Below, one piece after another: positions 1 through 64,000 of a DNA stretch of 64,000 nucleotides. Each line of letters starts with the position of its first letter. The stretch's first letter is position 1. Position numbers and translations under genes: made by a program. This stretch comes from Kiloniellales bacterium (GTDB lineage: Bacteria; Pseudomonadota; Alphaproteobacteria; Kiloniellales; JAKSBE01), in the NCBI GenBank assembly GCA_030066685.1, contig JASJBF010000006.1, positions 1 to 64,000 on the forward strand, given 5' to 3'. The notes under the pieces are model-generated. The model was not told the DNA's origin and made no database searches. It saw nothing but the letters and a program-made list of their open reading frames with translations.

Positions 1-19
1 CCAGCCCTTCAGCGGCGTC

Positions 20-125
20 CTAGAGCAGCCTGCGTTCACTTGAACGCGGATAAGCTGCTCTAGCTGCATGAAGTAGATCAAATTATCCGCGCTCAATTGA
101 TTCCAGTTGAGCGCAGTTTGATCTA
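20..125 (-). repeat. Double-hairpin intergenic element, copy 1
   Basis: Two consecutive stem-loops read on the minus strand. Hairpin 1 (124 down to 75) opens with AGATCAAA and closes with TTTGATCT around a GCGCTCAA/TTGAGCGC core. Hairpin 2 (62 down to 21) has arms ending in TAGAGCAGC and GCTGCTCTA around GCGTTC/GAACGC. The order, spacing and core sequences match copies at 38773-38873 and 56861-56962. The element begins at the TAG stop codon of the CBS-domain gene and so forms its 3' untranslated region. There is no U-tract, so it is not a standard intrinsic terminator. Confidence 0.85.
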
Positions 126-557
126 GCCCTCAGACTTCTCCGCACCGGGGCCGCGCTCCAGGTAGCGGATCGCCATGTCGCGCAGGGTGACGATGCCGAC
201 CATGGTGCCCTTCTCGGTCACCAGGGCGCGGCTCAGGCGGAAACGGGTCAGGATGCGGATCGCGTACTTCACGTCCATCTCGACGTCGACGGTCATCACC
301 GGCTTGGACATAACCTCGTAGACGCTGACCCGGTCCAGCGAGCGGTCCGGGCCGATGACCTGGCCGGCGATGTCGTGCACGGTGACCATGCCGTACTCGT
401 CGCCGTCGTGGCGCCGGTCGATCACCAGCGAGCTGACGTCGTGCTCGCGCATGAGCTCGACCGCCTGGCGCGCCGTGGCCAGCCCCTCGATCGCCCGCGG
501 CGCGGGGGTCATGACCTCCCGCACCCGGATGTAGTCCTGCGCCGTCCCGTTGGTCAT
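123..557 (-). CDS. CBS-pair regulatory protein
   Basis: A 144-residue soluble protein made almost entirely of two CBS motifs (about residues 10-70 and 75-135; VREVMTP and VYEVMSKPV open the two halves). CBS pairs normally bind adenine nucleotides and control a partner protein. The ATG at 557 overlaps the upstream PII-like gene by four bases (ATGA), so translational coupling is likely. It is the last gene of a four-gene operon with two DUF1538 membrane proteins, which makes nucleotide sensing for that transporter the most reasonable inference. The TAG stop lies at the edge of a repeated hairpin element. Confidence 0.88.
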   Translation of the reverse strand: MTNGTAQDYIRVREVMTPAPRAIEGLATARQAVELMREHDVSSLVIDRRHDGDEYGMVTVHDIAGQVIGPDRSLDRVSVYEVMSKPVMTVDVEMDVKYAIRILTRFRLSRALVTEKGTMVGIVTLRDMAIRYLERGPGAEKSEG

Positions 558-904
558 ATCTCGTCCTCGATCTCTCGCTGGATGGTCTCGATCTGGGAGC
601 CCAGGCCGACCGCGTCTTCGATGTCGATCTGCACGGCCACGCCCGAGCCCGGCTCCCTCTCGAAGTCCCCGCGGTCCGCGATGCTTTCCAGTATATGCCG
701 GCTCAGGTGGGCCTCGACCAGCAGCAGGATGACGTCGCGCTGGCCTTCCAGGGTCAGCCCCAGGAAGGTCTTGGGCGGGTCGAGCCCTTCGCCGCGGGCG
801 CTGCCGATGACGGTACAGCCCGTGGCGCCGCCCTTGCGCGCCGCGTCGATGATGTCCGAGGTCTTCTCGTCGGTGACCATCACGACGATCAGCTTGAACT
901 TCAT
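554..904 (-). CDS. PII-like signalling protein
   Basis: A 116-residue cytoplasmic protein with the PII/GlnB-like ferredoxin fold. The N-terminal strand KFKLIVVMV is followed by the glycine-rich GATGCTVIGSARGEG stretch typical of PII-like proteins. The T-loop region is short and lacks the tyrosine that is uridylylated in GlnB, so this is a PII-like sensor and not a classical nitrogen PII protein. It overlaps the upstream DUF1538 gene by four bases and the downstream CBS gene by four. PII-like proteins encoded beside membrane transporters usually gate them, so I infer that it regulates the DUF1538 pair. Confidence 0.85.
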   Translation of the reverse strand: MKFKLIVVMVTDEKTSDIIDAARKGGATGCTVIGSARGEGLDPPKTFLGLTLEGQRDVILLLVEAHLSRHILESIADRGDFEREPGSGVAVQIDIEDAVGLGSQIETIQREIEDEI

Positions 905-1725
905 TCTTCCCTCCTCGCTTCACTGGGGGGGTCCGTCGTCGTCTCCGGCCGGTCGGGCGGCAGGCGGCGGCTTTCCCGCCAGGCGCTGATCTGGGCGTAG
1001 CCCATCAGAGTCATCATCGGAAAGAGGCTGGCCAGGGCGATCAGGCCGAAGCCATCGAGCAGCGGGCTGCGCCCCGGCACCGTCGCGGCCAGGCCCAGCC
1101 CCAGGGCCGTGACCAGCGGCACGGTCACGGTCGAGGTCGTGACGCCGCCGGAGTCGTAGGCCAGCGGCACGATCATCTGCGGCGTGAACATGGTCTGGAT
1201 CACCACGATGACGTAGCCCGCCATCATGTAGAGGTAGAGCGGCGTGCCGGTGACGATGCGGAAGGCGCCGACGGCGACGCTGGCCGCGACCCCGACGGCC
1301 ACGGCGATCCTCAGGCCCCATTCGCCGATGCTGCCGCCGGAGACCTCCTTGGCCTTCCGGGCGACGGCGATCAGCGAGGGCTCGGCGATGGTGGTGGCGA
1401 AGCCGATCGCCGCGGCGAAGAGGTAGACCCAGTAATAGTCGGTCCAGTCCAGGACGTCGTCCGGCCCGTCGCTGAGAAAGGCCGGGTCGGTCAACTGCTG
1501 GGCCATGGTCCGGCCGAGCGGAAACAGCGCCTTCTCGAGTCCGACCAGGAACAGGGCCAGGCCGATCACCACGTAGACGAAGCCCAGCGCGACGCGCTTC
1601 AGATGGGGTATCGGCTGGCGCAGCACCAGAAGCTGGAAGACCAGCATGATGGTGACGATCGGCAGCACGTCGAGCAGCGTCCCGAAGAGCGCGCTCGCGA
1701 GGCCTGCGATCCAGCCGCCCGCCAT
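901..1725 (-). CDS. DUF1538 membrane protein, UmpAB-like antiporter subunit
   Basis: A 274-residue polytopic membrane protein of the DUF1538 family, with about seven hydrophobic segments. Two family hallmarks are visible: the TTIAEPSLIA segment near residue 110 and [14 protein letters not shown] near residue 190, both shared with the next gene upstream. A DUF1538 pair from Halomonas (UmpAB) was shown to work as a two-component Na+(Li+,K+)/H+ antiporter, so the pair here is probably a heteromeric cation/proton antiporter. The C-terminal tail is charged and cytoplasmic-looking, a possible docking site for the PII-like or CBS protein. It starts with ATG four bases after the preceding stop. Confidence 0.88.
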   Translation of the reverse strand: MAGGWIAGLASALFGTLLDVLPIVTIMLVFQLLVLRQPIPHLKRVALGFVYVVIGLALFLVGLEKALFPLGRTMAQQLTDPAFLSDGPDDVLDWTDYYWVYLFAAAIGFATTIAEPSLIAVARKAKEVSGGSIGEWGLRIAVAVGVAASVAVGAFRIVTGTPLYLYMMAGYVIVVIQTMFTPQMIVPLAYDSGGVTTSTVTVPLVTALGLGLAATVPGRSPLLDGFGLIALASLFPMMTLMGYAQISAWRESRRLPPDRPETTTDPPSEARREE

Positions 1726-1729
1726 GGCT

Positions 1730-2554
1730 CTAGACCACCATGCCGAAGATCAGCACGAAGATGATCGGAGTCAGGCTGGCGAAGGCAATCAGGCCGAAAC
1801 CGTCGATCAGCGGGTTGCGGCCGCGGATCACCGTGGCCAGCCCGATGCCGAGGGCGGTGACCAGGGGAACCGTGATGGTCGAGGTGGTGACGCCGCCGGA
1901 GTCGTAGGCGATGCCGACGATCTCCTCCGGGGCGAAGCCGGTCAGGATCACGACCATCAGATAGCCGGAGATGATCAGCCAGTGGATCGGCCAGCCCTTG
2001 AGGATGCGCCAGACCCCGATCACCAGGGCGGTGCCGACCGAGACCGCGACGGTGTAGCGCAGCGCGACGGCGAAGCGTGCCTGCGTATCGGCGTCGTCAG
2101 CCGTGGCCCCGGCGGCGGCCATCACCCGCGCCGCCTCCTCGCTGACCGCGATCAAGGCCGGCTCGGCCACGGTGGTGCCGAAGCCGAGGCCGAAGGCGAA
2201 GGCCAGCAGCCAGAAGACGCTGCCCTTGCGGGCAAAGGCGCCGGCGAGCGCCTCGCCGAAGGGAAACAGCGCCAGGTCGAGGCCGCGGATGAAGAGCCCC
2301 AGGCCGAGCATGACCAGGAGCAGACCGACCAGCGTGTCGACCAGGTTGGGGAAGGGCTGGCGCAGGACCACGACCTGGAAAAAGGCGACGACCAGAACGA
2401 TGGGCGCGAGGTCCCGGCTGGTCCCGGTGACCAGGCTCACGAGGGAGCGGAGCCCTGCGACCACCGTCACCGGCGCCTGCCCGCGCCGCGGGGCCCGATC
2501 CCCGAATGGCCGTCGTCGTCGCCTGTTCGCATCGAGATCCCCCCGCGGAGTCAC
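1730..2554 (-). CDS. DUF1538 membrane protein, second antiporter subunit
   Basis: A paralogue of the gene downstream, carrying [10 protein letters not shown] and [14 protein letters not shown], and the first gene of the DUF1538-DUF1538-PII-CBS operon. The predicted start at 2554 is GTG with GGAAGC just upstream. It gives an arginine-rich 28-residue leader unlike a membrane protein start. GTG at 2470 (VTVVAGL) gives a cleaner 246-residue protein and may be the true start. Family knowledge (UmpAB) points to cation/proton antiport in the inner membrane. The two subunits share the same fold with conserved central motifs but differ in their loops, as expected for a heterodimer. Confidence 0.85.
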
Positions 2555-2647
2555 GCTTCCCTTGGCGCGGCACTACCATAACCACAACGCTTAGGGACTC
2601 AATCGATAACCGCAATCCGGCGGCCGCTCCGCGGTCGGCCGGCGGGA

Positions 2648-4363
2648 ATGGCGGGTGGCGGCACCGGAAAAGGCCGCGATTGCCTGCTTGGAGTCTTGCC
2701 GCTTGCGTGCTGCGGCGCTCTGACCGATTGTTGTGGTTGCGACGGAGATGGTCAGGGGCAGTCAGCGGTGGCTGTAGCGTTCTTCTGGGGCGGGCTGAGG
2801 CTTTGCCTGGGCAGTGTTTGCGGTGAAGTCCGAAGGTGGCAGTGCCCGGCCCTCGGAGTGGCGCTGGCTGCGCTGCTGTCCGCTTGCGGCATGACGCAGC
2901 AGGCCGAGCGGGCGGGGACCGAACGGCTGTACCGCACCGTCTACCAGGACATTGCCCAGGTCTACCTTGAGAAGATCGAGCTGCAGGACCTGGCGCTGGT
3001 CGGGCTTAGCACTCTGAAAAGCCACGACCCTGACCTTGAGGTCCGGCAGCAAGGCGAAGAGATCCTGGTTTCCGTCCCCGGCGCCAGTGCCGTCCGCTTC
3101 CAAGCGCCGGCGCGCGAGGACGCGGAAGCCTGGGGCAAGCTGATGAGCGAAGCCCTCGAAACCGGCCGGCAGGGATCCAAGAAGCTGCAGGCCGTCGCCT
3201 GGGCCGATATCAACGACGCGGTCCTGGAAAGCATGTTCGAAGAGCTGGACCGCTGGTCCTACTACCGCGGGCCGGAAGAGCTCCTGGAATGGCACGGCAA
3301 GAAGCCCGGCTTCAATGCCTCCATCGGGGTCGCCCTGAGGACGACTCATGACGGCGCGCGCATCATCGGCGTCACCGAAGAGGGGCCCGCGGAGGCCGCC
3401 GCGCTCAAAGATGGCGACCACATCTGGCGCATCGACGGGACGCCGGTCGCCGGTCTGGAACGCCGCGCCATCTACGACATGCTGCGCGGCCATCCGGGCA
3501 CGCAGGTCAGGCTGATGGTCACGCGCTGGGGCCGGACGGACCTGGAGACGGTCACGATCACCCGCGCCATCGTCGAGCCGCGGCCCGTGCGATACCGCCT
3601 GTACGGCGAAATCGCCTATCTGCGCCTCATGAGCTTCGGCTCGGCGACGCTGGGCGCCTTGGAGGAGAAGCTCCGACAGGCCGAGCGCGATCTCGGGCAG
3701 CCGCTCAAGGGCGCCATTCTCGACCTGCGCAACAGCCCGGGCGGGCTGTTGGATATCGCGGTGCTGGTCGCCGACCTCTTCATAACCGAAGGGCTTCTGG
3801 TCTCCGTCGACGGGCGGCACCCCGACAGCCTGCAGTACTTTCCGGCGACCCCCAACGACCTGCTGGAGGGCCGGCCTCTGGTGGTCCTGATCAACGGCAT
3901 GACCTCGGGCGGAGCGTCGATTGTCGCCGCTGCGCTCCAGGACGCCGGTCGCGCGGTCGTCCTCGGCAGCGCGTCCAACGGCCACGGCACGATCCAGACC
4001 GTCCTGCGTTTGCCGAACGGCGGTCAGATCGCTTTGACCTGGGCGCTGTACTACGCCTCGTCCGGTTATGCGATCGCCGGTCGAGGCGTCTTGCCGGATC
4101 TCTGCACCGCCGGTCATGGCGTCAACAGTGACGCGGTCCTCGGTCGCCTGCGCCGGGGTGACCTGCCGATCGACAAGTGGACGCAGCGCCGCTCCATAGA
4201 CTACCGGGATGAGAAGGCGGTGACGGCCTTTCGCGCCGTCTGCCCGCCCAGCTACGACGTGCCCGACGTGGACCTCGACCTGGCCAAGCGCCTGCTGAAG
4301 GATCCGATGCTTTACCGTCTGGCCCTGGGCCTGTCGCAAACCGCCGGGCGGCGCAGCCGGTAG
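2648..4363 (+). CDS. S41-like (C-terminal processing) peptidase homologue with degenerate catalytic dyad, lipoprotein
   Basis: A PDZ domain (about residues 215-305, IIGVTEEGPAEAAALKDGD) is followed by an S41 peptidase domain (about 315-480). A lipobox (LLSAC, about residue 79) precedes the mature part, so it is probably an outer- or inner-membrane lipoprotein facing the periplasm. The true start is uncertain: GTG at 2768 leaves a sensible signal peptide, whereas the ATG at 2648 gives an odd cysteine-rich leader. Where CtpA has SASASE the protein has TSGGAS, placing Ala423 at the nucleophile position. Where CtpA has FGKGSVQ it has NGHGTIQ, with His446 instead of the general-base Lys. It may therefore be a non-catalytic binder. 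Confidence 0.8.
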   Translation: MAGGGTGKGRDCLLGVLPLACCGALTDCCGCDGDGQGQSAVAVAFFWGGLRLCLGSVCGEVRRWQCPALGVALAALLSACGMTQQAERAGTERLYRTVYQDIAQVYLEKIELQDLALVGLSTLKSHDPDLEVRQQGEEILVSVPGASAVRFQAPAREDAEAWGKLMSEALETGRQGSKKLQAVAWADINDAVLESMFEELDRWSYYRGPEELLEWHGKKPGFNASIGVALRTTHDGARIIGVTEEGPAEAAALKDGDHIWRIDGTPVAGLERRAIYDMLRGHPGTQVRLMVTRWGRTDLETVTITRAIVEPRPVRYRLYGEIAYLRLMSFGSATLGALEEKLRQAERDLGQPLKGAILDLRNSPGGLLDIAVLVADLFITEGLLVSVDGRHPDSLQYFPATPNDLLEGRPLVVLINGMTSGGASIVAAALQDAGRAVVLGSASNGHGTIQTVLRLPNGGQIALTWALYYASSGYAIAGRGVLPDLCTAGHGVNSDAVLGRLRRGDLPIDKWTQRRSIDYRDEKAVTAFRAVCPPSYDVPDVDLDLAKRLLKDPMLYRLALGLSQTAGRRSR

Positions 4364-4403
4364 CGCCAGGCCGAACGCGTCGCGTCGCGGTGCTTGCCTG
4401 GCG

Positions 4404-5126
4404 CTATGCCTCGACCGCTTGACTCTCGAGGTGGGCGACCAGGTCGCCGGGCAGGGACAGTCGCGTGGCCAGGGCGTCCAGATAGGCCTGCTCGGCCGGA
4501 TGGTCGGGGTCGATGGCCAGACGCGAGGCCAGGTAGAGCTCGGCCGCCTGTTCCGGACCCTCGGCCAGGCCGGCGATGTCCTGCAGGCTGGGCGGGCTGC
4601 TGAGCACGTCGAAGACGAAGGCCTTGTCCTCGGCGTCCAGGGGCAAGCGGCCGACGTGATCGAAGATCGTCCGTTGCTCGTCGGGCCCGATATGGCCGTC
4701 GGCGTTGGCGGCGGCGATCATCGCCATGACGAGGGCCAGCTCGAAGGGCTTGCCGTCCTTGGCCGGCGCCGCGGCCGGCAGGAACTTGGAGTCTGCCGGC
4801 GGCAGCTCCGCGGGTAGCGAGGGAGCCGGAGGTCCGGCCTGCGGTGCCTGCTTGCCCGCCTGCCAGTTCTGATAGGCGCGGTAGCCCAGGGCGCCGAGTG
4901 CCGCGGCGCCGCCATAGCCGACCAGGCCGCCGGCCAGCTTGCCAGCCTTCTTGCGCGCCTTCTTGTTGCCGATCAGCACCCCCAGCAGACCGCCCGCAGC
5001 CAACCCGCCGGCGACCCCGCCCAGGCCGCTGGAAGCGATCTTGCCCTTTGCGGCCTGCGCCGCTCCCGCGGCCTTCTGGCCCGCGTCGGGGCCGAGGAAC
5101 TGTTCCAAAAGACGCTGTGGATCCAT
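4404..5126 (-). CDS. DUF533 / TerB-like membrane-associated protein
   Basis: A 240-residue protein. The N-terminal half has glycine- and alanine-rich amphipathic or membrane segments (about residues 35-55 and 65-85) separated by a lysine/arginine cluster. The C-terminal half (about 125-235) is a TerB-like helical domain beginning ELALVMAMIAAANADGHIGPDEQ, with the acidic Asp/Glu loop typical of the family. This is the DUF533 (YebE-like) arrangement. The function is unknown; YebE in enterobacteria belongs to the envelope-stress response. It stands alone, converging on the S41-like gene. Confidence 0.85.
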   Translation of the reverse strand: MDPQRLLEQFLGPDAGQKAAGAAQAAKGKIASSGLGGVAGGLAAGGLLGVLIGNKKARKKAGKLAGGLVGYGGAAALGALGYRAYQNWQAGKQAPQAGPPAPSLPAELPPADSKFLPAAAPAKDGKPFELALVMAMIAAANADGHIGPDEQRTIFDHVGRLPLDAEDKAFVFDVLSSPPSLQDIAGLAEGPEQAAELYLASRLAIDPDHPAEQAYLDALATRLSLPGDLVAHLESQAVEA

Positions 5127-5555
5127 GCTCTACCTCCGTCAAACCACGAGGGTTACATGGGAGCGGGTCGGCCGGCCGGCAATACGATCCGGCACTGCGA
5201 ACAACGGCGCCGGGCCGCGCCGACCTTGCCGTCTGCCCGACCCATCGGCCCGGAGCGCAAGGGAAGCCTTGAGATTTGGGGCGAGGCCGGTCAGGCGGCC
5301 GCGAAACCGAGGCGTCGCTGATAGATAAATCCAATCAAAACGGCGACTTGGCCCAGTCAAATCGCAGAACCCGGGACGGGAATCCTCGGCGCCGTTCCGG
5401 ACCACGGCCAGAGCTCTGCGGGCAAAAAGGCCAGGGTCATGCGGGTCCTCGACCTCGCCCTGCGCAGATACAGGGCGCCTTTCGAGAGCACGCCGCGGCC
5501 TGGTGTGATGGTTTCGAAGTCCGACACCTTGAATGTGCCGGACTTTGGCAATCGG
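5127..5555. other. Intergenic region without recognised gene
   Basis: About 430 bases between the start of the DUF533 gene and the end of the small exported protein gene. Short open frames on both strands have no recognisable domain, signal peptide or good ribosome binding site. It should contain the DUF533 promoter on its left side. The stretch around 5320-5345 is noticeably AT-richer than its surroundings. I see nothing else in it. Confidence 0.5.
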
Positions 5556-5786
5556 TCAGCCGACGTTGCCCTTGCCGATCGTCGTGCGGCGGCAGCGGAT
5601 CTTGACGTATTCCCCGGGGCGGAGGTCGCGGCCGAGGGCGGTCTGGGCGAAGTAGGCCTGCGACTGCAGGGCGCAGGCGATCTCGTTTCGGGCCTCCGGG
5701 CCCTGGACGACCTCCAGCGCGTTGTTCGCATGGCAATCGCGCGGCGCCATGCCGGCGGCGCAGACGAGGATCAAGACCTTGAACAT
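5556..5786 (-). CDS. Small exported protein of unknown function
   Basis: A 76-residue protein with a short signal peptide (MFKVLILVCAAGMAPRDCHA) and a compact, basic mature part. The ATG at 5786 is preceded by AAGGAGC at good spacing. Mature-part features such as GPEARNEIAC and GEYVKIRC place two cysteines that could form a disulfide in the periplasm. The strongly constrained pattern (VVxGP, NEIxC, EYxKIxC) looks like a conserved small alphaproteobacterial family, but I know no function for it. It is monocistronic. Confidence 0.7.
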   Translation of the reverse strand: MFKVLILVCAAGMAPRDCHANNALEVVQGPEARNEIACALQSQAYFAQTALGRDLRPGEYVKIRCRRTTIGKGNVG

Positions 5787-6072
5787 GAAGCGGCTCCTTG
5801 GCCGTGGTGAATTGCACCTTGGCTCGGATGTCCCGACGCTAGAGCGAGGAAATTAACGAATTCCGAATCTTTTAGCGTATGTCGAAGGTAATATATTTGC
5901 TCCCTGGCCGGGCAGCGACCGCACCGACTGCGGGTTCCGGCATGCCCGGCCCGAGACGGCGATCGGCATTGTCTCTCTTCCGTTCGCTGGCTAGGGTCGA
6001 ACGAGAGCTTCCGGCTCGCCCTACCCGTGTGGCGGGCGGGCCGGAAAGGCCGCAAGCAGGGGAGGATCCATC

Positions 6073-7410
6073 ATGCTCAGCCGTTTGGGCTTCGCCGTCG
6101 CCATGGTTCTGGTCGCCACCAGCGCCCGGGCGGACGGCAGGCTTTTCATCGTCGGCGGCAACGCCCAGAGCGACATTCTTTTCGACCGCTTCGTCGAGAT
6201 CTCCGGCGGCAGCGACGCGAAGATCTGCATCTTCGGGACCAACAGCAGCGATCCCCAGGACTCACGCGACTTCTACGCCGGGCTCTTCGAGGACCGCGGG
6301 GCCCAGACCTTCCCGGTCGAGGTCACGATGCAGAACTCGGCCTGGAACACGGTGCCCTTCGAGGACGACTTCTTCACCTTCGATGATCCGGCGCAAGAAG
6401 TCCGCGAGACCGAAGAGCGGCTGACCGAGGATCCGGCCACCGTCGCCCTGGTCAAGGGCTGCAACGCGGTCTGGTTCGGCGGCGGCAATCAGAACCGCGG
6501 GACCTTCGCCCTCTTGAATCAGGACGGCTCGGACACCCCGGTCATGGCCGCAATCCGCAGGATCGTCGCCGGGGGCGGCGCCTTCGGCGGCACCTCGGCC
6601 GGTGCCGCGGTGCAGAGCGACCCCATGATCGTGAACGGCACCAGCATCGACAGCCTGAGCCTGCCGCCCGGGCCGCTGCGGGTCGGCACCTCGAACGGCT
6701 TTGGCCTGCTGCCGCCCGGCTTTCTGGCAGACCAGCACTTCCTCGTCTGGGGCCGCCTGGGTCGCCTGCTGGTCGCCATGGCCGACAACGGGATCCCGCA
6801 GGCCGTCGGCGTGAACGAGGACACCGCGGTCGAGGTCGACCTCGACAGCGGCATCTGGGAGGTCGTCGGCACCAGCCAGGCGCTGATCGTCGAGCTGGAG
6901 GATCCCGACGATCCCAAGGCGGCGATCGTTCACTTGCTCGGTCACGGCGACCGCTACGACACGAAGACCCGGCAGGTCACCTTCAACCGGGCGCTCAGCG
7001 ACATCACCGACGATCCCTTTCTGCCGCAGGCGCCGATCTTCAAGCTCGGCGTCTTCAACGCCGACGTCATCCCCGAGATCATCACCCTGGCGGTCGACAC
7101 CATCGGCGAGACCTCGGGCGTCGGCATCGACTTCCTCGGCAGCGACGATCCGAGCTACAGTGTCTACGGCGTGCAGCTGCGCTTCGCCCAGACCGAGACG
7201 ACCGCGGCCTATCTCTGCTTCCGGAGCTGTCGCGGCGACAACCCGAACCGCAGCGGCAGCCTGGCCCGCTACAGCGTGAGCAACATGCGTGCGACCGTCG
7301 AGACCCTGGCCATCGCGGTGACCGAGGTCGACAAGCCGGAGACGGCGAGGGGCCGGATCCGCGCGATCAAGGACCTGATCAAGGCGGCGCTCGGTCTGCC
7401 GAAGCCCTGA
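6073..7410 (+). CDS. Cyanophycinase (S51 peptidase), exported
   Basis: A 445-residue protein with a signal peptide (cleavage after ARA, about residue 21), followed by an S51 fold. The nucleophile elbow GGTSAGA places the catalytic Ser at residue 175, and the preceding VWFGGGNQNR loop is also typical. S51 cyanophycinases cut multi-L-arginyl-poly-aspartate into Arg-Asp dipeptides. The exported forms let cells scavenge cyanophycin released by others. The C-terminal 150 residues extend beyond the minimal enzyme and include a disulfide-capable CFRSC. The start is supported by GGGGAGG about eight bases upstream. No cyanophycin synthetase gene is present nearby. Confidence 0.88.
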   Translation: MLSRLGFAVAMVLVATSARADGRLFIVGGNAQSDILFDRFVEISGGSDAKICIFGTNSSDPQDSRDFYAGLFEDRGAQTFPVEVTMQNSAWNTVPFEDDFFTFDDPAQEVRETEERLTEDPATVALVKGCNAVWFGGGNQNRGTFALLNQDGSDTPVMAAIRRIVAGGGAFGGTSAGAAVQSDPMIVNGTSIDSLSLPPGPLRVGTSNGFGLLPPGFLADQHFLVWGRLGRLLVAMADNGIPQAVGVNEDTAVEVDLDSGIWEVVGTSQALIVELEDPDDPKAAIVHLLGHGDRYDTKTRQVTFNRALSDITDDPFLPQAPIFKLGVFNADVIPEIITLAVDTIGETSGVGIDFLGSDDPSYSVYGVQLRFAQTETTAAYLCFRSCRGDNPNRSGSLARYSVSNMRATVETLAIAVTEVDKPETARGRIRAIKDLIKAALGLPKP

Positions 7411-7495
7411 GGGGGTTCGCGGGTCCGGGGTCCCTCACGGAGATCGGCGGCGCGACGGGCGGGTCGGAACCGGGCCTGAACCGGGGGACCGCGAT

Positions 7496-8092
7496 ATGAT
7501 GAGAACTGCTTTTGCCGCAGCCGTGGTGGCCGTGGCCTTGCTCGGCTGCGCGACAGGCGCGGAGGAAACGCCTTCTTCGGAGCCCGACGGCGCGGCGACC
7601 TCGGTTGACGGCTTTTGCGAGTTCGGAGACTGCAGGCGGAGCCTGAGGGTGCGCCTCAAGCAAGCCGGGCAGGGCTACTTCGACCGAACCTATTGGAACC
7701 TGCCACCCGCGGTGCAACCGACCTTCATCAGCATCTATGCCGGAGAAACCCTCTACATCGAGGCGCAAGAGGGCGCGGAGCGGCCGGAGAAGCTCCGCCA
7801 CGTCAAGGAGAAGCGGCATCCGGAACGAACAATCGAGATCGAGCTCACGCAGGAACCGGAAATCAGCGACGGGCTGGGCATGATTCTGGAGGTGCGCAAT
7901 CCGTTTTCCCGGCCACTTCGCTACAACCTGAGCATCATGCCCTTGGATCGGGAAGAGATGTACCGGACCACCAGCTGTCCCTTGACCCCGGGCGGCTTCG
8001 GCATGGAGATCTGGCCGTTTCCGATCTTCGTGATCGCGATCGCGAACATGCGCTTCCTCGGTCCGGAGGGGCCGTTTCGCTGCGAATATTAG
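7496..8092 (+). CDS. Lipoprotein of unknown function
   Basis: A 198-residue protein with a clear lipoprotein signal: MMRT start, hydrophobic AAAVVAVALLGC and cysteine at about residue 18. GGGGGA lies upstream of the ATG, and ATG at 7499 is an equally possible start. The mature part has a paired cysteine motif (CEFGDC) and a mostly beta-strand character, ending in RCEY. I do not recognise a family. It follows the cyanophycinase gene by 85 bases on the same strand and may be cotranscribed with it. It converges on pqqE. Confidence 0.7.
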   Translation: MMRTAFAAAVVAVALLGCATGAEETPSSEPDGAATSVDGFCEFGDCRRSLRVRLKQAGQGYFDRTYWNLPPAVQPTFISIYAGETLYIEAQEGAERPEKLRHVKEKRHPERTIEIELTQEPEISDGLGMILEVRNPFSRPLRYNLSIMPLDREEMYRTTSCPLTPGGFGMEIWPFPIFVIAIANMRFLGPEGPFRCEY

Positions 8093-8148
8093 AGCCGGAC
8101 TCTCCGGTCGAATCGAAGCGCGTCTGCGCGGGCTCTTCGCTTCCGGCG

Positions 8149-9306
8149 TCAGGTGAGGCTTCGCTCGGCACCGGTTTTGCGATCGGCGGCCGGCGGCCGG
8201 GCCAGTTTCGCGGTCTCCGGTGCGTTGCCGTAGCGGCGGTAGCGGAAGTCGGGCGGCGCCTCGGCGGTCTCCGCCGCCGCCAGCTCGGCCATGACGCCAT
8301 GGTGCGGCGAGAGCTCGCAGGCCGGGTCTGTCTGGGCCGCGTCGCCGGTGATCGCGAAGGCCTGGCAACGGCAGCCGCCCCAGTCGACCTCGCGCCGCTC
8401 GCAAGACCGGCAGGGCTCCGGCATCCAGTCGACGCCGCGAAACCTCTGGAAGGCTTCCGAAGACTCCCAGATCTCGCGCAGGCTCTTGTCCCGCAGGTTG
8501 TCGAAGCTCAGCCCGGTGATGGTCTCGGCGGCGTGGCAGGGCAGCACCTGGCCCGAGGGCGTGATGTTGAAGAAGCGCTGGCCCCAGCCGCCCATGCAGG
8601 CCTTGGGACGGCGGGCGTAGTAGTCGGGGACGACGTAGTCGATCGCCAGGCCCGGATAGGTCTTGCCCGCTTCTTCGATGACGGCGAGGGACTCTGCGAG
8701 CTGCGCGGCGCTCGGCAGCAGGGCGGCGCGGTTCTCGTAGGCCCAGCCGTAGTATTGAACGTGGGCGATCTCGATCCGGTGGGCGTCGAGCGCCATGGCC
8801 AGCTCGAACATCTGCGGCAGGTGCTGCAGGTTTTGCCGATGCACCACCATGTTGAGGGTCAGCGGCAGGCCGGTCGCGCGGACCCAGCGCGCGGCTGCCA
8901 GCTTCTTCTTGTGGCCGCCGGCGTAGCCGCCGATGCGGTCGGCGTTGCCGGCCTCGCTGTCCTGAAAGCTGATCTGGACGTGGTCGAGGCCTGCGTCGGC
9001 CAGCGCTTCGACCCGCTCCTCGGTCAGGAGGACCGCCGAGGTGATCAGGTTGCTGTAGAGGCCGTTGCGCGCCGCGGTCTCGACCAGGGCCTCGAGGTCC
9101 TTGCGCACCGTCGGCTCGCCGCCGGAGAAATGGATCTGCAGGGCGCCGAGCCCGGCGATTTCCTCGAGCGCCCGCTGCCAGGTCTCGGTGTCGAGCTCGC
9201 CGGCCGCGCGTTCCAGCTCAAGCGGGTTGGAACAATAGGGGCATTGCAGCGGGCAGCGATGGGTCAGCTCGGCGAGGACGGCGATCGGCGGCTCGGGCTG
9301 GCTCAT
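8149..9306 (-). CDS. pqqE: PqqA peptide cyclase, radical SAM enzyme PqqE
   Basis: The 385-residue cytoplasmic radical SAM enzyme that links the glutamate and tyrosine of PqqA, the first step of PQQ synthesis. The SAM-cluster motif CPLQCPYC is at residues 18-25 and the SAM-binding HFSGGEPT is near residue 60. The SPASM region holds the auxiliary-cluster cysteines (CMGGWGQRF, LPCHAAE, CRSCERREVDWGGCRC). Length is normal for PqqE. Its ATG overlaps the pqqD stop by four bases, so the two are coupled. It is the last gene of a pqqA-pqqD-pqqE unit. Confidence 0.97.
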   Translation of the reverse strand: MSQPEPPIAVLAELTHRCPLQCPYCSNPLELERAAGELDTETWQRALEEIAGLGALQIHFSGGEPTVRKDLEALVETAARNGLYSNLITSAVLLTEERVEALADAGLDHVQISFQDSEAGNADRIGGYAGGHKKKLAAARWVRATGLPLTLNMVVHRQNLQHLPQMFELAMALDAHRIEIAHVQYYGWAYENRAALLPSAAQLAESLAVIEEAGKTYPGLAIDYVVPDYYARRPKACMGGWGQRFFNITPSGQVLPCHAAETITGLSFDNLRDKSLREIWESSEAFQRFRGVDWMPEPCRSCERREVDWGGCRCQAFAITGDAAQTDPACELSPHHGVMAELAAAETAEAPPDFRYRRYGNAPETAKLARPPAADRKTGAERSLT

Positions 9307-9590
9307 CCGGCCATGATTCCCTTGTCGGCCAGATCCTGCAGCAGGGCGGTCACGTCGCGCTCGATGACGTCGCGTTCTGCCTGGAACGTCGCGGCCAGGT
9401 CGTCGACGATCGCCTCGACCGTCGCCGCGCCGTCGCAGCGCTTGAGGATCTCGAGGGCGATCGGATCGGGATTAAAGATCCGCTCCGGCCCGAGCAGGAC
9501 CCAGATGTCCCGCGCCTCATCGAAGCGCAGCTTGACCCCGCGCGGGAGGCTGGGCACCGAGGCGGCGGTGATGACGACACGCTCTTTCAT
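9303..9590 (-). CDS. pqqD: PQQ biosynthesis peptide chaperone PqqD
   Basis: A 95-residue RiPP recognition element that binds the PqqA precursor and presents it to PqqE. The winged-helix pattern begins PSLPRGVKLRFDEARDIWVLLGPER and continues into the LNPxA-like FNPDPIALEILKRCDG and a C-terminal helix LLQDLADKGIM. It overlaps pqqE by four bases. The stretch between it and pqqA contains only a strong hairpin, whereas many genomes place pqqB and pqqC there. Confidence 0.95.
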   Translation of the reverse strand: MKERVVITAASVPSLPRGVKLRFDEARDIWVLLGPERIFNPDPIALEILKRCDGAATVEAIVDDLAATFQAERDVIERDVTALLQDLADKGIMAG

Positions 9591-9661
9591 GGCCGGGCGT
9601 CTCGGCGGCCGCGCCGCGGTGCCGAGCCTCTACTTGAGAGATCCTTGGGCAGAGACGGAAA

Positions 9662-9683
9662 CGGCCCCGCCTGTGCGGGGCCG
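9662..9683 (-). terminator. Intercistronic hairpin between pqqA and pqqD
   Basis: A perfect nine-base-pair stem (CGGCCCCGC pairing with GCGGGGCCG) and a four-base loop, 40 bases after the pqqA stop. On the minus strand it is followed by TTTCCGTCT, a weak U-run. It would act as a partial terminator or mRNA-stabilising structure, so that the short pqqA message is made in excess over pqqDE. Excess pqqA transcript is known in other PQQ producers. Confidence 0.7.
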
Positions 9684-9722
9684 CTTACCAGAAATCGTCT
9701 GCGGTCTGTGCCTCGCCGGAAC

Positions 9723-9800
9723 CTAAAGCTCGGCGCGGACGTAAGAATTGATCTCAAGACCGCAGGAAATCTCAACAACCTTCGGAGTCGTCCACAGCAT
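9723..9800 (-). CDS. pqqA: PQQ precursor peptide PqqA
   Basis: A 25-residue peptide, MLWTTPKVVEISCGLEINSY followed by VRAEL, recognised by its content despite its size. It has the family pattern W-x2-P-x-V-x-E-I and the reactive pair Glu16 and Tyr20 (E-x3-Y), which PqqE crosslinks to build PQQ. The ATG is preceded by a strong Shine-Dalgarno (GGGAGGT) at about seven bases. It lies upstream of pqqD and pqqE on the same strand, separated by a hairpin. The C-terminal AEL is typical of alphaproteobacterial PqqA. Confidence 0.96.
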   Translation of the reverse strand: MLWTTPKVVEISCGLEINSYVRAEL

Positions 9801-10043
9801 CTGCTCTACCTCCCTCGGACAAGCCTCGGTTTATGCGACCACAGTTTGAACGCTGCCGGACCGGCCTTCGTCGCTCGACCGATCCTTGTTGGCTTGGCGG
9901 GGCGATGCGGCAAGCAGCCGCCCCAACGACCCTTCCGTGGCTCTTGACTCTATAGTGCATCGGGGAAACGCAGGCAAGCAGTTTGTAATCATTCTAATGA
10001 TCGCCGCCACCTGATGCGACCTTGGGGATGGCGCCGCGGCTTT

Positions 10044-10499
10044 CTATTCCTGGCAGTCGATCCTAAAAAAGGACCGCCTGGTTCGGCGCAGCAAACGAGG
10101 CGACACCTCTTGCGCGACCAGCCAGCGATACTGGATCTCGTAGGCTTCGGCTTCCCGCTTCATCCAGGTTTCGCAGGTCCCGTCCTCGGTGAAGGTGCCC
10201 TCTTCCTGCTGCAGGTAGTGCACCAGCTCGTGAACCAGGATGCTTCTCTCCCAGGTGTCGTTCTGCGGGTCGAGACGATCGTCGAGATAGACGACCCGGC
10301 CCGGCGGAAACCAGCCCCGAATCTCGCAGGGCCGGTCGCAGGCCTGCGACTCGAGGTAGCTCTGCGATACGAAAACGACCTCGGGCGGACGCTCGGGCAG
10401 GGGCAGGCCGGCGATCGCGTTGATCGCCGTCAGAAGCTGGAGGACCAGGGCTTCGACGCTTGTCGTCATTGGGCGTCTCGACAATGATCGATTTCCCAA
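10044..10499 (-). CDS. Putative zinc metallopeptidase-like protein (HELVH motif)
   Basis: A protein of 151 residues, or 141 if the second ATG at 10469 is used, which removes an arginine-rich leader and looks better. It contains HELVHYLQ (about residues 89-96 of the long form), the HExxH zinc-binding signature, followed about 25 residues on by KREAEAYEIQ with a glutamate that could be the third ligand. Two cysteine pairs (CDRPC and CETW/DCQE) are also present. Small HExxH proteins like this are common in alphaproteobacteria and their substrates are unknown. It is divergent from the next small exported protein gene. Confidence 0.65.
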   Translation of the reverse strand: MGNRSLSRRPMTTSVEALVLQLLTAINAIAGLPLPERPPEVVFVSQSYLESQACDRPCEIRGWFPPGRVVYLDDRLDPQNDTWERSILVHELVHYLQQEEGTFTEDGTCETWMKREAEAYEIQYRWLVAQEVSPRLLRRTRRSFFRIDCQE

Positions 10500-10627
10500 A
10501 CACTCTAAGCACGGGGCTTGGCTTCGCGCAACGGCCGCTCAACGGCCCGTGGCCCTGGCCGATCGGGCGCCGGGCGGTGGGACTGTGCTAAGGTCGACGT
10601 GGGGAAGAGCCGCAGGGAGGACACCGG

Positions 10628-10987
10628 ATGAGGCTGAAGAGCGTTCTTGCAAGTCTGTGCGCAGGTCTCGGAGCGATCGCCGCGCTGGTTCTGGTCGCCG
10701 CGCCGGCCGGCGCCAACGACTATCCGACGGCGGCACGCGCCGACTACGTCTTCGGCTGCATGGCCAGCAACGGCCAGACGCAGGAGATGCTGAATCGCTG
10801 CTCCTGCAGCATCGACGTCATCGCCTCGCTCCTGCCCTACGACCGCTACGTCGAGGCAGAGACCGTTGTGCGCATGCGCCAGGTCGGCGGCGAGAAGACG
10901 GTGATGTTCCGGGATTCGGCGATCGCCAAGGAAACCCTGGCCGAACTGAAGCGAGCGCAGGCCGAGGCGGAGATCCGCTGCTTCTGA
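10628..10987 (+). CDS. Small exported cysteine-containing protein of the PQQ region
   Basis: A 119-residue protein with a typical signal peptide (cleavage after AGA or ANA, about residue 30) and a short mature helical part with four conserved-looking cysteines (FGCMAS, NRCSCS, IRCF). This could be two disulfides in the periplasm. GGGAGG lies about eight bases upstream of the ATG. It converges tail-to-tail with the SoxYZ-like gene, only seven bases apart. Its position among the PQQ accessory genes suggests a role in periplasmic quinoprotein maturation, but I know no characterised homologue. Confidence 0.7.
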   Translation: MRLKSVLASLCAGLGAIAALVLVAAPAGANDYPTAARADYVFGCMASNGQTQEMLNRCSCSIDVIASLLPYDRYVEAETVVRMRQVGGEKTVMFRDSAIAKETLAELKRAQAEAEIRCF

Positions 10988-10994
10988 TGCCGGC

Positions 10995-11834
10995 TTAGGA
11001 GTCGCCGGCCGTGCCGATGGGCCAGCTTCGGGTGAAGACGGCGCCGTCGGTATCGCGCACCTCGACCGACAGCTCCTCCGACCCCTGTCTCGGCAGGAAG
11101 CTGAAGTGGATGCTCGGATCCTCGCTCAGGGAGATCGCGCCTTCCACCGTCATCAGGGTCTGCCCGGCGTAGGAGACCTTGATGTCCTGGACGAAGTGCG
11201 CCGGGATGTAGTGGCGGGTCAGCTGGTTCATCTGAAAGCCGGTGTAGTTGGGATGGCTGACCAGCAGCTGAACCTCCTGGGGCTGCTCGGGTTCTCCGGG
11301 CCGGCTCTGCTTCAGTTTCATCTTGCCGATCCTGGCCTCGGCCGCCGCCATGTCCTTCAACGCCGGCGCCGAGCAGCCGCCGGCCGCCTTGACGAACTTC
11401 TCGACCATGTGCAGGGCGCCGTCGCTGGTTTCCGCGATCACCCGCACGTTGGTGTACTCGTTGACCCGGATCCGGGTCGAGATCGTCGCCGTGCCCATCT
11501 CCGGGGTCAGGTTGAAGACCGCCGCGACCGGCGCCGGGTTCTTGTCGACGATCAGGGTCAGGGTCTTGATGTAGCGCTCGGCAGTCTGCGGGATCTCGGC
11601 GGCGATGGTGACCGGGACGATGGCCGCGTCGTAGGCCCTGTAGGGCGCCTCCAGGCCGACCACGCCGGCGCCCCCGGCGATCGGCCGCTCGCCGAAGAGA
11701 GTCTCGCGCAGGTCGGGCCAGGGATCGTCCTCTTCGCCGGCGGCCAGGGCCGGGGCGGCGGAGAGGGCGAGCGCGATAGCGGCGGCAGGGGCGAAACCGC
11801 GGGCCCAAACGGCGCTGCGGCGAGCTGGCGGCAT
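10995..11834 (-). CDS. Quinoprotein dehydrogenase-associated SoxYZ-like carrier protein
   Basis: An exported protein of about 279 residues. I chose ATG 11834 over an upstream TTG because AGAGG precedes it and a clean signal peptide follows (cleavage after ALA). It fuses a SoxY-like domain, including a GGCSAP motif whose cysteine corresponds to the SoxY swinging-arm thiol, to a C-terminal SoxZ-like beta-sandwich. In Sox systems this cysteine carries sulfur intermediates. Here the fusion belongs to the family found beside PQQ dehydrogenases. Its neighbour is a metallo-hydrolase of the same set, so both are probably periplasmic accessories of XoxF. Confidence 0.88.
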   Translation of the reverse strand: MPPARRSAVWARGFAPAAAIALALSAAPALAAGEEDDPWPDLRETLFGERPIAGGAGVVGLEAPYRAYDAAIVPVTIAAEIPQTAERYIKTLTLIVDKNPAPVAAVFNLTPEMGTATISTRIRVNEYTNVRVIAETSDGALHMVEKFVKAAGGCSAPALKDMAAAEARIGKMKLKQSRPGEPEQPQEVQLLVSHPNYTGFQMNQLTRHYIPAHFVQDIKVSYAGQTLMTVEGAISLSEDPSIHFSFLPRQGSEELSVEVRDTDGAVFTRSWPIGTAGDS

Positions 11835-11916
11835 GGCGTCTGACCTCTCGCTTCGGGTCGGGATACCCAGTTTTGTCAAGAAAGCTTAACAGAGCTCTTA
11901 GCCGGAGGCGAGCCGC

Positions 11917-12882
11917 TCACTCCCACTCCAGCTCGGTGAAGACGGTCACGATATTGCGAGGATGGTTGTCCTCGAAGAGCAGCCAGCCTCGGCGATCCTC
12001 GCGCCCGACCTGCTCGACCGCCTCCTCGATCCTGCCGCCCCTGGCGATGATCGCCCGGGTCTCGGTCAGCAGGCTCTCCAGATAGCGCTGCTGGGCCTCG
12101 AGGGCGGCGGGCCAGGGGGCCGAGGGGGGACCGTGGCCCGGCACGACCCGTTCGGCCTCGACCTGGCGCAGGGTTGCCAGCACGCCCAGCCAGCCCTTGA
12201 GGCTGCCGTCGACCACCGGCAGCCGCTCCATGAACACCAGGTCGCCGGCCCAGAGCGTCCCGGTCGCCTCGTCGAGGACCGTGAGGTCGTTATCCGTGTG
12301 CGCGGTCGGATGGGCGGTCAGCCGCAGCCGCCGGGCGCCGAGGTCGATGGTCAGCGACTCGACGACCGTTTCGTCGGGCGGCAGGATCCGGGTGCCGGCG
12401 GCCAGCTCGCCCAGCACCCGCTCCAGGTGCTGCAGGTAGAAGGGACCGCGGGCGGCCATGGCAGCGGGCAGCTTGGCGTGGCCCAAAACCTTGGGCCGCT
12501 CGGACTCGAAGGCGGCGGTGCCCAGCATGTGGTCCGGATGCCCGTGGGTGATGATGACGTAGGCGATGGGCAGCGCCGTCACCTCGCGGATCGCCTCGAG
12601 TAAGGCCTGGCCCTGGGCGGCGCTGCCGCCGCTGTCGATCACCGCGACCGCCATCCGGCCGACGACGAAGCCGATGTTTGCATAGCCGCCGAGGTTGCCG
12701 CGCGTCGCCTCCTCGTGTGCGCCCTTGTGGACGAAGACGCCCGGCGCCACCTCGGTCACCGGCAGCGGGTCGGCCGCCGCGGGGGCTGCGCCGGCGATCA
12801 GCGCCGCGACCAGAAGGCCGAGGCGACCGCAACGCCTAGTCGAAGCGGGCGGCGCGCAGGTTCTTGGCCGTGTCCAGGTCAA
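11917..12882 (-). CDS. Quinoprotein relay-type MBL-fold zinc metallo-hydrolase, exported
   Basis: A 321-residue metallo-beta-lactamase-fold protein with a signal peptide (hydrophobic LGLLVAALIAGAAPAAA). Zinc ligands are visible in THGHPDHMLG (HxHxDH, about residues 113-118), TAHTDND and VPGHG. This is the SoxH-related type encoded beside PQQ dehydrogenases and SoxYZ-like carriers. The only usable start is TTG at 12882, inside the pentapeptide gene, giving a 47-base overlap and suggesting coupled translation. The natural substrate is unknown; a thioester or persulfide on the SoxYZ-like partner would be a reasonable guess. Confidence 0.87.
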   Translation of the reverse strand: MTWTRPRTCAPPASTRRCGRLGLLVAALIAGAAPAAADPLPVTEVAPGVFVHKGAHEEATRGNLGGYANIGFVVGRMAVAVIDSGGSAAQGQALLEAIREVTALPIAYVIITHGHPDHMLGTAAFESERPKVLGHAKLPAAMAARGPFYLQHLERVLGELAAGTRILPPDETVVESLTIDLGARRLRLTAHPTAHTDNDLTVLDEATGTLWAGDLVFMERLPVVDGSLKGWLGVLATLRQVEAERVVPGHGPPSAPWPAALEAQQRYLESLLTETRAIIARGGRIEEAVEQVGREDRRGWLLFEDNHPRNIVTVFTELEWE

Positions 12883-13693
12883 TGATCTGGTCCCGTCCCG
12901 TGATTCCGGTGAAAAGCGCGCCGTTGATATCGGCCTTGCGCAGGTTGGCGCCGCTGAGGTCGGCGCCGGAGAAGTCGGCGCCGGCGGCCTCCGCCCGCAT
13001 GAGGTTGGCGCCGCTCAGGTCGGCGTCGGTGAAGTCGGCGAACTCCAGGTAGCCACGGGCCAGGTCGGCGCCCTTGAGGTTGGCGCCCTTGAGCCTGGCC
13101 TTCTTGAGGGAGACCCGCATCAGGCCCATGGGCTGGTTCTTCATGTCGGCGGCCATCTTCGCGCCCTCGAGCCGGGCGCCCTCGAGGTTCGCGTAGTCGA
13201 GGTTGCAGATCAGCGCGGCCCCCGATAGGTCCGCCTTCTGCAGGTTGCTCTCCGCCAGCACCGCCGAAAAGGCACTGACCTCGCTGAGATCGGCGCCGGC
13301 GAGATCGGCGCCGCGCAGGATCGCGAGATCGAGGATCGCGCCCTTGAGCTTGGCGCCGGTCAGCTTTGCGCCTTTCAGCACCGCGCCCTGCAGGTTTGCG
13401 CCGGACAGGTCGGCGCCTGAGAGGTCGACGCCTGAAAGGTCAGCCTGCTTGAAGTCGAAGCCCGAAAGCTCGAGGCCGCTGAGGTCGCGCTCGGTCAGGT
13501 CCGCGGGTTCGGTCCCGGTGCTGGTTGCGACCAGCCGGGTCAATTCCTCGCGTGAGACGTCCGCGGCAAAGACTCCGGCGGCCGCAGCGGACAAGAGCAG
13601 CGCTGCGATTGCGGTCGAGATCAAAAGGCCGCCGCCGGCCGCCCAGCCGCGCGCGCCCGTCTCGCATATCTTGTCGTCTCGGTTTCTGCGCAT
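12836..13693 (-). CDS. Exported pentapeptide-repeat protein
   Basis: A 285-residue protein with a signal peptide (cleavage after VFA, about residue 43). Most of the mature part is A(D/N)LxG-type pentapeptide repeats, from about residue 65 to 265 (for example ADLSGVDLSGADLSGANLQG), which fold as a right-handed quadrilateral beta helix. The ATG at 13693 has AGGGAAAG just upstream. Its position, divergent from xoxF and overlapping the metallo-hydrolase, ties it to the quinoprotein accessory set. It may be a scaffold; no enzymatic function is visible. Confidence 0.88.
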   Translation of the reverse strand: MRRNRDDKICETGARGWAAGGGLLISTAIAALLLSAAAAGVFAADVSREELTRLVATSTGTEPADLTERDLSGLELSGFDFKQADLSGVDLSGADLSGANLQGAVLKGAKLTGAKLKGAILDLAILRGADLAGADLSEVSAFSAVLAESNLQKADLSGAALICNLDYANLEGARLEGAKMAADMKNQPMGLMRVSLKKARLKGANLKGADLARGYLEFADFTDADLSGANLMRAEAAGADFSGADLSGANLRKADINGALFTGITGRDQIIDLDTAKNLRAARFD

Positions 13694-14162
13694 CTTTCCC
13701 TCCCGCTGATCTGTTTTTGTCTCTTTGGCGCCAGACCCTTGGCGCCTTTGTCCGCGGCTCGAGACCCGGTGCCGCAGAAGCCCGGCGCCGTCTCGAGGCG
13801 GCCTTCGCGCAATCTTGCCCGCAAGCTTGCAACGGCGCCATCCCTCTGCGCTAGTGTTTAGACTTGCTCTAATTTTCTGCCTCCACTAGCATTAACCAAA
13901 ACCACAAGACCAGCGGTCCTGAAGAAACCGCAGTTTGGGAGAGGCCGAAGACCAGACAGAACCCCAGGATCACAAGGCGAAAAGGTGCCGGTGGGGAGCG
14001 TCTCCCGTCTTCACCTTTTGAACTGAAACCGGTTCCGCATCGGGCCATCAGCAACGCTTGGCGCCGGACGAGAAGACCGGAGGCGAACCTGATAGAGACT
14101 TCCGCGGCTTGGGGAGCGATCAGGACGACGAAACGAAGGGTGACCAATTGGGAGGTTATACC
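13694..14162. promoter_or_regulatory. Divergent promoter region and xoxF leader
   Basis: 469 bases between the divergently transcribed pentapeptide gene and xoxF. The centre (13855-13915) is AT-rich and probably holds the xoxF promoter. Downstream, 13980-14019 forms a two-tier hairpin: AAAAGGTG pairs with CACCTTTT, and GGGAG pairs with CTCCC inside. The ribosome binding site GGGAGG lies at 14150-14155. I do not recognise a known riboswitch. Confidence 0.6.
13980..14019 (+). promoter_or_regulatory. Hairpin in the xoxF 5' leader
   Basis: A 40-base imperfect stem-loop: outer stem AAAAGGTG/CACCTTTT (8 bp) and inner stem GGGAG/CTCCC (5 bp) with a CGT loop. It ends 143 bases before the xoxF ATG. 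It could be an mRNA 5' structure affecting stability or expression, or an attenuator followed by TTTTG. This is seen directly as complementarity only. Confidence 0.45.
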
Positions 14163-15956
14163 ATGAAGAAGGTCCTTAGCAGCGCGTGTCTCGCCGCGAT
14201 GGCGGCTGCGCTCCTGCCGCAGGCCGCGACGGCGAACGACGAACTGCTGGTGATGCAGGACAATCCGGCGTGGTACGTGATGCCCACGCTGGACTACGCG
14301 AACACGCGCTACAGCAAGCTCTCTCAGATCAACGCGGACAACGTCGGCGACCTTCAGGTGGCCTGGACCTTCTCGACCGGCGTGCTGCGCGGTCACGAAG
14401 GGGCGCCCCTGGTGATCGGCAACACCATGTACGTCCACACGCCCTTCCCGAACAACGTCTATGCGCTCGACCTCAGCGCCGACGGCCGCGTCAAGTGGAA
14501 GTACGAGCCGAAGCAGGATCCGGACACGATTCCGGTGATGTGCTGCGATACGGTCAACCGCGGCGTCGCCTATGGCGACGGCAAGATCATCCTGCACCAG
14601 GCCGACACCAAGGTGGTGGCCCTGGACGCCAACACCGGCGAGGTGGTCTGGACCGCGACCAACGGCGATCCCAAGGTGGGCGAGACCGGCACCAGCGCGC
14701 CGATGGTGGTCAAGGACAAGGTCATCATCGGCATCTCGGGCGGCGAGTTCGGCGTGCGCGGCAGCGTCACGGCCTACAACCTTGCCGACGGCAAGCAGGC
14801 CTGGCGGGCCTATTCCATGGGGCCGGACTCCGACACCCTGATGGATCCCGAAAAGACGACCCACCTGGGCAAGCCGGTCGGCAAGGACTCCGGCATCGCC
14901 ACCTGGGAAGGCGACCAGTGGAAGATCGGCGGCGGCACCACTTGGGGCTGGTACGCCTATGATCCGGAAGCCGACCTGATCTACTACGGCACCGGCAACC
15001 CAAGCACCTGGAACCCGTCCCAGCGTCCGGGCGACAATGCCTGGTCCATGACCATCATGGCCCGCGATCCGGACGACGGCATGGCCAAGTGGCTCTACCA
15101 GATGACCCCGCACGACGAGTGGGACTATGACGGCGTCAACGAGATGATCCTGGCCGATATCCCGGTCAAGGGTGAAACTCGCAAGACCCTGGTCCACTTC
15201 GACCGTAACGGCTTTGCCTACACCATGGACCGCATCACGGGCGAGTTGCTGGTGGCCGAGAAGTACGATCCGGCGGTCAACTGGGCGACCCACGTCGACA
15301 TGAAGACCGGCCGGCCGCAGGTGGTCTCGAAGTACTCGACCTCGCAGAACGGCGAGGACGTGAATACCACCGGTATCTGTCCGGCGGCGCTCGGCACGAA
15401 GGACCAGCAGCCGGCGGCCTTCTCGCCGAAGACCGGCCTGTTCTACGTGCCGACCAACCACGTCTGCATGGACTACGAGCCCTTCCGGGTCTCCTACACT
15501 GCGGGCCAGCCCTACGTCGGCGCGACGCTCAGCATGTATCCGGCGCCGGGCGGCGACCATCTCGGCAACTTCATCGCCTGGGATGCGGACAAGGGCGAGA
15601 TCGTCTGGTCGAACCCCGAGCCCTTCTCTGTGTGGAGCGGCGCGCTCGCCACGGCCGGCGATGTCGTCTTCTACGGCACCCTGGAAGGCTACCTGAAGGC
15701 GGTCGATGCCAACACGGGTCGGGAGCTCTATCGCTTCAAGACCCCCTCGGGCATCATCGGCAACGTCATGACCTACGTGCACGGCGGCAAGCAGTACGTC
15801 GCCGTGCTGTCGGGCATCGGCGGCTGGGCCGGCATCGGCCTCGCGGCGGGCCTGACCGAGGACACGGCGGGCCTGGGTGCGGTCGGCGCCTACAAGGCGC
15901 TGAGCAACTACACCCAGCTCGGCGGCCAGCTGACGGTCTTCACGCTGCCGAACTGA
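14163..15956 (+). CDS. xoxF: Lanthanide-type PQQ methanol/alcohol dehydrogenase XoxF
   Basis: A 597-residue periplasmic quinoprotein with a signal peptide (cleavage after ATA, about residue 24) and eight W-motif propeller blades. Metal and active-site residues are visible: Glu195 in GGEFGVRG, Asn279 in GTGNPS, catalytic Asp321 and, two residues on, Asp323 in HDEWDYDG. The second Asp is the extra lanthanide ligand of XoxF enzymes; calcium MxaF has Ala there. The vicinal disulfide CC in VMCCDTVN is also present. It oxidises methanol or other primary alcohols and passes electrons to the cytochrome c encoded next. ATG 14163 has GGGAGG upstream. No mxaI-like gene is nearby. Confidence 0.96.
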
Positions 15957-15977
15957 CGACAGGCCGAAGGCTTGGAA

Positions 15978-16012
15978 TGGCCCGGCATTTCGCGAGGCGG
16001 GATGCCGGGCCA
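15978..16012 (+). promoter_or_regulatory. Intercistronic hairpin after xoxF
   Basis: A perfect 11-base-pair stem (TGGCCCGGCAT with ATGCCGGGCCA) with a 13-base loop, 21 bases after the xoxF stop. No U-run follows. Such hairpins protect the 3' end of an upstream message and reduce expression of downstream genes, which fits the need for much more XoxF than cytochrome. Confidence 0.65.
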
Positions 16013-16123
16013 GCTTTCCGCGGACCACGGAACTCCAGGCCCGGCCCGGGACCACTCCTTCGATCGGCTGGCTCGAACCCGGGACCCCGGTCGTCGGACT
16101 CTGAAAGGCGGGTGATAGGAAAG

Positions 16124-16618
16124 ATGGATCTGTCGATGCGCCGCTTCGCAAAGCGCGTGACCCTGACGCTTTCGGCCGTCCTTGTGGCGGCCCTGGGGCT
16201 GGTCCTGCCATCGGGCGATGGCGGCTGGGCCCAGGACGACGAGAAGCCCTACCGGATCAATGACGGTGTGGTGGACTGGTACACCTTCAGCGGCTTCCGC
16301 CGCTACCACGCCGAATGCCACGTCTGCCACGGGCCCGACGGTCTCGGCAGCTCCTTTGCGCCGGCTCTGGCCGAGACCATGAAGACCATGAGCTACGAGG
16401 ACTACCTGGAGGTCGTGGTCAACGGCCGCGAGAACGTCGGCACCACGGCGCAGAACAAGATGCCTGGCTTCGGCGAGAACCTGAACGTCATGTGCTTCAT
16501 CGACGACATCTACGCCTATCTCATGGCCCGGGCCGACGGCGCGCTCGGGCGCGGCCGCCCGAAGAAGGAGGCCAAGCCCGAAGAGGCCAGGGAACGGGAC
16601 AACGACTGTTTGAGCTGA
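16124..16618 (+). CDS. c-type cytochrome, electron acceptor of XoxF (XoxG-like)
   Basis: A 164-residue protein with a signal peptide ending at WAQ (about residue 37). Haem is bound at CHVCH (residues 65-69), and a methionine ligand candidate lies in KMPGFGENLNVMCF. Besides the haem cysteines there is one cysteine in NVMC and one in the C-terminal NDCLS, matching the four-cysteine methanol-metabolism cytochrome type. It would accept electrons from reduced PQQ in XoxF and pass them to the terminal oxidase chain. ATG 16124 has AGGA upstream; longer upstream frames lack a signal peptide. Confidence 0.88.
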   Translation: MDLSMRRFAKRVTLTLSAVLVAALGLVLPSGDGGWAQDDEKPYRINDGVVDWYTFSGFRRYHAECHVCHGPDGLGSSFAPALAETMKTMSYEDYLEVVVNGRENVGTTAQNKMPGFGENLNVMCFIDDIYAYLMARADGALGRGRPKKEAKPEEARERDNDCLS

Positions 16619-16665
16619 CCGTTGCTGTGGTCTCGCTGGGGCGTCGGACGACAAGGAGAGAAGCG

Positions 16666-17493
16666 ATGACAAGTCGCCTGCTGAGGGCCGTTCTTCTGGG
16701 CCTCCTGCTGATCCCCGAAGGCGTGGCTCCCGCTGCCGCCCAGACCTCGGAGGCGGTGGACCGCTCGGCGCTCAGGGTTTGTGCCGACCCGGGCAACCTC
16801 CCGTTCTCCAACCAAGCCGGCGAGGGCTTCGAGAACAAGATCGCCGAACTGGTCGCCGAGGAGCTCTCGGTCCCGGTCGAGTACACCTGGTTCCCGCAGT
16901 CCACCGGCTTCGTGCGCAATACCCTCAAGGCGCGGCGCTGCGACGTCGTCATCGGGATCTCGCTCGGCTTCGAGCTGCTCCAGAACACGAACCCCTACTA
17001 CCGCTCGGCCTATGTGATGCTGTTCCGGGACGACGGCGGCCCGCAGGTCGCCTCGCTTTCCGACCCGATGTTGAAGTCGGCGCGGATCGGCCTGGTTGCC
17101 GGCACGCCGCCGGCGACCATGGTTGCTCTGAACGGTCTGATGCGCCAGGTGCGTCCCTATCATCTGCAGGCCGATACCCGCTTCGACCATCCCGGCCGCA
17201 AGCTGGTCGAGGACCTCGCCAAGGGCGAGATCGACGTCGGCCTGCTCTGGGGGCCGATCGCCGGCTACTACGCCAAGCGGCAGGACGTGCCGCTCAAGAT
17301 CGTGCCCCTGCTCACCGACGGCGGGCCGGTGCGCATGGACTACCGCATCACCATGGGCCTGCGCTTCAACGAGCCGGAGTGGAAGCGGCAACTGAACGAC
17401 ATCATCAAGCGCCGCAGGGCCGACATCGACGCCATCCTGAACGACTACGGCGTGCCCCTGCTCGACGAGCAGGGCAAGCTGATCGCGCAGTGA
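16666..17493 (+). CDS. xoxJ: XoxJ/MoxJ-type quinoprotein-associated periplasmic binding protein
   Basis: A 275-residue protein with a signal peptide (cleavage after AAAQ, about residue 26) and a type II periplasmic-binding-protein fold. It opens with LRVCADPGNLPFSN, the typical start of the quinoprotein-associated family, and continues with CDVVIGISLGFELLQNTNPYYRSAYV. XoxJ/MxaJ proteins bind the dehydrogenase and are thought to help its activation; they do not serve a transporter. ATG 16666 is preceded by AAGGAGAG. It sits between the cytochrome and rhodanese-like genes, overlapping the latter by four bases. Confidence 0.9.
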   Translation: MTSRLLRAVLLGLLLIPEGVAPAAAQTSEAVDRSALRVCADPGNLPFSNQAGEGFENKIAELVAEELSVPVEYTWFPQSTGFVRNTLKARRCDVVIGISLGFELLQNTNPYYRSAYVMLFRDDGGPQVASLSDPMLKSARIGLVAGTPPATMVALNGLMRQVRPYHLQADTRFDHPGRKLVEDLAKGEIDVGLLWGPIAGYYAKRQDVPLKIVPLLTDGGPVRMDYRITMGLRFNEPEWKRQLNDIIKRRRADIDAILNDYGVPLLDEQGKLIAQ

Positions 17494-18065
17494 GGCAGAG
17501 CCTGCGCCGCCTCGCGCCTGGAGTCCTCCTGCTCGGTGCGGTCGTCTTTCTGTCCTCGCTTGCGGCGGAGGCCCAATCCGACGCCCCGGTCCCGGAGCCC
17601 GATGGCTACCGGATGGACAAGTTCCGTGCGCCGGTGCCGGCGACCCTGAAGGGTGCCACGGTGGTCTCCACCAAGGAGGTCGAGGCCCTGGCCGGCACGG
17701 CGATCCTGATCGACGTCCTGCCGCGGCCGCCCAAGCCCGAGGGCTTGAAGGAAGGGGCCATCTGGCGCCCGCGCCCGCGCAGCAACATTCCCGGCAGCGT
17801 CTGGCTGCCGAACACCGGCTTCGGCGTCCTGCCGATCAGCGTCGAAGCCTATTTCCGCGACAACCTGGGGCGGCTCACCGGGGGCGATGCGGCGCGCAAG
17901 CTGGTCTTCTACTGCCAGGCCGATTGCTGGATGTCCTGGAACGCCGCCAAGCGCGCGCTGACCTACGGCTATACCCAGGTCTATTGGTATCCCGAGGGAA
18001 CCGATGGCTGGGGCGCCGCCGGATTGCCCGTGGCGCCGAGCGAGCCGGAACCCGGCGCCTATTGA
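17490..18065 (+). CDS. Rhodanese-like PQQ-dependent catabolism-associated protein (CW motif)
   Basis: A 191-residue exported protein starting with GTG at 17490, four bases inside xoxJ. The signal peptide is LLLGAVVFLSSLAAEAQ. The rhodanese-like domain contains IPGSVWLPNTGFGVLP and the active-site loop FYCQADCWMSWNAAKRA, the hallmark of the PQQ-associated CXXCW family, though here the spacing reads C-x3-C-W. A periplasmic sulfur or disulfide function beside the SoxYZ-like carrier is plausible. The last 25 codons occur again, diverged, at 19663-19737, showing that the 3' end was duplicated. Confidence 0.88.
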   Translation: MRQSLRRLAPGVLLLGAVVFLSSLAAEAQSDAPVPEPDGYRMDKFRAPVPATLKGATVVSTKEVEALAGTAILIDVLPRPPKPEGLKEGAIWRPRPRSNIPGSVWLPNTGFGVLPISVEAYFRDNLGRLTGGDAARKLVFYCQADCWMSWNAAKRALTYGYTQVYWYPEGTDGWGAAGLPVAPSEPEPGAY

Positions 18066-18426
18066 GGCCTGGACCCATGAACGCCTCGCGTTAGCCCGAT
18101 TGCGACCGGGCTGATGAATGCGAGGAAGTCGGCGGCCAGCTGGTCGTTGCTCGTCCCAAGGTCCGCTGCCGGAAGCGATGCGGCAGCGGCGCTTCGCGCA
18201 CCAAGAAGGGACAGAACGACCGCTGGAGGCATTTCGCTAGGTGGCAACGCGCCAAATGTGATTGCCTTTTCAAGAGGTGTGGGGCATCAGTGCCATCTCT
18301 CCTGAAGGCAAGAGTGACGATGATCAAGACACGCTGAATCTCAAGGGCCGGTCGGCCCACTCTCTCTCAAAGAGACCGAGGCATGGCGCGCTGCGACCTT
18401 GCAGCCGCGGATCAGGAGATTTGGTG
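18066..18426. other. Intergenic region between the CXXCW gene and the GNAT gene
   Basis: 361 bases with no convincing gene. Short frames on the minus strand (for example one containing QLAADFLAFISP) have no ribosome binding site and look like decayed coding sequence or chance. The right end holds the AGGAG signal for the GNAT gene at about 18413. The region lies inside the segment bounded by duplicated gene ends, so it may be remnant DNA of that event. Confidence 0.45.
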
Positions 18427-19398
18427 ATGTCCGCGTTCAACAGAATGCCTTTCGTTCTGCGCGACTTCGAGAAGAACCGGAACGACTATTCGGGCGTGGC
18501 TCAGGTGGTGACCGCCGTCTGGCCTGACGAGTCCACGACTGCAGACGAGCTTGAGCTCGCGGACAACGACCGCCGACCGGGCCGGATATCTGGCCGGGTC
18601 GTTGCAGAGATCGACGGTCGGATCATCGGCTTTGGTGTCTACGGGCAGCCGGAGGCTTCGCTAAGGCCCGGAGAATTCTATCTCAATGTCCTGGTGCTGG
18701 ACGAACACCGGCGCCAGGGTGTCGGCGAGGCAATCTACAGCCGTATCATCGGTAGGTTATCTCGACATCGGCTTGCGGTCCTGATGGCAGATACCCGCGA
18801 GAGTCAGAGCGACGCGCCCGGCTTTCTTGAAAGGCGCGGTTTCGAGGTCGTTCAGCGCCGACCGGTGCTGCGACTCGATGTCGAGTCCTTCGATAGGGCG
18901 CGTCGTCTGTCCGCCAGAGTGCAGCGTGAAGTACAGAACATCACGGTTTGCGCGCTGAGCGAGCTTATGAAGGAAGTGCCGGATTGGAAGCGCAGATGTT
19001 GGGACCTGGATTGGCAAATTCTGCAGGATATCCCATCTCTCGAAGCGCCCGCGCGCCCGACGCTTGAGAGCTATTCGCGGTGCTATGAGGATTCGGCCTT
19101 CGCACCGCAGTCCTGGTTCATCGCTCTTCAAGGCGATGAATGGGTCGGGATGAGCATCCTTCAAACCGATTCTTCGACGCCCGGTACCTTTCACACCGAG
19201 GTGACGGGTGTCCGGCGCGGCTTTCGGCGCAGGGGCATAGCAACCGCATTGAAGCTGCGCGGAATCGAATACGTCCGGGCCCTGGGCGGCCGGGTCATCG
19301 AAACAGACAACGAAGAGAGCAGCCCGATGCTCAGACTGAACCTGACTCTCGGTTTCGTGCCTGGGCCGGCAATTCTCGAGTTTCGAAAGCCCTTCTGA
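18427..19398 (+). CDS. Tandem GNAT-domain acetyltransferase
   Basis: A 323-residue protein with two GNAT domains. The first covers about residues 5-160, with acetyl-CoA loop LDEHRRQGVGEAIYSRI. The second covers about 190-320, with loop VRRGFRRRGIATALKLRGIE. Two-domain GNATs often use one half as the catalyst and the other as a scaffold. The acceptor substrate cannot be told. ATG 18427 follows AGGAG at about nine bases. It has no functional link to its PQQ neighbours, is flanked by duplicated gene ends, and is probably a passenger in this locus. Confidence 0.85.
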   Translation: MSAFNRMPFVLRDFEKNRNDYSGVAQVVTAVWPDESTTADELELADNDRRPGRISGRVVAEIDGRIIGFGVYGQPEASLRPGEFYLNVLVLDEHRRQGVGEAIYSRIIGRLSRHRLAVLMADTRESQSDAPGFLERRGFEVVQRRPVLRLDVESFDRARRLSARVQREVQNITVCALSELMKEVPDWKRRCWDLDWQILQDIPSLEAPARPTLESYSRCYEDSAFAPQSWFIALQGDEWVGMSILQTDSSTPGTFHTEVTGVRRGFRRRGIATALKLRGIEYVRALGGRVIETDNEESSPMLRLNLTLGFVPGPAILEFRKPF

Positions 19399-19431
19399 TG
19401 TCCGGGCATGCCACAGCATTGGTTGTGAGGG

Positions 19432-19666
19432 CCCATGATCTCGCGGGCCAGGGCGAAGATCCGCTGTTCCAGAAGGATGGGCTGCTCGCAGATGTAGGTC
19501 AGGGATCGCTCGCGGTCCTCGTAGATCCGGATATCCCAGAGGCGCTGCCGCTCGAGCTCCTGCCGCTTCGCCGTCTCGCCGGCCGGCAGCGCCTTAAGCT
19601 CGCCCGCCAGGCGGCCGATCTTCTCGGCCAGCGCCCTTTGCTTTCGGCTATAGCGGCCGATGCCCG
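19432..19666 (-). pseudogene. Duplicated 3' fragment of the exported-protein gene at 20400-21029
   Basis: 235 bases that align without gaps to 20413-20647. My hand alignment gives about 13 differences, roughly 94 percent identity. It encodes the C-terminal segment from GIGRY to ALAREIMG of the lut-locus exported protein, but has lost the native end and the N-terminal half. The frame runs on into unrelated sequence. Its right edge joins a fragment of the CXXCW gene at a shared CCCG. It is a scar and not a functional gene. Confidence 0.9.
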
Positions 19667-19737
19667 GGGGCACCGACGGCTGGGGCGCCGCAGGCCTGCC
19701 GCTGGAGCCGAGCGAGCCGGAACCGGGCGCGGAGTAG
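19663..19737 (+). pseudogene. Duplicated 3' fragment of the CXXCW gene
   Basis: About 70 bases matching 17991-18065, the last codons of the rhodanese-like gene: GTDGWGAAGLP...PSEPEPGA then a stop, against the same pattern in the parent. Identity is roughly 85 percent and the stop codon is kept. It is joined directly to the fragment on its left, which reads in the opposite direction. It has no start or ribosome binding site. Confidence 0.88.
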
Positions 19738-19832
19738 GCTCGGTACTGCGCCACCCAATGCGGCTTGCTCATTCGCGTGCGGGGCGTTCGCCCTGGGCGG
19801 GGTCCGGGGCAGGGAATGTGAGACGGGCGCGG

Positions 19833-20222
19833 TCAAATCGAAGCATGGATCAAGAAGCCAGAGTTGGCGAGGAAGACGGCCATCGTCGCAAGCATCGACA
19901 GTGGTCGGGTCGCCGCAAGGGGGCGCAGCGTCAGCGTGGCGTAGTGGGCTGTACGGGCAATCAGGAGGGTTGCGCCAACGGCATGCATGAAGGCCGCCGG
20001 AGCAGCGTTCAACTCGGCAAGTCCCATGAGAAGCAGTGCGAAGGGCACATACTCGAGAAAGTTCGCGTGTCCGCGAACCCGCCGCAAGAGCGTTTCGTCA
20101 CCGCCGTCCAAGAAGGGAGTCGCTGTCTTGATTCGTCGGAGTCCGACGACAATCGTGATGGGGATCAGAAAAAGCCCGAACACCGCTGCATAGACGCTGG
20201 TGATTGGCAATGTCGTGATCAT
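19833..20222 (-). CDS. MAPEG-family membrane protein
   Basis: A 129-residue integral membrane protein with four hydrophobic helices. MAPEG features are RVRGHANFLEYVPFALLLMGLAEL in the middle (charged R-x-x-x-N-x-x-E within the membrane) and ARTAHYATL near residue 90. Bacterial MAPEG proteins are related to microsomal glutathione transferases, but most are uncharacterised. It lies in the second spacer of the duplicated segment, converging on the CXXCW fragment. A start at ATG 20222 gives the normal family length. Confidence 0.85.
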   Translation of the reverse strand: MITTLPITSVYAAVFGLFLIPITIVVGLRRIKTATPFLDGGDETLLRRVRGHANFLEYVPFALLLMGLAELNAAPAAFMHAVGATLLIARTAHYATLTLRPLAATRPLSMLATMAVFLANSGFLIHASI

Positions 20223-20399
20223 TGACAGACCTTTCCAAGAGTACTGGGCAGACGTTCCGGCTCATCACGCTTCCTCGAGATCTTTCACCGCAGTCGGACG
20301 CATTCAGCCACGAGTGGTGGAACCAAGCTGAACGGCGAGTGGCGGTGTTCGAAAGTCCGGCCGGCATCTGCGGGAATGCCGTAGCCCCTTCCCCTGGTG

Positions 20400-21029
20400 T
20401 TACTCCAGATGCCCCATGATTTCGCGGGCCAGGGCGAAGACCCGCTGTTCCAGAAGGACGGGCTGCTCGCAGATGTAGGTCAGGGAGCGCTCGCGGTCCT
20501 CGTAGATCCGGATATCCCAGAGGCGCTGCTGCTCGAGCTCCTGCCGCTTCGCCGTCTCGCCGGCCGGCAGCGCCTTGAGCTCGCCCGCCAGGCGGCCGAT
20601 CTTCTCGGCCAGGGCCTGCTGCCTGCGGGTATAGCGGCCGATGCCCGAGATGATCGAGGCCCGCTCCTTGTTGACGATGTCCAGGGTCGCGGCGAAAAGC
20701 AGGGTCAGCCTCTCGTTCCTGTCGGTTCCGAGGCCAGCGGCGAAGTCGGCGACCGCGGCCTTCGCCGCCTCGATGTCGGTGCGCCGGGCGGCGAGGGTTC
20801 CGGCCAGCTGGCTCACCTCCGCGTCGCCCTTCCAGTCTCCCGCGAACTCCTCGACCGGCGGGCCGGCCCAGACCATGCCGGCGGAGATCTCCGGCACCTT
20901 GCGCTGCACACAGGGCCAGTCCGGCTCTCCCGAGCCGGCGGCGCGCGCGGGGCCGGCCAGGATCAGCAGGCTCGCGGCCAGCAGGGCCGGGCGATGCCAG
21001 CGGCGTCTTGCGCTATTGCCTCGGACCAT
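20400..21029 (-). CDS. Exported protein of the lanthanide-uptake ABC locus (LutG-like position)
   Basis: A 209-residue protein with a signal peptide ending ARA (about residue 30), a WPCVQRKVPEISAGMVW segment and long charged helices, probably coiled coil, through to the end. It is the last gene of the lut-like set, 17 bases after the permease gene. In Methylorubrum an exported protein of unknown role occupies the same place (lutG); equivalence is inferred from position. Its 3' third (20413-20647) is duplicated at 19432-19666. Confidence 0.8.
   Translation of the reverse strand: MVRGNSARRRWHRPALLAASLLILAGPARAAGSGEPDWPCVQRKVPEISAGMVWAGPPVEEFAGDWKGDAEVSQLAGTLAARRTDIEAAKAAVADFAAGLGTDRNERLTLLFAATLDIVNKERASIISGIGRYTRRQQALAEKIGRLAGELKALPAGETAKRQELEQQRLWDIRIYEDRERSLTYICEQPVLLEQRVFALAREIMGHLE
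20413..20647. repeat. Direct repeat unit, intact copy
   Basis: The 3' part of the exported-protein gene, repeated in the same orientation 981 bases to the left (19432-19666) with no gaps and about 94 percent identity. The right boundary is at CCCGAG (20644-20649). The same six bases occur at 17991-17996 in the CXXCW gene, the other partner of the junction. Confidence 0.9.
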
Positions 21030-21046
21030 CGCGGCACCTCCCTCGA

Positions 21047-21856
21047 TCAGGCCGGCGCTCCGCGGCGCCGCGCCATCATGCCTCGCCCCGGATCATAGCC
21101 GTAGATGGCCAGGCCCATGAATAGGAAGGTGCAGCCGGCGACCACGGCCAGGGACAGCAGGTTCACCTGGCCGTAGAGCGCGAAGCGGATCAGCTCGACC
21201 GCGTGGGTGAAGGGGTTGGCGGCGCAGATCTGATAGAGCAGCAGGCTCGATTCCCGCATCCGCCACAACGGGTAAAGCGCCGAGGAGGCGAAGAACATCG
21301 GGAAGATCACGAAGTTCATGATCCCGGCGAAGTTCTCCAGCTGCTTGATGAAGGATGACAGCAACATGCCCAGGGCGCCGAGCATCAGTCCGGAGAGGAT
21401 CAACGCCGGGAGCACGGTCAGGTAGCCGAAGAGCGGCGCGTCGATACCCCAGAGCCGGGCGATCAGAACGAAGACGTAGACCTGCGCCAGCGACACGCAG
21501 GTCCCGGCCAGCAGCTTGCAGCTCAAGAGGTACCAGCGGGGCAGGGGGCTGATCAGCAGGGTGCGCATATTGCCCATCTCGCGGTCGTAGACCATGGAGA
21601 GCGAGGACTGCATGCCGTTGAAGAGCTGAATCATCGCGATCAGCCCGGGGGTGATGTAGACCTCGTAGAGCACGTAGGTCTCGTAGGGCGGCGCGATGGA
21701 GAGCCCGAGCACCGCCCGGAAGCCGGCAGCGAAGATGAACAGCCAGACCAAGGGGCGCACCAGGGCGGCGACGAAGCGCTCCCGCTGGTGCAGGAAGCGC
21801 AGCGCTTCCCGCCAGACGATCCCCTTCATGCAGCGCAGGTACTGGGCCGCCGTCAC
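21047..21856 (-). CDS. lutF: ABC-2 type permease of the PQQ/lanthanide-associated transporter (LutF)
   Basis: A 269-residue ABC-2 permease with six membrane helices. It has the conserved family loop DREMGNMRTLLISPLPRWYL near residue 90 and FPMFFASSALYPLW near residue 200. It belongs to the permeases encoded with PQQ alcohol dehydrogenases; the Methylorubrum member LutF is needed to bring lanthanides into the cytoplasm. The GTG start at 21856 overlaps the ATPase stop (GTGA). It is cotranscribed with the ATPase and the exported protein gene. Confidence 0.9.
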   Translation of the reverse strand: MTAAQYLRCMKGIVWREALRFLHQRERFVAALVRPLVWLFIFAAGFRAVLGLSIAPPYETYVLYEVYITPGLIAMIQLFNGMQSSLSMVYDREMGNMRTLLISPLPRWYLLSCKLLAGTCVSLAQVYVFVLIARLWGIDAPLFGYLTVLPALILSGLMLGALGMLLSSFIKQLENFAGIMNFVIFPMFFASSALYPLWRMRESSLLLYQICAANPFTHAVELIRFALYGQVNLLSLAVVAGCTFLFMGLAIYGYDPGRGMMARRRGAPA

Positions 21857-22647
21857 GCTTCGCGCTCCTCGCCGCCGGCCCCGGTCAGCGCCGTGAAGGC
21901 GGCCTTGAGATCCGCGGCACCGCTTCGGCGGACCACGGCCTCGGCGCGGTCGTTGGCCAGGACCACGCCCTGATGCAGCAGGACCACCCGGTCGTCCTCG
22001 GCGACCTCGTCGATCAGGTGGGTCGCCCAGAGGATGCCCAAGTTCTGCTCGCGGACCAGGCCGCGGACGTGGTCGAGCAGGCTCTGTCGGCTGCCGATGT
22101 CGAGCCCGACGGTGGGCTCGTCGAGCAATAGCAGCTTCGGCTCGTGCAGCAGGGCCCGGGCGATCTCGACCCGGCGCAGCTGGCCGCCGGAGAGCTGCCG
22201 GACCTTGTCGCCGGCCCGCTCGGCGAGGTCGAGCCGGGCCAGCTCCGCGGCGCCGCGCGCCCGCGCCCGGGCCTTGGGCAGGCCGTGCAGGGCGGCGTGA
22301 TAGGCGAGGTTCTGGGTGACGCTGAGGTCCAGGTCCAGCGTGCGTTGCTGGAAGACCACGCCGATCCGCGCCAGGGCCTCCGAAGGCCGCCGCCGAACGT
22401 CGTGGCCGAAGACCCGGATCGCGCCGCTGCGGTTGTCGTAGAGCCGGGTGATCAGCGAGAACAGCGTCGTCTTGCCGGCGCCGTTCTGGCCGAGCAGCAC
22501 CGCGAACTCACCGGCCGCCACCGCGAAGCTGACGTCGTCGAGGGCGCGGCGCTTGCCGAAGCTGTGGCTGACCCCCTCGACCGCCAGGGCCGGCACGACC
22601 GCGGCGCCGTCCGGTGTCGTTCCGGCGATCGCTTCGGCCGTGCTCAC
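21853..22647 (-). CDS. lutE: ABC ATPase of the PQQ/lanthanide-associated transporter (LutE)
   Basis: A 264-residue ABC ATPase with Walker A GQNGAGKTT, Q-loop VVFQQ, signature LSGGQLRRVEIARAL, Walker B LLLLDEPTVGLD and the switch histidine in WATHLID. The family is the one encoded beside PQQ alcohol dehydrogenases, equivalent to LutE. The GTG start at 22647 is preceded by an imperfect ribosome site. Between it and the next gene upstream lies an 88-base palindromic element (22675-22762), which may loosen the coupling within the operon. Confidence 0.92.
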   Translation of the reverse strand: MSTAEAIAGTTPDGAAVVPALAVEGVSHSFGKRRALDDVSFAVAAGEFAVLLGQNGAGKTTLFSLITRLYDNRSGAIRVFGHDVRRRPSEALARIGVVFQQRTLDLDLSVTQNLAYHAALHGLPKARARARGAAELARLDLAERAGDKVRQLSGGQLRRVEIARALLHEPKLLLLDEPTVGLDIGSRQSLLDHVRGLVREQNLGILWATHLIDEVAEDDRVVLLHQGVVLANDRAEAVVRRSGAADLKAAFTALTGAGGEEREA

Positions 22648-22674
22648 GTTGAGCGGTCTCCCCGGTGTCTCAAG

Positions 22675-22762
22675 AAAAAGGGGTCAGAGTCATTTCTCGC
22701 CTCGGTCTATTCCGCTTCCGTGGCAATGAGCCCACAGCAAAAAAAGTCTCTGACCCCTTTTT
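22675..22762. repeat. Palindromic MITE/REP-like element
   Basis: A perfect 15-base inverted repeat, aaaaaggggtcagag at 22675-22689 and ctctgaccccttttt at 22748-22762, separated by 58 bases. The inner flanks are also partly complementary (tcattt against aagactttt). From memory, GGGGTCAGAGTC-type palindromes recur in many bacterial genomes and resemble short REP- or MITE-like mobile elements. It sits between genes of the lut-like operon. Confidence 0.8.
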
Positions 22763-22780
22763 CCGCCCCTCTGTCAGGAG

Positions 22781-23215
22781 CTATTTGACGTTGAACACCG
22801 CCTGTTGGGACTCGGCGGTGGTGCCAGGGATTCGTAGGATGAAGGTCCCGGGCCGGATCGTCACGAAGGAGATTTCCGCTGTTCCTTCGTCATCGAATTC
22901 GAGGCTGTCGACTCCGAGCGGTCGCACCTCGATGTCGTTGATCACGATCTCGTCGACCCAGACGTTGCGGAAGAAATCCGCGCCGGAGATCGCAAGTTCC
23001 GCGGAACCGTCGGCCTCGATTTCGATCTCGTAGTATTTGCCCGCTTCCAGCTGATAGGGGCCCTTGGTCAGGGGCTGACCGGACGACAGCTTGATGGGGT
23101 CGAGCTTCTGCGCGCCGCCGGTCAGGAGCCCGGCCTGAGCCGCGGCGTCCTTGCCGGCCAGCGGCGACAGGACCAGGGCCAGGACCAGGGCGAAAAACAC
23201 ATTCCTTGTAAGCAT
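22781..23215 (-). CDS. Exported protein of unknown function in the lut-like operon
   Basis: A 144-residue protein from ATG 23215, which has AAGGAGG seven bases upstream; a longer frame from 23251 lacks this signal. The signal peptide ends at AAAQ (about residue 27). The mature part is mainly beta, with YYEIEIEADGSAELAISG and a C-terminal PGTFILRIPG strand pattern, compatible with a small cupredoxin- or Ig-like fold, though no copper ligands are apparent. It lies between the beta-propeller and ATPase genes. Confidence 0.78.
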   Translation of the reverse strand: MLTRNVFFALVLALVLSPLAGKDAAAQAGLLTGGAQKLDPIKLSSGQPLTKGPYQLEAGKYYEIEIEADGSAELAISGADFFRNVWVDEIVINDIEVRPLGVDSLEFDDEGTAEISFVTIRPGTFILRIPGTTAESQQAVFNVK

Positions 23216-23287
23216 GATGCCTCCTTCTCGTCTTCTTGTGCTTCGGTTCAAGAATTGTCCGTGAGGGGTCTTGGGCGGGACGCGCGA

Positions 23288-24250
23288 TCAATCCTTGACC
23301 ACCACGCCCCAGGGGAAGCGGCCGACGGTGATCGACTTGATGACCTTGCGTTTCTCGACGTCGATCACCGAGATGTCGTTGGACACGCCGTTGGTCGAGA
23401 AGATCCGCTTCTCCTCGCCGTCGAAGGCGAGCTGCCAGACCCGCTGGCCGACCAGCAGGTAGTCCTCGACCTCGAAGCTCTCGGCGTTGACCACCGCGAC
23501 CCGGTTGGCCGGGCCTAGCGCGACGAAGGCCAGCTTGCCGTCGCTGGTGACCCGGGCGCCGACCGGCTGGATCGCCTCCGGACGCACGCCGGGAATCTCG
23601 AAGCTGACCTTGTGGACGATCTCCTTGGTCTGGGTGTCGATGACGCTGACCGTGCCGCCGATCTCGGAGGTCACCCAGACGTGCTTGTTGTTCTTGGTGA
23701 ACTCGGCGAAGCGGGGACGGCTGTCGACCAGGACGTTGTCGGTGATCTCGTAGGTCGAGGTGTCGATGAAGTGGGCCATGTTGGTGGTCTCGGAGGTGTT
23801 GACCATTACCTTGCCGTCGGGGCTGATGCCCATGCCCTCGGGCTCGACGCCGACCGGGATCTCGGCCAGGACGTTGCCCTTCTCGACGTCGACCACGGTC
23901 ACAAGGTTGTCGTCCTCGTTGGCCACGAAGAGCGGGTTGCCGCTGGGGTGCAGGATGAAGAGCTCCGGATCGGGGCCGCTCGGCAAGGTGCGCACGACCT
24001 TCAGGGTCTCCAGGTCCAGGACCTCGACGTGGTTGTCGTCACTGGCGCAGATGTAGAGGTACTTCTGGTCCTTGCTGAGCGCGATGCCGCGCGGCCGCTG
24101 GCCGACCTCGACCGTATCCGTGACCTCGAGAGTCTTGCCGTCGATCACGGTGATCGAGTTGCCCTTCTCGTTGGACACGTAGATGGTCTGCGCCGCGCCC
24201 GGCAGCGCCCAGAGCAGGACAAGTCCCGCGATTGCCCAGTGGTACTTCAC
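23288..24250 (-). CDS. PQQ-dependent catabolism-associated YVTN beta-propeller protein (LutD-like)
   Basis: A 320-residue periplasmic protein: signal peptide ending GAAQ (about residue 21), then about seven propeller repeats of the YVTN type (IYVSNEKGNSITVID, LYICASDDNHVEVLD, LFVANEDDNLVTVVD and so on). This family accompanies PQQ dehydrogenase ABC systems. A propeller protein holds the matching position in the Methylorubrum lut cluster. Possible roles are metal or metallophore capture, or docking to the binding protein. Confidence 0.88.
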   Translation of the reverse strand: MKYHWAIAGLVLLWALPGAAQTIYVSNEKGNSITVIDGKTLEVTDTVEVGQRPRGIALSKDQKYLYICASDDNHVEVLDLETLKVVRTLPSGPDPELFILHPSGNPLFVANEDDNLVTVVDVEKGNVLAEIPVGVEPEGMGISPDGKVMVNTSETTNMAHFIDTSTYEITDNVLVDSRPRFAEFTKNNKHVWVTSEIGGTVSVIDTQTKEIVHKVSFEIPGVRPEAIQPVGARVTSDGKLAFVALGPANRVAVVNAESFEVEDYLLVGQRVWQLAFDGEEKRIFSTNGVSNDISVIDVEKRKVIKSITVGRFPWGVVVKD

Positions 24251-24299
24251 GTCCTTCGCCTCCCTCTGTAGCCGCGTCTTTCCGCGCGTCTCCTAGTCG

Positions 24300-25616
24300 T
24301 CATTGCAGCTTGCAGCCGGATTCCGGCTCGTCGTAGCCCAGGGTGTCCAGCGGCGTGCGCTGGTGCAGGAATTCCTTCTGCGGCGAGACCGAGACCAGGC
24401 TGCGCGGCGCCGCCAGCAGGACCGGCTGGCGCAGTTGCTGGTTCCAGCGCCGGAAGGTCAGCGGCGTGCCCTTGAAGGCGGCCAGCTTGAACTTGTCGCC
24501 GAGCAGGTGGTCACGGATCGTTCCCGGCGCGGCCGCGTTGGTACGGGTCACCGCCTCGCCGATGGCCCGCATCGCCGCCCAGTTGGCGTAGTCGCGGACG
24601 GTCATGTCGCGACCGGCAATTTTGCGCAGGCGGCGCTGGATCTGGGTGCCGCCCCACTGCTCGTGGCTGCGGTGCCAAGCGGTCGGGATCAGGCCCTGGG
24701 TGCCGGCCACCGGCCGCGCGTCCCAGGTCCGGTAGGGCAGGTACTCGCCGAAGGCGTCGCCCTCGTCGGCCACGACCACGACGTCGTGGTCCGGGGCGCC
24801 CTGGGACAGGACCGGGATCTGCTTCTGGATCTGGGCGTGGCCGCTGTCGGTGCGGGCCGAGGGCGCGTCCTCCTCGACTAGCCGTTCCTCGACGACCTTG
24901 GCGTTGAACTTCTTCGCCGAGCGCTGCAGCGCTGCGAAGAAGGCACGGTCGCCGTCGGTCTTGCCGTAGAGCACCAGCCACTTGTTCCATTTCTTCCAGA
25001 TCAGGTACTGGGCCAGGGCGTCGGTGCGCATCGAGCGGCTGGGTATGATGTGGAAGACGTTGGCGCGGCAGCCCTCGTTGCGCAGGGCGTCGTCGGGCGA
25101 CCGGACGTTGAAGATCAGGGCCTCGGCCGCCTCGGGCAGCGCCGCGACGGATGCCAGGTCCGCGGCCCGCAGGTCGGCCAGGAACAGCCGCGCGCCCGTC
25201 GCCGCCTGGCTGCGGAAGGCCTCGGCCGGATCGCCGTCCTCGGGGACCACGACCTCGATCAGCCGGTAGTCGTGCTTGAGGAAGCGGCCGGTGGTCTGGT
25301 TGTCCTGCAGCCCGAGCCGGGCGCCCCAGACCCCGTCGTCCTCGAGAATCGGATCGAGCAGGGACAGTGGCAGCTTCTGCTTCTCCTGCTTGGTCAGATA
25401 GACGACCGCGACGTCCAGGCCGGCCGCCAACGCCGCAGCGGGCCCCAGCACCAGGGCGCAAACGACGACCACGGTGGCCGGCATGGCCGGCCAACTGCGC
25501 CGACACCCGGGCCCCCGGCCGCCGGCCAGAAGCCTCTTCAACTGTCGCGTCGTTTGCCGCCAGAACTGCCTGTTGCCACCCGCCGCGCGGGGGTACCTCC
25601 CCAAAGTGCCCGGCAT
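24300..25616 (-). CDS. lutA: ABC transporter substrate-binding protein, PQQ/lanthanide-associated (LutA)
   Basis: A 438-residue protein from ATG 25616, which has GGGGAGG almost adjacent. A later ATG at 25484 would place the signal peptide (VVVVCALVLGPAAALA) at the very N-terminus. The mature part is a type I periplasmic binding fold with LDVAVVYLTKQEKQ at its start and VRDYANWAAMRAIGEAVTRT near residue 345, as in the PQQ-associated binding proteins that include LutA. It is probably the periplasmic lanthanide or lanthanide-chelate receptor. It is the first gene of the minus-strand operon and divergent from the second ABC system. Confidence 0.88.
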   Translation of the reverse strand: MPGTLGRYPRAAGGNRQFWRQTTRQLKRLLAGGRGPGCRRSWPAMPATVVVVCALVLGPAAALAAGLDVAVVYLTKQEKQKLPLSLLDPILEDDGVWGARLGLQDNQTTGRFLKHDYRLIEVVVPEDGDPAEAFRSQAATGARLFLADLRAADLASVAALPEAAEALIFNVRSPDDALRNEGCRANVFHIIPSRSMRTDALAQYLIWKKWNKWLVLYGKTDGDRAFFAALQRSAKKFNAKVVEERLVEEDAPSARTDSGHAQIQKQIPVLSQGAPDHDVVVVADEGDAFGEYLPYRTWDARPVAGTQGLIPTAWHRSHEQWGGTQIQRRLRKIAGRDMTVRDYANWAAMRAIGEAVTRTNAAAPGTIRDHLLGDKFKLAAFKGTPLTFRRWNQQLRQPVLLAAPRSLVSVSPQKEFLHQRTPLDTLGYDEPESGCKLQ

Positions 25617-25701
25617 TTCCTCCCCATATGCCTGCTTTTTGAACAGATTTAATGTATCCTAAGGCCAAGAAGAAAAGCAAACGGCCACTAGGGGAGGAGA
25701 G

Positions 25702-26241
25702 ATGAGCAAGCCCCTCGCGCCGCGGGTCCTGCGGTGCCTGTCCGCCTTGGCGCTCGGCCTGGCGCTCCTGCCGGGTCCCGCCGCGCCGGCCGTGGGGGCC
25801 GAAGCGCTACCCCTGGCGGTCTTCGACTTCGAGCTGATCGACACCAGCCTTGAGGGCGAGACCCGCGGCCCGCGCGCCGACGAGCAGGCCCGCCTCGGGA
25901 TGATCAGCGCGCAACTGCGCCGGATGCTGGCGGACAGCGGCCGCTACCGGATCCTCGACCTGACGCCGGTCGAGGCCGAGATTGCCGCGGTTGGCTACCT
26001 GCACGGCTGCAACGGCTGCGACACCAAGATCGCCGGCGGGCTGGGCGCCGAGCGGGCTGTGACCGGTACAGTTCAGAAGGTCAGCAACCTGATCCTCAAC
26101 ATCAACCTCTATGAGCGCGAGGTCGCTTCCGGCAAACTGCTTCGCGCGATGAGCGTCGACATCCGCGGCAACACCGACAAGTCCTGGTCGCGCGGCGTCT
26201 CCTACTTGGTTCGCAACCGTTTCCTGAAGGGAGCCAAATGA
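25702..26241 (+). CDS. DUF2380/DUF3280-type exported protein
   Basis: A 179-residue protein with a signal peptide ending VGA (about residue 33) and a mature domain beginning LAVFDFELIDTSLEGE. It contains CNGCDTKIAGGLGAERAVTGTVQKVSNLILNI, the pattern of DUF2380-like proteins that resemble the nucleotide-free, GldG/CsgG-like assembly fold. The two cysteines of CNGC could bind metal or form a disulfide. GGGGAGGAGAG lies just before the ATG. The stop overlaps the next ABC gene by four bases (ATGA), so it probably works with that transporter. Confidence 0.8.
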   Translation: MSKPLAPRVLRCLSALALGLALLPGPAAPAVGAEALPLAVFDFELIDTSLEGETRGPRADEQARLGMISAQLRRMLADSGRYRILDLTPVEAEIAAVGYLHGCNGCDTKIAGGLGAERAVTGTVQKVSNLILNINLYEREVASGKLLRAMSVDIRGNTDKSWSRGVSYLVRNRFLKGAK

Positions 26242-27242
26242 TGCTGCGCCTCGGCATCCGATCCTGCCGGGCGATCCGCCTGGCCCTTGTGGCAGCCGCC
26301 TTGGCGATCGCCCTGGCGCCGGCCGTGGCGTCGGCGGGCCAGCTCAAGGTCGCCGTCATCAAGTTCGGCACCGTCAGCTGGGAAATGGACGTGATCCGCC
26401 ACCACGGCCTGGCCGCCGACCAGAAGCTCGAGCTCGAGGTCCTCACGCTGGCCAACACCAACGCCTCCAAGGTCGCCCTCCAGGCCGGCGAGGCCGACGT
26501 GATCGTCACCGACTGGATCTGGGTCTCGCGCCAGCGCGCCGAGGGCGCCGACTACACCTTCGTGCCCTACTCGACGGCCCTGGGCTCGCTGATGGTCCCA
26601 GGGGACTCGCCGATTCAGGAGCTTGCCGACCTCAAGGGCCGCCGCCTGGGCATCGCCGGCGGTCCGCTCGACAAGAGCTGGCTGCTGCTGCGCGGCTACG
26701 GGTTGGAGAAGCTGGGCGCGGACCTCGACGGTGAGGTCGAGAAGGTCTTTGCCGCCGCGCCCCTGCTCAACGAACAGATTCAGGCCGGGCGCCTCGACGC
26801 GGTGATCAACTACTGGCCCTTCGCGGCCCGGCTCCAGGCCCGCGGCTACCGACCGCTGCTCGGGGTCAACGAGATGGCCGAGAGCTTCGGCCTGGCCTCG
26901 CGGGTGCCCCTGCTCGGCTACGTCTTCCGCGAAAGCCAGGGCGAGACCCAGCGGGACGACATCATGGCTTTCCTCAACGCCACCCGGGAGGCGAAGCGCA
27001 TCATGAGCCTCTCCGACGCCGAATGGGAGCGGTTGCGGCCCCTGATGCGGGCCAAGGACGATGCCACTTTCATCGCCCTGCGTGCCGGCTTCCGCCACGG
27101 AATCCCCTTCCACTGGCGGGCCCAGCAGAGGGAGGAGGCCGCCAAGCTCTTCGCGATCCTCGCCCAATACGGCGGCGAGAAGCTGGTCGGCCCCTCGGGC
27201 GAGCTGGCGCCGGGAACCTTCTGGCCGCACGTTACCTATTGA
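26238..27242 (+). CDS. NitT/TauT-type ABC substrate-binding protein
   Basis: A 334-residue protein with a signal peptide (cleavage after ASA, about residue 33) and a SsuA/TauA-like binding fold: LKVAVIKFGTVSWEMDVIRHHGLAADQ opens it, and GEADVIVTDWIWVSRQRAEG and DAVINYWPFAARL follow. Such proteins usually bind small sulfonates, nitrate or thiamine precursors. The ligand here is unknown. Its place in the xox locus with a DUF2380 partner suggests a substrate linked to quinoprotein metabolism. It starts inside the stop of the preceding gene. Confidence 0.87.
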   Translation: MMLRLGIRSCRAIRLALVAAALAIALAPAVASAGQLKVAVIKFGTVSWEMDVIRHHGLAADQKLELEVLTLANTNASKVALQAGEADVIVTDWIWVSRQRAEGADYTFVPYSTALGSLMVPGDSPIQELADLKGRRLGIAGGPLDKSWLLLRGYGLEKLGADLDGEVEKVFAAAPLLNEQIQAGRLDAVINYWPFAARLQARGYRPLLGVNEMAESFGLASRVPLLGYVFRESQGETQRDDIMAFLNATREAKRIMSLSDAEWERLRPLMRAKDDATFIALRAGFRHGIPFHWRAQQREEAAKLFAILAQYGGEKLVGPSGELAPGTFWPHVTY

Positions 27243-27248
27243 CGTTTC

Positions 27249-27998
27249 ATGCTCGCCCGCGCCGGCTTCGGCCTCTATGGCCTTTCCTTGCTGGCCCTGG
27301 TCCTGCTCTGGCAGCTGGCGGCGGGGCTGGCCGAGAGCCGCGTCCTGCCGCCGCCGCTGGCGGTCCTGGCCGTGCTGGGCGAGGGCCTGGCGAGCGGCGA
27401 GCTGCTCTATCACCTCGCGGTCACCCTGGCCCGGGTCGCGGCGAGCTTCCTGCTCGCCATGGCCATCGGCGTGGCGCTCGGCATCGCCCTGGGCCGCTCG
27501 CGGCTCCTGGACCGGATCTTCGACGGCTGGCTGATCCTGTTCCTGAACCTGCCGGCGCTGGTCACCATCATCCTCTGCTACGTCTGGTTCGGGCTGGTCG
27601 AGGCGGCGGCGATCGCAGCGGTGGCGATCAACAAGATTCCCAACGTCGTGGTGACCGTGCGCGAGGGCGCCCGGGCGCTCGATCCGAGCTACCTCGAGAT
27701 GGCGCGCAGCTTCCGGCTGGGCCGGGGTCGGGTCCTGCGCTACGTGATCCTGCCGCAACTCGTGCCCTTTGTGGTGGCGGCGGCGCGCTCGGGGCTGGCG
27801 CTGATCTGGAAGATCGTCCTGGTGGTCGAGCTGCTCGGGCGCAGCAACGGGGTCGGCTTTCAGCTCTCGGTCTTCTTCCAGCTCTTCGACGTTGCCGCCA
27901 TCCTGGCCTACACCCTGGCCTTCGTGGCGGTGGTCCAGGTGATCGAGCTCGCCGGTCTGCAACCCCTGGAGCGCCGTGTGAACCGATGGCGCCGCTAG
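27249..27998 (+). CDS. NitT/TauT-type ABC permease
   Basis: A 249-residue inner-membrane permease with six helices and the EAA loop ARALDPSYLEMARSFRLGRGRVLRYVILPQLVPF (about residues 140-172), which contacts the ATPase. It belongs to the same three-gene system as the binding protein and ATPase. The ATG lies six bases after the previous stop and its end overlaps the ATPase start by 13 bases, showing tight coupling. Confidence 0.9.
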   Translation: MLARAGFGLYGLSLLALVLLWQLAAGLAESRVLPPPLAVLAVLGEGLASGELLYHLAVTLARVAASFLLAMAIGVALGIALGRSRLLDRIFDGWLILFLNLPALVTIILCYVWFGLVEAAAIAAVAINKIPNVVVTVREGARALDPSYLEMARSFRLGRGRVLRYVILPQLVPFVVAAARSGLALIWKIVLVVELLGRSNGVGFQLSVFFQLFDVAAILAYTLAFVAVVQVIELAGLQPLERRVNRWRR

Positions 27999-28741
27999 GC
28001 AGGCTCGAAATCGAAATCGCCGAGAAGCGCTACCCTGCCTGCGACGACTCCGGGCCCCGGCGGGTGCTGGAGAACCTGCGGCTGGAGGTGCCGCGGGGCC
28101 AGTTTCTCTGCCTGCTCGGTCCCTCGGGCTGCGGCAAGACGACCCTGCTCAACCTCGTCGCCGGCCTCGACCGGGACTTCGAGGGCCGGATCGGCTGGTC
28201 CGAAGCGGCGGCGCCCCGGATCGGCTACGTCTTCCAGGAGCCCCGGCTGCTGCCCTGGCTGACGGTGATACAGAACATCGAGCTGGTCCGGGCCGAGGTT
28301 GGCGAAGGGGACCCGGCCTTTGTCGAACACCTTCTGGAGGTTGCGGGGCTGACCGAGTTCCGCGACGCCTACCCGCAGCGCCTGTCGCTTGGCCTGGCGC
28401 GCCGCGTCGCCCTGGTCCGGGCCTTCGCGGTCAAGCCCGACCTGCTGCTGATGGACGAGCCCTTCGTCTCCCTGGACCGGCCCACGGCGGAGCGGCTGCG
28501 CCGCCTGCTAGTCCAGATCTGGGGGGAGCGGCCGACCACGGTGCTCTTCGTCACCCACAGCCTCGGCGAAGCCCTGCAGCTGGCCGACCGGGTGGTCCGG
28601 CTTTCGCCGTCGCCGGCTTCGGTCGTCGCCGATCTGCAGGTCCCGCTGGCGCGCGAGGCGCGCGGCGACCGGGCGGCGATGACGCGGCTGCGCGAAGAGC
28701 TCCTCCGCGAGCAGCCCCTGCTCGCCGGCGAAGCCGAGTGA
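27986..28741 (+). CDS. NitT/TauT-type ABC ATPase with altered signature motif
   Basis: A 251-residue ABC ATPase: Walker A GPSGCGKTT, Q-loop YVFQE, Walker B LLLMDEPFVSLD and switch histidine VTHSLGEA. The signature reads LSLGLARRVALVRAF instead of LSGGQ, so the second position and the Q are replaced; the downstream helix is normal. This variation may be specific to transporters of this locus. ATG 27986 lies inside the end of the permease gene. Confidence 0.9.
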   Translation: MAPLGRLEIEIAEKRYPACDDSGPRRVLENLRLEVPRGQFLCLLGPSGCGKTTLLNLVAGLDRDFEGRIGWSEAAAPRIGYVFQEPRLLPWLTVIQNIELVRAEVGEGDPAFVEHLLEVAGLTEFRDAYPQRLSLGLARRVALVRAFAVKPDLLLMDEPFVSLDRPTAERLRRLLVQIWGERPTTVLFVTHSLGEALQLADRVVRLSPSPASVVADLQVPLAREARGDRAAMTRLREELLREQPLLAGEAE

Positions 28742-28802
28742 CGGCCCGTGGACCGGGGAAAGCAAGCGGGCCGGCCCTCGGATTTCGCGATCCGGTCCGG
28801 CG

Positions 28803-29645
28803 TCAGGCTCTCTTGAAGAGCCGGCCGAGCGCCAGGAAGGGCAGCAGGAGGAGGTACCAGAACTTCTTCAGGAGAACCAGGGCGCCAGCGAGGATTCCGG
28901 CTCCCCAGGCCTTCTTGTTGCCGGTCATCATGCCGACCGCCAGCGCGCCCAGGCCGACCGCGGCCACCGCGTCGCCGGCCCGGAAGTCGGCGTAGCGCGC
29001 GCCCTCCTGATAGTCGTAGCTGGTCAAGGCCGGCCCGAGGGCCATCTTGGCGTTTTGGAACTGCTCGGGATCGCCGGTCCAGGTCAGCCGCGAATAGCCG
29101 TGGCGCCCCAGCTTCAGGGCGATTGCGTTGATCGCTTCGATTCCCTCGCTGTCGCGCAGCCGGGTCGCCCAGTAGACGGTGTTGTTGCGCGCGTTGTAGT
29201 GAGGCTCCTCCGCCCAGCCCAGGACCTCAAGGGTCGGATAGCCGTTCTCCGCGCGGATCGGGTTGGAGTCCCGGGTGCCGTCGATGATCTCCTGCAGCAG
29301 GGAGTCCGGCGCGACGTCCTTCCAGTCCTCGTCCTCGAGGAAGCCGATCTCATGGTACTCGATATCGATAAAGCTGCCGGCGGCCGGGCCGCCGGTCGAC
29401 TCGATCAGGGCGACGACGTCGGGCCAGCCGTCGATCCCCTGGGTCAGCTCCAGGAACCTGCGCGCTTGCGCCCCGACGACGATCCGCTCGTTCGGGCCGA
29501 GGTCATAGCTGCTCTTCGAGCCGGGAATCTCGTAGACCAGCCGCTGGCTTTGCCAGTGCAGGTCCTCGACCGGATCCGACTGCGCCGTGGCCGGCGAGGC
29601 CGCGGCGGCGGCGAGGAAAAGGATCAGGGCAGGGCGCTGGAACAT
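28803..29645 (-). CDS. DUF2167 family membrane protein
   Basis: A 280-residue protein from ATG 29645, preceded by GGAGGT. The signal peptide ends TAQ (about residue 22), followed by a soluble domain with the DUF2167 pattern (LGPNERIVVGAQARRFLELTQG, YHEIGFLEDEDWKDVAPDSLL, LEVLGWAEEPHYNARNNTVYWATRL). Two C-terminal membrane segments follow (GDAVAAVGLGALAVGMMTG and ILAGALVLLKKFWYLLLLPF). Function is unknown; members are often near stress or efflux genes. Confidence 0.9.
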   Translation of the reverse strand: MFQRPALILFLAAAAASPATAQSDPVEDLHWQSQRLVYEIPGSKSSYDLGPNERIVVGAQARRFLELTQGIDGWPDVVALIESTGGPAAGSFIDIEYHEIGFLEDEDWKDVAPDSLLQEIIDGTRDSNPIRAENGYPTLEVLGWAEEPHYNARNNTVYWATRLRDSEGIEAINAIALKLGRHGYSRLTWTGDPEQFQNAKMALGPALTSYDYQEGARYADFRAGDAVAAVGLGALAVGMMTGNKKAWGAGILAGALVLLKKFWYLLLLPFLALGRLFKRA

Positions 29646-29872
29646 GTCGACCTCCAAGGATGAGCCTCAGAAGGCGCCCTCGGGGTTAACTTTCGGTTGT
29701 TGACCCGAAATTCTTTTTCCCGCTGATTTGTCTCAAATGCGGGCAACCGGTCTCGCGCCGGAAGCACCGGTCCTGGGGTGGCCGGGGCCGCCGATCCGCG
29801 CCGTCACGCACCGCGGCCCGGGCGGCGGAAGTCGGGCCGCCCGGGCCGCAGCTTGGTCATCTTGGCAATCGA

Positions 29873-29995
29873 TCAGGAAAGGGGTGCTGGCGCCTGAAAG
29901 ACACCGGCGAAGTAAGCCGCGACGACCGCGATCACCAGCAATGCGGTCGCGCCCGCCGTCCAGATCAGCACCTTCTTGTTTTCTTGGGTCATCAT
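29873..29995 (-). CDS. Small single-helix membrane protein
   Basis: A 40-residue protein: a short basic N-terminus (MMTQENKK), one hydrophobic helix (VLIWTAGATALLVIAVVAAYF) and a short proline-rich tail. GGAGGT precedes the double ATG (29995 or 29992). The upstream extension to 30058 has no ribosome site. No function is recognised. It is monocistronic, with about 230 bases to the next gene downstream. Confidence 0.6.
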   Translation of the reverse strand: MMTQENKKVLIWTAGATALLVIAVVAAYFAGVFQAPAPLS

Positions 29996-30143
29996 CCTAC
30001 CTCCGGTCACTGTTTCCGGTGATTCAGGAATGAAGACCGACATTATCTCCCGTTGCATAATGGATAGAGATTTGCAATTTTCGAATGTCTTTGCGCCGAG
30101 ATATGACGCCGACGCATAGCTCTTGGCGGGCTTCGCGGCGGGT

Positions 30144-31001
30144 TCAGTCCCCGGCGTAGGCCGTCTCGGCGGCGAAATACTCCGGAAACCCGGCGACCGC
30201 CTGCAGTTCGGCGAAGCTCGCCAGGCGCTCGGGCCGCGCCCCGGCCGTCATGGCGTCCAGCGCCTCGGTCATGGCCTGCAGGGCGGCGAGCTGCAAGGTG
30301 AGGGGATAGGCCGCCAGCTTGTAGCCGATCGCCTCCAGCTCGGCCGGCGGCAGCAGCGGCGTGTCGCCCTGCTCGACCAGGTTGGCCATCTTGGGGCCCT
30401 CGACCTCGGCGCAGTAGCGGCGCATCTCCGTTTCGCTCTGCGGCGCCTCAAGGAAGGTGATGTCGGCGCCCAGCGCCCGGAAGGCCTGGGCCCGGGCGAG
30501 GGCTTCCTCGAAGCCCTCGGTGGCGCGGGCGTCGGTGCGCGCCATGACCAGGATCTCCGCGCCCTCGTCTCGGGCATCCAGGGCGGCGCGCAGGCGGATC
30601 AGGGCCTCCTCGCGCGGCACCGTCTGCTTGCCCCGGGTGTGGCCGCAGCGCTTGGGCGCGACCTGGTCCTCGATCATGATGCAGGCGAAGCCGGCCCTGG
30701 CGTAGCCCTGGACGGTGCGCTTGACGTTGAGCGGGTTGCCGTAGCCGGTGTCGCCATCGCCGATCACCGGGATCCCGACCGTATCGCAGATGTTGCGGCC
30801 CTGGTCGGCCATCTCGGCGTAGGAGATCAGGCCGGTGTCGGGCAGGCCGAGACGCGCGACCGAGACCGCGAAGCCGCTCATGAAGGTGACGGGAAAGCCG
30901 GCGCGCTCGATAAGCTTGGCCGAGAGCGCGTCGAAGCAGCAGGGCATGACCTGCAGCCCGGGCTGCGCCAGGAGGTCGCGGAGCTGCTGGACCCGGTTCA
31001 T
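30144..31001 (-). CDS. PEP mutase/isocitrate lyase superfamily enzyme
   Basis: A 285-residue TIM-barrel enzyme. It has the superfamily Mg2+ site (DGDTGYGNPLNV, about residues 82-93), EDQVAPKRCGH with the mobile catalytic loop K-R-C-G-H (in isocitrate lyase KKCGH), and ARTDA. Likely activities are oxaloacetate decarboxylase, 2-methylisocitrate lyase-like or other C-C or P-C lyase chemistry; the sequence alone does not decide. It is the last gene of an operon with a TRAP transporter, so it probably acts on the imported carboxylate. Confidence 0.85.
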   Translation of the reverse strand: MNRVQQLRDLLAQPGLQVMPCCFDALSAKLIERAGFPVTFMSGFAVSVARLGLPDTGLISYAEMADQGRNICDTVGIPVIGDGDTGYGNPLNVKRTVQGYARAGFACIMIEDQVAPKRCGHTRGKQTVPREEALIRLRAALDARDEGAEILVMARTDARATEGFEEALARAQAFRALGADITFLEAPQSETEMRRYCAEVEGPKMANLVEQGDTPLLPPAELEAIGYKLAAYPLTLQLAALQAMTEALDAMTAGARPERLASFAELQAVAGFPEYFAAETAYAGD

Positions 31002-31011
31002 GGGAGCCTCC

Positions 31012-32286
31012 TCAAAGCTTGAAGGGGATGTAGAGGGCGATGTCCGGCAGCAGGAAGATGCAGAGGACGGCCACCAGCATCAAGGCCAGGAACGGCCAGA
31101 CCCCGGCCGCGACCTCGCCCATGGAGGCGCGGCCGACGGCCTGGATGACGTAGAGGTTGAGGCCGACCGGCGGGGTGATCAGGGCGCATTCGACCATGAT
31201 CACGAAGAAGATCCCGAACCAGATCGGGTCGATCCCGAGGGCGCCGAGCGAGGGCGCCAGCACCGGCACCATGATCAACATCATCGAGAGCGCCTCGAGG
31301 AACAGCCCCATCAGCACCAGCACGGCGGCCACCACCAGGACGAAGAGCCAGGCCTCGTTGAAGTTCTGCGTGATCGCCAGGGAGATGTCCTGGGGGATGC
31401 GGTAGAGGGTGATCGCCTTGCCGAAGACCTTGGCGCCGGCGACGATCAGGAGGATCGTCACCGTGGTCTTCATGGCCTCCAGGGTCGCCTCCTTCAACAT
31501 GGTCCAGGTCAGGGTGCGCAGGATCACGCCGGTGATGACCAGGGCGGCGGCGAAGCCGACGGCGGCGGCCTCGGTCGGGGTGAAGGCGCCGGCGTAGATG
31601 CCCCAGATGATCAGAGCGGCCAGGCCGAAGGTCGGCAGGGCGCGGACCGCCGTGGTCCGGCGCTCGGCCCAGCCGGCCTTGGGCTGCGGCTCATAGCTGG
31701 CGCTGAAGCGCGCGTAGAGCATCGAGAAGCCGATGAAGAGCGCGATCAGCAGCAGGCCGGGCCCGATCCCGGCGAGGAAGAGCGCGATCACCGATTCCTC
31801 GGTGATGAAGCCGAAGACGATCATCGGGATCGAGGGCGGGATCAGGATCCCCAGGGTGCCGCCGGCGGCCAGCAGGCCGAGGACGAAGGGCCGCGGATAG
31901 CCGCGCCGGATCATCTCGGGGATCGCCACGGTGCCGATGGTCGCCGCGGTCGCGACCGAGGAGCCGGAGATCGCGGCGAAGATGCCGCAGGACACCACCG
32001 TGGCGACCGCCAGGCCGCCGGGCCAATGGCCGACCCAGGCCTGGACCGCGGCGAAGAGGTCGCGCCCGACCCCGCCCTTCAGCAGCACGTTGGACATCAG
32101 CAGGAAGAGCGGCACCGCCAGCAGGATGAAGTTGTCGAGGGTGCTGAGCAGGCCCTGCGGCACCATGAGCGGCGAGAAGCCGCCCAGTTCCAGCATCAGG
32201 TAGCCCAGGCCGCCCAGGGCGAAGGCGACCGGGATCCCGACCAGCAGCAGGACGAAGAGGGCGAGCAGGACCAGGGCGGCGGTCAT
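31012..32286 (-). CDS. dctM: TRAP transporter large permease (DctM type)
   Basis: A 424-residue integral membrane protein with about 12 hydrophobic segments and the DctM signatures IPVAFALGGLGYLMLE, SGSSVATAATIGTVAIPEM and IPPSIPMIVFG. It forms the sodium-coupled transport channel of a TRAP system together with the small permease and the binding protein upstream. The ATG lies four bases after the small-permease stop. Confidence 0.94.
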   Translation of the reverse strand: MTAALVLLALFVLLLVGIPVAFALGGLGYLMLELGGFSPLMVPQGLLSTLDNFILLAVPLFLLMSNVLLKGGVGRDLFAAVQAWVGHWPGGLAVATVVSCGIFAAISGSSVATAATIGTVAIPEMIRRGYPRPFVLGLLAAGGTLGILIPPSIPMIVFGFITEESVIALFLAGIGPGLLLIALFIGFSMLYARFSASYEPQPKAGWAERRTTAVRALPTFGLAALIIWGIYAGAFTPTEAAAVGFAAALVITGVILRTLTWTMLKEATLEAMKTTVTILLIVAGAKVFGKAITLYRIPQDISLAITQNFNEAWLFVLVVAAVLVLMGLFLEALSMMLIMVPVLAPSLGALGIDPIWFGIFFVIMVECALITPPVGLNLYVIQAVGRASMGEVAAGVWPFLALMLVAVLCIFLLPDIALYIPFKL

Positions 32287-32290
32287 GGCC

Positions 32291-32797
32291 TCAGGCCTCG
32301 CCCGAACCCTCGGTCTCGGCCGGGGCGCCGTGGCGCAGCACGCGCTGGAGCTCGGCCAGGCACTGCAGCAGGAGCACCAGGAAGCCGAGGGGGATCACCA
32401 CCTCGCTCCACCAGTTCGGGATGTTGAGCATGGTGCCGGTCGAGCGGCCGCGCTCGAAGGAATCGTAGGCGATGAACCAGCCGTGCCAGGCGGCGACCGC
32501 CGAGAAGCCGGCGATGAAGACCAGGGTGAAGGCCTCGCAGGCCTGGCGGCCGCGGTTGCCCAGGCGGGCGGTCAGCAGGGTGATCCGGATGTGCGCGCGT
32601 TGGCGCAGCAGGGTCGCCATGGCGATGAAGCTGCCCCAGAGCAGCAGGAGCTGCGAGAGCTCGGCGGCCCAGATCGTCGGCGCGTTGAAGAGATAGCGGG
32701 CCAGCACCTCGTAGGTGATCATGGCGCCGGTCAGGAAGAACAGCCAGGCGGCGAGGTGGCCGAGGAAGTCGGCCGCGCGGTCAATGAGACGCAGCAA
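32291..32797 (-). CDS. dctQ: TRAP transporter small permease (DctQ type)
   Basis: A protein of about 168 residues with four membrane helices and the DctQ pattern ITYEVLARYLFNAPTIWAAELSQLLLLWGSFIAMA. The start is inferred as TTG at 32797 (AAGGGC just upstream), because no ATG or GTG fits in this frame. It sits between dctP and dctM; a strong 12-bp hairpin separates it from dctP. Confidence 0.85.
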   Translation of the reverse strand: MLRLIDRAADFLGHLAAWLFFLTGAMITYEVLARYLFNAPTIWAAELSQLLLLWGSFIAMATLLRQRAHIRITLLTARLGNRGRQACEAFTLVFIAGFSAVAAWHGWFIAYDSFERGRSTGTMLNIPNWWSEVVIPLGFLVLLLQCLAELQRVLRHGAPAETEGSGEA

Positions 32798-32818
32798 GCC
32801 CTTGGTCCCTTGGGCGTG

Positions 32819-32846
32819 GCGGGGCTGGCCGCTCGGCCAGCCCCGC
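32819..32846 (-). promoter_or_regulatory. Intercistronic hairpin between dctP and dctQ
   Basis: A perfect 12-base-pair stem (GCGGGGCTGGCC with GGCCAGCCCCGC) and a four-base loop, 17 bases after the dctP stop. No U-run follows. It is likely an mRNA-stabilising or expression-tuning structure, letting the binding protein be made in excess over the membrane subunits, as is common in binding-protein transport operons. Confidence 0.75.
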
Positions 32847-32862
32847 AGGTATCTGAGGGTCC

Positions 32863-33867
32863 TCAGTTGGTGCCGCGCAGTTCTTCGGCCGCCTTCAGGA
32901 GCTGCTCGCCCAGGGCGCCGGCCGAGGCCTTGTACTGCTGGACCACCGGGTCTGCGCCCTTGCGCCAGGCGGCGACCTCGGCGGCCGAGAGCTCGACCAC
33001 CGTCATGCCTTCTTTCCTGGCCGCTTCGTAGGCCTCCGCCTCGATCCGGGCGATGTCGTCGCGTACCGCGACGTCGGACTTTTCGGCGGCGGCAGTGATG
33101 ATGTCCTTGTGGTTCTGGGGCAGGCCGGTCCAGAAGGCTTCGTTGACCAGGACGACGAATTCGATGTCGGCGTGGTTGGTCACGGTGATGGTGTCCATGA
33201 CCTCCCAGAGCTTGCGCGACCTGACCCCGGAGACGCCGGTCATGCCGACGTCGACCGTGCCGCGCTGGTAGGCGAGGTACTGCTCGGAGCCGGAGATCAA
33301 GGTAGGCGCCGCGCCGACGGCCTCCATGAAGGTGCCCAGGGTCTTGCCGAAGACCCGGACCTTCTTGTTCTTGATCTCGTCCGGGGTGCGCACCGGCGCG
33401 CCCTTGGACAGCATGATCGCGCCGCCATAGGCCTGCCACCAAAGCACCCGGCTGCCGGTGCCAAGGATGGCCTCGTCGATCGGCCCGCGGATCGGGCTGC
33501 CCTTGACGGTCGCCGCGCGGACCAAGGATTCGGAGTTGAACATGAAGGGCAGGTAGAAGATGTCGACCGCCGGGATGTCGCCGACGAAGCGGGTCAGCGA
33601 GGCCACGCCCATTTCGATGGCCCCGGAGCCGACCGCCTGCGGGACCTCCTTGTCCTTGTAAAGCTGAGCGGAGTCGTAGATCTGCACCTCGATCTCGCCG
33701 CCCGAGGCCTTCTCCGCCTCCTCTTTGAACAGCAGCAGGTTTTGGCCCAGGTGGCTCTTCAAGGGCAGCTGCAGCGAGATGCGCAGCGTTGTCTCGGCGG
33801 CCTCCGGGCTGCCGCTCGCCAGGAGTGCCGCGGTGACACCCAGGCAGGCGATGGTCTTGCGAATCAT
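32863..33867 (-). CDS. dctP: TRAP transporter substrate-binding protein (DctP type)
   Basis: A 334-residue protein from ATG 33867, which has AGGGGAGG upstream. The signal peptide ends at about EAA (residue 23). The binding fold has TLRISLQLPLKSHLGQNLLLFKEEAEKASGGEIEVQIYDSAQLYKDKE at its start and the conserved arginine region VRTPDEIKNKKVRVFGK. The ligand is probably a carboxylate, given the downstream lyase. It is the first gene of the dctP-dctQ-dctM-lyase operon. Confidence 0.93.
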   Translation of the reverse strand: MIRKTIACLGVTAALLASGSPEAAETTLRISLQLPLKSHLGQNLLLFKEEAEKASGGEIEVQIYDSAQLYKDKEVPQAVGSGAIEMGVASLTRFVGDIPAVDIFYLPFMFNSESLVRAATVKGSPIRGPIDEAILGTGSRVLWWQAYGGAIMLSKGAPVRTPDEIKNKKVRVFGKTLGTFMEAVGAAPTLISGSEQYLAYQRGTVDVGMTGVSGVRSRKLWEVMDTITVTNHADIEFVVLVNEAFWTGLPQNHKDIITAAAEKSDVAVRDDIARIEAEAYEAARKEGMTVVELSAAEVAAWRKGADPVVQQYKASAGALGEQLLKAAEELRGTN

Positions 33868-34017
33868 GTCTTTGCCTCCCCTCGCATGGTCCGTTTCTTG
33901 GTTTCTGGCCTGTGGCGGCAATAATCTAGCACCCTTGGCGGGCAAAGCGATTGCGAATACAGACCATGAAGTACCGTGTCGATAGGATGATATCCTGAAT
34001 TCTAGGGAGTCTCTCGG

Positions 34018-34230
34018 ATGGATGACCTAGACTTCGGGATTCTCTGCGTGCTTCAGGACAGGCCGGAAGCGTCGATGGGGGATCTCGGCGAAAGGGTCGG
34101 GCTCAGCCACAGGCTTTGCCGGCGCCGGGTGAAGCGCCGAGCCGAGCCGGATAGGCCGGCACAGGTCCGCACGGACGGGATACGCGCGGTCGGCGCAGCC
34201 GGCGACGGGTCTTGTGAGGGGAAAGCGTGA
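34018..34230 (+). pseudogene. N-terminal stub of an AsnC/Lrp-type regulator
   Basis: The first 46 residues (MDDLDFGILCVLQDRPEASM then GDLGERVGLSHRLCRRRVKR) match the helix-turn-helix start of AsnC/Lrp regulators. The usual ligand-binding half (about 100 residues) is missing, and the remaining 24 residues are unrelated low-complexity sequence. At 70 residues against about 150 for the family, it is probably a degraded gene. It is divergent from the TRAP operon, where such a regulator would be expected. Confidence 0.55.
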
Positions 34231-34294
34231 TCCGGGGCTATTTTCTGCCCGGGCAGGGCCGTGGGGCGCCCTTGCGGGCGCCCGCAGCTGCGTC

Positions 34295-34465
34295 TCAGGC
34301 AGCGAGACTGGAATCGTTCCAGGCGGCGGTCTGCTTGCAGTCCTTGCAAACCCGTTCACCGGCCCAAGCGCTGGTGAAGTCCTTGCGGCACATCAGACAC
34401 TTGCGGCTCTTGGCAACGTATTCCTTATCCGGCTCTGGCTTCTTGTTCTTGCTTGAGTCACTCAT
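34295..34465 (-). CDS. Small zinc-ribbon protein
   Basis: A 56-residue protein from ATG 34465 (MSDSSKNKKPEPDKEY...). CLMC and CKDC are spaced about 17 residues apart, a treble-clef or zinc-ribbon pattern (KCLMCRKDFTSAWAGERVCKDC), similar to small ribosome- or RNA-associated zinc proteins. It is strongly charged at the N-terminus and soluble. Function is unknown. Confidence 0.65.
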   Translation of the reverse strand: MSDSSKNKKPEPDKEYVAKSRKCLMCRKDFTSAWAGERVCKDCKQTAAWNDSSLAA

Positions 34466-36045
<1,580 letters not shown>

Positions 36046-36073
36046 ACCCAGTCGGCAGACGACCCCCAGGGCG

Positions 36074-36099
36074 AGGGCGGTCCGCGGGGCCGCCCTTTC
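36074..36099 (+). terminator. Rho-independent terminator of mreB
   Basis: The stem AGGGCGGTCC pairs with GGGCCGCCCT (one G-U wobble) around a GCG loop, immediately followed by TTTCG. It begins 29 bases after the mreB stop. The short U-run and very stable stem fit an intrinsic terminator and indicate a monocistronic mreB message. Confidence 0.75.
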
Positions 36100-36279
36100 G
36101 TGTCGCGCGCTTCCGGAATCCGCCGAAGGCCGGCCTCTGCGCCGCTCTGCGGTCAGGGTCACGGAAAACGCACAGCCCCAGCCTAGACATTCGTTAACCA
36201 TAACCCCTTATGTTGCGGCGCAGCACGTTTGAGCGCCGGACTCCCGGCCCGATCGAAGATTGCGGAGAGGGTTCCACGC

Positions 36280-37392
36280 ATGGCAGCAAAGAGCACCGCT
36301 CGACGGCAGCCCGCTAAACCTGACGCGAAGCCCAAGACCGCGCGCAAGGGCCGCGCCGAAACCCCGCCTGCCCGCAGGCCGCGGGTCGAGGCCGCCCGCC
36401 GCCCGGGCGTGGTCAAGCCGATCAACCTCGCCCTGCAGGGCGGCGGGGCGCACGGCGCCTTCACTTGGGGCGTGCTGGACCGGCTGCTGGAAGACGGCCG
36501 AACCTTCTTCGATGGGGTGAGCGGGACCAGCGCCGGTGCCTTCAATGCCGTGGCCCTCGCGGCCGGCCTGCAGACGGGCGGCGCGGAGGGCGCCCGGGAG
36601 AAGCTCGAGGCCCTGTGGCGGGCGGCCTCCGATGCCGCTCGGCTCTTGCCGCTGCGCGGCTCGCGCTCGAGCCATTTCGCATTCGACCTCATGACCCGCG
36701 TTATCTCGCCCTACCAGTTCAATCCCATGGATCTCAATCCGCTTCGGGGGCTCCTGGAGGACGCGGTCGACTTCGCCGCCCTGCGCCGGGCCGCGACCGT
36801 CAAGCTCTTCGTCGCCGCGACCGAGGTCGCCAGCGGCCGGGCGCGGATCTTCGAGACCCGGGAGATCTCGGTCGACGTTGTCCTGGCCTCAGCCTGCCTG
36901 CCGCAGCTGCACCACGCGGTGAAGATCGGCCGGCACCACTACTGGGACGGCGGCTTTTCGGCCAATCCGGCGATCCTGCCGGTGATCGAAGCCTGCGAGA
37001 CACCGGATACCCTGATCGTCCAGCTCAACCCGGACAGCGACGCCGAGCTGCCGACCCGGGCCGGCGAGATCACCGCGCGGATGATGCGCATGACCTTCAA
37101 CCAGCCCTTCCGCCGCGAGATCGAGACCATAGAGCTCTGCCGCCGGGTGGCGCGCGAGGGCATTGCGATCGGCGGCCGCCTGCGCCGCCGGGTCAAGCGG
37201 CATCGCTTCCACCTCATCGAGGCGGCGCCCTACACCAAGGACCTGGAGGAGCACAGCCGCCTGACCCCGGATTGGGACCTGCTGTGCCACCTGCGCGACT
37301 GCGGCCGCCGTGCCGCCGAGGCCTGGCTGAAGAAGCAGCACCGCCAGGTCGGCTACAACGCGACCGTCGACCTGGCCCAGAAGTTCCTTTAG
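36280..37392 (+). CDS. Patatin-like phospholipase
   Basis: A 370-residue protein from ATG 36280 (GGAGAGG upstream). A basic, proline- and lysine-rich leader of about 45 residues precedes the patatin domain. That domain has oxyanion hole GGGAHGAF, nucleophile elbow GTSAG (Ser near residue 88) and the catalytic Asp in DGGFSAN. Patatins are serine/aspartate lipid acyl hydrolases. No signal peptide, so it is cytoplasmic or membrane-peripheral. The leader may bind acidic membranes or nucleic acid. Confidence 0.9.
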   Translation: MAAKSTARRQPAKPDAKPKTARKGRAETPPARRPRVEAARRPGVVKPINLALQGGGAHGAFTWGVLDRLLEDGRTFFDGVSGTSAGAFNAVALAAGLQTGGAEGAREKLEALWRAASDAARLLPLRGSRSSHFAFDLMTRVISPYQFNPMDLNPLRGLLEDAVDFAALRRAATVKLFVAATEVASGRARIFETREISVDVVLASACLPQLHHAVKIGRHHYWDGGFSANPAILPVIEACETPDTLIVQLNPDSDAELPTRAGEITARMMRMTFNQPFRREIETIELCRRVAREGIAIGGRLRRRVKRHRFHLIEAAPYTKDLEEHSRLTPDWDLLCHLRDCGRRAAEAWLKKQHRQVGYNATVDLAQKFL

Positions 37393-37405
37393 GCCGGCAG
37401 GCGGC

Positions 37406-38245
37406 TCAGGCGCCCAGCCGTGCCTCGGCGTAGCCCTTGATGGCGGCGGCCAGGGTATCGAGGTCGGCGCGCAGGCGGCCAAAGCCCGGACCCCGGGCGA
37501 AGCTGACCTCGTCCATGTAGAGCCGACGGTTGATCTCGATCTGCAGACTGTGGCGGCCCTTGGACGGCTCGGCGTAGCGCTGGACCAGCTCGACCCCCTT
37601 GTAGGGGTCGTTCAGCTTGACCCGATAGCCGAGAGCCGTCAGCTCAGCGGCGACGAAGCGGGTGAAGGCCGGGTCGCAGGAGCTGCCGTCCCGGTCGCCA
37701 AGGACGAAGTCGGCGCGAGCCGCCGGGCCGTCGGGGGTGGTCTCGTCGCCCATGGCCGGCATGGAATGGCAGTTGAGGTGCCAGACCTGCCCGAAGCGGC
37801 CGTGCGCCGCGTCCAGGAGCTCCTGCAGGGCGGCGTGATAGGGTTGCCAGCAGGTCTCGATCCGGCGCTGCACCTCGGCGACGGTCAGCTTGCGGTCGTA
37901 GATCTCGCCCAGGCCGCGCAGCCGGCGCCAGATCAGGCCGACGCCGCGCTCGGTCTTGTCGCCCGGCCACGTGGTGCCGGGCCAGGGTCCGTCGATCATG
38001 TCGCGGTCCAGGTCCTCCAGCGCCCGATTGGGATCGATGTAGCTGCGCGGGAAGAGCGCGTGCAGCAGGGGCGCGCCCAACCGCACCACGCCGGCAAAGA
38101 GTGCTTCGACGTGGCTGTCCTCGGCCTGGCGCAGGATCTGGCGGTCGATCCGGTGGTCGAAGTCCGGCGGATAGTCGCGGCCGCTGTGCGGGCTGTCGAA
38201 GACCAACGGGGTGTCGATCTCGGCGGGGCGCTCGACCCGGATCAT
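37406..38245 (-). CDS. N-formylglutamate amidohydrolase family protein
   Basis: A 279-residue soluble protein. ATG 38245 is chosen because the upstream 57 codons look non-coding. The family pattern is PLVFDSPHSGRDYP at the start, FPRSYIDPNRALEDLD, WHLNCHSMPA and HSLQIEINRRLYMDE near the end, all parts of the zinc site and substrate pocket of HutG/FGase-like enzymes. It would release formate from N-formylglutamate or act on a related N-acyl amino acid. No other histidine-degradation genes are nearby. It is convergent with the patatin gene. Confidence 0.9.
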   Translation of the reverse strand: MIRVERPAEIDTPLVFDSPHSGRDYPPDFDHRIDRQILRQAEDSHVEALFAGVVRLGAPLLHALFPRSYIDPNRALEDLDRDMIDGPWPGTTWPGDKTERGVGLIWRRLRGLGEIYDRKLTVAEVQRRIETCWQPYHAALQELLDAAHGRFGQVWHLNCHSMPAMGDETTPDGPAARADFVLGDRDGSSCDPAFTRFVAAELTALGYRVKLNDPYKGVELVQRYAEPSKGRHSLQIEINRRLYMDEVSFARGPGFGRLRADLDTLAAAIKGYAEARLGA

Positions 38246-38478
38246 GACGAGATCCCGGGGGCGGGCGTCGGTGCTGCCATGCCGGGCCCAGCTGCCGGCA
38301 TTGGCTTGGTGACGTCCCTGCCGCTCTGGCCCCTGTGCATGGCGCTCCGCCGTCACCCGAAAAACGGATCCCCGCCATCCCGGTTCGATGGTGGCGGGCC
38401 CCCGGTCCAGGGTCATGTTAGCCAGGCTTTGACAGGGCTCTCAAGCGGGGCGGGCGCCGCGCTCGCACTCGTTGTGGG

Positions 38479-38679
38479 CTAGGCTTGGGGCTGCTCCGAG
38501 AAGCTGTCGACCGAGAGCTCGGCGGCAGGATCCTTGACCACGAGCTCGGCGACCACCTCGCAGGTCTCGGCGAAGGCGGCCATATCGGCCTGCCCGTCGT
38601 CTTGCTGCGGACCGACGGCCCGGAAGAAGCGAGCGCATTCGCGCAGCAGCTGGGCGGCGAGTTCTGCGTGCGTTGCCAT
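38479..38679 (-). CDS. Small hypothetical protein
   Basis: A 66-residue helical acidic protein (MATHAELAAQLLRECARFFR...). ATG 38679 is preceded by GACAGTGGCGCC, a poor ribosome site. No domain is recognised, but codon use is like that of neighbouring genes and the helical pattern (AELAAQLLREC, FAETCEVVAELV) is coherent. Moderate confidence that it is real. Confidence 0.5.
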   Translation of the reverse strand: MATHAELAAQLLRECARFFRAVGPQQDDGQADMAAFAETCEVVAELVVKDPAAELSVDSFSEQPQA

Positions 38680-38772
38680 GGCGCCACTGTCGACGGTTAA
38701 GGTAAAGAAAGCGTCAAGGCCGCGGGGATCGAGAGGGCCGGGCTTGCAACGGGCATTTCGGCTGTCCTGGCG

Positions 38773-38873
38773 AAATCAAACTGCGCTCAATCGGGATCGA
38801 CCGAACGCAGACAACTCGACCCACTTCATAGATACGGAGCCGCCTGTGTTCGATAGAACGCAGGCGGCTCCTG
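38773..38873 (+). repeat. Double-hairpin intergenic element, copy 2
   Basis: It starts ATCAAACTGCGCTCAA like the other two copies. Its first hairpin is decayed: the core pairs only in part and the outer arms no longer match. The second hairpin (38836-38871) is intact: GGAGCCGCCTG... pairs with ...CAGGCGGCTCC over 16 bases with one G-U. It lies between a small hypothetical gene and the PilJ-domain gene and is not at the end of a plus-strand gene. Confidence 0.8.
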
Positions 38874-38901
38874 GGTCCGCCGCTCAGCTTGGTCCCGGCT
38901 T

Positions 38902-38940
38902 CGCGGCTCGCGAACCGGATCAGACGATGCGCGAGCCGCG
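38902..38940. terminator. Hairpin at the end of the PilJ-domain gene
   Basis: A perfect 11-base-pair stem (CGCGGCTCGCG with CGCGAGCCGCG) and a 17-base loop, starting 11 bases after the stop of the minus-strand PilJ-domain gene. No U-run is present. It is probably an RNA 3'-end structure or a factor-assisted terminator. Confidence 0.6.
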
Positions 38941-38950
38941 AGCGGCGGGG

Positions 38951-39853
38951 TTAGAGCCTTGCGTACAAGCCGACGACTGCGTCCAGCTCGGACATGAGCG
39001 TCGTGTCGAGGCTGGCGAGGTCGGCGATATCCTCCGGATCGATGTTGCGCGACGCCAGGGCGGTTTGCAGGATCGGTTTCAGCTCTCGCCAGAGACTGTT
39101 GACCGACTTGAGCTGGGCCAGGATCTGCTGGTTCGGCGGCGGCATGAGGCGCTGCTCGTAGTCGCCGACCATTAGCCCCTGCAGGGTGGCCTCAAAGAGC
39201 TGCATGGAACGGGAAAGCTCCCGCCTTTGTTTCTGGGGGCTCTCGTTGTAGGCGATCAGCAGGAAGTCCTTGGACATCTTCTCGATTAGCATGCGCTGAC
39301 GGTCGGCCTGATCGATGGCGATCTCCAGCATCGTGAAGACGCCGCCGCGTTTCGCGGCATTCTTGTAGGCCGACACCGTATCCGTCATGGCGGCGAGCAG
39401 CGGCAGGCTGATGTCCGACACGAGGCCGACCGAATCGCCGGCGGCCTCGGCAGAACTCGTGGCCTCCTGTAGCGCCTCGTGGAACAACGGCCACAGTTGC
39501 TCCACACGGGCGAGGCTTGCGAGAACCTCGGCATCTTCCGTGCCCTGAAGCGCAAGCTCCGGGTCGCCGTAGCGCAATCCCTTGAGAATCCGGTCAAATT
39601 TCTTGGAGTTGTAGCGCAGGTTTCTCTGGTTTTCGCGCTGGTTGTGCCCCAGGGCAAGAAGCAGCAGTTCCTTGCTCATGCGCTGGGTGATCATCCGCTG
39701 CCGGCCGGCGACATTGATCGTATGCTTGTAGTCGAACTTCTCTTGCGCAAAGGCCGGTTCCACAAGCGGGATCTTGGGGACCGCGCTTAGCAGCTCCGCC
39801 GACGACAGGGCGGCGGCGAGCGCGACGGAAACTAATAGGGGTTTCTTGTTCAT
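38951..39853 (-). CDS. Exported protein with two PilJ-type (type IV pili MCP N-terminal) domains
   Basis: A 300-residue protein: signal peptide ending about AFAQ (residue 37), then two PilJ-like helical sensor modules. One starts AGRQRMITQRMSKELLLLALG (about residue 49). The other starts DRQRMLIEKMSKDFLLIAYN (about residue 184). The Q-R-M-x-x-x-x-M-S-K pattern is the hallmark of these four-helix sensing domains. Unlike PilJ, no transmembrane signalling or methyl-accepting part follows, so this is a free periplasmic sensor or binding unit. A PstS-like gene lies just upstream in the same direction. Confidence 0.85.
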   Translation of the reverse strand: MNKKPLLVSVALAAALSSAELLSAVPKIPLVEPAFAQEKFDYKHTINVAGRQRMITQRMSKELLLLALGHNQRENQRNLRYNSKKFDRILKGLRYGDPELALQGTEDAEVLASLARVEQLWPLFHEALQEATSSAEAAGDSVGLVSDISLPLLAAMTDTVSAYKNAAKRGGVFTMLEIAIDQADRQRMLIEKMSKDFLLIAYNESPQKQRRELSRSMQLFEATLQGLMVGDYEQRLMPPPNQQILAQLKSVNSLWRELKPILQTALASRNIDPEDIADLASLDTTLMSELDAVVGLYARL

Positions 39854-39942
39854 GGCTCTTTTATACCTTTGTCTTGCGGTTTTGGGGCCTACCCCGGGGG
39901 ACGGTGGGCATTGACTGCCGGCTCACTCCACCGAGGGCCTGC

Positions 39943-40716
39943 CTAGAGGCCCTTGGCGACGGCGCGAATGGCGGCGACCACCTTGGCGACGCTCTCTTTC
40001 GTCTCGCCGCGGGTGACCAGGAACAAGGGCTGCTTGATCGCTCTATCGGTCTCGATGATACGGACCGAGTCGTTCGCTTGATGGCGCGCGACGATCCCGA
40101 GCCCGCCGGGCGAGCGCTTCACCCTGCGCACGACGACGGCGGTGGTGATCGCGTCGTTCGCGTTCACCAGTTCGGTGCCGTCCTTCTTGAGCTCTTTTTC
40201 GACCATCGTGCGAACGCCGCCGCCCGAGCTTTCGGCAAAGATCTCTATGGCAAGGTCCGCGCCGCCAACCTGCTTCCAGTTCGTGATCTTGCCGGCCATG
40301 ATGTCGACAAGCTGCTGGAAGCTGAGTTTCTTGACGGGGTTCTTCTTGCTGACCACGAAGGCAACCTGGGCGTTGCCGAGCTCGTGCACCGTGAACTGGC
40401 TTCCATCGATCCTGCCGTTGCCCTTCTTCTCAAGCTTCTTGATCACGGCTTCCAAAGGGGCCGAAATCATGGCGATTTCGGCGGAACCTGAAACCAGGGC
40501 CAAGAGGCCCCGGCCACTGCCGACGGCGGAGATCCGGAGAAGCTGGCCTGACTGCTGCTCGATTGCCTCGGCATTCGGGTCGACCACGGCGCTGGATACG
40601 GTCGTCGATCCGGAGATGCTGACTTCGGCGGCCAGCGCTGGGGTGGTGGAGCCGGCGAGCAGCCCCGCCATAGCCAAGCCAAAGGCGATGACCTTTCTCA
40701 ACATGTTGTTCCCCAT
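39943..40716 (-). CDS. PstS-like phosphate/anion-binding protein
   Basis: A 257-residue protein with a signal peptide ending ALA (about residue 29). The mature start VSISGSTTVSSAVVDPNAEAIEQQSG and GSGRGLLALVSGSAEIAMIS are typical of PstS-family binding proteins, and SSGGGVRTMVEKELKKDG and PGGLGIVAR are conserved too. No pstCAB genes follow; the neighbour is the PilJ-domain protein. The pair may therefore sense, not import, phosphate or a related anion. ATG 40716 and ATG 40704 are both possible starts. Confidence 0.85.
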   Translation of the reverse strand: MGNNMLRKVIAFGLAMAGLLAGSTTPALAAEVSISGSTTVSSAVVDPNAEAIEQQSGQLLRISAVGSGRGLLALVSGSAEIAMISAPLEAVIKKLEKKGNGRIDGSQFTVHELGNAQVAFVVSKKNPVKKLSFQQLVDIMAGKITNWKQVGGADLAIEIFAESSGGGVRTMVEKELKKDGTELVNANDAITTAVVVRRVKRSPGGLGIVARHQANDSVRIIETDRAIKQPLFLVTRGETKESVAKVVAAIRAVAKGL

Positions 40717-41316
40717 TTCAGTGTGACTATTTCACCGGACCGAAGATCCGGTTGTATTAATGGCAATTATACTATGGATTTATTAAGTTGTTCTTAATTC
40801 CTGTAAATTTCGGTTCATGATCGTTGAGATCTGTGCCCAAAGTCTTCATCTTTCCGATGAGAAACAAGCCGGGTTTAAGGGCGCTGCTACTGGACCGAGA
40901 TCGGCGGTCGGCTTTCCCGTTTCCTGGCTCGAGCGCGCGCTTTCGCCGCAGGCGGCTGCAGGCTACTGGCTGCGGCCTTCTGAGCTGCCTTGGTGACAAT
41001 TTGGATCAAGAAGGCCGCCCACGGCGCCGAAATAGGCACCAGAGGGCGGCCAGGACAGTCCATCGACGCAGAGGGGGGTCCATCACCTTTGAGCCGGTGG
41101 ACTCATCGCTCGAGGGTAGTGTCCGGATGGCTTTTCTTATTTTGGCTGAGGCTCTGCCGCAGCCCCTTATCTCTATACTGGGATAAGCAATTTGTCAACA
41201 AAACTCATCAAATTGTAAATATAACCCCAGGCCGAATATTGATTTTGTTAACCATAATTCATGGCGAGTTCCTTGGATTCCTGCGGGTTTTCGGGCTAGG
41301 AGGTGCGCCCGGCCGC
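40717..41316. other. 600-base region without recognised gene
   Basis: Several short frames exist on both strands, but none has a ribosome site, a coherent domain or codon use like the neighbours. 40750-40820 and 41160-41270 are clearly AT-rich compared with the surroundings, and the middle (40900-41060) is GC-rich. The left part should hold the promoter of the PstS-like gene. The remainder looks like decayed or acquired DNA. Confidence 0.5.
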
Positions 41317-42465
41317 TCAGGACTGTGACGGCAGGCGCTTTTTGGGGTCGAAGAACGGCAGTTCGACCACCTCGGCGGCTCGCCGTCCCAGCGGGGTCGA
41401 CACCTCGACGGCGCTGCCCGGATTAATGGCCTCGGCTGCCAGCATCGCCAGGGCGATGTTCTTGCCGAGGCGCGGGGAGTGGGCCGCCGAGGTCACCTTG
41501 CCGATCCCCCGTTCCCCTGCGGCGACCGCCCAGGGCTCCTCGCTCGTCGGCAGCCGCGGGCCCTCGATCTCCAGACCGACGAGGCGGCGCGCGACGCCGT
41601 TCTGCGCGATCTCGGCCAGTGCCGCCTTGCCCATGAAATCCGCCTCCTGGTCCAGGTCGACCAGGCGGCCCAGGCCGAGCTCGTAGGGGTTCGTGTCGAG
41701 ATCCATGTCGGCGCCGTAGGACAGCAATCCGCCCTCGATGCGGCGAATCGTCGAAGGGGCGCCGGGTCCGATGCCGTAGGGCTGGCCGGCTTCCATGATC
41801 GTCTCCCAGAGGCGGTCGCCGTGGCGGCCGTCGCGCAGAAAGACCTCGTAGCCGCGCTCGGCGCTCCAGCCGGTGCGGGAGACCACCAGGGGGATGCCGT
41901 CGAGCTCGGTCTCGCGGAACCAGAAGTAGCGGAGCTCCTCGATCCAGCCGCCGAAGAGGTCGCGCATCACCTCGAGCGACCTCGGGCCCTGGACCTGCAG
42001 CGGCGAGACGTCGGGCTCGCGCACCTCGACATCGTAGCCCAGAGCGTGCGCCAGGGCCCGGGCCCAGAGCAGGACGTCGCTGTCGGCCAGGGACAGCCAG
42101 AAGCGGTCCTCGGCCAGGCGCAGCAGCACGGGGTCGTTGACGATGCCGCCCCGCTCCGTGGTCAGCAGCACGTACTTGCACTGGCCGACGGCGCAGGTCG
42201 AGAGGTTGCGCGGGGTCAGGAACTGGGTGAAGCGGGCGGCGTCGGGCCCGGTGATCTCCACCTGCCGTTCGACCCCGACGTCCCAGAGGGTCACCGCCTC
42301 GATCAGGCGCCGGTAGTCCGCCTCCGGGCTCTCGTAGTAGACCGGCAGGTACATGTGGTTGTAGATGGTGAAGGCCTTGCAGCCTTGGCGACGGGTCGCG
42401 TCGTAGAAGGGCGATTTGCGGATCCGCGGCCCGATCGCGATGGCCGCCGCCGTCTCCTCTGCCAT
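41317..42465 (-). CDS. DmdA-like / aminomethyltransferase-fold tetrahydrofolate enzyme
   Basis: A 382-residue protein from ATG 42465 with GGGAGGT upstream. It has the GcvT fold: RKSPFYDATRRQGCKAFTIYNHMYLPVYY at the N-terminus, LWDVGVERQVEITGPDAARF, GGIVNDPVLLRL, TGWSAERGYEVFL and GRLVDLDQEADFMGKAALAE. The N-terminal portion resembles dimethylsulfoniopropionate demethylase DmdA more than GcvT itself. It would transfer a methyl or aminomethyl group to tetrahydrofolate. Whether DMSP is the substrate cannot be decided here. No glycine cleavage genes are adjacent. Confidence 0.82.
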   Translation of the reverse strand: MAEETAAAIAIGPRIRKSPFYDATRRQGCKAFTIYNHMYLPVYYESPEADYRRLIEAVTLWDVGVERQVEITGPDAARFTQFLTPRNLSTCAVGQCKYVLLTTERGGIVNDPVLLRLAEDRFWLSLADSDVLLWARALAHALGYDVEVREPDVSPLQVQGPRSLEVMRDLFGGWIEELRYFWFRETELDGIPLVVSRTGWSAERGYEVFLRDGRHGDRLWETIMEAGQPYGIGPGAPSTIRRIEGGLLSYGADMDLDTNPYELGLGRLVDLDQEADFMGKAALAEIAQNGVARRLVGLEIEGPRLPTSEEPWAVAAGERGIGKVTSAAHSPRLGKNIALAMLAAEAINPGSAVEVSTPLGRRAAEVVELPFFDPKKRLPSQS

Positions 42466-42542
42466 GGCCTCGACCTCCCAGCGGTTTGGCGCAGGTTGGC
42501 CGATGGCGGGGACGGCGTCCGGCGGATTTGCGTCACGAAATG

Positions 42543-43148
42543 CTATCCGCGCGTCCGCGAGGTGTAGAAGATGTGCTTGCCGATCTTGGGGCCCTCGACC
42601 TTGTTCTTGCGCCAGGCCGGCGAAACGTAGTCGGCGTGGTACCAGAGGGCGCCCCGGGTCGGGTCTTCGGTGGCCCGCCACAGGACCCGCCGGGCGTGGA
42701 AGAGGCTGTCCTCCCAGGCCGCGAGCTCGGTCGGGTCGTCCGAGCGGCCGTCGCACCACCAGGTGAACTGGCAGCGCCAGCGGCGCTTGTAGCCGCCTTG
42801 CTGGACCACGCCGCAGATGCTGTCGGGGAAGCGGGCGTCCTCGACCCGGTTCAGGACCACGTGGCCGACCGCGAGCTTGCCTTCGCCCGGCTCGCCGCGG
42901 GCCTCGTGATAGATGTTGAGGGCCAGGCAGGAGAGCTCCTGCTCGACGCGCACCGGGTTCGGCACCGGCAGGGAGGAGCGCAGGACCATCACCCAGCCGC
43001 CGCTGTAGACCAGGGTGATGAAGAGCGCCAGGACCATGGGCGAGCGCAGCCGGAGATCGGGCAGGGTGACCGGCCGGCGGGCGCGGACCCGCGGCAAACG
43101 CCGCCTCGCCAGCCAAGCCTGAAAGCCGTAGGTCCAGCCGAATGCCAT
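42543..43148 (-). CDS. SleB-type cell wall hydrolase, membrane-anchored
   Basis: A 201-residue protein from ATG 43148 (GAGGAA upstream). A basic N-terminus is followed by a single membrane anchor (MVLALFITLVYSGGWVMVL, about residues 40-58), then a Hydrolase_2/SleB domain: LALNIYHEARGEP holds the catalytic Glu, GHVVLNR and YKRRWRCQFTWWCDG follow, and WRATEDPTRGALWYHADYV is near the end. These are lytic transglycosylase-like peptidoglycan hydrolases. Here the enzyme would face the periplasm. Confidence 0.9.
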   Translation of the reverse strand: MAFGWTYGFQAWLARRRLPRVRARRPVTLPDLRLRSPMVLALFITLVYSGGWVMVLRSSLPVPNPVRVEQELSCLALNIYHEARGEPGEGKLAVGHVVLNRVEDARFPDSICGVVQQGGYKRRWRCQFTWWCDGRSDDPTELAAWEDSLFHARRVLWRATEDPTRGALWYHADYVSPAWRKNKVEGPKIGKHIFYTSRTRG

Positions 43149-43300
43149 GACCGCTGTTCCTCGATTCACCGGCCCCGACGGGCCGGGAGGGCAGGATAGG
43201 CGCCAGAGGCTAACAATAACTGTCTATGAACGTGGCGCATTTACGTGGCCAGAACATGGCAGCGCCACGCCCGTTCAAGTTGTTCGCCAATCCTGAGATT

Positions 43301-44596
43301 TCAAGTGAAGAGCAGGCTGCAGATGACCACTGCGGCGATGATTCCGGCAAAATCGGCCGTCAGGCCGGTCGCCAGGGCGTGGCGCACCCGGCGGATCTGG
43401 ACCGCGCCGAAATACACGGCGAGGACGTAGAAGGTGGTCTCGGTCGAACCCTGAAGCGTGGAGACCAGGTAGCCGGTGTAGGTGTCTGGGCCGGTCGCCG
43501 GGTCGTTCATGATCCCGACCATGACGCCGTAGGCGCCGCTGCCGGACAGCGGCCTGAGGATCGCCATCGGCAGCGCCTCCGGCGGCATGCCGAACAGGGT
43601 GGTGACCGCCCCCAGCGGGCGGATCAGCAGGTCGAGCGCGCCGCTGGCCCGGAACATGGCGACCGCGACCAGGATCGCCACCAGGTAGGGGATGATCCGC
43701 AGGGCGACCTGGAAGCCGTCCTTGGCGCCCTCGACGAGGACCTCGTAGACCGGCACCCCGCGCAGCACGCCGAAGGTCAGCAGCCCGACCACGATGCCGG
43801 GCACCATCCAGGGCGCGATCTCGCGGCCGAAAATGATGGTGACCGGAACCAGGGCCAGGACGCAGGCCAGAACCAGGAAGGACACCCAGGCCGGGTAGGC
43901 GCCGCCGTCCTCGGAAGGCGCCGCGGCCTCGGGCTGGCCGTCCTCTGCCGCCGCCGGCGGATCTCCCCCGGCTGCCGCGTCCGGCGCGGGCGGCAGGGCG
44001 GAGAAGCGCTGATAGGTCTTGGCGGCGAGGATCGCCACCGTGGTCGAGCAGATGGTCGCCACCAAAGTGGTCGGGATGATCCCCGCCGGATCGTTCGAAC
44101 CGAGCGAGGCGCGCAAGGCGACCACCCCGGTCGGCAGCAGGGTCACGCTGGAGGTGTTGATCGCCAGGAAGAGGGCCATGGAGTTGCTCGCCGTGCCCTT
44201 GTGGGGGTTGAGCTTGTCCAGCTCCTGCATGGCGCGGATGCCGAAGGGCGTCGCGGCGTTGCCCAGGCCCAGGACGTTGGCCGAAATGTTCAGGATCATC
44301 GCGCCCATGGCCGGGTGGTCGCCGGGCACCTCCGGAAACAGCCGGGTCATCAGCGGGCGCACGACCTTGGCGATGATCACCAGCAGGCCGCCGGCCTCGG
44401 CCACCTTCATCAGGCCGAGGAAGAGCGCCATCACCCCGACCAAGCCGATCGCCAGGGTCACCGAATCCTTGGCGGCGGCGATCATGGCCTCGGAGAGCGC
44501 GGCCATGGGCGTCGGATCGACCCCTGTATAGATCACCTGGCGGAAGGCCGCGACCGCGAAGGCGATGATGACGATGGCGAAGAAGACGGCGTTCAA
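43301..44596 (-). CDS. SpmA-SpmB fusion, nucleoside-recognition (gate) membrane protein
   Basis: A protein of about 431 residues. TTG 44596 is chosen because upstream codons (to GTG 44788) encode an arginine-rich stretch unlike a membrane protein. Two halves are joined by an acidic, alanine- and proline-rich linker (about residues 215-240): SpmA-like (ILNISANVLGLGNAATPFGIRAMQELDKLNP, NTSSVTLLPTGVVALR) and SpmB-like (GAKDGFQVALRIIPYLVAILVAVAMF, STETTFYVLAVYFGAV). In Bacillus these are two spore-maturation proteins; in Gram-negatives the fused form has no sporulation role and an unknown substrate. Confidence 0.88.
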   Translation of the reverse strand: MNAVFFAIVIIAFAVAAFRQVIYTGVDPTPMAALSEAMIAAAKDSVTLAIGLVGVMALFLGLMKVAEAGGLLVIIAKVVRPLMTRLFPEVPGDHPAMGAMILNISANVLGLGNAATPFGIRAMQELDKLNPHKGTASNSMALFLAINTSSVTLLPTGVVALRASLGSNDPAGIIPTTLVATICSTTVAILAAKTYQRFSALPPAPDAAAGGDPPAAAEDGQPEAAAPSEDGGAYPAWVSFLVLACVLALVPVTIIFGREIAPWMVPGIVVGLLTFGVLRGVPVYEVLVEGAKDGFQVALRIIPYLVAILVAVAMFRASGALDLLIRPLGAVTTLFGMPPEALPMAILRPLSGSGAYGVMVGIMNDPATGPDTYTGYLVSTLQGSTETTFYVLAVYFGAVQIRRVRHALATGLTADFAGIIAAVVICSLLFT

Positions 44597-44882
44597 GACG
44601 GCGCTACCGCGGAGTTCCCGGGAGGTCTGGACCTGGGCACCGGCTCCGCGCGCGGGCCGCGCGAATCGGCGGGTGAAGCGTCTATGGTGGCGGCTCCCGG
44701 CGGCGGAGAAAATACTCTTGCCGATCCCGGAACGCGTCCGCGCACCAAGTTCGCAGCGGATCCTCCGCTGTGAATGTGGAAAAACCACGGCAAACTTGCG
44801 CTGCCACTCAGGAAGGCCAAGTCTTGAGCAGGATCACCGGCCGGAGCCCCCGGCCACGGCGGGGAGATGGGAGGAAGGGGAG

Positions 44883-45581
44883 CTGCAGAAAAGCCTCCAG
44901 GCCGTCATCCTGGCGTTCTCGCTCACTGCCCCACCGCCCATTTTGGCGGCACCGGCCGACCTGGCCGGCTGGGATGCGGCGCGCTGGGGCATGACCACGG
45001 CCGAGATCGAGGCCGCCTTCGGGGCAAGGCTCACCACCTTGCCGGGGCGCTGGATCTACGGCGGCGCCTACGCCGAACGGGCGGTCCTGGAGACCCGAGT
45101 CGGCGGTCTCGCCTTCACCGCCTACTTCCAGATGAACGCGGAGAGCGGCCGCCTGCAGCAGGTGCTGCTGGAGCGGCGACAGCAGGACGCCGCCAATCCG
45201 GCCGTCCTTCAGGCCCTGAGGAAGGCCCTGGAGGCGCGCTTCGGCCCCGCCTCCCAGGCCTGCCTGCTGTCCGAGCGGAACCCCACCGGCCTCGAGCTGG
45301 TCTGGCGCTTTCCGACCACCACGCTCCACGCCACCTTCCTGGACTTCTTCTCGACCTCGGTCCTCTACGTGAATCCCAACGTCGACCGCGACCCGCTGCG
45401 GCCCGCCTTCAGGGATCGGGCCGTCAGGCGCCGGACCCTGCCGCGCCGCGCCACCCTGCGTTTTCACCCCAGCGAGCGCGACGATCTGCTGTCCAGGCGG
45501 GCCCGCTGCTTTCCGGACTTCGAGTCGCTGGAGGCGATAGTGACGCGGGAGTTCCTCGAAAGGACGGAGCCGCAGCCGTGA
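44883..45581 (+). CDS. Exported protein of unknown function, probable CTG start
   Basis: A protein of 232 residues if started at CTG 44883, which is the only codon in this frame with both a proper ribosome site (GGGAGG, eight bases upstream) and a clean signal peptide (QKSLQAVILAFSLTAPPPILA). No ATG, GTG or TTG fits. The mature start WDAARWGMTTAEIEAAFG is a repeat-like helical pattern seen in small exported proteins. Two cysteines are present. No function is recognised. Its stop overlaps the next gene by four bases (GTGA). Confidence 0.7.
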   Translation: MQKSLQAVILAFSLTAPPPILAAPADLAGWDAARWGMTTAEIEAAFGARLTTLPGRWIYGGAYAERAVLETRVGGLAFTAYFQMNAESGRLQQVLLERRQQDAANPAVLQALRKALEARFGPASQACLLSERNPTGLELVWRFPTTTLHATFLDFFSTSVLYVNPNVDRDPLRPAFRDRAVRRRTLPRRATLRFHPSERDDLLSRRARCFPDFESLEAIVTREFLERTEPQP

Positions 45582-46219
45582 GCCAGATCCGATCCGTCGC
45601 CGCGCTGACCGAGCTTGGGCGCGAGCAGCTGTCCGAGCACTTTTTCATGCGCGACATGCTCTATAGCGAGGTCGCCAACTTCCACGGCCTGCAGAACCTC
45701 CCCGAGGACCCGGAACTGGCCGTCGCCGCGGGCCGGCGGCTCTGCGAGGCGGTGCTGGAGCCGCTGCACCGCGCCTTCGGCGGGGTCGCCGTGCGCAGCG
45801 CCTACCGCTCGCCGGCGGTCAACGACTTCTGCCACCGCCGGCGCGCGCCCGGCAAGACCGATTACTTCTGCTCGGACAACGAGTTCAACCGGGCCCGGCA
45901 CATCTGGGACCGGCGCGACGCCGCAGGTTACCTAGGCGCGACCGCCAGCATCGTGATCCCCTGGTACCTGCCGCGCTTCGAGCAAAGCGGCGATTTCCAG
46001 CCGCTCGCCTGGTGGATCAGGGACAAGCTGCCGGGCTATGCCGAGGCCAGCTTCTATCCCTGGCTCTGCGCCTTCAACATCCGCTGGTACGAGGGGCCAA
46101 GCGAGCGGGCCATCGCCTTCCACGACGGCACGCGGAGCGGCCTGTTGACCAAGGCCGGCATGGCGAACTTCGAGGGCGACCACGGCGCCCTCTATCCCGG
46201 ATTTCCCGCCGCGTCCTGA
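45578..46219 (+). CDS. Peptidase M15-like (YcbK/DacB-type) domain protein
   Basis: A 213-residue protein from GTG 45578, overlapping the preceding gene. No signal peptide. The pattern SEHFFMRDMLYSEVANFHGLQN, LCEAVLEPLHRAFGGVAVRSAYRSPAVNDF resembles the start of M15 D,D-peptidase-fold proteins (SxHF, PLR, SxYRS). The zinc site residues are not clearly complete: the usual SxHxxG is replaced by CSDNEFNRARHIWD. It may be a non-catalytic relative or a distinct family. Confidence 0.6.
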   Translation: MSQIRSVAALTELGREQLSEHFFMRDMLYSEVANFHGLQNLPEDPELAVAAGRRLCEAVLEPLHRAFGGVAVRSAYRSPAVNDFCHRRRAPGKTDYFCSDNEFNRARHIWDRRDAAGYLGATASIVIPWYLPRFEQSGDFQPLAWWIRDKLPGYAEASFYPWLCAFNIRWYEGPSERAIAFHDGTRSGLLTKAGMANFEGDHGALYPGFPAAS

Positions 46220-46242
46220 AGCCCGCGGCCGGGCGTGCGGAG

Positions 46243-46395
46243 TCAGGTCTCCCGCTCGTCCTTGGGCTTGTCGTCGTCGTCCGCCCGGACGGGGGCCTTG
46301 TTCTCGGCGGTCGTCTTATAGGCCGCCATGGCGCCCAGGACGACGCCAGCGAGGGTCCAGGCCATGACCTGTCCCAGTCCCGGAGCTGCTTTCAT
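46243..46395 (-). CDS. Small single-helix membrane protein with acidic tail
   Basis: A 50-residue protein: MKAAPGLGQ, one membrane helix (VMAWTLAGVVLGAMAAY), a short basic turn and a highly acidic tail (RADDDDKPKDERET). The ribosome site is weak (GGACC). It lies between the M15-like gene and yqgE. The helix-plus-charged-tail design is coherent, but the case rests on that pattern only. Confidence 0.5.
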   Translation of the reverse strand: MKAAPGLGQVMAWTLAGVVLGAMAAYKTTAENKAPVRADDDDKPKDERET

Positions 46396-46535
46396 AGGCA
46401 AAGGTCCAATCCGCAGCGCGGCCGCTTCGCAGGGCCGCGAGAGTTACGGCAAGGTTAAGCGCGCCGCTGGGGCAAAGGTCTGTCCTGGCTGTGAGCAAGC
46501 TGGGTCCCGGTCGGCGGCTGCCGGCGCGTCTCTTG

Positions 46536-47195
46536 CTAGAGATCGACCCCGCGCCGGTCGATGGCCCGCCGCCAGATCGAGGCGATATCGGCATGGAAGA
46601 CCAGGGCCGGGTCGGCCTCGACGTCCCACCAGGACCCGCGCGCGATCTCGGATTCGAGCTGGCCCGGCGCCCAGCCGGCATAGCCCAGGACGAAGCGGAA
46701 GTCCTTGGGGCCGCTGCCCTCCAGGATGCGGCGCAGCATCTCGGGATCCCCGGAGACGGCGAAGCCGCCGGGCAGCCTTTGGGAGCTCTCAAGCACGGCA
46801 TCGTCGCTGTGCAGGAGGAAGCCGCGCCCGGGCTCGACCGGCCCGCCGTAGTGCGCGGCGATCTCGGCATCGGCCGCGTCGATCTCGACGCCCATCTCGT
46901 CCAGCAGCACCTGCAGCGGGACCTGGCCCAGGCGGCGATTGATGACCAGGCCCATGGCGCCGCGGCGATCGTGCCGCAGCATGAAGACCACCGTACGGTC
47001 GAAGTTGGGATCGCGCAGATCTTCGCGCGCGATCAGGAGCCGGCCCGCCAGGAAGGTTTCCGTTTCGCCTTCCGTGCCTTCGGTCCCCGCGGGATCGGCA
47101 GGTCCTGCGGAGGCGATCAGCAACACTGCCAGCAGGCCGAAGGCGTAAAGCCGAGGGCGCAAGCTCGTGAAGATGGTCGAGTTTCGTGTCACCAC
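46536..47195 (-). CDS. YqgE/AlgH family protein with a signal-like N-terminus
   Basis: A 219-residue protein. The core (about residues 48-219) is the YqgE fold: FLAGRLLIAREDLRDPNFDRTVVFMLRHD, GAMGLVINRRLGQ, YGGPVE and FVLGYAGWAPGQLESEIARGSWW. YqgE/AlgH proteins are cytoplasmic, yet this one carries a hydrophobic stretch near the N-terminus (LYAFGLLAVLLIASAGPADPA). It may therefore be exported or membrane-anchored. Function in the family is unknown (redox or transcription links were proposed for AlgH). Confidence 0.85.
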   Translation of the reverse strand: MVTRNSTIFTSLRPRLYAFGLLAVLLIASAGPADPAGTEGTEGETETFLAGRLLIAREDLRDPNFDRTVVFMLRHDRRGAMGLVINRRLGQVPLQVLLDEMGVEIDAADAEIAAHYGGPVEPGRGFLLHSDDAVLESSQRLPGGFAVSGDPEMLRRILEGSGPKDFRFVLGYAGWAPGQLESEIARGSWWDVEADPALVFHADIASIWRRAIDRRGVDL

Positions 47196-47335
47196 AGCCT
47201 CGCCGTCGGAGCCGTCCGGATTTCCCGGTATGGCCAGGATCGCCAGCTATGCTATCAGAGAACGCGCTCGCCGCGTGGCGCGAATTGCGTCCCACGGCGG
47301 ACTGCGACTGCGGCAATCCGGGAGCCTGTCCGACA

Positions 47336-47701
47336 ATGCCCCTTGGGGAGACTTTCAAGCGGCCGGTTCGCGGACGCTTTGGATTGCTCTGCGCCGGCCT
47401 GGCGTGGATCGGCCTGGCGGGATGCTCCGAGCCTTTCCCGACCGGATCTCCGGCCGCGGTTGATTCCGAGAGCGGGGAGCCGCTGGGCAACCTGATCTCC
47501 CTGTGCTACGGCACCGAGATGAACGACGAGGAAGAGATCAAGGCGAGGGCCCAGGAGCTCTGCAAGGGCCGTCTGGTCTTCGTCGGGCAGACCATGTTCT
47601 TCAACGATTGTCCGCTGTTGCAGAACACCCGCGTGACCTATCAGTGCCGGCCGCTCCCGCCTGGCGGGGCCGGCGGTCGGCGCAGCGTCCCGCCGTCCTG
47701 A
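47336..47701 (+). CDS. Lipoprotein of unknown function
   Basis: A 121-residue protein from ATG 47336 (GGGAG about nine bases upstream). The lipobox IGLAGC places the lipid cysteine near residue 30. The mature part has four cysteines (LCYGTE, LCKGRL, DCPLLQ, QCRPLP) likely to form disulfides in the periplasm, and a proline/glycine-rich tail. No family is recognised. The next gene starts 12 bases after its stop and is probably cotranscribed. Confidence 0.7.
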   Translation: MPLGETFKRPVRGRFGLLCAGLAWIGLAGCSEPFPTGSPAAVDSESGEPLGNLISLCYGTEMNDEEEIKARAQELCKGRLVFVGQTMFFNDCPLLQNTRVTYQCRPLPPGGAGGRRSVPPS

Positions 47702-47713
47702 CCGGGTGTCGCG

Positions 47714-48067
47714 ATGACTCCCAAGCTGCGCCGCTTCTTCGCCGCCTTGCCGCTCGCCCTCTGGGCGGCCCCGGCCCCGGCCTTCGAGGCCTTCGTCTCC
47801 GTCGACGACTATATGGCGGCCTCCCGGGAGGCGCGCCGGTCCTTTCTGACAGGGGTCTACGACAGCTTCGGCACGCTTCATGACGCCGGGCTGTTCTCCA
47901 GCGAAACCCTGTCGGAGACGGTCGCACGGATCTTGGATTGCACCTCGCCCATGAAGATCGAGGAAATCGAGACGCTCTTCACCGCGCGGTTGGAGCAGGA
48001 CCGCGGCGACTGGGATTCGGCTGCGGCCTCGCGCTTCATCTTTGCCTTCGACGACTACTGCAAGTAG
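47714..48067 (+). CDS. Exported protein of unknown function
   Basis: A 117-residue protein with a signal peptide ending PAFA (about residue 23) and a small helical mature part with two cysteines (ILDCTSP, DDYCK), probably one disulfide. It is cotranscribed with the upstream lipoprotein gene. Its last 13 bases overlap the end of queG, which is convergent. No family is recognised. Confidence 0.65.
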
Positions 48068-49194
48068 CCGGTCCGGGTCCATTCCGCGCGCACCTCGCCG
48101 TCCGCCTCTCGGGGCAGCCGGCCTTTACGCTCCGCATCGAAGGCGGCCGGGTCGGCGAGGCGGCCGAAGGCCCAGACCGCCATCGCCCGGACCAAGGGCG
48201 ACGGGTCGTCGAGCAGCCCGCGGGCCGCGGCCGCGAGCTCCCGCGCGCCGCTGTTGCCGATCGCGATCAGGACGTTGCGGAGAAAGCGGTCGCGCCCGGT
48301 CCGCTTGATCGGGCTGCCGGCGAAGACCTTGCGGAAGCCGGCGTCGTCCAGCGCGGCCAGGTCGGCGAGCCGGGGCGCGGTCAACTCGGCGCGGGGCAGG
48401 AAGGCGGCCTCTGCGCTGCGCCGGGCGAACTTGTTCCAGGGGCAGACCGCCAGGCAGTCGTCGCAGCCGTAGATCCGGTTGCCCAGAGGGACACGGAATT
48501 CCTCAGGGATGTGGCCCTTGTGCTCGATGGTCAGGTAGGAGATGCAGCGCCGGGCGTCCAGACGGTAGGGCGCCGGGAAGGCGTCGGTCGGGCAGGCGTC
48601 CAGGCAGCGCCGGCAGGAGCCGCAATGGTCGGCCTCGGCCGAGTCTGGGGGCAGTTCGAGTGTCGTGAAGACCTCTCCGAGAAACAGCCAGGAGCCGAAG
48701 TCGCGGGACACCAGGTTGCTGTGCTTGCCCTGCCAGCCGACGCCGGCGTTTTCGGCCAGCGGCTTCTCCATCACCGGCGCGGTGTCGACGAAGACCTTGA
48801 GCTCGCAGCCCAGGGTCTCGGCCATCCAGCGGCCCAGGGCCTTGAGCCGGCGCTTGAGCAGGTCGTGGTAGTCGCGGCCCCGGGCGTAGACTGAGATGTT
48901 GCCGCGCTCTGGCGCGGCCAGCAGGGCGAGCGGGTCACCCGGGGGCGCGTAGTTCGCCGCCAGCACGATCACGCTGCGGGCCTCCGGCCAGAGGATTCGC
49001 GGATCGCCACGCCGCGCGGCCGTGTCCGCGAGCCAGCCCATGTCGCCGTGGCAGCCCGCCGCCAGGAAGCCGGCCAGGCCGTCCCGCGCAGCCTCCGAGA
49101 GGGCCGCGGGGGCGAAGCCGACCGCATCGAAGCCGAGCGCCAGGGCCTGGTCGCGGATCGCGGCCTTGGGGTCCGGCGGGCTCTTCTCGGTCAT
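48055..49194 (-). CDS. queG: Epoxyqueuosine reductase QueG
   Basis: A 379-residue cobalamin- and iron-sulfur-dependent enzyme that makes the last step to queuosine in tRNA. Two [4Fe-4S] motifs are present: [16 protein letters not shown] (about residue 191) and [13 protein letters not shown] (about residue 244), with [24 protein letters not shown] as the reductive-dehalogenase-like core. The C-terminal helical (HEAT-like) part is complete. It is the last gene of the queA-tgt-queG operon. Confidence 0.95.
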
Positions 49195-49227
49195 GGCGTC
49201 CCGCGTCTCCGGTGTCGGCGGCTCGGA

Positions 49228-50361
49228 CTACAGCGGCGGCAGGTCGCCGGCGGCCTGCGCCGCCTCGAACTCGGCGGCGAAGGCCTCCAGGCGGCCCTCG
49301 GCGATGGCGGCCCGCAGCCCGGCCATCAGCTCCTGATAATAGGTCAGATTGTGCAGGGTCAGAAGGATCGGCCCCAGCATCTCGCCGGAGCGGATCAGGT
49401 GGTGCAAGTAGGCGCGGCTGTACTGGCGCAGCTCCCGGTTCGGGCTCTCCGGGTCCAGGGGCCGCGGGTCGTCTTTGTGCCGGGCGTTGCGCAGGTTGAC
49501 CACGCCACGCCGGGTGAAGGCCTGGCCGGTCCGGCCGCTGCGGGTCGGCAGGACGCAGTCGAACATGTCGATGCCGCGCTGCACGGCGCGGACGATGTCG
49601 TCGGGCTTGCCGACTCCCATCAGGTAGCGCGGCCGGTCCTCGGGTAGGGCCGGGACGGTCTCCTCCAGGACCCTCAGCATGGTCGCCTGGCCTTCGCCGA
49701 CCGCCAGGCCGCCGACCGCGTAGCCCTGGAAGCCGATCTCGATCAGACCGGCGGCCGATTCCCGGCGCAGCTCCGGATAGACGCTGCCCTGGACGATGCC
49801 GAATAGGCCGCGTCCGGGATGGCCGGGAAAGGCCTCCTTGCAGCGCGCCGCCCAGCGCAGCGAGAGGCGCATGGACTCCGCCGCCTCGGCCTCGCCGACC
49901 GGGAAGGGCGTGCATTCGTCCAGGACCATGGTGACGTCGACTCCCAGCAGGTCCTGGATCTCCACCGCCCGCTCCGGGGTCAGCTCGTGCGGCTGTCCGT
50001 CGACATGGGAGCGAAAGGTGACTCCGTCTTCGGTGATCTTGCGCAGCTCGGCCAGGGACATGACCTGGAAGCCGCCGGAATCGGTCAGGATCGGCCGCGG
50101 CCAATTCATGAACTTGTGCAGGCCGCCAAGGCGGGCGATGCGCTCGGCCCCGGGCCGCAGCATCAGGTGATAGGTGTTGGCCAGGACGATCTCGGCACCC
50201 GTCGCAGCGACCTCGCCGGGGCGCAGGCCCTTGACCGTGGCCGCGGTGCCGACCGGCATGAAGGCCGGTGTCTCGACAGTGCCGTGGGCGCAGGTCAGGC
50301 GGCCGCGCCGGGCCGCGCCGTCCCGGGCCTGGACCGCGTAGCCGAAGGGCGTCTCGGTCAT
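49228..50361 (-). CDS. tgt: tRNA-guanine(34) transglycosylase Tgt, lacking the zinc cysteines
   Basis: A 377-residue enzyme exchanging guanine 34 for preQ1 in tRNA. The general acid/base region [12 protein letters not shown] and the nucleophile region [17 protein letters not shown] are intact. In the C-terminal zinc site, where Tgt normally has C-x-C-x2-C after PLD, the sequence is [22 protein letters not shown] (49430-49452): all three cysteines are replaced, though the later histidine (TLHNL) remains. The zinc is structural and the enzyme may be stable without it, or inactive. It overlaps queA by four bases. Confidence 0.93.
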
Positions 50362-51407
50362 GCCTCCTCCTGGCGGGTCAGCAGGCAGGCGTCGCCGTAG
50401 GAGAAGAAGCGGTAGCCTTCGGCCACGGCATGGGCGTAGGCCCGCTTCATGCGCGCGAGCCCGGCGAAGGCGGCGACCAGCATGAAGAGGGTCGAGCGGG
50501 GCAGGTGGAAGTTGGTCAAGAGCAGGTCCACAGCCTTGAAGCGGTAGCCGGGCAGGATGAAGAGATCCGTCTCGCCTGAAAAGGCCGGGATGCGGCCGTC
50601 CTCCTCCGCCGCGGCCTCCAGGACCCGCAGCGCCGTGGTGCCGGCCGCGACGATGCGGCCGCCCGCGGCCCTGGCTGCGTTGATCGCCTCGGCGGCCTCG
50701 GGAGTGATCTCGGCGACCTCGCTGTGCATGCGGTGGTCGCGGGGGTCCTCGGCCTTGACCGGCAGGAAGGTCCCGGCCCCGACGTGCAGGGTAACGGCGA
50801 CCCGGCGCAGACCGCGCGCCTCCAGAGCCGCCAGCAAGGGTGGGGTGAAGTGCAGGCCGGCGGTCGGCGCCGCGACCGCGCCCTCCCGGGCCGCGAAGAC
50901 GGTCTGGTAGTCTTCGCGGTCGCGGGCATCCGGGCCGGCCTCACGGTGGATGTAGGGCGGCAGCGGGGCAGCGCCATGGCGGGCGAGGGCCGCCATCAGC
51001 TCGGCGTCGGCTCGGTCGAAGGCCAGGGTGACCTCGCCGCCTTCGCCCTTGGCCGCGACCTCGGCGGTAAAGGCCTCCGCCTGCGCCGGCGCGAAGTCGA
51101 TGCGGTCGCCGGGGCGCAGGCGCTTGGCCGGCCGGGCGAAAGCCCGCCAACGATCGGGCCCCTCGCGCTTGTGCAGGGTCACCTCGATCCGGGCCTCGCC
51201 GCGGCGGCCGGTCAGGCGGGCCGGGATCACCTTGGTGTCGTTGACCACCAGCAGGTCGCCAGGCGCCAGGAAGCCCGGCAGCTCGGCGATCCGGCTGTCG
51301 GTCAGGCCGTCCCGAACGACCAGGAGCCGCGCGGCCTCCCGCGGCTCGGCGGGGCGTTGCGCGATCAGTTCCTTGGGCAGGTCGAAGTCGAAGTCGTCGG
51401 TGCGCAT
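50358..51407 (-). CDS. queA: S-adenosylmethionine:tRNA ribosyltransferase-isomerase QueA
   Basis: A 349-residue enzyme adding the epoxycyclopentane ring from SAM to preQ1-tRNA. It begins [31 protein letters not shown], continues [29 protein letters not shown] and [23 protein letters not shown], and ends FSYGDACLL, all QueA signatures. ATG 51407 gives the normal family length; upstream codons are non-coding. It is the first gene of the operon and divergent from betC. Confidence 0.95.
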
Positions 51408-51537
51408 GGCGGCGTCCCTGTCGCCGGAACAGCGGCCGGAGTCAAGCCGCGCGGTCTTTGAACGGCCAAGCGGCGTCGCTCGCAAGCGGACGCGCGGCGG
51501 GCGAGCGGGCGCAGGATGAGACTCGGAGGATCGCATC

Positions 51538-53097
51538 ATGAGCCCGAACATCGTCTTCATCATGGCCGACCAGCTCGCCGCGCCGGCCTTGCCAGCCTAC
51601 GGCCACAGGACCGTCAAGGCGCCCCACATCCAGGGCCTGGCGGAACGGGGCGTGGTCTTCGACGCCGCCTACTGCAACAGCCCGCTCTGCGCGCCTTCGC
51701 GCTTCTCGATGCTCTCGGGCCGTCTGCCTTCGGAGATTGGCGCCTTCGACAACGCGGCCGAGTTCCCGGCGACGGTGCCGACCTTCGCCCACATGCTCCG
51801 GCTCGGCGGCTACCGCACCGTCCTGTCCGGCAAGATGCACTTCGTCGGGCCGGACCAGCTGCACGGCTTCGAGGAGCGGCTGACCACCGACATCTATCCC
51901 GCCGACTTCGGCTGGACCGTCGACTGGGAGCAACCGGAGCGGCGGCTGGACTTCTACCACACCATGCTGAGCGTCGTGGAGGCCGAGGCCTGCCGGCGCA
52001 GCCAGCAGATCGATTTCGACGAGGAGGTCGCCTACCAGGCCGAGCGCAAGATCTTCGACCTGGCGCGCGACGGGGACGAGCGGCCCTTTTTCCTGCTGGT
52101 CTCCTTCACCCATCCCCACGATCCCTACACCATCGGCCAGGAGCACTGGGACCTCTACCGGCCCGAGGATATCGACCTCCCGTCGGTTCCCGCCCTGGCC
52201 CCGGAAGACATGGACCCGCACAGCCGCCGGCTCTATGAGGCCCTCGGCATGGCGGACTACGCCCTGACCGAGGAGCGGATCTTGAAGGCGCGGCGGGCCT
52301 ACTACGGCGCGATCTCCTACGTCGACGCAAAAGTCGGCCGCCTTCTGGAGACCCTGGAGGCCGCGGGCCTGGCCGAGGACTGCGTCGTCGTCTTCACCGC
52401 CGACCACGGCGACATGCTCGGCGAGCGCGGTCTTTGGTACAAGATGTGCTTCTACGAATGGGCGGCGCGGGTCCCCCTGATCCTCGCAGCGCCGGAGCGC
52501 TTCGCCCCGCGGCGCGTCGCTCGCCCGGTCTCCCTGATCGATCTCTTTCCGACCTTCAGGGACCTTGGCGGCCTGGACGACCTCGAGCTGCCCGAAGACC
52601 TCCCCGGAAACAGCCTGCTGCCACTGCTCGACGGCGGCGCGGGCGGGCCGGCGGCGGTCCATGGCGAGTACCTGGGCGAGGCGGCGGCCGGGCCGCTGGT
52701 GATGATCCGGCGGGGCCGGCACAAGTACGTCGTCGGCACCGAAAGCCCGCCCCAGCTCTTCGACCTCGCCGAGGACCCGCAGGAGCTGAGCAACCTCGCC
52801 GGGCAGGCGGCCCTCGCCGAGGTCGAGGGCGCCCTCGCGGAGGAGGCGGCGCGGCGCTGGGATCTCGAGGCCCTGCGCGCCGAGGTGATCGCCAACCAGC
52901 GCCGGCGCCGCTTCGTGCAGCAGGCAAACCTGATTGGTAAGCACACGCCCTGGGATTTTCAGCCGATCTTCGACGCCAGCGAGAGCTACGCCCGCAACAC
53001 CCGCGCGATTCTCGGCGAGCTGGAAAACCGGGCCCGCCTGCCCTACCGCGAGACGCCGGCGCCCGACGGGCCGGGGGCTGCCGCTCGCGAATCGTAG
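51538..53097 (+). CDS. betC: Choline-sulfatase
   Basis: A 519-residue sulfatase that splits choline-O-sulfate to choline, a source of sulfur and of glycine betaine. The formylglycine site is [12 protein letters not shown] (Cys near residue 51). The family segment [31 protein letters not shown] is characteristic of BetC, and metal ligands are in [16 protein letters not shown]. There is no signal peptide, as expected for a cytoplasmic choline-sulfatase. The 3' end overlaps the convergent oxygenase gene by 55 bases. Confidence 0.92.
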
Positions 53098-53747
53098 CGC
53101 AGTCCCAGGCTGAGGCGCGCTTCGGTGACCGCGCCCAGGAAATGGAAGGGGCGGGGCCGGTCCGGAAGGTAGCCCGGCGCGCGCATCAGCAGCAGGTGGC
53201 CCGGCGGGGCCGGGACCTCGCGGGCGCCGCTGCCCGCGCGATCGGCGCAGACGAAGAAGGGCGCCGCACCGCAGAGCGTGACCAAGGCGACCAGGCCCCG
53301 GTAGCCGAGGTGGTCGCGGTGCGGCGTGATTCCGAAGGAGCCCCGGCGATAGCGCTGGACGATCAGATCGTTGAGCCGGAAGCCCGCTGGATCGTCGAGG
53401 CAGGGTGCCGACGACAGGGCCTCGCGGAGCCGGGCCTCGAGCCCCGCGGCCAGGGCGCGAAACACGCTGTCCGGCGGAAAGCTCAGCGCGACGTCGAAGT
53501 CCTGCCGCACCGCCGCCTCGCCGCTGCCGACCACCGCCTGGCCGGGGCGGAAGGCGATGTCTTCGGCCGCGGCGCAGAGCCTCGCGCAGTCGGCCGGACC
53601 GAGCAGCGGCAGCGAGGCCGCGTCCTCTTCGCCCAGGCGCCGGATCGCCCTGGCCAGGTCGTCCGGCGCCGCCCGAAAGTCGAAGGCCGTCGCCGGGGGG
53701 CCGCCCGGCGGCTTCGCGTGCTGCGGATCCCGAGCGGTGCCGGTCAC
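53043..53747 (-). CDS. 2-oxoglutarate/Fe(II)-dependent oxygenase-fold protein
   Basis: A 234-residue protein from GTG 53747 (GGAGG seven bases upstream), overlapping the preceding nuclease gene by four bases. The cupin core contains ITPHRDHLGYRG with the H-x-D of the iron site, [20 protein letters not shown] with a distal His and the 2OG-binding Arg. The substrate is unknown. The last 55 bases lie opposite the end of betC. Confidence 0.8.
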   Translation of the reverse strand: MTGTARDPQHAKPPGGPPATAFDFRAAPDDLARAIRRLGEEDAASLPLLGPADCARLCAAAEDIAFRPGQAVVGSGEAAVRQDFDVALSFPPDSVFRALAAGLEARLREALSSAPCLDDPAGFRLNDLIVQRYRRGSFGITPHRDHLGYRGLVALVTLCGAAPFFVCADRAGSGAREVPAPPGHLLLMRAPGYLPDRPRPFHFLGAVTEARLSLGLRYDSRAAAPGPSGAGVSR

Positions 53748-54238
53748 CGGCTTTCCTCCGGCAGCCGCCTGCCGCGGCGCCAGTCCCAGGGGGTGACGAA
53801 GCGGCCGCGCCAGAGGCCGTGGTTCTTCGCTTCGGCCTCGCGCTCGAAGGGCAGATAGCGGTCCGAAACTGCGCGGTCGGCCAGGGCCCAGCCGGTGTAG
53901 ACCATGCCTTCCGAAAGGTCGTAGCCGGCGGCCTGGCAGCGCGCCACCTCCGGGCCCTCGGCCGGCAGCGGCGCGCAGGTCACCGGGATGCCGGCGGTCA
54001 GGTCGAGCAGGGCGCTGCGCGCGACCTCGCCGCAGTCGTAGAGCTTCTTCAGCAGGCAGTGCTGGCCGGGCTCGGGGGCGTCGATGGCGTAGAGCCGGAA
54101 ACGGCGGCCTTCGACCTCGATCAGGTCGCCGGCCAAGACCTCCGGCCGGCCGGTGACCGCTTCCGGGTCCGGCTTCGCGTTCCCGGCGAGGGCCGGGGCG
54201 GCGGCCAGAGCCAGGAGCAGGCAAGTCCAGCGGCGCAT
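53744..54238 (-). CDS. Staphylococcal-nuclease-fold exported protein
   Basis: A 164-residue protein from ATG 54238 (AAGGA upstream) with a signal peptide ending ALA (about residue 18). The SNase-like core is VLAGDLIEVEGRRFRLYAIDAPEPGQHC, with the Asp-Ala-Pro-Glu loop and a later AEAKNHGLWRGRFV. In true nucleases the catalytic pattern needs R-E-R residues around this loop. Here R-L-Y-A-I-D-A-P-E is retained but the second arginine is uncertain, so catalytic activity is possible but unproven. Confidence 0.82.
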   Translation of the reverse strand: MRRWTCLLLALAAAPALAGNAKPDPEAVTGRPEVLAGDLIEVEGRRFRLYAIDAPEPGQHCLLKKLYDCGEVARSALLDLTAGIPVTCAPLPAEGPEVARCQAAGYDLSEGMVYTGWALADRAVSDRYLPFEREAEAKNHGLWRGRFVTPWDWRRGRRLPEESR

Positions 54239-54362
54239 GGCGGATCCTTTCCCGAGCCGAGTATGGGGCCTGGCCGCCGGGACGCTCAAGCGCGCGCCTT
54301 CCTGCTTGACCCCCGATGGCTGGCTTGGGCAGAACGGGGCGTCCCGAGGGAGGATGCTGCCG

Positions 54363-55661
<1,299 letters not shown>

Positions 55662-55673
55662 CGGCGCTCCGCG

Positions 55674-56465
55674 TCAGGACCCGCCGAACCTGGGCAGGCG
55701 CTTCTCGCGGAAGGCGGCGACGCCCTCGCGGAAGTCGGCGCTGCCGGCCGCCTCGGCCTGGAGCGCGCGTTCGACGTCGAGCTGCGCGGAGAGGCCGTGG
55801 CTGGCACCGGAGTCCAAGGCTTCGCGGATCATCCTGTAGGCCCGGGTCGGGCCCTGGGCCAGGCGGGCGGCCAGGGCCTGGACTTCGTCGGCGAAGCTCT
55901 CGTCCGGCACCGCCTTGTAGATCAGGCCCCAGGCGACCGCCTCCTCGGCCGAGAGCGGCTCGGCGAGCAGCATCAGGGCGCGGGTGCGGGCCTCGCCGAT
56001 CAGCCGGGGCAGGAGCCAGGTGCCGCCGCAGTCGGGGACCAGGCCGATGCGGGTGAAGGCTTCGACGAAGCTGGCCGACTGGGCCGCGACCACGAGGTCG
56101 CAGTGCAGGGCGATGTTGGCGCCGGCTCCGGCCGCGATGCCGTTGACCGCGGCGACCGTCGGGACCCGAAGGGCCCGCAGCGCGTCGATCATCGGGTGGT
56201 AGAAGGAGTCCAGGGATTCGGCGACGGTCTCGGCCGGGTTGCTGGTCTGGACCACGGCCTCGGTCAGGTCCTGGCCGGAGCAGAAGCCCCGTCCGGCACC
56301 GGTCAGAACCAGAACCCGGATCGTCTCGTCCTCGTCAATCTGGCCCAGGGCCACCCGGATCTCGCGCAGCATCGGCCGGGTGATGGGGTTGAGGCGCTCG
56401 GGGTCGTTGAGGGTGATGGTCGCGACGCCCTCGCGGGCCTCGAAGCGGATCATCTGGAACTCCAT
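55674..56465 (-). CDS. Enoyl-CoA hydratase/isomerase family protein (PaaG-like)
   Basis: A 263-residue crotonase-fold protein. The first oxyanion segment is GRGFCSGQDLTE (about residue 60), the second NGIAAGAGANIALHCDLVV, and FVEAFTRIGLVPDCGGTWLLPRLIG supplies the acidic residue (Asp in place of the second Glu). The combination resembles PaaG, the isomerase of phenylacetate degradation. No paa genes are adjacent, so the substrate is uncertain. ATG 56465 is the family-typical start. Confidence 0.88.
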   Translation of the reverse strand: MEFQMIRFEAREGVATITLNDPERLNPITRPMLREIRVALGQIDEDETIRVLVLTGAGRGFCSGQDLTEAVVQTSNPAETVAESLDSFYHPMIDALRALRVPTVAAVNGIAAGAGANIALHCDLVVAAQSASFVEAFTRIGLVPDCGGTWLLPRLIGEARTRALMLLAEPLSAEEAVAWGLIYKAVPDESFADEVQALAARLAQGPTRAYRMIREALDSGASHGLSAQLDVERALQAEAAGSADFREGVAAFREKRLPRFGGS

Positions 56466-56635
56466 GGCGGGACCTTCCGGTTGGGCTGACCTTGGCAGGG
56501 AGCTTATCGCAGCTTTGGCCCCCAGGGCGCAAACCCGGGCGCAGAGGCGCGATCCCTTTGCCGTCCCGGACCGGCTGAACTAGGATCGCGGCGCCTTGCA
56601 AGGTGCCAGGGGACGAGCGCGGAGGAGCCGGAATC

Positions 56636-56863
56636 ATGAGCGACGCCTTTCTCGACGCCAAGGGCCTCAAATGCCCGATCCCGGTGCTGCGGGCGCGTCG
56701 GGCGATGAAGCCCCTGGCCGCCGGGGATATCCTCGAGGTAGAAGCCACCGATCCAACCTCGGTCCAGGATTTCAAGGCCTTCTGCGAGACTACCGGCGAC
56801 GAGCTCCTGGAAAGCCGCGAGGACGGCGGTGTCTATTTCTTCAGGATCCGGAAGTCTGGCTAG
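56636..56863 (+). CDS. TusA-family sulfurtransferase
   Basis: A 75-residue protein from ATG 56636 (GGAGGAG upstream). The active-site motif is LDAKGLKCPIPVLRARRAM with the persulfide-carrying Cys at residue 13. TusA proteins pass sulfur to tRNA modification and other pathways. It lies well away from recognised partners. The TAG stop (56861-56863) is the first base triplet of the double-hairpin element. Confidence 0.93.
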   Translation: MSDAFLDAKGLKCPIPVLRARRAMKPLAAGDILEVEATDPTSVQDFKAFCETTGDELLESREDGGVYFFRIRKSG

Positions 56864-56962
56864 ATCAAACTGCGCTCAATTGGACTCAATTGAGCGCAGA
56901 TACTTTGATCTATTCCATATAGATAGACCAGCCTGCGTTCGAATGAACGCAGGCTGGTCTAG
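56861..56962 (+). repeat. Double-hairpin intergenic element, copy 3 (best preserved)
   Basis: Hairpin 1 (56862-56911): AGATCAAA pairs with TTTGATCT, and inside it CTGCGCTCAATTG pairs perfectly with CAATTGAGCGCAG around a GACT loop, with an unpaired ATAC. Hairpin 2 (56924-56961): TAGACCAGCCTGCGTTC pairs with GAACGCAGGCTGGTCTA around a four-base loop. It starts at the TusA stop codon. In copy 1 the fifth pair of hairpin 2 (C-G) is changed to G-C on both sides, a compensatory change that supports RNA structure. Confidence 0.9.
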
Positions 56963-57069
56963 GACCCGTCGACGAGGCGGTCGCTGCCCCCGAAGCGACG
57001 TGCGGGCTGAAATCGAAGACAGTGGAACCGCATTCGCAGGCGGCCCTCGCCGCCTGCTGGCTCCCGGGC

Positions 57070-58407
57070 TCACGCCGCGTCCCTGTAGCCGACGCGGGCG
57101 GCCGGATCGGTGAAGCCGGCGGCCTCGATGTCGGCGAGGACGATGCCCAGGAGATCCTTGCGATCTAGCGTCTTGAGCGAGTCCGCCAGGATCAGGAAGA
57201 AGAGGTCGCGCTGGGCGTCGCTGCCGCCCATCTGCCAGAGCAGGCGGCGGCTGGGTAGCAGCAGCTCGACGACGCGCTGGTGCGCGCCCTTGCGGTGGGC
57301 GATGGCGGCCTCGGCGGCAGGGATCACCGCCGCCCGGTAGCGCGGCCCGAAGGTGCCCTCATCCTCGGCGGCGAAGACGCGCATGGAGGCGAGCAGGGTC
57401 TCGGCCTCGGCAAAACGGCCCGTGGCCGCCAGGATGATCGCGAAGTGGGCGCTGGTGAAGGGGCTGGTGTGGTCCTCCAGCCGGGCCAGGGTCAGCTCGG
57501 CCAGCTCATCCCAGCGGTTGCCGACATCGACGCTGCGTAGTTCGAGGCGCAGCAGCAACGAGGCGCCGTTCTGCAGGTCGATGTAGAGGTCGGGCAGGGC
57601 CTGGAGCAGCGGATGCTCGCGGTTGCGCACCCAGGCGTCGTAGATCTCCAGCACGGCGTCGTGCTCGCCGCGCTCCAGGTGGAAGAGGCAGCGGTGCCAC
57701 CAGAGGTGGAGGCACATTTGGTTGGCCTCGGCCCAGTTGTCCTTAAGCCCCTCAAGCCAGGCGATGCCCTCCTCGTGGCGCCCTTGCATGATCATGACGT
57801 GGGCCACCGCGTGGGTGCCCCAGACGTCGGTCGGATCGAGCTCGACCGCCCGGCGGCCGAGGCGCTCGGCCGCCTCGTAGCGGTGAGTCTCCTCGAGGTC
57901 GAAGGCCCGGCAGGAGAGATAGTCGCCGTAGCCGGGCACCTCGGGGCTCCAGGCCTTCTCGACCCGGCCGGAGATGTCCGCCGACCAGGCCATTTCGCCG
58001 ATCCAGAAGAGCTCCATCTGGGCCAGGCGCTGGGCGAAGAGGTCGGTCGGATGGCTCGCCAGGATGGTCTCGTAGTGGCTGACGGATTCTACGATCTCGC
58101 CGCGGTAGGCGGCGTCCAGGGCTGCCACATAGAGCCCCTCGCGCGGCGTCATGCCAGCCTCCTTCGCCCGGGCGGCAGCCAAGGAGTCGCCTATCATCGG
58201 GCGGTAGGCGATGTTGCGCGCGGCGTGCAGCACCAAGCCGTTGACCGCCTGGGCCAGGCCGAAGCCGGAATCGGCCTCCAGGGCGGCCTTGATCTCCGGC
58301 ATGAGGGCCGACTTCCAGTGCAGGAAGTTGTAGATCGCGGTGTCGAGCGCCGTGGCGGCCGCCGGGCTCTCGGTGGTCATGGCGTGGCCGCGCTGGTCCT
58401 GGTGCAT
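57070..58407 (-). CDS. Tetratricopeptide-repeat protein
   Basis: A 445-residue soluble protein from ATG 58407 (GGAGGGGAG directly upstream; ATG 58380 is the alternative). It is built of helical repeats throughout (for example REGLYVAALDAAYRGEIVESVSHYETILASHPTDLFAQ, EAAERLGRRAVELDPTDVWGTHAVAHVMIMQGRHEEGIAWLEGL), resembling the eukaryotic-like TPR38 family found across proteobacteria. No catalytic motif. It may be a scaffold or adaptor. It is followed on the minus strand by the double-hairpin region and TusA on the other strand. Confidence 0.88.
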   Translation of the reverse strand: MHQDQRGHAMTTESPAAATALDTAIYNFLHWKSALMPEIKAALEADSGFGLAQAVNGLVLHAARNIAYRPMIGDSLAAARAKEAGMTPREGLYVAALDAAYRGEIVESVSHYETILASHPTDLFAQRLAQMELFWIGEMAWSADISGRVEKAWSPEVPGYGDYLSCRAFDLEETHRYEAAERLGRRAVELDPTDVWGTHAVAHVMIMQGRHEEGIAWLEGLKDNWAEANQMCLHLWWHRCLFHLERGEHDAVLEIYDAWVRNREHPLLQALPDLYIDLQNGASLLLRLELRSVDVGNRWDELAELTLARLEDHTSPFTSAHFAIILAATGRFAEAETLLASMRVFAAEDEGTFGPRYRAAVIPAAEAAIAHRKGAHQRVVELLLPSRRLLWQMGGSDAQRDLFFLILADSLKTLDRKDLLGIVLADIEAAGFTDPAARVGYRDAA

Positions 58408-58497
58408 CTCTCCCCTCCGTATCGCTGCCGAGACGCTGTGTCTTAGCGGATCGAGGCGGGCCGGAGAAGGTCGGCGTTGTATCAACGCCCCTTGGTA

Positions 58498-61400
58498 TTA
58501 CTCGCCGGGCGCCGGCTGCGGCGGGCTCTCCTTGGTCAGCTCGCCCTCGGCACGGGTGCGGCGGCTCTCCAGGGGACCGACCAGCAGGGACAGCATCGGC
58601 GGCACGATCAGCAGGGTGAGCACGGCGGAGAGCGCCAGGCCGCCGACCACCACCGAGCCCAGACCGCGGTAGAGCTCCGAGCCGGCGCCGGGGAAGAGCA
58701 CCAGGGGCAGCATGCCGAAGACCGAAGTCAGGGTCGACATGAAGATCGGCCGGATGCGGTCGCGGGTCGCCTCCAGGATGCCGTCCTGGGGCGCCAGGCC
58801 GCCCTGGCGGATGTGGAACAGGGTCTGGTGGACAAGCAGGATGGCGTTGTTGACCACAATGCCGATCAGGATGACGAAGCCCAGCAGGGTCAGCATGTCC
58901 AGCGGCTGGAAGTGCTGGAGGTTGAGGTAGGCCAGGCCGGCGACGCCGCCGGCGGCGGCCAGCGGCACCGAGAGCAGAATGATCAGCGGATAGACGAAGC
59001 TCTCGAAGAGCACCGCCATGACCAGGTAGACGATGGCCAGGGCGAGCAGCAACTGGATGAGCATGGCGTCCCAGGTCTGGGTCAGCTTGTCGGCGGTGCC
59101 CGAGAGCTGCATCTTGATGGCCGGCGGGAGGCCCTCCGCTTTGAGGGGTTGGATGACCTGGGCGTCGAGGATTTCCATGGCCGATTCCAGCGCCATGCCG
59201 GGCGCCGGGCGGATTTCCAGGGTCACGGTGCGGAAGCGCTCGACATGGCGGATCTCGGTCGGCCCGGCGGTGAACAGCACTTCGGAGAGCGACCGCACGG
59301 GGATGATCTGGCCGTCCGAGGTGACGACCGGCAGGTCGCCGATGCCCTGGGTCTCGGTGACGTGCTCGTCGGGTCCCTTGATCATGAGGTCGAGTCGGTC
59401 ATTGCCGTAGGTCACCTCGGCGACCCGCAGACCGTCGTTGAAGGTGTCGATGGTGTTGGCCAGCTCCCGGGCCGTGACGCCGTTGTCGGCCAGGCGGATC
59501 CGGTCCGGCACGACCCGCACCTCGGGCGCGCCCAGCTCGAGCCCTGGACGGGGCCGCAGCTGGTTGCCCTCCTCCAGGGGCAGGGCCTGGACCAGCTTGC
59601 CGACGGCGCGGCCGGCCACCTGGAGGATCTGCTCGAGCTGCGGGCCCGAGATGTCCAGATCGATGCGACGGCCGCTGCCGAGGCCGCGGCCGAAGATCGA
59701 GGGCTGGTTGATGAATCCGAAGGTGCCGGGTTCGCTAAACACCGGGCCTTCCAGAACCGGGATCAGCTCGGCGGCGCGCTCCTGCTCGACCGCAACCGCG
59801 CCGAGGAAGGTGCTGGCACGGGTCGCGACGAAGAAGAAGCGGTCCATCTTGGGCGGCCCGCCGGGCTCGCTCTCCGGCCCCGTGACGTCGGCCCAGAGCG
59901 GCCGGATCTCGCCTTCGATCTCCTGGGCGATTTCGGTCATGGTGTCCAGGTTGTAGCCGGGCGGCGGGATCATGACGCCGAACACCAGGTTGCGGTTGCC
60001 CTCGGGCAGGTACTCGAGCTTGGGCAGGAAGCGCCAGGCCCCGGCGATCGCGACGCTGGACACGCTGGCGACCACCAGCACGCAGAGCGCGCGGTTCCGC
60101 ACGACCTGCCGGGAGATGCCCATGACCAGGGCGACGAAGGCGCTCGCGAAGCCGTCGATGCCGGGCAGATGCAAGCGCTTGATCTTGGCATCGTCCCGGC
60201 GCCCGCCGAGGAGAAAGCGGGAGAGCGCTGGAATGACCGTGACCGAGACCAGCAGGGACAGCATCACCGCGACCGAGATCGCGACCGCGATGTCGCGGAA
60301 CAGCTGGCCGACCTCGAGCTGCATGATCAGAATCGGAATGAAGACCATGACCGTGGTCAGGGCCGAGACCAGGACCGCGCCCCAGACCTGCTTGGCGCCC
60401 TGATAGGCGGCCTCGGCGATCGGCAGGCCGCGCTCGCGCAGGCGGTAGATGTTCTCCAGCACCACGATGGCGGCGTCGACCACCATGCCGACGGCGAAGG
60501 CCAGGCCGGCCAGGGAGATCACGTTGATCGAGCGGCCGAGGGCGGCCATCGCGACGAAGGCGCCGATCACCGAGACCGGGATCGCGATCGAGATCACCAG
60601 GGTGGCGCGCAGGGAGCGGAGAAACAGCAGCAGCAGAACCGCCGCCAGGGAGCCGCCGATCCAGATGTTCTGGCGCACCAGCTCGATGGCCGAGTTGATG
60701 TAGACGGTCTCCTTGTAGACCTGCTTGAGGGTCAGGCCGGCGTCGGGCACCACCTGGGCGTTGAGCTCCTCCACCGCAACGGCGACCCCCTCCATGATCT
60801 CGATGACATTGGCGCCGGTCTCGCGCAGGGCGTTGAAGGCGATGGCCGGCTCGCCGAGGAAGCGGATGTTCGAGGTCGGCTCCCGGAAGCCGAAGCTGAC
60901 CTCGGCGATGTCGCCGACGGTGACCCGGGCGAGGCGGCCGCCGACCCGCGCGCCCTCGGCCCTGGCGTCGTCCGAGCGCACGACCACGTCGCGTATGGTC
61001 CCGACCGCGTTCAGCTCGCCCTCGACCCGGATCACGTAGCGCCGCTTGCCCTCGTCGACGTCGCCGGCCGAGACCGAGGTGTTGGCGCTGCGCAGCGCCT
61101 GGATGACGTCGGTCACGGTCAGCCGGTAGCGCGCCAGGAGCTGCGGCAGGACGGTGACCTGGATCTCGCGCTCGCTGCCGCCGAAGACGTTGACCCGGCT
61201 GACCCCCGGCACCCGCTCGATCCGGTCCTTGATCACGTCCTCGACGAAGTCGCCGAACTCGTGGATCGGCTGCTCGTTGCCCGGCGCCCGCCGAACGATG
61301 AACCAGGCGATCGCGTTGTCCTCGCTGCCGGCGGTGTCCAGGGTCGGCTCGTTGGCCTCGTCCGGATAGCCGTCGACCCGGTCCAGGCGGTTGGAGACCA

Positions 61401-61719
61401 GCAGCAGGGCGCGGTCCATGTTGGAGCCGACCGCGAACTCGAGGGTGATCCGGCTGCGCCCCTGTTCCGCCCTGGAGGTCAGCGAGACCAGGTTCTCGAG
61501 CCCGGCCATCTCCTCTTCCTGGCGGTTAACGATCTCGCGCTCGACCTCGGCCGGGGCGGCGCCGGGCCAGGTCGTGGTCACGGTGATCACCGGGCGGTTG
61601 ACGTCGGGGGCCAGCTGGATCGGGATCTGCTCCAGCGCGACCATGCCGAACATCACGGTCATCAGGACCGCCGCGATGACCGCGATCGGCCGATGGATGG
61701 AGGTGCGGATCAGGTCCAT
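58498..61719 (-). CDS. RND efflux transporter permease (AcrB/HAE1 type)
   Basis: A 1,073-residue inner-membrane pump subunit with the usual 12 membrane helices and two large periplasmic loops. The N-terminal segment DLIRTSIHRPIAVIAAVLMT and the paired halves are typical. In helix 4 the proton-relay motif reads VVDAAIVVLENIYR: the first of the two aspartates of AcrB (D407-D408) is present and the second is Ala. This variant is known in several RND branches and may change the coupling. It works with the adaptor gene just upstream. An outer-membrane channel gene is not in the window. Confidence 0.93.
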   Translation of the reverse strand: MDLIRTSIHRPIAVIAAVLMTVMFGMVALEQIPIQLAPDVNRPVITVTTTWPGAAPAEVEREIVNRQEEEMAGLENLVSLTSRAEQGRSRITLEFAVGSNMDRALLLVSNRLDRVDGYPDEANEPTLDTAGSEDNAIAWFIVRRAPGNEQPIHEFGDFVEDVIKDRIERVPGVSRVNVFGGSEREIQVTVLPQLLARYRLTVTDVIQALRSANTSVSAGDVDEGKRRYVIRVEGELNAVGTIRDVVVRSDDARAEGARVGGRLARVTVGDIAEVSFGFREPTSNIRFLGEPAIAFNALRETGANVIEIMEGVAVAVEELNAQVVPDAGLTLKQVYKETVYINSAIELVRQNIWIGGSLAAVLLLLFLRSLRATLVISIAIPVSVIGAFVAMAALGRSINVISLAGLAFAVGMVVDAAIVVLENIYRLRERGLPIAEAAYQGAKQVWGAVLVSALTTVMVFIPILIMQLEVGQLFRDIAVAISVAVMLSLLVSVTVIPALSRFLLGGRRDDAKIKRLHLPGIDGFASAFVALVMGISRQVVRNRALCVLVVASVSSVAIAGAWRFLPKLEYLPEGNRNLVFGVMIPPPGYNLDTMTEIAQEIEGEIRPLWADVTGPESEPGGPPKMDRFFFVATRASTFLGAVAVEQERAAELIPVLEGPVFSEPGTFGFINQPSIFGRGLGSGRRIDLDISGPQLEQILQVAGRAVGKLVQALPLEEGNQLRPRPGLELGAPEVRVVPDRIRLADNGVTARELANTIDTFNDGLRVAEVTYGNDRLDLMIKGPDEHVTETQGIGDLPVVTSDGQIIPVRSLSEVLFTAGPTEIRHVERFRTVTLEIRPAPGMALESAMEILDAQVIQPLKAEGLPPAIKMQLSGTADKLTQTWDAMLIQLLLALAIVYLVMAVLFESFVYPLIILLSVPLAAAGGVAGLAYLNLQHFQPLDMLTLLGFVILIGIVVNNAILLVHQTLFHIRQGGLAPQDGILEATRDRIRPIFMSTLTSVFGMLPLVLFPGAGSELYRGLGSVVVGGLALSAVLTLLIVPPMLSLLVGPLESRRTRAEGELTKESPPQPAPGE

Positions 61720-61728
61720 CGCGGCCGC

Positions 61729-62907
61729 CTAGGAGCCTTGGTCGACGCGGACCTTCTGGCCGTCCCTGAGGCGTTCGTTGCCGCGGACCACAACGACGTC
61801 GCCCTGGTTCAAGCCGCCGACGATCTCGAAGCGGCTGCCGACCGGCTCGCCAAGGGTCACCGGCCGGATGCTGACTGCGCCGTTGCTGACCACGTGGACC
61901 AGGCTGGCCGGGCCGCGTTTGGTAATCGCATCCTTGTGCACGGTCAGCACCCTCCGCGGCTGGCCCATCGGGATCAGCAGGGTGACGCTCTGGTTGGCGG
62001 CCAGCGGCTTCCGGGTCTCGCCGAAGGCCGGAATGAAGCGGACCGCGCGGGTGCGGGTGAGGGGGTTCTCGTCGGGCACGATGGCGCGGACCCGGGCCTT
62101 GTGCTGCGTCCCGTCGTCGAGCTCGACGTCGATCTCGACCCCGGGTACCAGGCCCGCCAGCCTCTGGAAGGGCACGTCGGCCTCGAGTTCGAGCTCCTGA
62201 TCGGCAACGATCCGGACAGCGTCGTCCCCGACCTGGACGTAGGCCCCGGCCTCGATCATGCGCTCGGTGATGACGCCGCCGTAGGGCGCCCGGATCTCGG
62301 CGTATCTGAGGTTGATCTCGGCGAGCTCCAGGTCGGCGCGGGCGGTCACGCTGGCGCTCTCGGCTTCGGCAACCTGAGCCGCTGCGATGGCCACGGCCTG
62401 CTTCGCGTCCTCGTAGCGGGCCTGGCTGAAGGCCGCGGATTTCTTCAGGCCCTCCAGCCGCTTGAGCTCCTGTCGGGAGAGCACGAGCTCGGCTTCCTTG
62501 GTCTTTTGCTGGGCAAAGGCCACGGCCAGCCGGCCGGCGGCCTGGTCGCGCCGCGCCTTCAGGGATTCAGGCTCAAGGACGGCGATGACCTGGCCCTGCT
62601 CGACCCGGTCGCCGACCTCGACCAGAACCCTGTCCACCGCCGCGTCGATGCGGGCCGCCACCGCGCCGGACTGGCGCGGCACCAGGCGTCCGATGACCTC
62701 GACCGTCTGGGTCATCGGCTCCTCCTGCACGCTGTCGACGCGGACCAGCTGCGCCTGCTCCTGGCCAGCCGCCGGGGTCAGGGCCAGCAGCGGCAGAAGC
62801 AGGGCGACGATACCGGCGGGCCAAGGGAGCCGGGTCCGCCGGGCCTCGGGTCTCTGTTTCAGGTCGTCCTCCATCCCGGGCTCGGCCGAGTGGCGAGCGA
62901 TGGGCAT
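61729..62907 (-). CDS. RND efflux periplasmic adaptor
   Basis: A protein of up to 392 residues (ATG 62907, or ATG 62874 with a shorter leader). The membrane segment LPWPAGIVALLLPLLALTPAAG is followed by the membrane-fusion pattern GAVAARIDAAVDRVLVEVGDRVEQGQVIAVLEPESLKARRDQA and the matching lipoyl half-motif RAPYGGVITERMIEAGAYVQVGDDAVRI. It links the RND pump to an outer-membrane channel. It is the first gene of the two-gene operon; an inverted repeat lies upstream. Confidence 0.92.
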   Translation of the reverse strand: MPIARHSAEPGMEDDLKQRPEARRTRLPWPAGIVALLLPLLALTPAAGQEQAQLVRVDSVQEEPMTQTVEVIGRLVPRQSGAVAARIDAAVDRVLVEVGDRVEQGQVIAVLEPESLKARRDQAAGRLAVAFAQQKTKEAELVLSRQELKRLEGLKKSAAFSQARYEDAKQAVAIAAAQVAEAESASVTARADLELAEINLRYAEIRAPYGGVITERMIEAGAYVQVGDDAVRIVADQELELEADVPFQRLAGLVPGVEIDVELDDGTQHKARVRAIVPDENPLTRTRAVRFIPAFGETRKPLAANQSVTLLIPMGQPRRVLTVHKDAITKRGPASLVHVVSNGAVSIRPVTLGEPVGSRFEIVGGLNQGDVVVVRGNERLRDGQKVRVDQGS

Positions 62908-62936
62908 TGCCGATCACATGTGGCGAGTCGTCTAGA

Positions 62937-62963
62937 CCCTGTCAATCCGGCCTCCTGACAGGG
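62937..62963. promoter_or_regulatory. Inverted repeat between the RND operon and the deacetylase gene
   Basis: CCCTGTCA (62937-62944) and TGACAGGG (62956-62963), a perfect 8-base inverted repeat with 11 bases between, in the 156-base divergent promoter region. It has the size of an operator for a dimeric repressor (TetR- or MarR-like), which commonly controls RND operons; no such regulator is encoded in the window. Its role is inferred from position only. Confidence 0.4.
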
Positions 62964-63063
62964 CCGACGCCCCGCCCAGCCTTGTGCCGCCCGGTCCGAA
63001 ATTTATAGCAATGGCCCTAGCCAGGGTCTAATACTGCCGGGAAGTCCGTCCGGGGGCACAGTC

Positions 63064-63993
63064 TTGGCTACCTTTCTCTACTCGCACCAGGCCTGCTTCA
63101 ACCACGACCCGGGGCAGGTCCATCCCGAGCGCCCGGCGCGCCTCAAGGCGGTTCTGACCGCCCTGGAAGAGGCCGAGTTCGACGCGCTGGAGCGGCGCGA
63201 GGCGCCGCTGGCGAGTCGCGAGCAGATCGCGCGGGTCCACAGCGCGGCTTACTACGACCGGATCATGGCCGCCATTCCGGAACAGGGCCACCGTGGCCTG
63301 GACGGCGATACCATCCTCTCGCCCGGCTCCGGGGAGGCGGCGCTGCGGGCGGCCGGGGCGGTCTGCGCCGCCGTCGACGCGGTCATGGCCGGCGAGGCCC
63401 GCAACGCCTTCTGCGCGGTCCGGCCACCGGGTCACCACGCCGAGCCGGCGCAAGCCATGGGCTTTTGCCTGTTCAACAGCGTGGCGGTCGGGGCCCTTCA
63501 GGCGCGCGAGGTGCATCGTGCCCATCGGATCGCGGTGGTCGATTTCGATGTCCACCACGGCAACGGCACCCAGGCCATGTTTTGGGACGATCCGGACCTT
63601 CTCTTCGCCTCCACCCACCAGATGCCGCTCTATCCCGGCACTGGAAGCCCCATGGAGACCGGCAGCGCGAACAACATCCTGAACCTACCCTTGCTCCCCA
63701 TGGCCGGCACGGCCGAATTCCGCGCCGCGATGAGCCAGACCCTGCTGCCGCGATTGGCCAAGTTCGAGCCGGATTTGGTCCTGATTTCCGCCGGCTTCGA
63801 CGCCCATGAAGACGATCCCCTGGCGGCCCTGCGGTTCCACGAGGAGGATTTTGGCTGGGCGACGACGGAAATCGCCAGGGTCGCCGATTCGGCCTGCGGG
63901 GGCCGAGTCGTCTCGACCCTCGAGGGGGGCTATGACCTCGAGGCGCTAGCTGTGTCCGCAGCAGCACACGTCCGCGCTCTTTTACACGGATAG
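63064..63993 (+). CDS. Histone deacetylase family amidohydrolase
   Basis: A 309-residue protein from TTG 63064. Zinc-enzyme motifs are intact: RPPGHHAEPAQAMGFCLFN (the His-His pair), VVDFDVHHGNGTQ (zinc Asp and His), SAGFDAHEDDPLA (zinc Asp) and EGGYDLEAL (transition-state Tyr). Bacterial members deacetylate acetoin-system proteins, polyamines or small acetylated substrates. It is divergent from the RND operon and is the last gene of the window. Confidence 0.92.
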   Translation: MATFLYSHQACFNHDPGQVHPERPARLKAVLTALEEAEFDALERREAPLASREQIARVHSAAYYDRIMAAIPEQGHRGLDGDTILSPGSGEAALRAAGAVCAAVDAVMAGEARNAFCAVRPPGHHAEPAQAMGFCLFNSVAVGALQAREVHRAHRIAVVDFDVHHGNGTQAMFWDDPDLLFASTHQMPLYPGTGSPMETGSANNILNLPLLPMAGTAEFRAAMSQTLLPRLAKFEPDLVLISAGFDAHEDDPLAALRFHEEDFGWATTEIARVADSACGGRVVSTLEGGYDLEALAVSAAAHVRALLHG

Positions 63994-64000
63994 GGGCTTG

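Follow-up and report, generated by a model that had tools for sequence, protein, structure and literature searches.

An old duplication scar with a short-homology joint between two convergent genes of a PQQ-linked gene cluster in a Kiloniellales bacterium

In the 64,000-nucleotide stretch of a Kiloniellales genome that was analysed here (contig JASJBF010000006.1, positions 1 to 64,000, in the following the window), two intact genes of a PQQ/lanthanide-type alcohol dehydrogenase cluster are arranged convergently. The first, here termed C, lies on the plus strand at 17493-18065 and encodes a PQQ-dependent catabolism-associated CXXCW motif protein (TIGR03865, E = 2e-68). The second, here termed E, lies on the minus strand at 20400-21029 and encodes an exported protein of the cluster, which matched no Pfam or NCBIfam family and was assigned by its orthologues (77% in the congener G002, more distant in 12 or so further relatives). 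Between the two genes there are two spacers, both lower in GC than the surrounding cluster, and between these spacers lie copies of the 3' ends of C and E. Spacer 1 (18066-19426, GC ~0.57-0.62, unique in the genome) contains the gene of a GNAT acetyltransferase on the plus strand (18427-19398; PF00583, E = 7e-20, two matched stretches), and spacer 2 (19738-20399) contains the gene of a MAPEG-family membrane protein on the minus strand (19833-20222; PF01124, E = 7e-15). Outside this region, between the ABC ATPase gene and the next gene, an inverted repeat with 27-bp arms (GAAAAAGGGGTCAGAGTC... / ...TCTGACCCCTTTTTC) is found at 22674-22763, which is present at the same place in the congeners G002 and G001 and recurs elsewhere in both genomes at several positions.

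Self-comparison of the window recovered two direct repeats that are joined at one point, at the coordinates that had been given for them in the earlier note. The longer one pairs 19427-19666 with 20408-20647 inside the E gene (240 bp, 94% identity), the shorter one pairs 17991-18058 at the end of C with 19663-19730 (68 bp, 85% identity), and as the E-values in self-BLAST are 4e-101 and 8e-15, respectively, neither is due to chance. No further copy of either segment was found in the rest of the 5.96-Mb genome. The C-end copy as a whole spans 19663-19737 on the plus strand, corresponding to the last 75 bp of the C gene (17991-18065), and has kept its frame up to an in-frame TAG stop, and the E-end copy, on the minus strand like its parent, is truncated at both ends and lacks the last codons and the stop of E (HLE-stop). 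The E-end copy runs directly into the C-end copy, and the four bases CCCG at their meeting point, 19663-19666, are common to both, which means that one single novel joint fuses two direct copies of one segment. Also the hexamer CCCGAG, which the earlier note had placed at both parental breakpoints, is found there, at 17991-17996 in C and at 20644-20649 in E (plus-strand reading), with the intact 6-mer in the parents only and CCCGGG at the joint of the fused copy. CCCGAG as such is common, with 67 occurrences in the window, although this is below the chance expectation; the probability that a random pair of breakpoints within the C and E genes shares at least 6 bp is about 0.005. As this is a draft genome in 73 contigs, the arrangement might be thought to be an assembly chimera of two strain variants, but the joint has only 4-6 shared bases, which is far under any assembler overlap, and the copies' own sequence is found nowhere else in the genome, which makes such an artefact very improbable. 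On the minus strand, an open frame of 193 aa passes through the joint (19772-19191) with E residues 124-206 in frame, but that selection maintains it as a young chimeric gene is hardly credible, and no function of the scar is indicated.

The window contains further repeats. One of them, about 105 bp long and dispersed, has copies at 17-138 on the minus strand, at 38767-38870, and at 56851-56965 on the plus strand. It consists of two hairpins that are long and almost perfect (for the copy at 56851, z as RNA is -12.7) and is found at about 40 places of the genome among the matches listed, with 79-96% identity and in some cases at contig ends. It has no Rfam match and is REP- or MITE-like. In addition, 1013-1298 and 1761-2052 repeat each other in direct orientation (about 290 bp, 72% identity) and are perhaps tandem paralogues.

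The locus is present in the two congeners G002 and G001 and in several further genomes of the order. In G002, the C gene runs to L047:12261, and E starts 19 bp further on the other strand with nothing in between, and in G019 and G023, which belong to another family, C and E are likewise convergent and adjacent, their coding matches being about 43 and 40 bp apart. The order before the duplication, which the earlier note had proposed to look for in close relatives, can thus be seen in these three compact loci. G002 has kept CCCGAG at L047:12186 in C and at L047:12524 in E, i.e. at both breakpoints and 338 bp apart, and short homology at both original breakpoints is therewith present in the pre-duplication state. 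In a BLAST comparison of the window joint with G002, query positions 30-266 matched L047 12291-12527 and positions 263-330 matched L047 12186-12253, which means that the E end comes first and the C end second. This reversed order makes the joint a circular permutation of the 338-bp segment of G002, which is exactly how a tandem duplication joined at CCCGAG must look, and the state in G002 supports the microhomology-bounded tandem duplication that had been noticed from the window alone.

As the ancestral junction was compact, the GNAT and MAPEG genes are both later arrivals, and the ancestral C/E spacer was probably tiny. The duplication of a gene-bearing spacer with subsequent replacement, which the earlier note had proposed, is not required. 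Such a duplication of a 1-1.7-kb unit with one gene already in the junction, followed by replacement of the gene in one of the units, would also explain why both inserts have the same outer limits, but it needs one extra event, and the spacers contain no remnant of each other, and it is thus regarded as unlikely. A common ancestry of the two spacers was rejected, as neither self-comparison nor BLAST detected any similarity between them. The GNAT gene has probably been acquired; in 289 genomes of the class, only one relative of full length was found, and this lies outside the order (63%). Relatives of the MAPEG gene within the order are only ~30-46% identical, and none of them is at this locus. 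Remnants of insertion sequences were sought in the spacers, but there was no multicopy DNA and there were no convincing terminal repeats, and also no plasmid source was found, with one short Microvirga match that covers the E-copy part only.

The C/E junction has been filled repeatedly in relatives. In G001, an inserted element sits right at the C stop, the first reading frame of which presumably resembles the start of an IS630 transposase; in G053, another gene is in the junction, which we take to encode an SRPBCC/MxaD-type protein; and in G048, 7.8 kb with several genes lie between C and E. The E gene was not found in G001, nor did the ABC exporter genes give a strong match in that genome. 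The same 139-bp element end occurs in G001 at L046:1-139 and L101:1-139, adjoining the CXXCW gene in one case and gatB in the other, each at its 3' end; both contigs break there, and each end is joined to its neighbour at TA.

The copies are old. Judged from sequence divergence, they split between about half and all of the divergence of this genome from G002, which is roughly species-level, and the scar is regarded as old because the repeats have diverged to this extent and substitutions have occurred also on the parent branch. Over 237 sites of the E end there are 15 differences between parent and copy (parent versus G002: 29), and over 68 sites of the C end there are 10 (parent versus G002: 9; versus G001: 11). 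When polarised by G002, the E-end copy has 11 changes and the parent 4, which fits a copy released from constraint, though with p = 0.12, and in the C end, polarised by the relatives, 6 changes over 75 bp fall on the parent branch. On the parent branch, the C end with 6/75 has a higher density of changes than the E end with 4/237 (p = 0.015, or 0.08 when limited to 68 bp). Parent-copy divergence is 15% in the C end and 6% in the E end (p = 0.26 when scaled by G002). Within the E repeat, only 3 parent-copy differences lie in the inner 153 bp and 12 in the outer 84 (17 and 12 between parent and G002), a difference with p = 0.025 for limits that were picked after seeing the data. This is only suggestive of gene conversion, by which the two E copies could have been kept alike in the middle and which would account for the E end looking younger than the C end.

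The explanation that is favoured here, though tentatively and at somewhat less than even chances, is a 338-bp tandem duplication within this genome, followed by the arrival of one gene in each C/E junction. In the ancestor, C and E would have faced each other with hardly any gap. Illegitimate joining of CCCGAG in the E end to CCCGAG in the C end would have duplicated about 338 bp directly in tandem, the duplicated unit comprising the C end, the short spacer, and the E end, likely by slippage or template switching at the replication fork or by short-homology exchange between sister chromosomes. The product, C - [E end/C end] - E, would have left both genes intact. One foreign gene would then have entered each C/E junction, GNAT the first and MAPEG the second, whereby the copies were separated, and the non-coding copies would have decayed afterwards. 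The intragenomic origin and this order of events are what we infer from the observed repeats and joint together with the gene order and microhomology of the relative. In favour of such an origin, no unseen donor is necessary, the type of event is taken to be commoner than import, and relatives, too, have repeatedly gained DNA in the C/E junction. Against it counts that a newly formed tandem repeat of 338 bp should be prone to collapse. Moreover, two random inserts in a free array of 353-405 bp would fall one per junction with a probability of only ~0.015-0.04 under a uniform model, which a real insertion hotspot at the C/E junction would raise, and the uneven changes on the parent branch are not predicted by a single duplication date unless there was gene conversion in the longer repeat.

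A further explanation, which the earlier note had not considered and which has a substantial, somewhat better than one-in-three chance of being right, is an additive import, in which two sister lineages, one with C-GNAT-E and one with C-MAPEG-E, would have been merged, so that both alleles would now lie in tandem. On one side the donor DNA would have entered by homologous recombination, and on the other by an illegitimate joint at CCCGAG, through homology-facilitated illegitimate recombination (HFIR) or through integration of a circularised piece. This single step explains better than the intragenomic model that both inserts are exactly between C and E ends, and the parent-copy difference of the C end (10/68) is at the between-species level of the genus (8-11/68), with changes on both branches. 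Also the parent-copy differences are rich in silent changes (~15/25 versus a proportion of 0.28 expected without selection), although part of this excess lies on the functional parent branch, and the branch of the E copy itself shows it only weakly (6/11, p = 0.06). The lack of the last codons and stop in the E copy would be odd for a functional donor unless they were lost later, and neither of the two congeners examined has a donor allele, as the junction is empty in G002 and holds an insertion element in G001. A donor allele was also not found in searches of the order for C and E (~60 genomes each) and MAPEG and of the class (289 genomes) for GNAT.

Whichever origin applies, the scar is a real and ordinary trace of genome rearrangement, left by a known kind of event, and it opens no new question. 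It illustrates clearly that the space separating convergent genes can be doubled and filled with foreign genes with neither neighbour being harmed. For annotators it is a caution, as the E and C fragments at this place are relics and not genes.

Microhomology-mediated (short-junction) tandem duplication is a known type of event in bacteria, and the locus has in common with it the short direct repeat at both breakpoints, the direct repeat of a segment, and the one novel joint. Unlike in a fresh duplication of this type, the copies have diverged by 6-15% and unrelated genes lie between them, and the structure thus is a fossil. HFIR with joints of 3-10 bp has been documented in naturally transformable bacteria (PMC6382021), and it is known, from the work cited there, in Acinetobacter, Streptococcus pneumoniae, and Pseudomonas stutzeri. 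The locus resembles these systems in its one short joint, CCCGAG being a microhomology within that range, and in the addition of DNA beside homologous sequence, but import is a candidate reading only, with no donor recovered in the searches, and the homologous crossover would leave no trace visible without one. With other PQQ/lanthanide-type (xox/lut-like) alcohol dehydrogenase clusters, the cluster shares the gene set of MDH, cytochrome, binding protein, CXXCW protein, ABC exporter, and beta-propeller, but unlike in those clusters the C/E pair is interrupted by a duplicated junction and two foreign genes.
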